NCBI GenBank assembly: GCA_947311115.1 | Contig: CAMZKE010000154.1 | Location: forward strand, 1 to 35,025 | Length of the DNA: 35,025 bases | Source: an uncultured Bacteroidales bacterium | Lineage (GTDB): Bacteria; Bacteroidota; Bacteroidia; Bacteroidales; JAFGXI01 | Reading direction: 5' to 3' | In this document: positions 1 through 35,025 of the stretch, one piece after another | Position numbering within the stretch: position 1 is the stretch's first letter | How the letters are laid out: the number at the start of each line of letters is the position of its first letter | Notes under the pieces: generated by a model | The model's database searches: none | Seen by the model: the letters and a program-made list of their open reading frames with translations, nothing else | What the model was told of the DNA's origin: nothing | Made by a program: the position numbers and the translations under genes

Positions 1-143
1 TTATTCCCATAGCTATTGCTATGCAAAGAATTTTTACCTCAATAAAGAAAAATATATTCTAATTTATTTATAACGTACTTTGATATCAAGTTGGTATTAA
101 TTAAATTTATAAAAACCTGTTAGGTATAAAAGTTTATCAAATT

Positions 144-482
144 TTAAAAGACTTCTTTTAAAATAGCCTCAATTTGTTCTCTGTTTTGAATACTTGATGT
201 TGCCTTTACCAATTTACCATTTTTATAATACACTGTAAAAGGTAAGCCCATAAAACCGGCACATTCAGGTGCGTTTCTAATTACATGAGCATCAGGAATA
301 TCAAATTCCATATCCATAAATTTTACATTTGGATATTCATCTCTTAAATCTTCCATTTCTGCGTAAACAGGCACACACATAGGTCCCATACGTCCGCAAC
401 AAATCATTACATTCTCATTATTTTCAATTACTTCCTTGTGTTGAGCAGCCGTTTCTACGTGCTCTAAGTTTGTCATTAACAT
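144..482 (-). CDS. Thioredoxin-fold protein with atypical cysteine motif
   Basis: A 112-residue protein the size of a thioredoxin, with no signal peptide, so probably cytoplasmic. The fold is supported by a beta-strand ending VMIC at 25-28, a helix after the active-site region, and the conserved cis-proline context GLPFTVYY (Pro81) followed by KNGK. The usual WCGPC is missing. In its place the sequence reads CCGRMGPMC (Cys28, Cys29, Cys36), so GP is kept but the flanking cysteines are displaced; Cys74 is a further candidate. It is probably a thiol-disulfide or peroxide-linked protein, but the partner is unknown. Met1 and Met3 are both possible starts. A TAnnTTTG-like -7 box lies on the minus strand at 525-532 without a clear upstream element. 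Family assignment is fairly secure, the redox role is inferred. Confidence 0.8.
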   Translation of the reverse strand: MLMTNLEHVETAAQHKEVIENNENVMICCGRMGPMCVPVYAEMEDLRDEYPNVKFMDMEFDIPDAHVIRNAPECAGFMGLPFTVYYKNGKLVKATSSIQNREQIEAILKEVF

Positions 483-584
483 AGTATTAATATATTTAAA
501 TGTTTATATACGTTATTTGGCTTGCAAAAATATAAAAAAGCACTTTATAAAAAAGCATTTGTGAAAATATTAACACTTTTTATG

Positions 585-1661
585 TTATTGTACAATAGCT
601 TTAATTTTTAATCTAAGCTCGTTATTTTTAGGGTCGTTTGTTATAATTGTAATGCTTTTGTTTTGCCTTCCACTCCTGCCAACTGAATCAAAAGTAACTT
701 TAAGATTTTTACTTTCACCAGGTTTAATTATTTTTTCATCTATTTTAGCAACAGTGCATCCACAATTCGATTTTATTTTTCTAATAATTAAATTTGATTT
801 TCCTTTATTTGTTAGTACATAGCTATGCGATTTTTTTACTCCGTTTTTTATTGTTCCAAAGTCGCAAATTTTATTATCAACAACTAATTTAGGTGCATTT
901 GCAATTTGAGTAGGAGTCATTTTTGAAAAATCTTCTTCAATTGAAGCACTTACGGTAAGTCTAGTTCGTCCATTTGATTTGCCATTAATTTTCATGCTCA
1001 CTTTGTCAATTACAAAACCCCAGTCATTCTTGATTTTAGCATCATATATAGCAGTTATTTTTCCTTTCTGTTTAGGCTTTAATATTTTAGGCTCTACCCA
1101 TATTTTAATGTGTTTAGGTATTTCTGCAAAAGTTATACTCATATTTTTTTCAGATGTGTTTATTATATCAACAGAAGTTTGTTTTGTTTTTGTAGAATAA
1201 ACTTTTGTAAAAGCTATGTGTTTTGCTTGAAGTCGTAGTCCCATAACTTCCTCAGGATATAAATCTTGGGCAGTTTTTTTTCGTGCAAGAACATTACCCT
1301 TAATTTTTAAAACTTTTGTTGCTGTGTTTGCGTTCGATTTTATAGTTATAGATTTGTCGAAAGGTCCCGGCCTGTTTCTTGGGTTGTAAGTTACAATTAT
1401 TTCGCCGGTTTTACCAACTCCTATTGGTTGGCGAGGCCACTCCGGAGTAGTGCAGCCGCACGATGCTTTTACGCTACTTAGTATTAGTGTTGCTGTACCT
1501 GTGTTTTTAAATTTAAATACATAAGTTTGTGGACCTGCTTCTTCATTAAATGTTCCAAAATTATGAAATTCTTTATCAAAAGAAATTTCAGCTTTTTTTG
1601 TCTGTGCATTTGTGTTAAAAAAGAATGCAAAACTTAGTAATAATAGTAGTATTCTGTTCAT
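585..1661 (-). CDS. Secreted DUF1573 repeat protein
   Basis: A 358-residue exported protein. Residues 1-20 form a signal peptide (hydrophobic core of Leu/Phe, cleavage after a NAQ-type site). Two DUF1573 immunoglobulin-like domains are visible, at about 24-125 and 258-357. Each starts with a D/H-FGTI-like strand and carries the hallmark CGCT motif (Cys68/Cys70 and a second pair near residue 300) followed by a PGES/GKTGEI-type turn and a Gly-x-x-x-K-S-I-T-I strand. The middle region (about 140-240) is probably a degenerate third beta domain. DUF1573 proteins are common in Bacteroidetes, periplasmic or surface located, and have no established biochemical role. A TAnnTTTG-like box on the minus strand at 1680-1687 could be its promoter. 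Confidence 0.85.
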   Translation of the reverse strand: MNRILLLLLSFAFFFNTNAQTKKAEISFDKEFHNFGTFNEEAGPQTYVFKFKNTGTATLILSSVKASCGCTTPEWPRQPIGVGKTGEIIVTYNPRNRPGPFDKSITIKSNANTATKVLKIKGNVLARKKTAQDLYPEEVMGLRLQAKHIAFTKVYSTKTKQTSVDIINTSEKNMSITFAEIPKHIKIWVEPKILKPKQKGKITAIYDAKIKNDWGFVIDKVSMKINGKSNGRTRLTVSASIEEDFSKMTPTQIANAPKLVVDNKICDFGTIKNGVKKSHSYVLTNKGKSNLIIRKIKSNCGCTVAKIDEKIIKPGESKNLKVTFDSVGRSGRQNKSITIITNDPKNNELRLKIKAIVQ

Positions 1662-2115
1662 AGCAATATAATTTTATAACAAATCTAAACAATATAAATG
1701 TGTTATAGGTATGACAAATATCATATTATGGTTTTGCTTAACAAATATTAACAAGCTATAGGTCTAATTTTAGCACAAAGATAATACTTATGCACTAAGC
1801 CTAAAATTGACCTTTAGGTTGGTATAATTATAAACAAATGCTTATAGTGTGGCGTGAAAAAGCTATTGAATTTTAATTCGTCATAGTCTCACTTAGAATG
1901 AGACCCTGATTTTTATTGTCCTATAATTCAAAAATAAAATCAAAAAATAAGCTACTAGTAAAAATAAAATTATAATTTTGTATAACCAAATGTGTAGAAC
2001 AATAGAACATACAGTTAATATTCAGTCAAACTACAATATTGTCCAGATTTAGAGGCAGTGCCTCCAAATTTAAGTCCCCCTTTTTTACCTTTTTAATATT
2101 AATTAATTTATTATA
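1662..2115. other. 454-bp gene-free region upstream of selD
   Basis: No convincing coding sequence. It contains a 6-bp inverted repeat (1886-1904) of unknown role, a plus-strand TAnnTTTG-like box at 1973-1980 that could start the selD transcript and would give a leader of about 130 nt, and the hairpin listed separately at 2045-2071. The minus-strand side holds the DUF1573 promoter region. Confidence 0.5.
2045..2071 (+). promoter_or_regulatory. Hairpin in the putative selD leader
   Basis: An inverted repeat with a GAGGC/GCCTC core, loop AGT, one mismatch and six further A/T-rich pairs. A short C-run and a T6 run (2081-2086) follow about 10 nt later, and the selD ATG is at 2116. The T-run is too far from the stem for a classical terminator. 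It could be an attenuator-like leader element or the remnant of an intergenic repeat. Confidence 0.35.
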
Positions 2116-3168
2116 ATGATAGAATTTGATAAAATAGTACCAAAATTAACGGCTTTTAGCCCGGGAGCCGGTTGAGGTTGTAAAATATCGCCGCAAGATT
2201 TAAATACAATATTAAAATCGGATATTGTATATGAGAGCGACCCGAATCTATTGGTAGGAAACGATAAAAGAGACGATGCTGCAGTATTTGACCTTGGCGA
2301 TGGCAAATCAGTTATAAGCACAACCGACTTTTTTACACCAATAGTTGACGACCCATACGATTTTGGTAGAATAGCTTCTGTAAATGCCATTAGCGATATT
2401 TATGCAATGGGAGGTAAGCCTATTATGGCAATTGCTATACTTGGGTGGCCTGTTGATAAATTGCCTTTAGAAACAGCTAATAAGGTTTTAGAAGGTGCAA
2501 GGAATATTTGTAACGAAGCAGGAATTACACTTGCCGGAGGACATAGTATTGAAATTGGAGACCCTGTTTTTGGTTTATCGGTAACCGGAATTATTGATAC
2601 TGCAAAAGTAAAGCAAAACTCAGGAGCAACAGCCGGCTGCGAACTTTTTATAACAAAACCTTTGGGTATTGGTATTATGGCTACAGCCGAAAAACAAGGT
2701 AAATTAGCCGATGAAGACCGAAAAGAAATTATTGAGTTAATGTCTAGTTTAAATAAAGTAGGTCAAGACTTATCTGATTTCGACTCGGTTAAAACAATAA
2801 CTGATGTAACAGGTTTTGGATTGCTTGGACATTTACTTGAAATTTGTGAAGGAAGTAATTTAAATGCTATTGTTGAATATGATAAAGTTCCGCAAATAAC
2901 TAATTTACACAAATATATAGAAATGAAAACTTTCCCTGGAGGATTGTTTAAGAATTATAAAAGTTATAGCGATAAATTGCATGAACTGACTAAAATGCAA
3001 CGAAATGTGCTTTGCGACGCTCAAACAAGTGGAGGTTTACTAGTGGCTGTTGAACCAAGTGGAATTAAAGAGGTAACAGAGTATATGAATAAAATTAATC
3101 ATCCGTTTTATAATATTGGAAAATTAGTTGAACGTGACGATAAGCCTGAATATATTACAGTAGTGTAA
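2116..3168 (+). CDS. selD: Selenide, water dikinase (selenophosphate synthetase), selenocysteine-containing
   Basis: Makes selenophosphate from selenide and ATP for selenocysteine and/or selenouridine synthesis. The reading frame starts at ATG 2116 and runs through an in-frame TGA at 2173-2175 to TAA at 3166, giving 350 residues, the normal SelD length. The N-terminus reads SPGAGUGCK, aligning with the GCGCK catalytic motif of E. coli SelD: Sec20 replaces the catalytic Cys, with Cys22 and Lys23 conserved. Further SelD signatures are DDAAVF, ISTTDFFTPIVDDPYDFGRIA, NA-SD-YAMGG, AGGHSIE, TDVTGFGLLGH and DAQTSGGLL. A caller that treats TGA as stop would begin at TTG 2251 and lose 45 residues, including the active site. 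A candidate SECIS hairpin follows the TGA. No selA, selB or tRNA-Sec is in the window. Confidence 0.95.
2178..2209 (+). promoter_or_regulatory. Candidate bacterial SECIS hairpin
   Basis: Starts 2 nt after the Sec TGA (2173-2175). Lower stem TTGTA/TACAA, then AAA/TTT and TC/GA pairs with small bulges on each side, and a 7-nt apical loop GCCGCAA (2190-2196) beginning with G. The loop starts 14 nt after the TGA, slightly closer than the usual range for bacterial SECIS elements. Folding was done by eye, so the exact pairing is provisional. Confidence 0.5.
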
Positions 3169-3183
3169 TTTTTCCGAAAGATA

Positions 3184-3224
3184 TAGCTGAATAAATTATT
3201 TGAAATAATTTGTTCAGCTATTTT
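3184..3224 (+). terminator. Terminator after selD
   Basis: A 17-bp nearly perfect stem (TAGCTGAATAAATTATT against its complement with one T-G pair) with loop TGA, followed by TTTT. It sits 15 bp after the selD stop. The T-run overlaps the stop codon of the convergent MCE gene. Confidence 0.75.
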
Positions 3225-4530
3225 ACTTCTCTAACACTTTTTTCGCTTCAGAAACAGTAATTTGCTTATCATTAGCGAAGGCAACAACAAAAGCATCAGG
3301 GAAAATAGCTCTAATGCTGTCTTGCAGTTTTTTAGCTTCTTTCATTGTGTAAGCAGTACCTACGGTGTATTTATATCTTTCTGATGTAAACCATTCAGAA
3401 ATATTTTTTAAACCTTCAAATTCTTGAGATTTAATATTTATTGGTTTAATAGACGATTTTATTTGAATTTTATAATTCACATTATTATAAGATGAATCAT
3501 CGCTATTTTTTTTCTTTTTTTTCTTTTTTTTCTCTTTTTTGGGGTTGTAACCACTTTCGTCAACAACAACAGTTTTACCAAAGTCGAAAAGTGAATAATG
3601 TAAATAGCGTTTTGGATTTTCACGTAAGTCAATAAGCAGTTTGTCTAAATCTTGCGATGATTTGTTAAGGTTATTATACAACGAGTCATTATTTATTAAC
3701 ATACCCATTGTGCCTTCTCCACGTTCAATTTTTGCCATTATATTATAAACCGATTCCATTGCTTTATTAGCATTGTTAATGGTACTAAGTAGTTTAGATT
3801 TTGCTAAAGAATCGCTAACGCTTGATAAGTTTTTCAGAATTAAATTTATTTGTTCGTTATTGTTTTTTAAATTGCTTGTTATTGATTCAATATTTGTAAA
3901 TATTGCTCCAAGCCTACCTCTGTTATTGCTTAATAAGCTATCTAACTCTGACGAAGTATGACGCAAAGTAGTAAAAGTTCTATCTAAACTGGCAAGCGAC
4001 TTATCGATATGTGCTTTATTAGTAGCACTAAATATTTCGCGTACAACTTTCATTGCATCTTCAATACTTACCATTAAATCTTCAGCTTTTAATTTTAAAG
4101 GTAACATTTGGGCACTTACTTGTTCTTTTAAATCTTGTTCTGTTTCAGAAAGAAGTGTATCGCCTACGCTATAAAATATACTATCGTTAGAAAAATTTAA
4201 TTGAATTGCTTTTGTTCCCATTAAATCGAGGCTGTATATTTGAGCTACGGTAGAATCGGGTATTTTTATATTTTGGTCTAACGAAAATTCTACTAAAACA
4301 TTACCATAATTACCGGGAGTAAACGAAATATTTTCAACTTTGCCAATTTTATAGCCGTTAAGTGTAACTTTCGACGATATATTTAATCCTTCAACATTAG
4401 AGTATAATGCAAAATAATTAATTTTTGGATTGAAAGGATTGTTACCTTTCAGGAAATTTAATCCCCAAAATAGCAATCCGGAAGCAATTACAATTAATAA
4501 ACCTACTTTTATTTCTTTTTTAATTTTCAA
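3223..4530 (-). CDS. MlaD/MCE-domain lipid-transport protein with SPOR-like C-terminus
   Basis: A 435-residue protein anchored by one N-terminal transmembrane helix (about 8-27) with the rest in the periplasm. An MCE domain covers about 37-115 (FALYSNVEGLNISSKVTLNGYKIG-type strands, then VEFSL and the LMGTKAIQL turn), as in MlaD, the substrate-binding subunit of Mla-type phospholipid transporters. Residues 130-310 are helical/coiled coil. A lysine-rich tract follows at about 330-341, then a C-terminal alpha/beta domain (about 380-435, YTVGTAYTMKEAKKLQ, AFVVAF) that resembles a SPOR-type peptidoglycan-binding fold. mlaE/mlaF partners are not adjacent. The lysine tract is encoded by three A8 runs (3506-3533), a potential slippage site. 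Confidence 0.85.
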   Translation of the reverse strand: MKIKKEIKVGLLIVIASGLLFWGLNFLKGNNPFNPKINYFALYSNVEGLNISSKVTLNGYKIGKVENISFTPGNYGNVLVEFSLDQNIKIPDSTVAQIYSLDLMGTKAIQLNFSNDSIFYSVGDTLLSETEQDLKEQVSAQMLPLKLKAEDLMVSIEDAMKVVREIFSATNKAHIDKSLASLDRTFTTLRHTSSELDSLLSNNRGRLGAIFTNIESITSNLKNNNEQINLILKNLSSVSDSLAKSKLLSTINNANKAMESVYNIMAKIERGEGTMGMLINNDSLYNNLNKSSQDLDKLLIDLRENPKRYLHYSLFDFGKTVVVDESGYNPKKEKKKKKKKKNSDDSSYNNVNYKIQIKSSIKPINIKSQEFEGLKNISEWFTSERYKYTVGTAYTMKEAKKLQDSIRAIFPDAFVVAFANDKQITVSEAKKVLEK

Positions 4531-4652
4531 ATTTCACTCTTTGGTAAAACAATTAACTACAAAAATATAATAAATGATAAGTATTTCAATAAATAACTTC
4601 AAACTTTATCCACAATTTTGATACTTGTTTTATAATTTTACAAAAAAAACTA

Positions 4653-5144
4653 ATGCAAAAAATAGGTATTGTATCAGATACACATAGTTTTATAGATGAA
4701 AAATTAATTAACTTCTATAAAGATTGCGATATTGTTTTTCATGCGGGAGATATTGGAGATATAAGTGTTTACGATAAATTATTGAATAATTTCTCGGTAA
4801 AAGCAGTTTTCGGAAATATTGATAATTATGAAATACGAGAATTTATTAACGAAACAGTTTTAACAAAAATTGAAAATGTTAATATTTTAATGACTCATAT
4901 TGGAGGATATCCGGGAAGATATAAGCCAAGTTTTAGAAAAATGATTGAGAACAATAAACCTAATATTGTAATTACAGGTCATTCGCATATCTTAAAAGTT
5001 ATTTTCGACAAAAAATACAATCATTTGCATATTAATCCTGGAGCTTATGGTAAATCTGGTTTTCATAAAATTAGAACTGCTATACGTTTAGTTATTGATG
5101 GTTCAGAAATAAAAGATTTGGAAATATTAGAAATTGACCGATAA
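4653..5144 (+). CDS. YfcE/MJ0936-type metallophosphoesterase
   Basis: A 163-residue calcineurin-like phosphoesterase. All metal-binding motifs are present in order: D9-x-H11 (SDTH), G32-D33 (HAGDIGD), G54-N55 (GNID), H82 (THIGG) and the GHSH motif at 109-112, followed by HINPGAYG. The family hydrolyses phosphodiesters (YfcE acts on model phosphodiesters in vitro); the natural substrate cannot be read from sequence. The protein is cytoplasmic. It is divergent from the MCE gene across a 122-bp spacer, and the next gene on the same strand starts 76 bp downstream, so co-transcription is possible. Confidence 0.9.
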   Translation: MQKIGIVSDTHSFIDEKLINFYKDCDIVFHAGDIGDISVYDKLLNNFSVKAVFGNIDNYEIREFINETVLTKIENVNILMTHIGGYPGRYKPSFRKMIENNKPNIVITGHSHILKVIFDKKYNHLHINPGAYGKSGFHKIRTAIRLVIDGSEIKDLEILEIDR

Positions 5145-5220
5145 AACATTAAAAAAAGTAAGTAATATTCACAAAAAATGAATATTTTTGAGAAATAAAA
5201 TAGAAATAGATATACATATT

Positions 5221-6201
5221 ATGGATTTATCAGTAAAATATCTTGGATTAACATTAAAAAACCCTGTAATTGTTGGAAGCTCAGGGCTAACAAATTCAGT
5301 AGAAAAAATTAAAGAATTAGAAAAACACGGTGCTGCGGCTGTAGTCTTAAAATCGTTGTTTGAAGAACAAATACTTTTTCAAGCAGATAATGCACATGCA
5401 AATAACGACTACGATTATCCTGAGGCAGCCGATTATATAAAAGCTTATGCAAAAGATAGTGCTATTGCCGATTATTTATCATTAATAAAAGATGCAAAAA
5501 AAGAAGTAAATATTCCTGTAATTGCAAGTATTAACTGTGTAACAACAGGCGAATGGGTGTCGTTTGCTAAAAAGTTTGAAGAAGCCGGTGCTGACGCAAT
5601 TGAATTAAATATTTCTTTGTTACCATCAAATATTGAGGTTGATAGCGCTACAAATGAAAAAAAATATTTCGATATTATTGATGCTGTTAAAAAAACTGTA
5701 AATATTCCTGTTGCGTTAAAAATGAGTCATTTTTCGGCAGGACTATCAAATTTAATTCAAAAATTAAGCTGGACAAAACAAATTGATGCATTTGTATTGT
5801 TTAATAGATATTACAATCCTGATATTGATATAAATACATTAAAAATAACATCATCAGGCGTTTTTTCTACCCCTGAGGATATTTCTCAATCGTTACGATG
5901 GGTAGCAATTTTAGCCGATAAAATTAAGGTTGATATTGCAGCCTCAACAGGAGTACACGATGCTGATGGAGTAATTAAACAATTACTTGCCGGTGCAGGA
6001 GCAGTACAAGTTGTTTCCACATTATACAAGCATGGTGCTTCGCATTTAGAGACTTTAATAAAAGGTTTAGAAGAGTGGATGACAAAAAATAATTATAAAT
6101 CAATTGAAGATTTTAAAGGAAAAGTAAACTACGAAAGTGCTGATAATGCAGTTGCGTTTGATAGAGTACAGTTTATGAAATACTTTGGAGGAATTGAATA
6201 A
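5221..6201 (+). CDS. Dihydroorotate-dehydrogenase-like flavoprotein lacking the catalytic Cys
   Basis: A 326-residue TIM-barrel protein of the PyrD class 1/PreA superfamily. The start MDLSVKYLGLTLKNP at ATG 5221 matches the conserved class-1 opening; the longer frame from TTG 5188 has no family support. Conserved elements are NPVIVGSSGLT (FMN side), AAVVLKSLFEEQ, ASINC, ELNIS (129-132), VALKMS, and the C-terminal phosphate-binding GAGAVQVVSTLYKHG. In class 1 DHODs the loop after NxS carries the catalytic base Cys (SCPN); here it reads S132-L133-L134-P-S-N, so the base is absent. The FNR-type gene begins 11 bp downstream and is the likely redox partner, as in PyrD/PyrK or PreA/PreT pairs. The substrate is unknown. 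Annotated homologues in Bacteroidetes are simply called dihydroorotate dehydrogenase-like. Confidence 0.85.
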   Translation: MDLSVKYLGLTLKNPVIVGSSGLTNSVEKIKELEKHGAAAVVLKSLFEEQILFQADNAHANNDYDYPEAADYIKAYAKDSAIADYLSLIKDAKKEVNIPVIASINCVTTGEWVSFAKKFEEAGADAIELNISLLPSNIEVDSATNEKKYFDIIDAVKKTVNIPVALKMSHFSAGLSNLIQKLSWTKQIDAFVLFNRYYNPDIDINTLKITSSGVFSTPEDISQSLRWVAILADKIKVDIAASTGVHDADGVIKQLLAGAGAVQVVSTLYKHGASHLETLIKGLEEWMTKNNYKSIEDFKGKVNYESADNAVAFDRVQFMKYFGGIE

Positions 6202-6212
6202 AATATTATAAG

Positions 6213-7016
6213 ATGAACGAATACAATAGTGTAATTACGCAAATAATGCAGGTTTCGCCAATAATGAAAATTATTAGAGTAAAACCTGAAGGTTGGGAAT
6301 TTCCTGAGTATAAAGCAGGACAATTTGTGGCATTGGGTTTAGCAGGTACCGAGAGTCGTTGTGCTGACTCTACTGACCAATACCCTCCATTAGAAGACGA
6401 GAACAAAATTATTAAACGTGCATACTCAATAGCATCGAGCTCATCGCAAGAATATATTGAGTTTTATATAACTCTTGTACATTCCGGAGCATTAACTCCA
6501 CGTTTATTTGACTTACAAATTGGTGATAAGCTGTGGTTAGGTAAAAAAGCTGTTGGTATGTTTACTCTTGATGAGGTAGAGCCTGCTCAAAATATTATTC
6601 TTGTAGCTACAGGTACCGGGGTTGCTCCGTTTATGAGTATGTTGCGTTCAAATGCACTTACTCGTACAGGTAAAATGATTGTTGTTCATGGTGCAGCAAA
6701 TAGTTGGGATTTAGGCTATTCGTCAGAATTGGAACTTTTACAGTCTATGTTCCCAAATTTCCATTATTACCCAACAATTACATTGCCTGAAAAAGAGCCA
6801 TCAGGTTGGAATGGTGATACTCGTTTTATTGAAAAAATATTAGACGCAGGTATTGTTGAAGAAAAATTTGGTTTAAAACCAATGCCTGAAAATACTCACG
6901 TTTTTTTATGCGGTAATCCTAAAATGATTGAATCGGTTACTGAAGTACTTGCAAAAGATAATTTTAAAGTACATAAAAAGAAAGATCCGGGGCAAATACA
7001 TATTGAAGAATTTTAA
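6213..7016 (+). CDS. Ferredoxin-NADP+ reductase family protein
   Basis: A 267-residue FAD/NAD(P)H oxidoreductase without a fused ferredoxin domain. The FAD-binding beta-barrel carries R69-A-Y-S72 (RxYS) and the LVHSGALTPRLFDLQIGD strand-turn. The NAD(P) domain carries VATGTGVAPFMSMLR (132-145), VVHGAAN, and the C-terminal FLCGNPKMIESV. It ends in a GQIHIEEF tail like bacterial Fpr enzymes. It transfers electrons between NAD(P)H and ferredoxin/flavodoxin or a flavoprotein partner. It lies 11 bp after the DHODH-like gene, so the two form an operon. Its TAA stop is the first part of the 97-bp repeat copy 1. It could be the reductase subunit of the DHODH-like enzyme, which is inferred from linkage. 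Confidence 0.88.
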   Translation: MNEYNSVITQIMQVSPIMKIIRVKPEGWEFPEYKAGQFVALGLAGTESRCADSTDQYPPLEDENKIIKRAYSIASSSSQEYIEFYITLVHSGALTPRLFDLQIGDKLWLGKKAVGMFTLDEVEPAQNIILVATGTGVAPFMSMLRSNALTRTGKMIVVHGAANSWDLGYSSELELLQSMFPNFHYYPTITLPEKEPSGWNGDTRFIEKILDAGIVEEKFGLKPMPENTHVFLCGNPKMIESVTEVLAKDNFKVHKKKDPGQIHIEEF

Positions 7017-7108
7017 TCTGTTTGGGTTTAATTCCCTGTCCCTTGGGACGTATAAAAGAATAGTATTCCAAAACGATACCTCGTCCGCTTGCGGCGAGGA
7101 GATTCATT
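7012..7108 (+). repeat. 97-bp structured intergenic repeat, copy 1
   Basis: One of four near-identical 97-bp elements (others at 9381, 25401 and 34307). It begins TTTAATCTGTTTGGG and ends GAGGAGATTCATT. Three hairpins: I at 7037-7050 (TGTCC/GGACG, loop CTTG), II at 7058-7068 (GAATA-G-TATTC), III at 7079-7099 (CCTCG, bulged T, CCG/CGG, CGAGG, loop CTTG). The first residues overlap the TAA stop of the FNR gene, and a bidirectional terminator follows directly. The C-to-T change at the base of hairpin I in this copy gives a G-T pair. Confidence 0.95.
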
Positions 7109-7109
7109 T

Positions 7110-7137
7110 AAAAAAAGGAGCATTTGCTCCTTTTTTT
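7110..7137 (+). terminator. Bidirectional intrinsic terminator
   Basis: A7-GGAGC-ATTT-GCTCC-T7: a perfect stem flanked by A7 and T7, so it can terminate transcripts in both directions. It lies between the plus-strand FNR gene and the convergent minus-strand exonuclease gene, whose stop codon it almost touches (7136). Confidence 0.9.
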
Positions 7138-7738
7138 ATTTATCCATTTTAACTAACTCGTTATATATTTTTACACAAACCCAAGCATCGGTAGCAGCAT
7201 AGTTTTGTTGGCCTATTTCTAAATCTTCTTTTTCCCAATTTGAAAGTTGCTGAGTTTTTGATAAACGTTTTTTTAATATTAAACCGGTAAGTTTTCGTAA
7301 ACTTTTATCGCCAATACCATATTGTTCAACAATTTTTTGTAAATCGACAAAATTATTAGGTGTAAATGCTTTAAGTTTGTTAAGAGCTTTAATATCATCG
7401 TGTACAGCAGCTCCAACTTTTATTATTTTTTTATCAGATAGAATAGTAAAAATATCTTCTATTAATTTAACATCGTGTAAACGAAATAAAAAAGCATCGT
7501 TAAGTGTTGATAATTGTAATAAAGCTACTTTGTTACTGTTTGATACACCTTTTATAAAATTTGGTTTAGTTTCTGTATCAAAACCTATAACTTTACTTTT
7601 TTTTAGTGTTTTTATTGCCTTAGCTACATCTTTATCAGATTTTATGCAATGAATTGTGCCATCAAAATTTACTAAAGGTAACTCGTTAAGCTCTGTTTTT
7701 GATATTTTTATTAAATTTTCTTTTTCTTCTTCTTTCAT
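7136..7738 (-). CDS. DEDDy-type 3'-5' exonuclease domain protein
   Basis: A 200-residue protein of the RNase D/WRN exonuclease family. Exo I is D54-x-E56 (IGFDTETKP), Exo II contains HDD (113-115, VGAAVHDDIKAL), and Exo III is Y180-x3-D184 (YAATDAW), so the DEDDy set is complete. No HRDC domain follows, so it is shorter than RNase D. It probably trims RNA or DNA 3' ends; the substrate is unknown. The DUF5063 gene ends 2 bp upstream of its ATG, so the two are co-transcribed. The terminator at 7110-7137 ends the operon. Confidence 0.9.
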   Translation of the reverse strand: MKEEEKENLIKISKTELNELPLVNFDGTIHCIKSDKDVAKAIKTLKKSKVIGFDTETKPNFIKGVSNSNKVALLQLSTLNDAFLFRLHDVKLIEDIFTILSDKKIIKVGAAVHDDIKALNKLKAFTPNNFVDLQKIVEQYGIGDKSLRKLTGLILKKRLSKTQQLSNWEKEDLEIGQQNYAATDAWVCVKIYNELVKMDK

Positions 7739-7740
7739 AA

Positions 7741-8343
7741 TTAATTATCCCATTTTTGAGATACCCAACTGTCGCCTTTGTCAAATTTCTCTTTTTTATT
7801 TTCTTGCGATTGTTCATCAATTAACTCTTGACCACTAAAAATTAATTTATGCAAACTTTGAACAAGTATATTTAATCTTATTCCCCAGTATCGTCCAAAT
7901 TCATCTTTAATTTCCCATAGAACATCATTCATCGAATCTTCGTTACCAACCTGATAAAGCATAATAAAATCTTTTAACGATTGATAAATATCTGCTATTA
8001 TCTCGGCTAAATTTAGCTCAGCTCCTGTATCTACTTGATATGCTTCAATCTCTGGAACTTCAACAAAATCGTTGTTTGAAACCAATTTTTCTTCAACTTT
8101 ATTGTTTATTAATGTCCAATCAATTTCGGTAACAAACTTTTCTACATCGCCATAAATTTGCTCTGTATCCGGTATTATTGTGGCTTTTTGATATACAAAT
8201 GCCGATAATTTATGTAGTTTGTCAACAAAATCTTTTTTCGTAAAATTATCGGTAAGTTCAACTAAATTACACCATTCTGTAACAACGGCAACAAATTCTA
8301 AAACTTGTTTCGAATAAATAGGAGCAGTGTTAATATCGTTCAT
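7741..8343 (-). CDS. DUF5063 domain protein
   Basis: A 200-residue soluble, mainly helical, acidic protein recognisable as DUF5063 from the opening PIYSKQVLEFVAVVTEW, the central EIIADIYQSLKDFIMLYQ segment and the WGIRLNILVQSLHKLI segment. The function is unknown. I chose ATG 8343 (MNDINTAP) rather than the longest frame (to 8394), because a minus-strand TACCTTTG promoter box (8358-8365) lies inside the extension and the extra 17 residues do not look conserved. It is immediately followed by the exonuclease gene, so both probably act in one nucleic-acid process (inferred). Confidence 0.8.
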   Translation of the reverse strand: MNDINTAPIYSKQVLEFVAVVTEWCNLVELTDNFTKKDFVDKLHKLSAFVYQKATIIPDTEQIYGDVEKFVTEIDWTLINNKVEEKLVSNNDFVEVPEIEAYQVDTGAELNLAEIIADIYQSLKDFIMLYQVGNEDSMNDVLWEIKDEFGRYWGIRLNILVQSLHKLIFSGQELIDEQSQENKKEKFDKGDSWVSQKWDN

Positions 8344-8357
8344 TTGTTTTTTATTTA

Positions 8358-8365
8358 CAAAGGTA
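8358..8365 (-). promoter_or_regulatory. Bacteroidetes -7 box for the DUF5063 operon
   Basis: TACCTTTG on the minus strand, matching TAnnTTTG, 15 bp before ATG 8343. No good TTTG element is found 19-21 bp upstream. It supports the shorter start of the DUF5063 gene. Confidence 0.45.
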
Positions 8366-8422
8366 GAAAAAATATGTCTATTTATATTATGCATATTATT
8401 AATTATTGTTATTGATTTTTGT

Positions 8423-8430
8423 TAACTTTG
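8423..8430 (+). promoter_or_regulatory. Bacteroidetes -7 box upstream of the acyltransferase
   Basis: TAACTTTG matches TAnnTTTG and ends 36 bp before ATG 8467. The -33 TTTG element is not clear, so this is a partial match. Confidence 0.4.
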
Positions 8431-8466
8431 CCTGCTTTTTAAAATATTTGCTATTAGTCTCATTTT

Positions 8467-9339
8467 ATGAAGAAACTAGTTTATTACTTATTTTATTCTT
8501 TTGCTTGGTTTATTTCTATTTTACCAATGAGATTGCAATATATTATTTCCGATTTCTTTTATATTATAACCTACTATATTGTTAAATACAGAAGGGAAGT
8601 TGTTGCTTCAAATTTAAGGAATTCTTATCCTGAAAAGACCGAAAAGGAAATAAAAAAAATTGAAAAAGCATATTATCATCATTTTATTGATTTGTTTATT
8701 GAGGTAATGTCGATGCTCACTATTAGCGAAAAATCAATAAATAAAAGAAATAAATTTAAAAATATTGAATTGTTAGACAATTTGTATGAGAAAAATATTG
8801 GTGTAGTTGGAGTTGGAGGGCATTACTGTAATTGGGAATGGTTTAATTATTTAGAAACAAAGTGCGATTATAGAGGTTTAGCTATTTACAAACCAATATC
8901 AGATAAAAATTACGAGGTTTTTATGAATAGGGTACGTGAGAAATATGGTTCTATAGCCGTTCCTATGAATAATACTTTAAAACAATTATTAATACAGTTA
9001 AGAGAAGGTGAATTGCCTTTTTCATTGATGATAGCAGACCAATCGCCTGCAAAACATGAAACAAGTTATTGGACAAATTTTTTAAATCAAGATACTGCGG
9101 TTTATTTAGGTGTTGAAAAAATTGCTAAAAAATATAATCAAGCAGTTGTTTTTATTAATATGCGAAAAGTTAAGCGTGGTTATTACGAAACTACTTTCGA
9201 ACTTATAACAGAAAAACCAAACGAAACAGCCGAATATGAAATTACAGAAAAACATACCCGTTTGTTAGAAAATTTAATAAATGAAAAACCTGAGTATTGG
9301 ATTTGGTCGCATAAACGCTGGAAACATTCACGAAAATAG
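8467..9339 (+). CDS. LpxL/HtrB-family lysophospholipid/lipid A acyltransferase
   Basis: A 290-residue inner-membrane-associated acyltransferase that transfers a fatty acyl chain to lipid A precursors or a related lipid. The N-terminal hydrophobic segment (about 5-40) anchors it. The catalytic HX4E motif is H119-YCNW-E124 (GGHYCNWEW), followed by the conserved IYKP segment, LMIADQSP, and a C-terminal PEYWIWSHKRWKH, all typical of LpxL/LpxM. Length is normal. The gene stands alone, divergent from the DUF5063 operon, with repeat copy 2 starting 41 bp after its stop. The exact acceptor is not determined by sequence. Confidence 0.9.
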   Translation: MKKLVYYLFYSFAWFISILPMRLQYIISDFFYIITYYIVKYRREVVASNLRNSYPEKTEKEIKKIEKAYYHHFIDLFIEVMSMLTISEKSINKRNKFKNIELLDNLYEKNIGVVGVGGHYCNWEWFNYLETKCDYRGLAIYKPISDKNYEVFMNRVREKYGSIAVPMNNTLKQLLIQLREGELPFSLMIADQSPAKHETSYWTNFLNQDTAVYLGVEKIAKKYNQAVVFINMRKVKRGYYETTFELITEKPNETAEYEITEKHTRLLENLINEKPEYWIWSHKRWKHSRK

Positions 9340-9644
9340 CTTATCTCTAAAATGAGTGAGTATATTTACTTAAAGGGACTTTTAATCTGTTTGGGTTTAA
9401 TTTCCCGTCCCTTGGGACGTATAAAAGAATAGTATTCCAAAACGATACCTCGTCCGCTTGCGCCGAGGAGATTCATTAATTCAGTCGCATCAATATTTGG
9501 GGAATAAATATAACAAACAATCAGACTTTCTAACATTTCTTTTTATTATATTTTGTTTCTTGATATAAATTAATTTATAGAAATCTCCTTAAATAAATCA
9601 AAAAAAAATTACTATATTTATAAACTTAAACAATTACTAAATTT
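9340..9644. other. 305-bp spacer containing repeat copy 2
   Basis: Contains the 97-bp repeat (9381-9477). The remaining sequence (9478-9644) is AT-rich with no ORF, no clear promoter box and no terminator; it should hold the promoter of the SLC12-ATPase gene. Confidence 0.5.
9381..9477 (+). repeat. 97-bp structured intergenic repeat, copy 2
   Basis: Same length and orientation as copy 1. Hairpin I (9406-9419) is perfect, CGTCC-CTTG-GGACG. Hairpin III (9448-9468) has a C-C mismatch (9454/9463) from a G-to-C change, so pairing is not perfectly conserved here. It lies 41 bp after the acyltransferase stop, preceded by CTTTTAA and ending CATTAA. Confidence 0.95.
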
Positions 9645-12600
9645 ATGGCCGAAGGAAAAAAATATGGAGCATTTGCAGGAGTTTTTACTCCTTCATTATT
9701 AACTATTTTGGGTGTAATAATGTATATGCGACTTGGTTGGGTTGTTGGCGAAGCAGGACTGTTATATACTATTTTAATAATACTTATTGCTCACGTAATA
9801 TCTGTTACAACCGGTCTTAGTATATCCTCAATAGCTACCGATAAAAAAATAAAAACAGGTGGTATTTATTATATTTTATCGAGAAGTTTGGGTTTGCCAA
9901 TGGGTGGAGCAATAGGTATAGCTTTGTTTATAGGAACAGCTTTAAGTATTTCATTATATATTGTTGGTTTTGCCGAAAGTTTTTTAAGTATTGATGCAAT
10001 AAGTAATTTTTTAGGTTTAGAGGCTAATATAAATGGGTTTAGAATAATTGGAACAGTAGTAATAATATTACTTGTGGTTATTGCTTTTATAAGTACATCG
10101 CTTGCAATGAAAATGCAATTTTTTATATTAATTGCAATAGCTTTATCGTTGGTATCTATTGGTTTGGGCTTTTTTCAAGACTCTGAGTTTCATTCAAATA
10201 CATTACATAAAGTTGCAACCGGCGATTTTCCTTTAGAATATATTTTTGCAATATTTTTTCCGGCTGTTACAGGGTTTACTGCAGGTGTAGCAATGTCGGG
10301 CGATTTAAAAGACCCTAAAAATAATATTCCCTCAGGTACAATTTGGGCAATTATTGTTGGGTTTGTTGTATATGTATTATTAGCAATAGGAATAGCATTT
10401 TTTATTAAACCTGAATATTTAATTTCTGATAATAATATTTTAGTTAAAATAGCTTGGTTTTCTCCACTTGTTATTGCAGGTATTTGGGGTGCAACACTAT
10501 CGTCAGCTTTAGGTGGAATACTTGGAGGTCCACGTATTTTGCAAGCAATTTCTAAAGATAAAATTACACCAAAAATATTTGGTAAAGGATATGGCGAAAC
10601 AAACGAGCCAAGAAATGCTTTATTAATGATTTTTGCTATTGCCGAAGCAGGTATTTTAATTGGTAATTTAGATATTATTGCTGGTGTTGTTTCAATGTTT
10701 TATTTAGCAAGTTATGGCTTTATAAATCTAGCTTATGTATTAGAGAAGTGGGCTAGTACCGATTTTCGTCCATCGTTTAAAATAAATATAATATTTGGAA
10801 TTATAGGCTTTGTTTTTGCTTTTGCAATAATGTTTAAACTCGATATGTTATCAATGTTTGCTTCGTTTGCAATTATTGGTGGTATATACTTTTTGTTAAA
10901 ACGCAGACAGTTAAAAACTGAATATGGCGATGTATGGCAAAGTGTTTGGACTACTATTACTAGGCGTGCGTTGTCTAAAATGAATAGTAAAGAGATTGAG
11001 GAACGTAATTGGAAACCAAACATTTTACTTTTTACAGGTGGAACAAAAAAACGACCTTATTTATTAGAACTTGGTAAGGCAGTGGTTGGAAAACACGGTA
11101 TTCTTTCAAATTTTGATTTATATGAGAATAAAAATTCTGATTTGCTATTTACAAAATACGAACAAAGGGTAAATAGTGATGATGATGTAGAGGGTGTTTT
11201 TACTCGCCGCCAATCATGTAATAATATTTATGAGGGAATTGAAATGATTTCTCGCACTTATGGTTTTTCCGGAGTAGAGCCAAACACCGTTGTAATGGGG
11301 TGGGGACGACAAAGTGAAAATCCTGTACAGTTTGTAAATTTAATAAATTCAATTGCTGATTTAGATTTGAATATTCTATTAGTTGATTACGATAAAAATA
11401 GCGGTTTTGGTAATAAAAAATCTATTGATATTTGGTGGCGTGGTTCCGGTAATCATGGAAATTTAGCATTAACTCTGTCTAAATTTTTACTTTTATCAGA
11501 CGATTGGGAAAATGCAAAAATTCGTTTGCTTATAGTTAATTATGAAAATGATAAAGCAGGTGTAATTAGAAAGAAAGCCGATTCGTATTTAGAAAATTTA
11601 AGAATTGATGCCGAAGTTAAAATTATAAATAATGAAATAGAACGTAAACCGTTTTACGATTTAATGAAAATTGAATCGAAAAATTCTGATTTAATATTTC
11701 TTGGTATTTCTGAAATTAAAAAAGGAAAAGAAGCCGAGTTTGTTGAAAAAACAAATGCTTTAATGCATAAAATAGGTACAGTTATTCTTGTAAAAGCATC
11801 GTCGGTTTTTAAAGAAATGAACCTTGGAATTAATAAAACAATTGGTTCTGATAATAAAGAAATTTCTTTGGCAATAGTTAGAAATGAGAATATAATTACG
11901 CTAAATAAGGCTAAAAATAATGTTGTTTCGGAAGAAATACAGCATATTTACAACAAAACAATAGATATATTTAAAAAATATAATAGTCCGGTTTTCAATA
12001 AAATTACAAACGATAATAATAATCTTATTGAAGCTATAAAAACAAATACTCTAAAAACATTAGAAAATATTGAAAATGCAATAGGAGAGTACAGTAACGA
12101 GCAATATCAAAAAATAATAGCTCAAAATCATTCTAACTTTTTGCTTAAAATTAATAAATTAATAAATCTGCATATTGAAGAACAAATTGCTGTACAAAGC
12201 AATATATTAGATTCTAATTTACAAAAATATGTTTCAGAAATAAATACATTTTTTAAGTTTATTCCAAAGCATTTAATTATTAGATATTTGCCAGAAGATT
12301 TGAAGCCAAATAAAGATGATAGCTTTAGTATAAAAATGTTTAAATTCCGTAAACGTCTGCTATCTAACGAAAAAGGAAATAGGTATAAAGTTAAATTAAA
12401 TAAAATTATAAATAAAGATTTGTCTTTAAAACGTCAACTGTTTATTTATCAGTTATTAAAAGATTTTGGTTTGGTTAATGTTCAGTTTTTAATTGAATTA
12501 GAAAAGCTTATTGTTAGTAACAATAATTTATATCAACAGATTAGTAATTTGCAGGAAAACAATAAGTTGGTAGCTTGTAATATACAAGATATTAAATTAA

Positions 12601-14744
12601 AAATAAAGCAAAATTTTATTGAATTATCAAATTTTAATTTAAAAATTGAAGATGGCATAGTGAAATTATATACCGATTTTTACACTAAAGAGTTTAATAA
12701 AATAATATCGTTTATCGATGTAATTAACTGTAATTCGCATTTGCCTGACGAAGAAAAAAATTATAATAGACAAATTAAACACTTAGATAAAAAGATTCTG
12801 GCAGTACCTACAAAGTGGGAATTTAATCAAACACTATTACATAATTCAGCTTCGGTTAAACTAATGCTTATGGCATTAACAAACCGTATAAAAAATATGT
12901 TAAACGATTTTTCTGCAGGAATGAAATTGTACATTAATGAAAATATTTTGCAAACATACGAGCTATATCAGCAAAGTTTAATTCATAATAATGATATATC
13001 AGATTTAGAACTTATTGATGTAAATGAAGTTATACACGGGTTCTATAATCAAGATGAGAAATTTATCCAAAGATTAACAAAAATAATATCAAAATTTCCT
13101 GCAAAAATTGAAATATTTGATAACGACGATTTAAACGATTTTGCAGATACACAATACGATGTAATTAAATCATCAAAAATTTCATCATTAATATTATTAG
13201 AATATATTGTTAAACAAAAAATATCGAACGATTGGGAAAGTTATTTGAGTACTACAAAAGATGATATTAGTAAATCGTTAAAAACAGTAAACGATATTGT
13301 TCGGTTGCTTAAATTTACAGTAAATCAAGAAAAAAATGCAGATGTTTTAGAGGTAATTGCACAACAAAAACAACGTTTACAACAAGAAATAGAGTTAATT
13401 GCCAATATTTCTGAAAATATTGTTGATAAAGCCCATAGTTTAATTTCCGATTTCCAAAATCAGTTAGAATATAACTCGTTTATAAAAACAGCTACCGATT
13501 TAAAACAATATATTAAAAAAGAAGATAGAGCTACTAAAAAACGTTTTTTAAGCGACAAATTAAAGCAGATAAATGTTTTTTATAAGAAAGTTATTACGCA
13601 ATTGCTTTATGCTAAGAGTAATGCAGAAAGGTATAAGGGGCTAATTAAAGAACAAAACGAATATAATATTGTAAATTCGTTATTAGATTTTAATTCGTCG
13701 GTTTCGCCAAAAAGAAAAGTTATTGAGCAGTTGCCATTTTATTATCCGCAACTTTTTATTAATACAAGCTCTAATTACAATGAGTTTTGGTTTGGTAGAG
13801 AAAAAGAGGTTGAGCAGGCAGAAAAATCTATTGAAAGGTATTTTGCAGGTTATAAGGGAGCTATTGCAGTTACCGGCGAACCCGGTGCAGGAAAAAGCTT
13901 TTTTGTAAATTATATTTGTCGAAATTTTAATAAAGATGATGTTTTTATTATAAGACCACCTGAAACAGGAAGTGTAAATAAAATTGATTTTTTTGCGTCA
14001 GTTCAAAATGCAACAAATAAAAAAGCTAAACCTGAAAATATTTTTAAAGAATTGCCAAAAAATAGTGTGGTAATTATTGATGATATAGAATTATGGTGGG
14101 AAAAAACAATAGGTGGTAGCAAGCTAGTTGAATATATTTTTGAACTAATTAATAAATACAATAAAAAAATACTTTTTATTGTTGTTAGTAACGAGTTTGT
14201 TGCAAATGCAATTTATAACTTAAACGATGTGTCTGAGCTGTTTATTAACTTTATTAAACTTCAACCGCAAAATGCCGAAGTTATAAAAGATATTGTACTT
14301 ACAAGGCACAAAACAGGAGGTTTAGAGTTTAATTATAAAAATAAATCGTTAAGTAGTTTATCGGAAATAGCCATTGCAAATTTATTTTTAAAGTACAGTA
14401 AATTTACTAATGGTAATATAAACGCAGTACTAAAGCTATGGTTGGCAAATATTATCAGTTTTAATAATAATACTATTGAAATTATAATACCAAATATTGA
14501 TACATCGTTAATCGACGATATTGATATAGATAATTTGGTTATATTACATCAGTTTGTTTTACATAAACATCTTACAATATCTAAATTATCGCGAATTTTA
14601 CGTGAAAATAAAGAAACTGTAAAATATAAATTAGAATTTATGTTACGTTCCGGACTTATTGAAAAACATAATAACTACTATTTAATAAATCCGTTTATGG
14701 CAGTTTATTTAATTCAGTTACTAAAAAATAGAAATATAATATAA
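9645..14744 (+). CDS. SLC12-type cation-chloride transporter fused to a P-loop ATPase
   Basis: A single 1699-residue frame. Residues 1-415 are an amino-acid-permease/SLC12 membrane domain with about 12 helices (opening FAGVFTPSLLTILGVIMYMRLG, then a GGIYYILSRSLG segment). Residues 453-730 match the SLC12 cytoplasmic domain (NWKPNILLFTGG; VMGWGRQ; WWRGSGNHGNLAL). Residues 730-1370 are helical, Lys/Asn-rich, with no recognised domain. An FGREKE motif precedes a Walker A G-E-P-G-A-G-K1417-S, and Walker B is VVIIDD (D1479-D1480), as in AAA/STAND NTPases. Residues 1625-1699 look like a winged helix (SKLSRILRENKETVKYKLEFML). Known bacterial SLC12 homologues end far earlier. An MscS-type gene follows 10 bp later. 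It probably moves Na+/K+/Cl- or amino acids under control of the ATPase; this is inferred. Confidence 0.85.
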   Translation: MAEGKKYGAFAGVFTPSLLTILGVIMYMRLGWVVGEAGLLYTILIILIAHVISVTTGLSISSIATDKKIKTGGIYYILSRSLGLPMGGAIGIALFIGTALSISLYIVGFAESFLSIDAISNFLGLEANINGFRIIGTVVIILLVVIAFISTSLAMKMQFFILIAIALSLVSIGLGFFQDSEFHSNTLHKVATGDFPLEYIFAIFFPAVTGFTAGVAMSGDLKDPKNNIPSGTIWAIIVGFVVYVLLAIGIAFFIKPEYLISDNNILVKIAWFSPLVIAGIWGATLSSALGGILGGPRILQAISKDKITPKIFGKGYGETNEPRNALLMIFAIAEAGILIGNLDIIAGVVSMFYLASYGFINLAYVLEKWASTDFRPSFKINIIFGIIGFVFAFAIMFKLDMLSMFASFAIIGGIYFLLKRRQLKTEYGDVWQSVWTTITRRALSKMNSKEIEERNWKPNILLFTGGTKKRPYLLELGKAVVGKHGILSNFDLYENKNSDLLFTKYEQRVNSDDDVEGVFTRRQSCNNIYEGIEMISRTYGFSGVEPNTVVMGWGRQSENPVQFVNLINSIADLDLNILLVDYDKNSGFGNKKSIDIWWRGSGNHGNLALTLSKFLLLSDDWENAKIRLLIVNYENDKAGVIRKKADSYLENLRIDAEVKIINNEIERKPFYDLMKIESKNSDLIFLGISEIKKGKEAEFVEKTNALMHKIGTVILVKASSVFKEMNLGINKTIGSDNKEISLAIVRNENIITLNKAKNNVVSEEIQHIYNKTIDIFKKYNSPVFNKITNDNNNLIEAIKTNTLKTLENIENAIGEYSNEQYQKIIAQNHSNFLLKINKLINLHIEEQIAVQSNILDSNLQKYVSEINTFFKFIPKHLIIRYLPEDLKPNKDDSFSIKMFKFRKRLLSNEKGNRYKVKLNKIINKDLSLKRQLFIYQLLKDFGLVNVQFLIELEKLIVSNNNLYQQISNLQENNKLVACNIQDIKLKIKQNFIELSNFNLKIEDGIVKLYTDFYTKEFNKIISFIDVINCNSHLPDEEKNYNRQIKHLDKKILAVPTKWEFNQTLLHNSASVKLMLMALTNRIKNMLNDFSAGMKLYINENILQTYELYQQSLIHNNDISDLELIDVNEVIHGFYNQDEKFIQRLTKIISKFPAKIEIFDNDDLNDFADTQYDVIKSSKISSLILLEYIVKQKISNDWESYLSTTKDDISKSLKTVNDIVRLLKFTVNQEKNADVLEVIAQQKQRLQQEIELIANISENIVDKAHSLISDFQNQLEYNSFIKTATDLKQYIKKEDRATKKRFLSDKLKQINVFYKKVITQLLYAKSNAERYKGLIKEQNEYNIVNSLLDFNSSVSPKRKVIEQLPFYYPQLFINTSSNYNEFWFGREKEVEQAEKSIERYFAGYKGAIAVTGEPGAGKSFFVNYICRNFNKDDVFIIRPPETGSVNKIDFFASVQNATNKKAKPENIFKELPKNSVVIIDDIELWWEKTIGGSKLVEYIFELINKYNKKILFIVVSNEFVANAIYNLNDVSELFINFIKLQPQNAEVIKDIVLTRHKTGGLEFNYKNKSLSSLSEIAIANLFLKYSKFTNGNINAVLKLWLANIISFNNNTIEIIIPNIDTSLIDDIDIDNLVILHQFVLHKHLTISKLSRILRENKETVKYKLEFMLRSGLIEKHNNYYLINPFMAVYLIQLLKNRNII

Positions 14745-14754
14745 AATTTAAGCT

Positions 14755-15477
14755 ATGATAAATAACTCGTTTGGAGCAATATTATTTATTTCGGTACTAT
14801 CGGTAGTTATAATTCTTATATTTTCGATGCTGAAAACTAATTTACCAATATTTAATATATCAATAAAACAAAACAAAAAGTTAATTAAAAAATTATACTT
14901 ATCCGAAATCATTCTTGGAGTAATAGTAATATCAATATTTGCAGGTTATTTGTTTCATAGAAGCACGATAATGTTTGCTGTGTTGTTTTTACTGTTAGTG
15001 ATGGTTATTATTTTTATAGGATTATTTTTCTTAAAAGATTATATAGCCGGATTAATTATTAAATCGTCGGCAACATTTGTTGAAAACGATATAGTAGAAT
15101 TTGAAAACCAACAGGGGAAAATAATAAACCTAACAAAACGAGCAGTTGTATTGTTAAATTCTGATGGCGATAAAATATTTATACCTTACTCTAAAATAAT
15201 ATCGAATATTAAAACCATAAAAGGAGCAAAAGATACAATTAACACCGGAAGTTTTACAATAAAATGTAAAACCCCAGATGATATTAACAAACTTACAAAA
15301 ACAATATCAAATTTTATAGCCTCGCTACCTTGGGTAAGCACTACATTATTACCTGATATAACTTTTTTAGATACAAATAAAGAAACAAGTAAAATTAAAA
15401 TTACAGTTTATTATTTAGATGCAAAATATTTGCAAAAAATAGATAATTCGGTTCGTGAAATGTTTGAGGAGGAATAG
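14755..15477 (+). CDS. Small MscS-type mechanosensitive channel protein
   Basis: A 240-residue membrane protein. Three hydrophobic segments (about 7-25, 45-65, 70-95) are followed by the MscS pore helix and beta domain: DYIAGLIIKSS, then F-VENDIVEFE, GKIINLTKRAVVLLNSDGDKIFIPYSKI (about 115-155), and a C-terminal alpha/beta domain. Length is close to the minimal MscS (about 280) with a shortened N-terminus. MscS channels open under membrane tension to release solutes in hypo-osmotic shock. It starts 10 bp after the SLC12-ATPase gene, so the two are almost certainly co-transcribed and probably act together in ion/volume homeostasis (inference from operon). Confidence 0.85.
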   Translation: MINNSFGAILFISVLSVVIILIFSMLKTNLPIFNISIKQNKKLIKKLYLSEIILGVIVISIFAGYLFHRSTIMFAVLFLLLVMVIIFIGLFFLKDYIAGLIIKSSATFVENDIVEFENQQGKIINLTKRAVVLLNSDGDKIFIPYSKIISNIKTIKGAKDTINTGSFTIKCKTPDDINKLTKTISNFIASLPWVSTTLLPDITFLDTNKETSKIKITVYYLDAKYLQKIDNSVREMFEEE

Positions 15478-15542
15478 TTTTTACAGATTGACTAGCTCTG
15501 TTTATAGTATAAAATAGTCAATAACAAACTTATTTAAAATAA

Positions 15543-17234
15543 TTAGTGAATAAAATTAACAGAATAACTTGTTGTATTTTTGCAGAAATCAGAAATTATT
15601 AGTTTTAAATGGTAATCTTTTTTTAGAGCAGGAACTTGCTCATCGAAATAATATGTTAGGGTGTTTTTCTTTTTATCGTATTCAAATAGCACCCATTTTC
15701 CGTTTATATATCCATTATACGATTTAATTCCTGAGAAATTATCTGATATTTTAAAACGAATTTTATTATCATTAATAAACTTTGCACCTTCGTAAATATT
15801 TACAGGTTTTATTGTTGGTTTTATTGTATCGGCTTTAAGAGTAAAAGTTCCAAATTCGCTACTCCAAGCATAAAAATAACCTTCTAAAAATTTTGTGTCA
15901 AGAGCTACTAATCTACCATTAGAACGGTAACGAGCTATTACAATTTTACTATTTGTAATTTTTGTTTCAGGTTTCTTAATAAGCACTCTAAAGTTTTTAT
16001 GTAAAGGAGTGTATTTGTTATGTATGTGATAATCTGTAGTTAAATTATATTGCTTTTTTGCAGTTTTATAATATTCGAAATCAAAATTGTCATACAATGC
16101 ATTTTTAGGAATAAAAATTTTAATGTCATCATTAACAAAAGTATTTTCAGTATTGTATTTCATTAAAATACCTTTATTTGTATTAGTTTTAGTAGATTTA
16201 TTTTTCTTTTTTGCAATAGCAACAAAATTTAATTCAGTTTTGTTTTCGTTCACATCTTTTACTATTATTTTAATATTAGCAGTTTCTTTATTAGTCAGTT
16301 TAATTATTCCGTTATTTCTTTGCGACTTATACAAGCTAAATTTATTGTTTGGTTCTATAAATAGTTTATGAATTTTTTTATGATTTTTCTTGTATGTTAA
16401 ATAATCAATATGACTATTAACATAACGTTTTTCAGCAAAGTTGAAATTATCGACAGTAAAATTATATATTAATATGTTGTTCTTATATACACTTATATTA
16501 TAAGGTGCAAATTTGTTTTTTACGTAATCTACATAATCGTAACACTCAATTCCAAAACCTGTATTTTCCCAAATATTTATAGTATCTGTTTTGTTTTTTG
16601 TAATAGGATAGGGTGTTATATCTGTTTTGTAATCAACGCTTTTTTTGTTATTGAGATTGTATGTATATAAATTTAATATTTTAGGTGTTTTAGTATCGGT
16701 AATTTTAAAGTTGAAAAGTAGCGGATTTACAGGGTGTTCGTTTTCTGTTTTACGTATTTCGAAATGCAAATGAGGACCAAACGAATTACCGGTATTGCCT
16801 GAGTAAGCGATAAAATCACCTTTCTTAAATGTAATTAAACCCTCAGGTATTTGTTCATCAATTTCATATGATTTATTTTTATATTGAATACTTTTAGAGT
16901 ATACTTCTAACTCTTTATTATATTTGCTTATATGTGCATAAACAGAAGTAAACCCATTTTTGTGAGTTATATAAACCGCTTTACCATAACCCATTGTTTG
17001 TATTTTTATTCTAGATACATAACCATCGTCAACTGCAAATATTTCTTTTCCTATTCTACCTCCTGTTTTTAAATCAATACCAGTATGAAAATGGTTTGGT
17101 CTAAGTTCCCCAAAATTTCCAGAAATATATAAGTTTCCTTTTAAAGGGGGGGCAAAATTAGTGTTATTTATATCTTGACAAAGTAAATTTGTGATGTTTA
17201 TTAATGTGAGTAATATTACAATAATTTTAGTCAT
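15543..17234 (-). CDS. Secreted M23 (LytM-type) metallopeptidase
   Basis: A 563-residue exported protein, signal peptide 1-20 (MTKIIVILLTL... LLCQ; the LLC could be a lipobox). The M23 domain at about 40-190 has the full zinc/catalytic set: H50-x3-D54 (HFHTGID), H101 (AHIS), and H155-x-H157 (GPHLHFEI). It hydrolyses peptidoglycan peptide cross-links or secreted peptides. About 370 residues of beta-rich sequence follow, with no recognised domain, probably a cell-wall or substrate-binding part. I use ATG 17234 because the longer frame (to 17321) would bury the signal peptide, and a minus-strand TACATTTG box lies at 17258-17265. Divergent from the ZapB-like/zapA operon. Confidence 0.88.
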   Translation of the reverse strand: MTKIIVILLTLINITNLLCQDINNTNFAPPLKGNLYISGNFGELRPNHFHTGIDLKTGGRIGKEIFAVDDGYVSRIKIQTMGYGKAVYITHKNGFTSVYAHISKYNKELEVYSKSIQYKNKSYEIDEQIPEGLITFKKGDFIAYSGNTGNSFGPHLHFEIRKTENEHPVNPLLFNFKITDTKTPKILNLYTYNLNNKKSVDYKTDITPYPITKNKTDTINIWENTGFGIECYDYVDYVKNKFAPYNISVYKNNILIYNFTVDNFNFAEKRYVNSHIDYLTYKKNHKKIHKLFIEPNNKFSLYKSQRNNGIIKLTNKETANIKIIVKDVNENKTELNFVAIAKKKNKSTKTNTNKGILMKYNTENTFVNDDIKIFIPKNALYDNFDFEYYKTAKKQYNLTTDYHIHNKYTPLHKNFRVLIKKPETKITNSKIVIARYRSNGRLVALDTKFLEGYFYAWSSEFGTFTLKADTIKPTIKPVNIYEGAKFINDNKIRFKISDNFSGIKSYNGYINGKWVLFEYDKKKNTLTYYFDEQVPALKKDYHLKLIISDFCKNTTSYSVNFIH

Positions 17235-17257
17235 ATAAAACGCATTATTTGTACTTA

Positions 17258-17265
17258 CAAATGTA
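17258..17265 (-). promoter_or_regulatory. Bacteroidetes -7 box for the M23 peptidase
   Basis: TACATTTG on the minus strand, 23 bp before ATG 17234, with only a weak upstream element (TTTCG near 17286-17290). It favours the shorter start. Confidence 0.45.
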
Positions 17266-17326
17266 GAAAATATTTGATTTAATAATCGAAACTTATTCAT
17301 AAATAAAAAATATACCTTCAATAAAA

Positions 17327-17358
17327 TTTGTATTTAAGTTAAAAGCATACTAAATTTG
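17327..17358 (+). promoter_or_regulatory. Bacteroidetes-type promoter of the zap operon
   Basis: TTTG (17327-17330), 20-bp spacer, TAAATTTG (17351-17358). This is a full match to the Bacteroidetes sigma-ABfr consensus TTTG-N19-21-TAnnTTTG. Transcription should start about 7 nt downstream, only about 8 nt before ATG 17373, so the leader is very short and lacks room for a Shine-Dalgarno site, as is usual in this phylum. Confidence 0.8.
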
Positions 17359-17372
17359 TATAAATTTATATA

Positions 17373-17669
17373 ATGAGTGAAGGATATAAAGAAATAATAG
17401 AAGAAATCAGCAAAAATGCTGAACGAGTTGTTTCAAAATATCGTGATTTAGAATATAAATTTAATGAATTAAAGGAAAAAAATGAGAGTTTAACAGAAGA
17501 GTTAGAATTAGTTAAAAATACTAAAGAAAACATTGAAGTTAAATTTGAAAAATTGAAGTCTGCAAAGGTGTTTGAACATACAAGTAATGATGTAAAAGAT
17601 GCTAAAAGCAGAATAAATAAATTAGTGAAAGAAATTGATAGGTGCATAGCTCTTTTAAATGTTAATTAA
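17373..17669 (+). CDS. Small coiled-coil protein, ZapB-like, upstream of zapA
   Basis: A 98-residue protein that is almost entirely a heptad-repeat coiled coil (about 10-65, charged E/K-rich), with a short C-terminal helix of the form KSRINKLVKEIDRCIALLN. This arrangement (small coiled-coil ORF then zapA) is typical of Bacteroidetes, where the first ORF is often only annotated as hypothetical. By analogy with ZapB it may assist Z-ring assembly with ZapA, but sequence identity to E. coli ZapB cannot be claimed. zapA starts 9 bp downstream. The best promoter in the window lies directly upstream. Confidence 0.8.
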   Translation: MSEGYKEIIEEISKNAERVVSKYRDLEYKFNELKEKNESLTEELELVKNTKENIEVKFEKLKSAKVFEHTSNDVKDAKSRINKLVKEIDRCIALLNVN

Positions 17670-17678
17670 AGTTTATAA

Positions 17679-17972
17679 ATGACAGACGATAAATTAGCAA
17701 TAAAGATTAATATAGCGGATAGGTACTATCCTTTAAAAATAAATAGGGTTGACGAACATAGGGTACGTAAAGCTGCGAGTTTGGTTAATAATGCAGTAAC
17801 CAAGTATAGAGCAGCTTATGACTCAAAAGATGTTCAAGATTTTTTAGCAATGGTTGCTGTACATTTTGCAACAACTATGTTAGAAACAAAAGAAAAACTA
17901 GAAATAGGAAACTTTTCTGACGACCTTAACGTAATAAATGATAAATTGTCGGCTATATTGACGCAAGAGTAG
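17679..17972 (+). CDS. zapA: Cell division protein ZapA
   Basis: A 97-residue protein of the ZapA family, which binds FtsZ and bundles Z-ring filaments at midcell. N-terminal IKINIADRYYPLKINRVDEHRVRKAASLVN is the globular ZapA head (a DEHRVRKAA-type helix after two strands), followed by the dimerising helix with DVQDFLAMVAVHFATTML. Length matches Bacteroidetes ZapA. It is the second gene of an operon with the ZapB-like ORF; a 6S RNA candidate and rny follow. Confidence 0.92.
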   Translation: MTDDKLAIKINIADRYYPLKINRVDEHRVRKAASLVNNAVTKYRAAYDSKDVQDFLAMVAVHFATTMLETKEKLEIGNFSDDLNVINDKLSAILTQE

Positions 17973-17990
17973 GTTCTTTAAAATATTAAA

Positions 17991-18198
17991 ATTTGCCCGT
18001 ATTATTCTTTGAAAATTTCTAAAAAATCAACACTAGTTTATTTGGAGCTAAGCTTGATAGATGTAAGGCAGGCCTCACTTCCGTTTCGGCGGAATCTCTT
18101 CGGAGTTAACAGTGGAAGCAAGAAATTATATCAGCCGCTTCACCCATTCTTGAAAAGGGTTTTTTTCAGGACTTCAAAGAGTTAACGCGGGTTTTTTT
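17991..18198 (+). ncRNA. ssrS: Probable 6S RNA (ssrS) between zapA and rny
   Basis: The 302-bp zapA-rny gap has no ORF but contains a long imperfect hairpin. The closing arms are CCCG (17996) with ATTCTTTGAA (18003-18012), facing TTCAAAGAGT (18173-18182) and CGGG (18188-18191), followed by T7. An apical CTTCC.../...GGAAG domain lies at 18079-18118. A large asymmetric interior is as expected for the open-promoter mimic of 6S RNA, which binds RNA polymerase holoenzyme. 6S genes next to zapA occur in many bacteria, and this position upstream of rny is characteristic in Bacteroidetes. A second hairpin with T7 (18142-18166) could give a shorter 3' end. End positions are approximate. Identification rests on context plus structure. 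Confidence 0.65.
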
Positions 18199-18274
18199 AT
18201 GTGATTTTTTTGATGTGTATTTTACACGTCTAAAATAAAAAAAACAGATTATTTAAATTTTAATAAAAAAGAAA

Positions 18275-19813
18275 ATGGAGATTTTAACAATTATTATTGC
18301 GTTTTCTGCTTTTGTTGTAGGAGGTTTTTTATCATATTTTGTATGGGATAAAGCTTTAGCATCTAAAGTTAAGAAAATTATTGCAGAAGCAGAGCAAGAA
18401 GGTGAAGTTATCAAAAAAGATAAGATGCTTCAAGCTAAGGAGAAGTTTATTCAACTTAAAGCTAATCATGAGAAATTTATTAACGAAAAAAATAATAAAA
18501 TTTCGGTTAATGAAAACAGATTAAAACAAAAAGAGGCAAATTTATCTCAACGTTTTGAAGATGTAAAGAAGAAAAATCGTGAAGTAGATGCAATACGCGA
18601 AAACCTAACATTGCAGTTAGAAAGAGTTGAAAAACAAGCTAAGAAATTAGAGCATTCGCATAGGCAACAAGTTGAACAATTAGAACAAATATCCGGTTTA
18701 ACAGCTGAAGAAGCTAAGCAACAAATAATGCAATCGTTAAAAGATGAAGCTAAAACTGAAGCAATGTCTTTTATTAACGACATTATGGATGACGCAAAGC
18801 TTGAAGCTACAAAATTGGCACGGAAACTTGTTATTGAAACTGTACAACGTGTTGGAACTGAGGCTTCTATTGAGAATGCGGTTACTGTGTTCCATATTGA
18901 AAATGACGATATTAAAGGCCGTATTATTGGGCGTGAAGGTAGAAATATTAGAGCTTTAGAAGCTGCAACAGGAATTGAAATTATTGTTGATGATACACCA
19001 GAATCTATAATATTATCGGGCTTTGACCCAATAAGAAGAGAAGTTGCTCGTTTGGCTTTACATCAATTAGTTACCGATGGTAGAATTCACCCTGCAAGAA
19101 TTGAAGAGGTTGTAAATAAAGTTAAAAAACAACTCGACGAAGAACTTCTTGAAACAGGAAAACGTGCTGCTATCGATTTAGGAATTCATGGTTTACATTC
19201 AGAGATTATAAAGCTTGTTGGTAAAATGAAGTATCGTTCGTCGTACGGACAAAATTTATTACAACACTCTAAAGAAACAGCTAATTTATGTGCAATAATG
19301 GCAACCGAAATAGGTTTAAACCCTAAAATTGCAAAACGTGCCGGTTTATTACACGATCTTGGAAAGGTTATTGTTGACCAGCCTGATTTACCACACGCAA
19401 TATCAGGAATGAAATTTGCAGAAAAATATAAAGAGAAACCTGAAATTGTAAATGCAATTGGTTCGCACCACGATGAAATTGAAATGACATCGTTATACTC
19501 GCCTATAGCACAGGTTTGTGATGCTATTTCGGGTGCTAGACCCGGTGCTCGTAGAGAGGTTGCAGAGTCGTATATACAACGATTAAAAGATTTGGAGGCC
19601 TTGGCTTTATCATATCCGGGAGTACTTAAAACTTATGCTATACAAGCAGGTAGAGAGTTAAGAGTAATTGTTGGAGCAGAAAAAGTAGATGATAAGCAAA
19701 GCGAAACTCTATCTTACGAAATTGCTCGTAAAATACAAGAAGAAATGACTTATCCTGGACAGGTTAAAGTTACTGTAATTCGCGAAACAAGAGCTGTAAA
19801 CTACGCTAAGTAG
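18275..19813 (+). CDS. rny: Ribonuclease Y
   Basis: A 512-residue membrane-anchored endoribonuclease that initiates mRNA decay. N-terminal transmembrane helix (about 3-24), a long coiled coil (about 40-200), a KH domain (about 210-270; [17 protein letters not shown]) and an HD domain with catalytic H360-D361 (LLHDLGKV) and downstream GSHHDEIE. The C-terminus has the usual [19 protein letters not shown] end. Full length, no defects. It follows the 6S RNA candidate and is ended by a strong terminator at 19834. Confidence 0.97.
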
Positions 19814-19833
19814 TAATATATTTATAAAGTAAG

Positions 19834-19879
19834 AATCCTATAAAGTTGAAAGTTATATTTCAATTTTATGGGATTTTTT
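19834..19879 (+). terminator. rny terminator
   Basis: An 18-bp stem (AATCCTATAAAGTTGAAA against its complement, with two G-T pairs) and a 6-nt loop GTTATA, followed by a T6 run. It begins 20 bp after the rny stop. Confidence 0.9.
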
Positions 19880-20249
19880 ATGTTTAATTCGGATTGTTCA
19901 TACATTTTTCTCTTTCTGAGACGAGGTGACAAACCCTGAAACTGTATATGAATACTGCAAATGGTTAGCAATAAAATATGAGGTGAAGAAAAATGTATAT
20001 AAAAATATACTTATCCTAATTTAGGTGATTTTAAGTTTGAAATAATAGATTGTTTATAAGTGAATTATATAGTATATTATTGAATTGTATGAATAATTCG
20101 GGTTGACAATCAAAGATTATAGCAACAAAACATATAATTGTTAACAAGTAGTTTATAACATGTTAATATAATGTGAATAATCTTTTTTAATTAACTATAA
20201 TAGAGTATCTATTTATAATTAAATTTGAATAAACATAAAACAAAACAAA
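19880..20249. other. Gene-free region between rny and the giant surface protein
   Basis: No full gene. A 34-codon open stretch (19920-20024) reads like protein (DEVTNPETVYEYCKWLAIKY) but has no start codon and ends in TAG, so it may be a gene remnant. The right end carries the TAAATTTG promoter box of the next gene. Confidence 0.4.
20220..20227 (+). promoter_or_regulatory. Bacteroidetes -7 box of the T9SS surface protein
   Basis: TAAATTTG, matching TAnnTTTG, 22 bp before ATG 20250. No clear TTTG at the -33 position. Confidence 0.5.
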
Positions 20250-23200
20250 ATGAAAACTTTTTTTATCTTAACATTTACTTTGTTATTTGCTAATCTTTTT
20301 TCACAAGAAGATGTAAGTTTTACAGTAGATATAACAGAAGGATGTAGTCCATTAACAGTGAATTTCACAAACACAAGTACTGATACACAGTCAGGCTATT
20401 ACAAATGGTTTTTTAATGATGGCACTCAACCTTTAATTGATGATAATGGAGGAACACATACTTATACAGTAAGTGGTTATTACAATTTAACACTTAAAAA
20501 GTTTAATTATCAAGACAATGAAATAGATAATTATACTATAGGAATAAGAGCTGATGGTATCGACTCTATTCAAGTTTCTACAGGTGCAGATGCTTGTATA
20601 GGCGAAAAAATATGGGTACAACCTTATGAAAGTGGTGCAAATGTAAATTTAATGCACATAAAATGGTTTTTTGGCGAAGGCGATACTATTTTTAGTAATT
20701 ATACAGCATCTCATAAGTATTTAAATGCGGGAACATACAATATTGAGATGTATGCAGAAACTCAATGCGGTTTTGATACAATAATTCAGCAAATTGAAAT
20801 AACAAATTCTGCTACTCCAATAGTTGATTTTGAAACAAGTGGATCTAATCAAGTTTGTATAAACGACCAAATAAGTTTTTATCCTAAATATCCGGCAGCT
20901 TCGTATAGTTGGGATTTCGACGATGGTGCAACCGATAGCTTACGTAATCCAAATCATATTTTTACCTTACAGGGAAATAAGAATATAACACTCACAACAA
21001 CAAATATTTGTGGTAATTCAGCTAGTAAAAGTTTACTTCTTGAAGTTTCAAATAATTTACCTGCTTTTGCAAATTTTGGTTTCGATAATTATTCTAATTG
21101 TCCAAATATGCCAATCAGTTTTAGTGCTTTTTATACAGGAACTTATCAATGGACTTTTGATACAATATCTACATCTAACATACAAAATCCTAATGTTTTA
21201 TTTGCAGATACCGGCGATTATAGTGTGCAATTAATACTAACAAACGGCTGTGGAAATAGCGATACTTCTTTACAAACGGTATCTGTTCATTACGACGAGA
21301 GTAATAGACCTTCAACATATATAAATTTCGATATTAACGGACCCGAAAGAGATACAATTCAGATATGTCCTAATCAGGAAGTAAGTTTTAGAAATAATAC
21401 ATATCCTTTATTGGGTGTTGATTATTTATGGAATTTTGGCGATGGTGCAACTTCAGCATTGTTAAAACCTTCTCATATATATAGCGGAAGTACCGGCTTA
21501 TTTCAGGTAAGTCTTATAGCAACAAATCAATGTATGGGTAAGGATACAGCATATTTATGGGTAGATGTTAATAATAATACACAGCCAAACGGACAATTAG
21601 TTGTTATGCCAGATACAATTTGTCCTGGCGATAATGCAAGTTTTATCGATATGGGGTCTAATAGTGATGGCGAAATACCTCTCGGATATAATTATAATAT
21701 CGTTTTTGGTGATGGTCAAACGCTTAGTAATCCAACAAGTTTTTCTGATAGTACTTTGCCTGTTTTTAATCATGTTTACAATAATGCAGGACAATATAGT
21801 TACACTTTTAGTTTAACAAACTCTTGTGGTAATAGTATTGGAGACACAGGTATTGTTGTTGTTACAAATAGTTATCAAAACCCATCGCAATATATGGTAA
21901 TAAATAGTACCGACCCAAATTATGGTGGTGGCGAAACAGGGGTTTGTATTAACGAACCTGTGCAGTTTATTATTGTTGGAGGTCATACTTTTGAGTGGCA
22001 TTTTGGCGATGGCACAATAAGTATAGATACAAATTTTGTTACTTACCATGCTTATGCCGATACAGGCTCGTATCAGGCTTTTGTTATAATTACAAATTCG
22101 TGCGGTTTGTCCGATACTATAAGTTCACCTGTTACTATAACCGGCTCATACCTTCCTGAAATGTGGTTTGATGTAAATGGTGAAGCTAATTGTCCGGGAG
22201 ATTCACTTATTTTTAATTATGGTAGAGATGGTTACTTGTTTGATACATATACCTATGAGTGGGATTTTGGTGACGAAACTATTGGTAACGGACACGATAT
22301 TGCTCATAGTTATTTACATACAGGCGAGTATAACGTAAAATTAAAAGTTACTAACGGATGTGGTTCGATAACAAACTTTAGGCATATTTTTATTGATGGT
22401 CCAATATTAGATTTTACTGTTAGCGATAATACTGTTTTGCCTAACGATACTGTTGTTTTTACTAATAATAGTACAAATTCCACAAGTTATTCTTGGAATT
22501 TTGGTGACACGCAAACATCTACAATAACATCGCCAACGCATGCTTATGAAAATTACGGTTATTATAATGTGTATTTAGTAGGCGTAAGTGCTTCAGGCTG
22601 TGTTGATACATTAAAAAACGACAGTATTATATTGGTATCTACCCTAAATGTTGACGCTGAAGTACATAATATTACTTGTAATGATGGTAATAATGGTGTA
22701 ATTATTTTTTCTATTGTAGGTGGTACACCTCCTTATACTATAACTAATGATGAAAATTTAAGCACTACTGTTAATTTTTTATATTCTAATTTATCTCCAA
22801 ATACATATCATTTTCATATTACTGATGCAGCAGGTATTGTTGTAAACAAAACAATTACAATTACACAACCTGCAGCAATTTCGTATTATGCCGTTACCGA
22901 TTCGGTTTCTTGTGCAAATATTAATGATGGCAAAATTACATTAAATGTTTCGGGTGGCACAGCTCCTTATACATATAAATGGGCTAAAGAAGTTGGGTAT
23001 CAGCAGTATGAACAATATAATAGTAATGCCAATCCTTTAGAAAATTTAACTACAGGATTTTATAAAGTTACTATTACAGATGTTAATGGCTGTACTAATA
23101 GTGCTGCTAATATAATTCTTGTTGACGGTAATGGTTCGTTGCCGTATTATGCTTATGGGGGTATTGATGCTTGTAATGCAAGTAACGGTTCTGTTACTGT

Positions 23201-25199
23201 ACGTGGTAATACTAATGATAATCGACCTATTTATGTAGAATTTTGGGACGGTACTTCCGGGTATACTACAGACCAATATACTTCTGTTTTAGTTGGTGGT
23301 TTGCAAATGGGAATATACTCTGTAACAATAACAGATACTTCAACAGCTTGTGTATATAACGAACAAGTTGAGATAATGAATACAAATGCAACTTTTAGTA
23401 TAGATGCAACATCGTTAACAAACGAATATGTGTGTGAAAACGATACTACAGGTTATATTGATATTCATATTAATGATATTTCGGGTACTAGTGGGAATTT
23501 TACATATCAATGGTCAAATAATGTTCCTGAATACAGAAAGGCAAATGGAGGTAAAACTATTTACCATTTACCGGCAGGTATATATAACGTAACTGTTACC
23601 GATAATAATAATAGTTGCCCTGCTGTTAAAAGTTTTGAGGTGAAAAGTTTAAGTGCTCCCGATATTATGTTTGATTTAACTGAACCACAATGTTATGGAG
23701 AATACACAGGAAAGATAAAAGCCATAGCAAACGATGGTGTTTCTAATACAAGTTATAGTTATTTATGGAATAATGGTGCACAAACCCAAGAAATTATTAA
23801 TAGAAATGCAGGTTTATATTCTGTAACAGTTACAAGTAATTGGGGTTGCCAAGCAAATGCAAGTGTTACACTTAATAATCCACCACAAATGACACTTAGC
23901 ATTAACAGCTCTAATGTAACTACTATTGGTGGTAACGATGGTGTTGCAAGTGTAATTGTTAATAATGGTGGTATTTATCTTGAGTATTTTTGGGAAGATT
24001 CAAACTCAAATCAAATATATAGTGGTTATAATAATTATATTGGAAGCTTATATTCGGGTACATATTACCTAACGGTTGAAGGAACATATTGTACTGCAAC
24101 AGGAACTGTTGTAATAGAAAATCCAACATTATTACCAATAGATATAAATGTAAATGGTGACACACTATTATGTTATGGCGAAACAACCGAGCTTGAGGCA
24201 CCAAGTGGTTATAATACATATCATTGGTCAACAGACGAAACAACTCAAACAATAACAGTAGGCGAAACAGATACTTATTCGGTAACAGTTTCTGATGGGT
24301 TTCAATCTGGTATAGATAGTATTGATATAACCGTTTCGCATCCGTATAACGACGAAAAAATATGTATGGTAACAGTTGATACAGCATCGTTATACAATAT
24401 GGTTATTTGGGAGAAAACGCCAAATGTAGGAATAGTTTCGTATAATATTTATAAGCTTTTCGGAAGCCAGTATTTGCAAATAGGTTCGCAAGTGTTTGAT
24501 GATATGAGTGTGTTTATCGATAGTTCATCGCAACCAAATGTACATGCCGACCGTTATAAAATTTCTATTGTTGATACTTGTGGTAACGAATCTAATTTAA
24601 GTCCTTATCATCAAACAATGTATATGGGTATTAGCGATAATACTTTAGGTGGTAACACTGTTATTATTCTCGATTGGGACGAGGCAATTGTTGATGAAGG
24701 TGCACAGCCAATAGATTGGTATTATATTTATAAAGGAAACACACCAAATACAATTTCTCAAGTCGATTCTGTTTCTGGGGTATTTACAGGTTGGAACGAT
24801 TATAATGCAAATGGTGCATTGTATTACAGAGTAATATTTAATGCAACTCACGCCTGTATTCCTACAAGTGTTGATAAAGCTAGTGGTGGTCCTTACTCGC
24901 ATTCTCTTTCAAATTTAGATGATTATGAGATTGAAACAGCTGTTGATAAACTAAATACTAATAACAGTATTTCGGTTTTTCCTAATCCGTTTAACGAAAA
25001 AACTACAGTCTCCTTCTCAGGTAAATATAAAACATTAAGTTTTAAATTGGTTGACTTTACCGGACGTACTATTATTAAAGTAAATAAACTACAAAAATCT
25101 GTTTATTTACTTGATGGTTCTAATTTAGCGAAAGGTATATATTTTGTTGAGTTTAATGCCGATAATAAAATTTACAGAACAAAAGTTGTAGTTGAATAG
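20250..25199 (+). CDS. Giant PKD/SprB-repeat surface protein with T9SS type A sorting domain
   Basis: A 1649-residue exported protein. Signal peptide 1-19 (LTFTLLFANLFSQ). About nine PKD-like domains fill residues 20-800, each with a W-x-F-G/D-D-G type strand (YLWNFGDGAT, YEWDFGDE, YSWNFGD). About six SprB-like repeats follow (about 800-1290; GGTPPYTI, GGTAPYTYKW, YLWNNGAQTQ). Two fibronectin-III-like segments lie at about 1370-1540. The C-terminal 80 residues start SVFPNPF and end KGIYFVEFNADNKIYRTKVVVE, the T9SS type A sorting signal cleaved and anchored at the cell surface. SprB-type proteins act as gliding or attachment adhesins; which role applies here is inferred. The gene is monocistronic with its own terminator. 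Confidence 0.93.
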   Translation: MKTFFILTFTLLFANLFSQEDVSFTVDITEGCSPLTVNFTNTSTDTQSGYYKWFFNDGTQPLIDDNGGTHTYTVSGYYNLTLKKFNYQDNEIDNYTIGIRADGIDSIQVSTGADACIGEKIWVQPYESGANVNLMHIKWFFGEGDTIFSNYTASHKYLNAGTYNIEMYAETQCGFDTIIQQIEITNSATPIVDFETSGSNQVCINDQISFYPKYPAASYSWDFDDGATDSLRNPNHIFTLQGNKNITLTTTNICGNSASKSLLLEVSNNLPAFANFGFDNYSNCPNMPISFSAFYTGTYQWTFDTISTSNIQNPNVLFADTGDYSVQLILTNGCGNSDTSLQTVSVHYDESNRPSTYINFDINGPERDTIQICPNQEVSFRNNTYPLLGVDYLWNFGDGATSALLKPSHIYSGSTGLFQVSLIATNQCMGKDTAYLWVDVNNNTQPNGQLVVMPDTICPGDNASFIDMGSNSDGEIPLGYNYNIVFGDGQTLSNPTSFSDSTLPVFNHVYNNAGQYSYTFSLTNSCGNSIGDTGIVVVTNSYQNPSQYMVINSTDPNYGGGETGVCINEPVQFIIVGGHTFEWHFGDGTISIDTNFVTYHAYADTGSYQAFVIITNSCGLSDTISSPVTITGSYLPEMWFDVNGEANCPGDSLIFNYGRDGYLFDTYTYEWDFGDETIGNGHDIAHSYLHTGEYNVKLKVTNGCGSITNFRHIFIDGPILDFTVSDNTVLPNDTVVFTNNSTNSTSYSWNFGDTQTSTITSPTHAYENYGYYNVYLVGVSASGCVDTLKNDSIILVSTLNVDAEVHNITCNDGNNGVIIFSIVGGTPPYTITNDENLSTTVNFLYSNLSPNTYHFHITDAAGIVVNKTITITQPAAISYYAVTDSVSCANINDGKITLNVSGGTAPYTYKWAKEVGYQQYEQYNSNANPLENLTTGFYKVTITDVNGCTNSAANIILVDGNGSLPYYAYGGIDACNASNGSVTVRGNTNDNRPIYVEFWDGTSGYTTDQYTSVLVGGLQMGIYSVTITDTSTACVYNEQVEIMNTNATFSIDATSLTNEYVCENDTTGYIDIHINDISGTSGNFTYQWSNNVPEYRKANGGKTIYHLPAGIYNVTVTDNNNSCPAVKSFEVKSLSAPDIMFDLTEPQCYGEYTGKIKAIANDGVSNTSYSYLWNNGAQTQEIINRNAGLYSVTVTSNWGCQANASVTLNNPPQMTLSINSSNVTTIGGNDGVASVIVNNGGIYLEYFWEDSNSNQIYSGYNNYIGSLYSGTYYLTVEGTYCTATGTVVIENPTLLPIDINVNGDTLLCYGETTELEAPSGYNTYHWSTDETTQTITVGETDTYSVTVSDGFQSGIDSIDITVSHPYNDEKICMVTVDTASLYNMVIWEKTPNVGIVSYNIYKLFGSQYLQIGSQVFDDMSVFIDSSSQPNVHADRYKISIVDTCGNESNLSPYHQTMYMGISDNTLGGNTVIILDWDEAIVDEGAQPIDWYYIYKGNTPNTISQVDSVSGVFTGWNDYNANGALYYRVIFNATHACIPTSVDKASGGPYSHSLSNLDDYEIETAVDKLNTNNSISVFPNPFNEKTTVSFSGKYKTLSFKLVDFTGRTIIKVNKLQKSVYLLDGSNLAKGIYFVEFNADNKIYRTKVVVE

Positions 25200-25251
25200 A
25201 GTTATTTTGTTTAAGTTTTGGCATAGCTTAATATTATGCTGAAATACATAA

Positions 25252-25289
25252 AAAACATAAGGCTTTGCTTTAGCAAAGCCTTATGTTTT
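25252..25289 (+). terminator. Terminator of the surface-protein gene
   Basis: A perfect 17-bp stem (AAAACATAAGGCTTTGC with its complement) and loop TTTA, flanked by A and T runs, so it may also act in reverse. Confidence 0.9.
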
Positions 25290-25400
25290 AGTAGTTTAGA
25301 AATTGTTGATTTAGAACCTTTATCAAACCTGAATAAGATAGACATCTAATGATTTATTCGTGATAAAGCTAAACTTGGTTTAAATCCCTCTACTAAATTA

Positions 25401-25497
25401 TTTAATCTGTTTGGGTTTAATTCCCCGTTCCTTGGGACGTATAAAAGAATAGTATTCCAAAACTATACCTCGTTCGCTTGCGGCGAGGAGATTCATT
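25401..25497 (+). repeat. 97-bp structured intergenic repeat, copy 3
   Basis: The most diverged copy. A C-to-T change in hairpin I (CGTTCC/GGGACG) and another in hairpin III (TTCGC/GCGG) both replace C-G by T-G pairs, so the structures survive. One change (G to T in the unpaired AAAACTATACC) is outside stems. It lies 201 bp downstream of the surface-protein gene, after that gene's own terminator. Confidence 0.95.
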
Positions 25498-25517
25498 AAT
25501 TTTACTATTTTTTCCAT

Positions 25518-25551
25518 AAAAAAGCCGAGAATTTATTTAAAATTCTCGGCT
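25518..25551 (-). terminator. Terminator of the TPR gene
   Basis: Read on the minus strand: an 11-bp perfect stem (GCCGAGAATTT and its complement), 5-nt loop, then T6. It lies 32 bp after the stop codon of the TPR gene. Confidence 0.9.
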
Positions 25552-25583
25552 CAAATATATTTATACTACTTCTAAAAATTATA

Positions 25584-26876
25584 TTACTCTTTTAAAAGTT
25601 TATTCATTTCCTCATATTTAGGCATATTTTTAAGAGTATAGTAAATACCTTTTAATGCAGAAATAGTTACTTTATCTTTAGCATCTAGTTCATGTACTTT
25701 TTCTAAGTATGGTAATGCTTTTTTAAATTCTACTGTAGCTTCTTTTAATTTTGCATCGTATTTCTTTTGTTGTGTTGGTGGAATTTCATCAGCCTCTTTA
25801 ACCATTGCTAAACCTTTATTATTATATAAAGCTCCTAAGTTATATAAGCCTGACACATAATTTGGGTCTATTTCAATAGTTTTATTATACATTTCAACTG
25901 CTTTTGTTAAACTATCTTGTTTTTCATAAATAGTACCAAGGTTAAAATATAAAAGTTTATTATTTGGCTCGTTTTTAGTACCAACAAGCAACATTTCTTT
26001 AGCTTCTTTAGATTTTCCTGCAGTAATGTAATAGTTAATTATCTCAACTAAAAGTGTACTTGATTTCGGATATAGCTTTCTACCTTTTTTTAATGTTTTA
26101 ATATAATGTACAGTATCATTTTTTGCAAGATATGCTTTTGCTAAGAAATAATAATTTCCAGCCTTATCATCATCAGTTTTACCAATTTTTAAATTCTTTA
26201 CTTCTTTAAAATATTTTATTGCTTTATCTTTTTCTTCTGCTTTCATTGCAGAGTGTGCTGCATAATATACAGAAAAAGTATCAACTGTTCCTCTTATTGC
26301 TGATAAAACAACGGCTTGTTCAAACAAATATAAAGCTTTCTTATAATCTTTCTTTTGATATTCAACAACACCTTGATTTGCAACTGTATTTGTTAGTACA
26401 GGTAAATACTGAGCATAAATAAATCCTAAAACTTCCTGATTATTATATCTTGTATTTGGGTCTTGTACTAATTTAATATACTTCAATCTGTCAAGGTTTT
26501 TATCAAAATCATAATCAGTTAATTTAGCATCTTTAATACAATACACTAAAGCCTTTTTATACGACTCAATAGCTTTTGGAAGAGGGTTTGCATCTAATTT
26601 ATTGTAATATGCTACATTTTGGTCAGCCTCAGTACTTCTATCTGCTTTTTTATAACTATCAATATTATAAATTGCATGATATACTCTTGCTCTATAAAAC
26701 CAAGACAAAGGGTCTTCTTTGGTTTTAGCATGAACTATAACTTGTTCAATTTTTTCTTTAGCATTATCAAACTCACCATATTTAATGTAGTTTTTCACGC
26801 TTGATCGTTTCGATGTTTGTGCATTAGCTGAAAACACAAAACCTGTCAAAACTAAAAATAAAAATATTTTTTTCAT
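25584..26876 (-). CDS. Exported TPR-repeat protein
   Basis: A 430-residue protein. Signal peptide 1-19 (MKKIFLFLVLTGFVFSANA, cleaved before Q20). Tetratricopeptide repeats are clearest at about 300-360 (LLYFNLGTIYEKQDSLTKAVEMYNKTIEIDPNY and the next repeat), with more diverged repeats from about 35 to 295. Such proteins form a periplasmic helical scaffold for protein-protein contacts in Bacteroidetes. No enzymatic domain is present and no specific partner is suggested by its neighbours. Divergent from asnS across 158 bp; a minus-strand TATTTTTG box lies at 26941-26948. Confidence 0.85.
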   Translation of the reverse strand: MKKIFLFLVLTGFVFSANAQTSKRSSVKNYIKYGEFDNAKEKIEQVIVHAKTKEDPLSWFYRARVYHAIYNIDSYKKADRSTEADQNVAYYNKLDANPLPKAIESYKKALVYCIKDAKLTDYDFDKNLDRLKYIKLVQDPNTRYNNQEVLGFIYAQYLPVLTNTVANQGVVEYQKKDYKKALYLFEQAVVLSAIRGTVDTFSVYYAAHSAMKAEEKDKAIKYFKEVKNLKIGKTDDDKAGNYYFLAKAYLAKNDTVHYIKTLKKGRKLYPKSSTLLVEIINYYITAGKSKEAKEMLLVGTKNEPNNKLLYFNLGTIYEKQDSLTKAVEMYNKTIEIDPNYVSGLYNLGALYNNKGLAMVKEADEIPPTQQKKYDAKLKEATVEFKKALPYLEKVHELDAKDKVTISALKGIYYTLKNMPKYEEMNKLLKE

Positions 26877-27034
26877 CTTATTCTGTTTTATTAATTATTT
26901 TATTGATGTTACAAAAAGTATTCCTTTTATTTATAAGTCCCAAAAATACTATTTTTTAATAAATAATTAAGCATTTATTTAACATACACATACAAAAACT
27001 ATATTTTTGTTAAAATTTTTGAAAACAAAGTATA

Positions 27035-28471
27035 ATGATTATATCAATAAAAGAATTATTAAACTCGGAAAACTACGGAAACAAAGTAAATGTAAAAGGG
27101 TGGGTTAGAACAAAACGAGGAAGTAAAAACGTTGCATTTATTGCACTTAACGATGGCTCTACTATTAATAATATTCAAATTGTAGTTGAAGTTAACGAGC
27201 AAAACGAAAATATTTTAGCAAAAATACATACAGGTGCTTCAATTTCGGTTGATGGCGAATTAGTAAAATCAGAAGGCAAAGGACAAAATGTTGAAATAAA
27301 CTCAATAAAAATAGAGATTCTTGGCGAATCAAATCCTGATGAATATCCATTACAACCCAAAAAACATAGTCTTGAATTTTTAAGAGAAATAGCACACCTT
27401 AGGTTTAGAACAAATACTTTTGGTGCAATTTCACGCATACGTCATGCTATGATTTTTGCAGTACATAGTTTTTTTAATGAGCGAGGGTTTTGTAATGTAC
27501 ATACTCCATTAATTACCGCATCAGATGCTGAAGGAGCTGGCGAAATGTTTAGAGTTACAACACTTCCTGCAAAAGATGCACCCACAAACGAAGAAGGGAA
27601 CGTGGACTTTTCTAATGATTTTTTTGGACGTGAAACAAACTTAACAGTATCAGGTCAGTTAGAAGCCGAACTTGCTGCAATGGCTCTGTCTAAAGTATAT
27701 ACATTTGGGCCTACTTTTAGAGCAGAAAACTCTAATACAACAAGGCATCTAGCCGAATTTTGGATGATTGAACCCGAAGCTGCATTCTACGATATTAACG
27801 ACAATATGGATTTAGCAGAAGATATGCTTAAATATTGTGTTAAATACGCATTAGATAATTGCAAGGAAGATATTGAGTTTTTAAGTAAACGATTACAAGA
27901 AGAAGAAAAAACTAAACCTCAGAACGAACGTTCACAAGAATTAATTGAAAAACTAAATTTTGTTTTAGAAAACAACTTTGAAAGAGTTACTTATACCGAA
28001 GCTATTGATATATTACGTAACTCAAAACCAAATAAGAAAAAGAAATTTCAATATATAATTGATGGATGGGGTGCTGATTTACAATCGGAACACGAAAGAT
28101 ATTTAGTTGAAAAACATTTTAAGAAACCCGTTATTTTAATTGATTACCCAAAAGAAATTAAATCGTTTTACATGAAACAAAATGACGATGGTAAAACTGT
28201 TAGAGCTATGGATATTCTGTTTCCTGGAATTGGTGAAATTGTTGGAGGTTCGCAACGTGAAGAAAACTATGATAAACTTGTTACTCGTATGAACGAAATG
28301 GGTGTCCCTACAAAAGATATGAATTGGTATTTAGATACTCGCAAATTTGGAACTGTACCTCACTCAGGCTTTGGCTTAGGTTTTGAGAGATTAATGTTAT
28401 TTGTAACAGGTATGGGTAATATTAGAGATGTAATACCATTTCCACGTACTCCTAAAAATGCTGAATTTTAA
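27035..28471 (+). CDS. asnS: Asparaginyl-tRNA synthetase
   Basis: Charges tRNA-Asn with asparagine. 478 residues, the usual length. N-terminal OB-fold anticodon-binding domain (about 1-110; [25 protein letters not shown]), then the class II core with motif 1 (about 130-155), motif 2 [23 protein letters not shown], and motif 3 [12 protein letters not shown] near the C-terminus. The [13 protein letters not shown] form separates AsnRS from AspRS. A partial -7 box (27002-27009) precedes ATG 27035. It is monocistronic. Confidence 0.97.
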
Positions 28472-28759
28472 TACTTACTGAACTTTCGCACCCAATATAA
28501 AGTACATACAATAGTTTTAAAATTTATCAAATGAGCTATAAATAGTTGTAATATTGATAAATATGAGAAAAAACAAAATAGTAATATAAATTTGATAGAT
28601 AATGAGTCTATATATTGTCTCAAGCCTGTCTGGCTTGAAGACATATAATGAAAATTATTGGCATTTTGGAATCTTATACAAAAACACAGTAAAGATTTAA
28701 TAAGCTGTAAATAAACATATAAACAGTATTTTTATAGCTACGCAAAAGCTTGTAAAACC

Positions 28760-29176
28760 TTAGCTTTCTAACAGAAAAATTTTCAGTTCTGCTTTTGCTA
28801 TTAATTTATCATTACAAAAAATCTGAGCTTCAACAACACTTGCGTTAAAAACTTCTGCCGTAATATTTAGCTTAGTTTCAATAATATCGTTAAGTTTTGG
28901 TAATAAATATACCTCAAAATTTTTAACCGCTCCAATAAACCCTTTTTTAGGAATCTCTTTGTTAATATATGCATTATAACCTGTTCCTGCAGCAGCAGTT
29001 TGTGCCATGTTTTCTATTAGAGCAACTTCTTGCAACTCGCCGTTTTGTACAAAAATATTATCTGTAATTATTTTAAAACTAGTACGTACTTCTTTTTCCG
29101 AAAACGATAATAATTTATCAATCATTATCATTGGTTTACGTTGTGGTATTAACTTTGTTATTTCTATTTTATCCAT
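28760..29176 (-). CDS. Hotdog-fold 3-hydroxyacyl-ACP dehydratase-like protein
   Basis: A 138-residue single-hotdog protein of the group found with aryl polyene/flexirubin and dialkylresorcinol genes. It opens with IPQRKPMIMIDKLL and has the helix VALIENMAQTAAAGTGY (Glu55 in the FabZ catalytic-Glu position) and the GFIGAVKN strand. The FabZ motif GHFPxxP with the catalytic His is absent: the region reads FVQNGELQ. Either another residue works as base or it is a binding protein. It is the last gene of the dar-type operon, 3 bp after darB. It probably acts on an ACP- or CoA-linked acyl chain used by the ketosynthase. Confidence 0.75.
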   Translation of the reverse strand: MDKIEITKLIPQRKPMIMIDKLLSFSEKEVRTSFKIITDNIFVQNGELQEVALIENMAQTAAAGTGYNAYINKEIPKKGFIGAVKNFEVYLLPKLNDIIETKLNITAEVFNASVVEAQIFCNDKLIAKAELKIFLLES

Positions 29177-29179
29177 AAA

Positions 29180-30322
29180 CTAAACTGCCGTTAATAATAT
29201 ATAAGCATATGAGAACCTTGCACTTTCAGGACTCATAACAAGTATTTTATCACCTTTTTTAAGTTTCTTTGAGTTAAATAATTCTTCTAACATTAGATAA
29301 GCAGAAGCGGAACCAACATTACCATATTTAGTAAGATTTGTAAACCATTTTTCAGAACTTATTGAACAGCCAACTTTTGCTGATTCTTCAGCTATTTTAT
29401 CTCTAAAAAATTCTGACGACATATGGGGTAAGAAATAATCTATTTCATTGGTTGTGAAATTATATTTATCAACAACACGCTTGATAGCTTTTGCTCCGTA
29501 TTTAATAATATTTTCACCAAGTAAACGTGAATTTTGAGCTAATGCCATTACCGATTTCTCATTTATTACTTCTTTATCAAGCTCACGCCAAGGTATAAGC
29601 TGTCCTTTTCTATCAGGTATGCCACCTGAATACATACAGGTATCTAACTCATTAGCATACGAAATAATATCAACCCATTCAACCTTTAACGATAATCTAT
29701 TTTTGTTTGGTTTATTCTGCATTAACGCAACAGCCGCTCCATCAGAAAGCATCCAACGTAAAAAATCACGTTCAAAAGCAATATAAGGTCTGTTTTTTAT
29801 TTCTAAAAGCTTATCAGATTCTTCTTTAAAATTTTTAGCAAGCATCCATGCTGATAATTTCTCTGAACCTCCTGAAATAGCATTATTAACTTCTCCAAGA
29901 GCAACAGACATATAAGCATACTTAAATGCTAACATTCCGGAATTACAAGTCCCCTCAGGTGTAATAGCCTCTAAAGCTCTGTTTTTTAGTAGCCCCTGTA
30001 CCATTTGAGCATGAGAAGGCACAATTTGGTCGGCAGATGAAGTTCCTAATGCAAGTAATTCAATATCTTGAGATGTAAAACTATTATCAAATAATTTATT
30101 TATTGCTTCTACTGCAATTTCTGAATTGGTATGAGTTGATCGACCTCCTTTTTCTAATGCATAATATCTAGTTTTAATTCCATTATTGCGTAAAATTAAA
30201 GTTCGAGCTTTTGAATTAATACCATTTATTTTGCCAAGATAATCTTCCATTTCATTATTTCCTATTGGCGAATTTGGAAGAAATTTTTCTAATTTATTTA
30301 TATAAACATTTATTTTTTTCAT
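29180..30322 (-). CDS. darB: FabH-like ketosynthase, DarB-type
   Basis: A 380-residue KAS III-fold enzyme with the full catalytic triad: Cys126 (PEGTCNSGM), His300 (FLPHMSSE) and Asn335 (KYGNVGSAS). Its length and its position between a DarA-type flavoprotein and a hotdog protein fit DarB, which condenses two acyl units into the cyclohexanedione precursor of dialkylresorcinols (known for Pseudomonas and Flavobacteria). Housekeeping FabH is shorter (about 320) and usually lies with other fab genes. It starts 12 bp after darA, so it belongs to the same operon. The symbol is by homology pattern and context. Confidence 0.75.
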   Translation of the reverse strand: MKKINVYINKLEKFLPNSPIGNNEMEDYLGKINGINSKARTLILRNNGIKTRYYALEKGGRSTHTNSEIAVEAINKLFDNSFTSQDIELLALGTSSADQIVPSHAQMVQGLLKNRALEAITPEGTCNSGMLAFKYAYMSVALGEVNNAISGGSEKLSAWMLAKNFKEESDKLLEIKNRPYIAFERDFLRWMLSDGAAVALMQNKPNKNRLSLKVEWVDIISYANELDTCMYSGGIPDRKGQLIPWRELDKEVINEKSVMALAQNSRLLGENIIKYGAKAIKRVVDKYNFTTNEIDYFLPHMSSEFFRDKIAEESAKVGCSISSEKWFTNLTKYGNVGSASAYLMLEELFNSKKLKKGDKILVMSPESARFSYAYILLTAV

Positions 30323-30334
30323 TTGGGTTTATAT

Positions 30335-31246
30335 TTATAATTTTAATAATGATATATCAGATATTTTTTTACTTGTAATAGGGTATAAAAGATAAAATAT
30401 AAGCATAAATAAAATATGAACTATAGGTGAAATTGCAAAAATTAAAAACAACAAATAATTTTTAAATGCACGTACTAATAATAATCTTTTAGGGTTTTCC
30501 ATTTCACCTTTTTTGATAATTTTATTAGCCCAAATTTTAAAAATACGTTTTGCATTTTGTTCTGTTATTTTTACTGCAAAATTAATAGGAACACCACCTA
30601 TCGATACTACTTTAGATTGAAAATCTTCAAAATTATTATTTTCAAAAGCCGTTTTTATTAACTCACCATATTTTGAAGCATAGTTTATTTCTTTTGTTGA
30701 TACTCCAGCTTCAGGTAGATTTTTATACGGTCCTTTTTTTGCAGTAAACATCCATTTAATTATTGTTAAAACACTAATTAAATTATTGTGTTTATCAATA
30801 AATACAATATTACCAACATGCTTAGCCCCAATTTCTTTTAATCTTTTAGAAATATCTTTAAGAGCCATTACCCACATATTTCGTGCACCTACAAGAGTTA
30901 TAACTTTTGTATCTTTAAATATATGTTTATACTTATCATCTTGTAAAAAACTCCAAAAAGGAATTGATGGCGATAAATACCAAATTTGATGAGCTAAGAT
31001 TATTAAATCGTAATTATTTTTTTCAAAATCAACTTCATTAATTTCACACTTAACCCCTAAAACACTTTCCGGCATTACATTAAAAAAATCATCTGATTTC
31101 CATGGGAAAGGATATGATTTTACAGGTTCTATTTCTTTGTATGTTATGTTGTAATCAACATTTTTTGCTAATGACGATAACAAATTATTGGAAATTTCTT
31201 TTAATTGACCTGACTGACTGTAATATATTACTAATATTTCTTTCAT
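30335..31246 (-). CDS. darA: DarA-type flavoprotein (dialkylresorcinol aromatase/condensing enzyme)
   Basis: A 303-residue protein. The N-terminus is a flavodoxin-like FMN-binding domain (EILVIYYSQSGQLKEI, phosphate loop SQSGQ at 10-14; LIILAHQIWYLSPSIPF; LVGARNMW). The C-terminus carries two hydrophobic segments (about 255-295) ending YLLYPITSKK, a tail I recognise from Bacteroidetes DarA proteins. DarA aromatises the DarB product to a 2,5-dialkylresorcinol. The first gene of the three-gene minus-strand operon. A TACTTTTG box at 31259-31266 on the minus strand may be its promoter. Identity as DarA is supported by motif and the darB neighbour, not by a search. Confidence 0.75.
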   Translation of the reverse strand: MKEILVIYYSQSGQLKEISNNLLSSLAKNVDYNITYKEIEPVKSYPFPWKSDDFFNVMPESVLGVKCEINEVDFEKNNYDLIILAHQIWYLSPSIPFWSFLQDDKYKHIFKDTKVITLVGARNMWVMALKDISKRLKEIGAKHVGNIVFIDKHNNLISVLTIIKWMFTAKKGPYKNLPEAGVSTKEINYASKYGELIKTAFENNNFEDFQSKVVSIGGVPINFAVKITEQNAKRIFKIWANKIIKKGEMENPKRLLLVRAFKNYLLFLIFAISPIVHILFMLIFYLLYPITSKKISDISLLKL

Positions 31247-31410
31247 GTTGATTTTACAAAAGTAATCAATTAATAGTAATTTTTTAGCTAAATATAACTC
31301 ATTTTAAAATGTTAATAATAATATTGGAGTTCCAAAAAAGTTTGCTACACTAATATGTAGAATATTTAATTTTTTTACAGTAACTTAGCAATGTAAATAT
31401 TAATATAACA

Positions 31411-32241
31411 ATGAGAAAATTACTTTTACTGCATATACTTATAATTTTCACCTACTTATCGGTATTTTCGCAAAATGAAAATTTTATATCGCTTGGAGCA
31501 AGAAGTGTTGGAATGGGTAACACATCGGTTAATTTTACCGATGTTTGGGCAGTGCAAAACAATCAGGCAGGTTTAGGGTTTATACAATCATCGTCAATAG
31601 GATTACATTACGAAAACCGATATGGCATAAGCAATTTAGGTTATAAATCTATAGCAGGTGCATTTAAAACTAACTCAGGAACCTTTGGTGTAAAATTTAA
31701 TTATCAAGGATACTCAACTTACAATAATATTGAAACAGGTGTTTCTTACGGAAGAAGTTTTGGAGAATATTTTGCCGCAGGAATACAGATTGATTATTTA
31801 CACACTTCTTTATCGCAAGATTATGGTAGTGCAGGTATGGCCCTTGCCGAGATAGGAATATTGGCAAAACCTATAAAAAATTTAATTATTGGAGCTCATG
31901 TTTATAACCCTACAATGAGCAAATATAAAGAAACTGTAAATACCGAACGTATTCCTACAATTTTTAAGTTTGGAGCAGGATATAAATTTGATGATGTAGC
32001 TTTTTTAAATGCAGAAATTGTAAAAGATATTGATTATCCTTTTATTATTAGAGCCGGAGTTGAATTTAATTTGGTTAAAAATTTTGTTGCTCGTGCAGGA
32101 GTTTCAAGTAATAATTCGCTTATAAGTTTTGGTGCAGGTTATAAATTAAAAGGCTTTCATATTGATGTTGCTTTTTCTTATCATTCATATTTAGGATATT
32201 CTCCTTTTATAACTTTGGTATATAATTTTAACAAACAATAA
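31411..32241 (+). CDS. PorV/PorQ-type outer-membrane barrel protein
   Basis: A 276-residue protein with a signal peptide (about 1-20, HILIIFTYLSVFSQ). The mature part opens with NFISLGARSVGMGNTSVNFTDVWAVQNNQAGLGF, the hallmark of the PorV/PorQ/UPF0164 beta-barrel group, and continues with alternating amphipathic strands ending FITLVYNFNK. PorV and PorQ serve type IX secretion, but this family has many paralogues, so T9SS function is not proven. The next gene starts at the base after its TAA (32239-32241/32242), so the two are translationally coupled. Confidence 0.8.
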   Translation: MRKLLLLHILIIFTYLSVFSQNENFISLGARSVGMGNTSVNFTDVWAVQNNQAGLGFIQSSSIGLHYENRYGISNLGYKSIAGAFKTNSGTFGVKFNYQGYSTYNNIETGVSYGRSFGEYFAAGIQIDYLHTSLSQDYGSAGMALAEIGILAKPIKNLIIGAHVYNPTMSKYKETVNTERIPTIFKFGAGYKFDDVAFLNAEIVKDIDYPFIIRAGVEFNLVKNFVARAGVSSNNSLISFGAGYKLKGFHIDVAFSYHSYLGYSPFITLVYNFNKQ

Positions 32242-34311
32242 ATGGGTAAATATTTTAAAATACTAATAATATTATTGTTTGTTAGCAACTTAAGTTTTTC
32301 TCAAATTGAAGATGGTAGTACCAATACTATTGAAACAATTATTGAAAATATTGCATCGAATATTGACGGAGAAATTGATTATACTACTTTATACGACCAG
32401 CTTATATATTATTATAATAACCCTGTAAATATTAATACTTGTAGTGCCGACGATTTAGAAAAATTATACTTTATAAATAATTTTCAGATAAAGCAATTAT
32501 TAGATTATAGAGAAAAATACGGTAAAATATATTCTATATATGAGCTTCAACTTATAAAAGGTTTTAATAACGATTTAATTGCGAAACTTATTCCATTTAT
32601 TAGTGTTGAAGCAGTAAATAAAAAACAAAATTTCAGTTTAAAAAACACCTTTAAATACGGTAAGCATCAGTTATTTTTACGAACACAAGGTATTATTGAA
32701 GACCAAGCCGGTTATTTTGTTCCTGATAGCGAAAAAACAGAAAGCAATCATTATTTGGGTAATCCGTATAAGATTTATGCAAAATATCAGTTTAAATTTT
32801 CAAATAAAATTCAATTTGGAATTACAGCAGAAAAAGATGCAGGCGAAGAGTTTTTTAAAGGTTCGCAACCAAACGGTTTCGATTTTTACTCGGCATACTT
32901 GCAAGTTAATAATATTGGAATAGTAAAAAAAGTAATTATTGGCGATTATTTAGCTCAATTTGGTCAAGGTCTTACTCTATATAGAGGATTAAGTTTTGGA
33001 AAATCAACCGATGTTGGAGGTATTTTAAAATCAGCTACAGGAATAAGAAAATACTCATCGAGCAACGAATTAGAATATTTTAGAGGTGGAGCAATAACTG
33101 TTGGTAAAAATAATTGGGAAGTATCAACATTCTACTCAAATCATAATATTGACGGTAGTATAAAAAAGGACACATCAGAAAGTAACGAAGAGTATATAAA
33201 TTCGTTATACTCAGTTTCCGACCACGGTACCATTTCTGGAGTAAACAAAAAAAATGCAATTAACGAGCAAGCTTTTGGAACAAACCTTTCCTACTCTTTT
33301 AGCAAACTAAAAATTGGACTTACAGGAGTTTACTCAAAATACAGTCATAATATACAAGCATCAAACGATAAGGATAAAAAATTTAGTTTTATAGGAAACG
33401 ACAACTATAATATTGGAGCTGATTATCAGTTAAGTTTAAACAGATTTTACTTTTTTGGAGAGTACGCAACAGACAAAAATTTAAACACAGCATTTTTAAC
33501 AGGAGTAAATATAAAAGTTGTAGAACAAGTGTACTTATCAACATTATACCGTAATTATTCGGTTGGTTATGTAGGCTTATTTTCAAATGGTTTTGCCGAA
33601 GGTTCATCAACAAACAACGAATCAGGAATATATACAGGTATTGTTTATCACCCATATAAATCGGTTAAAATTTCGGGTTATTGGGATAGTTACAAATTTA
33701 ATTGGATGAAATATAGAATTTATTCGCCATCGAATGGATTCGATTATTTTTTGAAAGCAGAATATACTCCTCTGCGCGATTTTATGGTTCAAGCTTATGT
33801 TCGTCAAGAAATAAAAAGTCAAAATATTAGCGACCAAGAAAGTGGTATTCAGAAAATTACCGATATAAATAAAATTAGATACCGTTTACATTTAGCATAT
33901 AAGATTAACAGTAATATTACCCTTAAAAACAGATTTGAAGTAGTTACTTATAATAATGGTATTGATGAAAAGTCGAAAGGCTATTTATTATATCAAGACA
34001 TTGCATACCGCCCACATAAAATACCTACTGTATTTTATACAAGGCTTGCATTCTTTGACACACACGATTATAATTCTAGAATTTACGCTTACGAAAACGA
34101 TGTTTTATATTCTTTTTCTGTACCTGCTTATTACGGTAGAGGTATGAGGTATTATTTTATGATAAAACATACTATTATTAAAAATTTAGATATCTGGGTT
34201 AGGTTTGCACAAACAGTTTATACTGATAGAAACGTAATAGGTAGCGGATTAACTGAAATTCAAGGCAACCGGAAATCAGAAATTAAATTTCAAGTTAGGT
34301 ACAAGTTTTAA
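32242..34311 (+). CDS. HhH-domain outer-membrane beta-barrel protein
   Basis: A 689-residue exported protein. Signal peptide about 1-20. Residues 60-120 are a ComEA-type helix-hairpin-helix region (VNINTCSADDLEKLYFI; QLLDYREKYGKIYSIYELQLI). The remaining roughly 560 residues are amphipathic beta strands of an outer-membrane barrel, ending KSEIKFQVRYKF with the terminal Phe typical of barrel proteins. ComEA-type HhH domains bind DNA; here the HhH would face the periplasm. Function is unknown. The TAA stop is also the start of repeat copy 4. Confidence 0.82.
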   Translation: MGKYFKILIILLFVSNLSFSQIEDGSTNTIETIIENIASNIDGEIDYTTLYDQLIYYYNNPVNINTCSADDLEKLYFINNFQIKQLLDYREKYGKIYSIYELQLIKGFNNDLIAKLIPFISVEAVNKKQNFSLKNTFKYGKHQLFLRTQGIIEDQAGYFVPDSEKTESNHYLGNPYKIYAKYQFKFSNKIQFGITAEKDAGEEFFKGSQPNGFDFYSAYLQVNNIGIVKKVIIGDYLAQFGQGLTLYRGLSFGKSTDVGGILKSATGIRKYSSSNELEYFRGGAITVGKNNWEVSTFYSNHNIDGSIKKDTSESNEEYINSLYSVSDHGTISGVNKKNAINEQAFGTNLSYSFSKLKIGLTGVYSKYSHNIQASNDKDKKFSFIGNDNYNIGADYQLSLNRFYFFGEYATDKNLNTAFLTGVNIKVVEQVYLSTLYRNYSVGYVGLFSNGFAEGSSTNNESGIYTGIVYHPYKSVKISGYWDSYKFNWMKYRIYSPSNGFDYFLKAEYTPLRDFMVQAYVRQEIKSQNISDQESGIQKITDINKIRYRLHLAYKINSNITLKNRFEVVTYNNGIDEKSKGYLLYQDIAYRPHKIPTVFYTRLAFFDTHDYNSRIYAYENDVLYSFSVPAYYGRGMRYYFMIKHTIIKNLDIWVRFAQTVYTDRNVIGSGLTEIQGNRKSEIKFQVRYKF

Positions 34312-34403
34312 TCTGTTTGGGTTTAATTCCTCGTCCCTTGGGACGTATAAAAGAATAGTATTCCAAAACGATACCTCGTCCGCTTGCGGCGAGGAGATTC
34401 ATT
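34307..34403 (+). repeat. 97-bp structured intergenic repeat, copy 4
   Basis: Same orientation and length as the other copies. Hairpin I (CGTCC-CTTG-GGACG) and hairpin III are perfect. It starts inside the TAA stop of the HhH-barrel gene and ends 36 bp before the stop of the convergent NuoB-like gene. Confidence 0.95.
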
Positions 34404-34439
34404 AAAAAACTGCTTTTTATACCTAATTTAGCCATAATG

Positions 34440-34970
34440 TTATTCCCTTGTTAAGCTTAAAATACCATTAATAATTGTTAACGGATGCGATGGGTTACCC
34501 GGAATATATAAATCAACTTTTATGTCTTTCAAAATACTCCGATTTATGGCTTTACTATCGACAAACAAACCACCACTAATAGCATCTACTCCGCAAAGTA
34601 CAAATATTTTTGGTTCAGGAATAGCATCGTAGGCAATACGCAATGGACCAGCCATATTTTCGGTAATAGGACCTGTTAGCACAATACCATCGGCATGACG
34701 AGGTGAGGCTGTAAATTCAATGCCAAATCTGCCCATATCGAAATTGGCGTTTCCGGCTGCACCTAATTCTGTTTCGCAAGAATTATCGCCTCCGGCAGAT
34801 ACCTGACGTAATTTTAGTGACTTCGAAAAAGTATTTTTTACTTCCTTTCTAATGGCTTTTTTATCTACTAATATTGGAGCTGTTTCGCCTTCTTTTACAA
34901 TTAAATTTTCTCTATTATTGGTCATAGCTGTCCGAAATAATAAATTAGGAAAAAAGCCAAACTTTTCCAA
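34440..34970 (-). CDS. NuoB/hydrogenase small-subunit-like protein with incomplete Fe-S ligands
   Basis: A 176-residue protein of the complex I NuoB/group 4 hydrogenase small-subunit family, normally carrying a [4Fe-4S] cluster next to the large subunit. The fold is shown by SAGGDNSCETELGAAGN (58-74), FGIEFTASPRHADGIVLTGPITENM (82-106), CGVDAISGG (126-134) and DLYIPGNPSHP (153-163). Only Cys65 and Cys126 remain. The first position of CxxC is Asp62, and the PGCP cysteine is Asn159. This pattern suggests a hydrogenase-related or complex I-related complex that lost its cluster (possibly of the Ehr type). The start is uncertain: TTG 34970 gives the longest convincing frame, and ATG 34925 is an alternative. 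Its partners must lie beyond 35025. At 34971-35025 an upstream minus-strand gene end is likely but too short to identify. Confidence 0.75.
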   Translation of the reverse strand: MEKFGFFPNLLFRTAMTNNRENLIVKEGETAPILVDKKAIRKEVKNTFSKSLKLRQVSAGGDNSCETELGAAGNANFDMGRFGIEFTASPRHADGIVLTGPITENMAGPLRIAYDAIPEPKIFVLCGVDAISGGLFVDSKAINRSILKDIKVDLYIPGNPSHPLTIINGILSLTRE

Positions 34971-35025
34971 ATTTTGAAGTACAAACTTTAAATAAAAAAA
35001 TTATGGGCTTTCTTCCACCTCACAA

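Follow-up and report, generated by a model that had tools for sequence, protein, structure and literature searches.

In animals, cation-chloride cotransporters (CCCs) of the SLC12 family, which are controlled by kinases, play a central part in cell volume, blood pressure and neuronal chloride. These kinases are separate proteins that act by phosphorylation, and the C-terminal domain of the animal transporters can bind ATP (PMC8280820). The control and use of SLC12-type transporters in bacteria have hardly been described in the open literature covered here. Nucleotide-responsive regulators are familiar from other ion transporters: CPA2 antiporters of the KefB/KefC type have cytoplasmic regulators, and Trk/Ktr systems have KTN/RCK subunits. 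AAA+ proteins of the ORC/Cdc6-type clade are known as switches or loaders. Here we analyse a locus in a 35,025-nucleotide stretch of DNA from an uncultured Bacteroidales bacterium (hereafter the window), in which an SLC12-type transporter and an AAA+ ATPase are encoded as one protein.

Architecture and conservation of the fusion protein

ORF analysis of the window gave a single ATG-to-stop frame of 1699 codons lying exactly at 9645-14744 on the forward strand, as the first-pass annotation had read it, and an MscS-type gene starting 10 bp after its stop codon. The features of the two genes are the following.

9645..14744, +, fusion gene for an SLC12-type cotransporter, helical domain, AAA+ ATPase and winged helix (1699 aa; profile matches, ~30 full-length relatives)
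9645..10919, +, transmembrane domain of the cation-chloride cotransporter, residues 1-425, with 11 hydrophobic segments (PF00324 over 13-422, TIGR00930 over 3-690, hydropathy)
10491..10505, +, ATLSS, the Na+-site signature of Na+-dependent CCCs, residues 283-287 (NKCC1 alignment)
10962..11828, +, CCC-type cytoplasmic C-terminal domain, residues 440-728 (KCC4/KCC3 alignment to ~709)
11877..13688, +, helical domain with internal duplication, residues 745-1348 (AlphaFold2, hhalign)
13722..14444, +, AAA+ ATPase domain, residues 1360-1600 (ORC/Cdc6/TnsC fold, Z about 15)
13875..13898, +, Walker A, GEPGAGKS, residues 1411-1418
14067..14084, +, Walker B, VVIIDD, residues 1475-1480, followed by IELWW
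14514..14741, +, winged-helix tail, residues 1624-1699 (PF05491 RuvB_C, E 0.0055; AlphaFold2 model)
14755..15477, +, MscS-type partner gene, 240 aa, with three hydrophobic segments (PF00924)
14983..15033, +, TM3a pore-helix position of the MscS-type protein, LFLLLVMVIIFIGLFFL, Gly/Ala pattern lost

The protein begins as a cation-chloride transporter, and here profiles and structures bear out the first annotation: residues 3-690 match the NCBIfam model TIGR00930 (cation-chloride cotransporter) with 411.6 bits (E 7e-123), short of that model's own cut-off of 953; PF00324 (AA_permease) marks an APC-type domain with 145 bits against a cut-off of 24.6; and the PDB relatives are KCC1-4, NKCC1 and NCC. 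Alignment to KCC4 and KCC3 reaches residue ~709 and includes a CCC-type cytoplasmic C-terminal domain. The ATLSS motif in TM8, identical to that of NKCC1 in the alignment, contains the two Na+-site serines, and both are kept in 30/31 fused relatives. The K+-site residues are also present, namely Tyr105 in TM3 and Pro206 and Thr209 in TM6 (kept in 30/31, 31/31 and 30/31 fused relatives, respectively). According to PMC11641049, ATLSS marks CCCs that have a Na+ site, in bacteria as in animals, and KCCs have STLGA; the ion-site residues of CCCs are listed in PMC10043231. Because TM1 carries LTIL instead of the LNI(W/L) of NKCCs, we classify the transporter, as far as its residues tell, as a CCC with a Na+ signature and not as an NKCC. 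The K+-site Asn of TM1 is replaced by Thr (28/31 relatives), so the ion selectivity may differ and it is uncertain exactly which ions are carried; the predicted activity that we consider most likely is an uptake of K+ and Cl- driven by Na+. In one fused CCC (L084:7967-13006), both the Na+ and the K+ site are altered, with Gln in place of Tyr and SLVFI in place of ATLSS, and this protein is perhaps a transport-dead or retuned member.

The remainder of the protein was modelled with AlphaFold2, and the structure prediction that had been proposed as a check returned a confident model of residues 735-1699 (pLDDT 83). The Walker A and Walker B motifs are intact, as first noted, and PF00004 and PF13401 pass their own cut-offs on the ATPase domain, with PF13191 just under. 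In structure comparison, the domain matches ORC, Cdc6, RuvB, TnsC and clamp loaders (Z about 15 for the ORC/Cdc6/TnsC fold), and its Walker motifs, AAA+ fold and winged helix place it with the ORC/Cdc6-RuvB-TnsC group. The initial label of a STAND/AAA-like ATPase holds for the AAA half; as for STAND, nSTAND1 scores below its cut-off (E 0.012), the CED-4 structure ranks 14th by Foldseek, and the likeness is to ORC/Cdc6, RuvB and TnsC more than to STAND proteins in particular. The winged-helix-like tail reported at first is recovered as a weak RuvB_C match, in agreement with the AlphaFold2 model and with the related folds that carry such a domain; it could be structural only. A viral structure library returned generic AAA matches only. 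The ABC ATPase domain PF00005 gave no match to the fusion protein at E<=0.1, and an ABC-type pump was rejected.

Between transporter and ATPase, the stretch described at first sight as helical is indeed helical in the model (residues ~745-1348) and, modelled alone, reaches pLDDT 89 and pTM 0.80. It is built from two units that resemble each other (hhalign probability 91.5, E 8e-7), in each of which the model shows long helices around a small strand-helix-helix-strand knuckle. The domain had no match in the PDB at E<=0.001; in VIA-align, the best scores were to designed helix bundles (Z 12.9), with alpha-catenin, vinculin and talin weaker (Z 7.5-10). These likenesses lie within the range expected of ordinary helical bundles, and we assign no known fold from them.

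The search for the same architecture in other genomes, which covered Bacteroidota, found ~30 full-length relatives in separate assemblies from the same order and elsewhere in the phylum, with 30-48% identity and usually a single open frame of 1640-1777 residues; their occurrence in many independent assemblies rules out an assembly fusion of two genes. The full or near-full architecture was present in about 40 among 295 same-order genomes (30-48% identity in the better-scoring rows), for the most part as a single frame of about 1680-1777 residues, with further relatives in other orders and classes of Bacteroidota. The distribution is patchy, since no relative of the fusion was found in the other genome of the same genus. 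Across 31 aligned fused relatives, the transporter is highly conserved and the helical part poorly so, with the AAA+ domain in between. The copies that look split, in G251, G253 and G085 (L041-L043), run into contig ends and hence give no evidence for split genes; at L015:1330-6540, one in-frame TAA interrupts the fusion gene between the transporter and the C-terminal domain. A tblastn search found no plasmid-borne relatives, a scan of genome contigs gave one match, a fragment already among the known relatives, and promoter and terminator scans gave results at chance level only. Elsewhere in the window (20250-25199, +) lies a gene for a probable surface adhesin of 1649 aa, which combines SprB repeats and nine PKD domains with a C-terminal sorting domain for type IX secretion.

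The MscS-type neighbour and the portable module

The first-pass annotation overlooked the partner gene 10 bp downstream, the portability of the C-terminal module and its use with CPA2 antiporters. The 240-aa partner carries an MscS beta-domain (PF00924, 34.6 bits against a cut-off of 20.2) together with three hydrophobic segments, which identifies it as MscS-type. An adjacent same-strand MscS-type gene was present at 59/72 module loci versus 5/404 other ORFs of the same loci; by class, it was found for 23/29 CCC fusions with downstream room, 8/9 other very long frames and 28/34 others. A second sample, drawn once the MscS pattern had been seen, had such a gene at 14 of its 16 loci. Because 13/72 loci, including 6/29 CCC fusions, lacked an adjacent MscS gene in this test, either the pairing is facultative or the partner is encoded elsewhere. 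The loci of 20 CCC genes lacking the module contained no module and, next to the CCC gene on the same strand, no MscS gene. In many loci the module and MscS genes overlap or touch, which suggests that the pair is co-translated. Five further MscS-type genes occur elsewhere in the genome of the window; MscS and CCC genes are common, and association in an operon is not proof of a complex. At three loci (L109:3910-5917, L110:4110-6058 and L062:9271-11417), two tandem MscS-type genes stand beside one module gene, possibly encoding a hetero-oligomeric channel.

The AAA+-winged-helix profile was present in 85/395 genomes sampled across the phylum, and the module occurs in four arrangements. Two are fusions, either to a CCC (total length about 1700 aa) or to a CPA2-type cation/proton antiporter (about 1500 aa); the operons of the CPA2 fusions also contain TrkH and TrkA. 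The third is a stand-alone protein of about 1000 aa, and the fourth a short form of about 750-830 aa whose neighbour is a separate antiporter gene. Because hhalign shows the helical domains of the CCC-fused, CPA2-fused and stand-alone proteins to be homologous (probability 98.8-99.9), we regard the helical-AAA+-winged-helix part, judged by homology, as one portable module of ~970 residues with exchangeable effectors. At the short-form loci (L064, L069-L071 and L117-L120), a separate antiporter gene and a degenerate MscS-like gene adjoin the module, and hhalign did not link the helical part of this form to the ~600-aa domain, to which it has no detectable relation. A group of 1120-aa module proteins of family f193 (L106:6021-9389 and L107:5580-8942) have no MscS neighbour and are flanked by soluble ORFs of ~285 and ~180 aa. 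In a quick module tree with several weak branches, which leaves single origins of the fusions unproven, the CCC and CPA2 fusions fall in different parts and the CCC fusions largely cluster together.

All transporter effectors move monovalent ions, be they CCCs, fused CPA2 proteins or adjacent antiporters, with TrkH and TrkA in the CPA2 operons. The order in these operons is a 414-aa multi-TM protein, the CPA2-AAA+ fusion, an MscS-type gene, TrkH and TrkA (L044:3243-12469; L051-L055, L079); the 414-aa protein has no Pfam or NCBIfam match, and TrkH and TrkA were tested by Pfam in L044 and L056. The CPA2-fused form apparently belongs to a complete K+ homeostasis operon. Because the module nearly always adjoins an MscS-type gene across Bacteroidota, the data point to an undescribed family of ion-balance systems in this phylum.

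Stand-alone modules that have lost the Walker A lysine (L033-L037, L039, L048, L050, L057-L063, L065, L067, L068, L075, L076 and L078) carry Ile, Val, Thr, Arg, Met, Ala or Asn in its place and keep the rest of the fold, so they may bind nucleotide without hydrolysing it. The lysine is lost in many stand-alone copies and in none of the CCC fusions listed, which suggests that hydrolysis matters more when a transporter is controlled.

A proposed ion-balance controller and competing readings

We consider it fairly probable that the window fusion is one architecture of an ion-homeostasis (osmoregulatory) controller of Bacteroidota, with the fused transporter as its effector and the MscS-type partner as sensor or anchor. 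The sequence comparisons establish the architecture and its conservation, the association with MscS-type genes, the range of effectors and the correlation of pore-helix loss with a transporter, and the roles proposed for the parts are our interpretation of these findings. The constant part would be the ~970-residue cytoplasmic regulator, made up of the duplicated helical domain, the ORC/Cdc6-type AAA+ domain and the winged helix, working, presumably in a physical complex, with an MscS-type membrane protein. In the simple and perhaps ancestral form, the regulator would govern an MscS channel with an intact pore helix, which is probably the effector. In the window form, the fused Na+-coupled K+/Cl- cotransporter of the SLC12 kind would become the effector, and the MscS-type partner, its Gly/Ala pore helix lost, would most likely serve as a membrane-tension sensor or as an anchor for the ATPase. 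The MscS-like subunit would read tension and the AAA+ domain, possibly as a ring, the nucleotide state, and the helical domain would relay both signals to switch ion uptake, the presumed direction of transport, on or off. The effector may thus have been swapped in evolution from a channel to a transporter. Only tentatively do we go on to call the system a cell-volume regulator, in which a pore-less MscS-like tension sensor and a fused or associated AAA+ machine would switch a secondary transporter, either a Na+-coupled K+/Cl- cotransporter or a K+/H+ antiporter, the effector having been swapped and the sensor and ATPase kept.

In MscS partners from transporter-less loci, the pore helix TM3a is rich in Gly and Ala, as is usual (for example, ASIGVAVGFASQDLLKN), and in those of CCC- or CPA2-linked modules it is bulky and hydrophobic; in TM3a of the window partner, Gly, Ala and Ser make up a fraction of 0.06 and the Gly/Ala-rich pattern is absent. 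The mean Gly/Ala/Ser fraction was 0.45 for 25 MscS genes without a transporter versus 0.18-0.24 for 37 transporter-linked genes (Mann-Whitney p 1e-10, species relatedness not corrected for). One CCC partner, at L047, is an exception with 0.47, and a low value of 0.35 in the transporter-less group comes from locus L048, where it belongs to a second MscS gene. In the second sample, the values were 0.47-0.59 for partners from transporter-less loci and 0.12-0.38 for transporter-linked ones. Loss of the pore pattern accompanies three transporter arrangements, CCC-fused, CPA2-fused and split antiporter. MSL10, a plant relative of MscS, has a demonstrated non-conducting role, and it conducts despite six Phe in its pore helix (PMC6261518). 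Because such a Phe-rich helix can conduct, the pore-less reading of the partner is put forward as a hypothesis.

The partner might still be a working channel, the fusion balancing salt uptake by the cotransporter against emergency release and the AAA+ domain setting the balance. The beta-domain above the Pfam cut-off, the three hydrophobic segments, the overlapping or touching genes and the example of MSL10 (PMC6261518) are all compatible with a channel, but the Gly/Ala loss tracks the transporter in three separate arrangements, as expected if conduction were dispensable, and we regard this alternative as unlikely. Still less probable is an anti-phage or cell-suicide system in which the NTPase triggers a membrane effector. 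Some defence systems do follow a similar logic, in which a P-loop NTPase and a sensor-like helical region act with a membrane effector, a likeness to which the patchy occurrence of the module, absent from the same-genus genome, may be added. However, PADLOC gave no full-length model match, only a 36-residue P-loop match to mad8 (E 4e-4), by which a known anti-phage system was rejected; household genes, among them RNase Y and an lpxL-like acyltransferase, neighbour the fusion in the window; and the MscS partner is conserved across the phylum, with TrkH and TrkA in the CPA2 operons.

That the ATPase powers transport, making the protein an ATP-driven SLC12-type pump, is highly improbable, even though most CCC fusions, in contrast to many stand-alone copies, have both Walker motifs intact. 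The module also occurs with antiporters and, beside an MscS-type gene, with no transporter at all; the frequent loss of the Walker A lysine in these stand-alone copies disfavours a pump engine in general; the ion-binding residues of the CCC are conserved, including the Na+ site that allows gradient-driven uptake; and AAA+ proteins of the same clade are switches or loaders. The initial view that the ATPase was unlikely to drive transport is upheld by these findings. As improbable is a fusion of convenience, in which transporter and ATPase work independently and their link and the MscS neighbour are a historical accident of one lineage: the clustering of the CCC fusions on the module tree is compatible with a single inherited event, but the fusion is kept down to about 30% full-length identity, which argues for selection on the pairing, and a second (CPA2) fusion elsewhere in the tree and split antiporter neighbours exist.

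Comparison with described systems

For the combination of an SLC12 or CPA2 transporter, the AAA+ module and an MscS-type protein, we found no description in the open-access journal literature that the search covered, nor did we find one there for bacterial CCC fusions, MscS proteins with an ATPase or STAND proteins with a transporter; the impression that the architecture was undescribed therefore stands. We rate the proposed controller as a new kind of system with a predicted function, in which every domain except the helical one comes from a known family. An ATPase module borne covalently on a transporter, and exchangeable among channel, cotransporter and antiporter, offers a direct genetic way to study how transporters receive osmotic or tension signals, and it raises the question of whether an MscS-family protein can act as a tension sensor without being a channel.

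The window protein has in common with the SLC12 CCCs (NKCC1, NCC and KCC1-4) and the single-domain bacterial CCCs the transmembrane and C-terminal domains, the ATLSS motif and the K+-site Tyr, Pro and Thr, but no described member has a helical domain, an AAA+ ATPase or a winged helix, all three of which are present here. With ORC/Cdc6, RuvB and TnsC, its best structural matches, it shares an AAA+ fold followed by a winged helix; these proteins act on DNA, whereas this AAA+ domain is attached to a membrane transporter and differs in having LELWW after Walker B and the motifs RH and GN.G.AL..W. MscS channels have the same beta-domain and three hydrophobic segments as the window partner, and their canonical pore helix is kept in the partners from transporter-less loci; the window-type partner differs in having no Gly/Ala pore helix and in its pairing with an AAA+ regulator. 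There is also a likeness in organisation to the KefB/KefC-type CPA2 antiporters and to Trk/Ktr, in which an ion transporter likewise works with a nucleotide-responsive cytoplasmic regulator, and TrkA itself is encoded in the CPA2-fused operons. In those systems, however, the regulator is a Rossmann-fold domain, whereas here it is a helical-AAA+-winged-helix module of ~970 residues that commonly occurs with an MscS-type protein.
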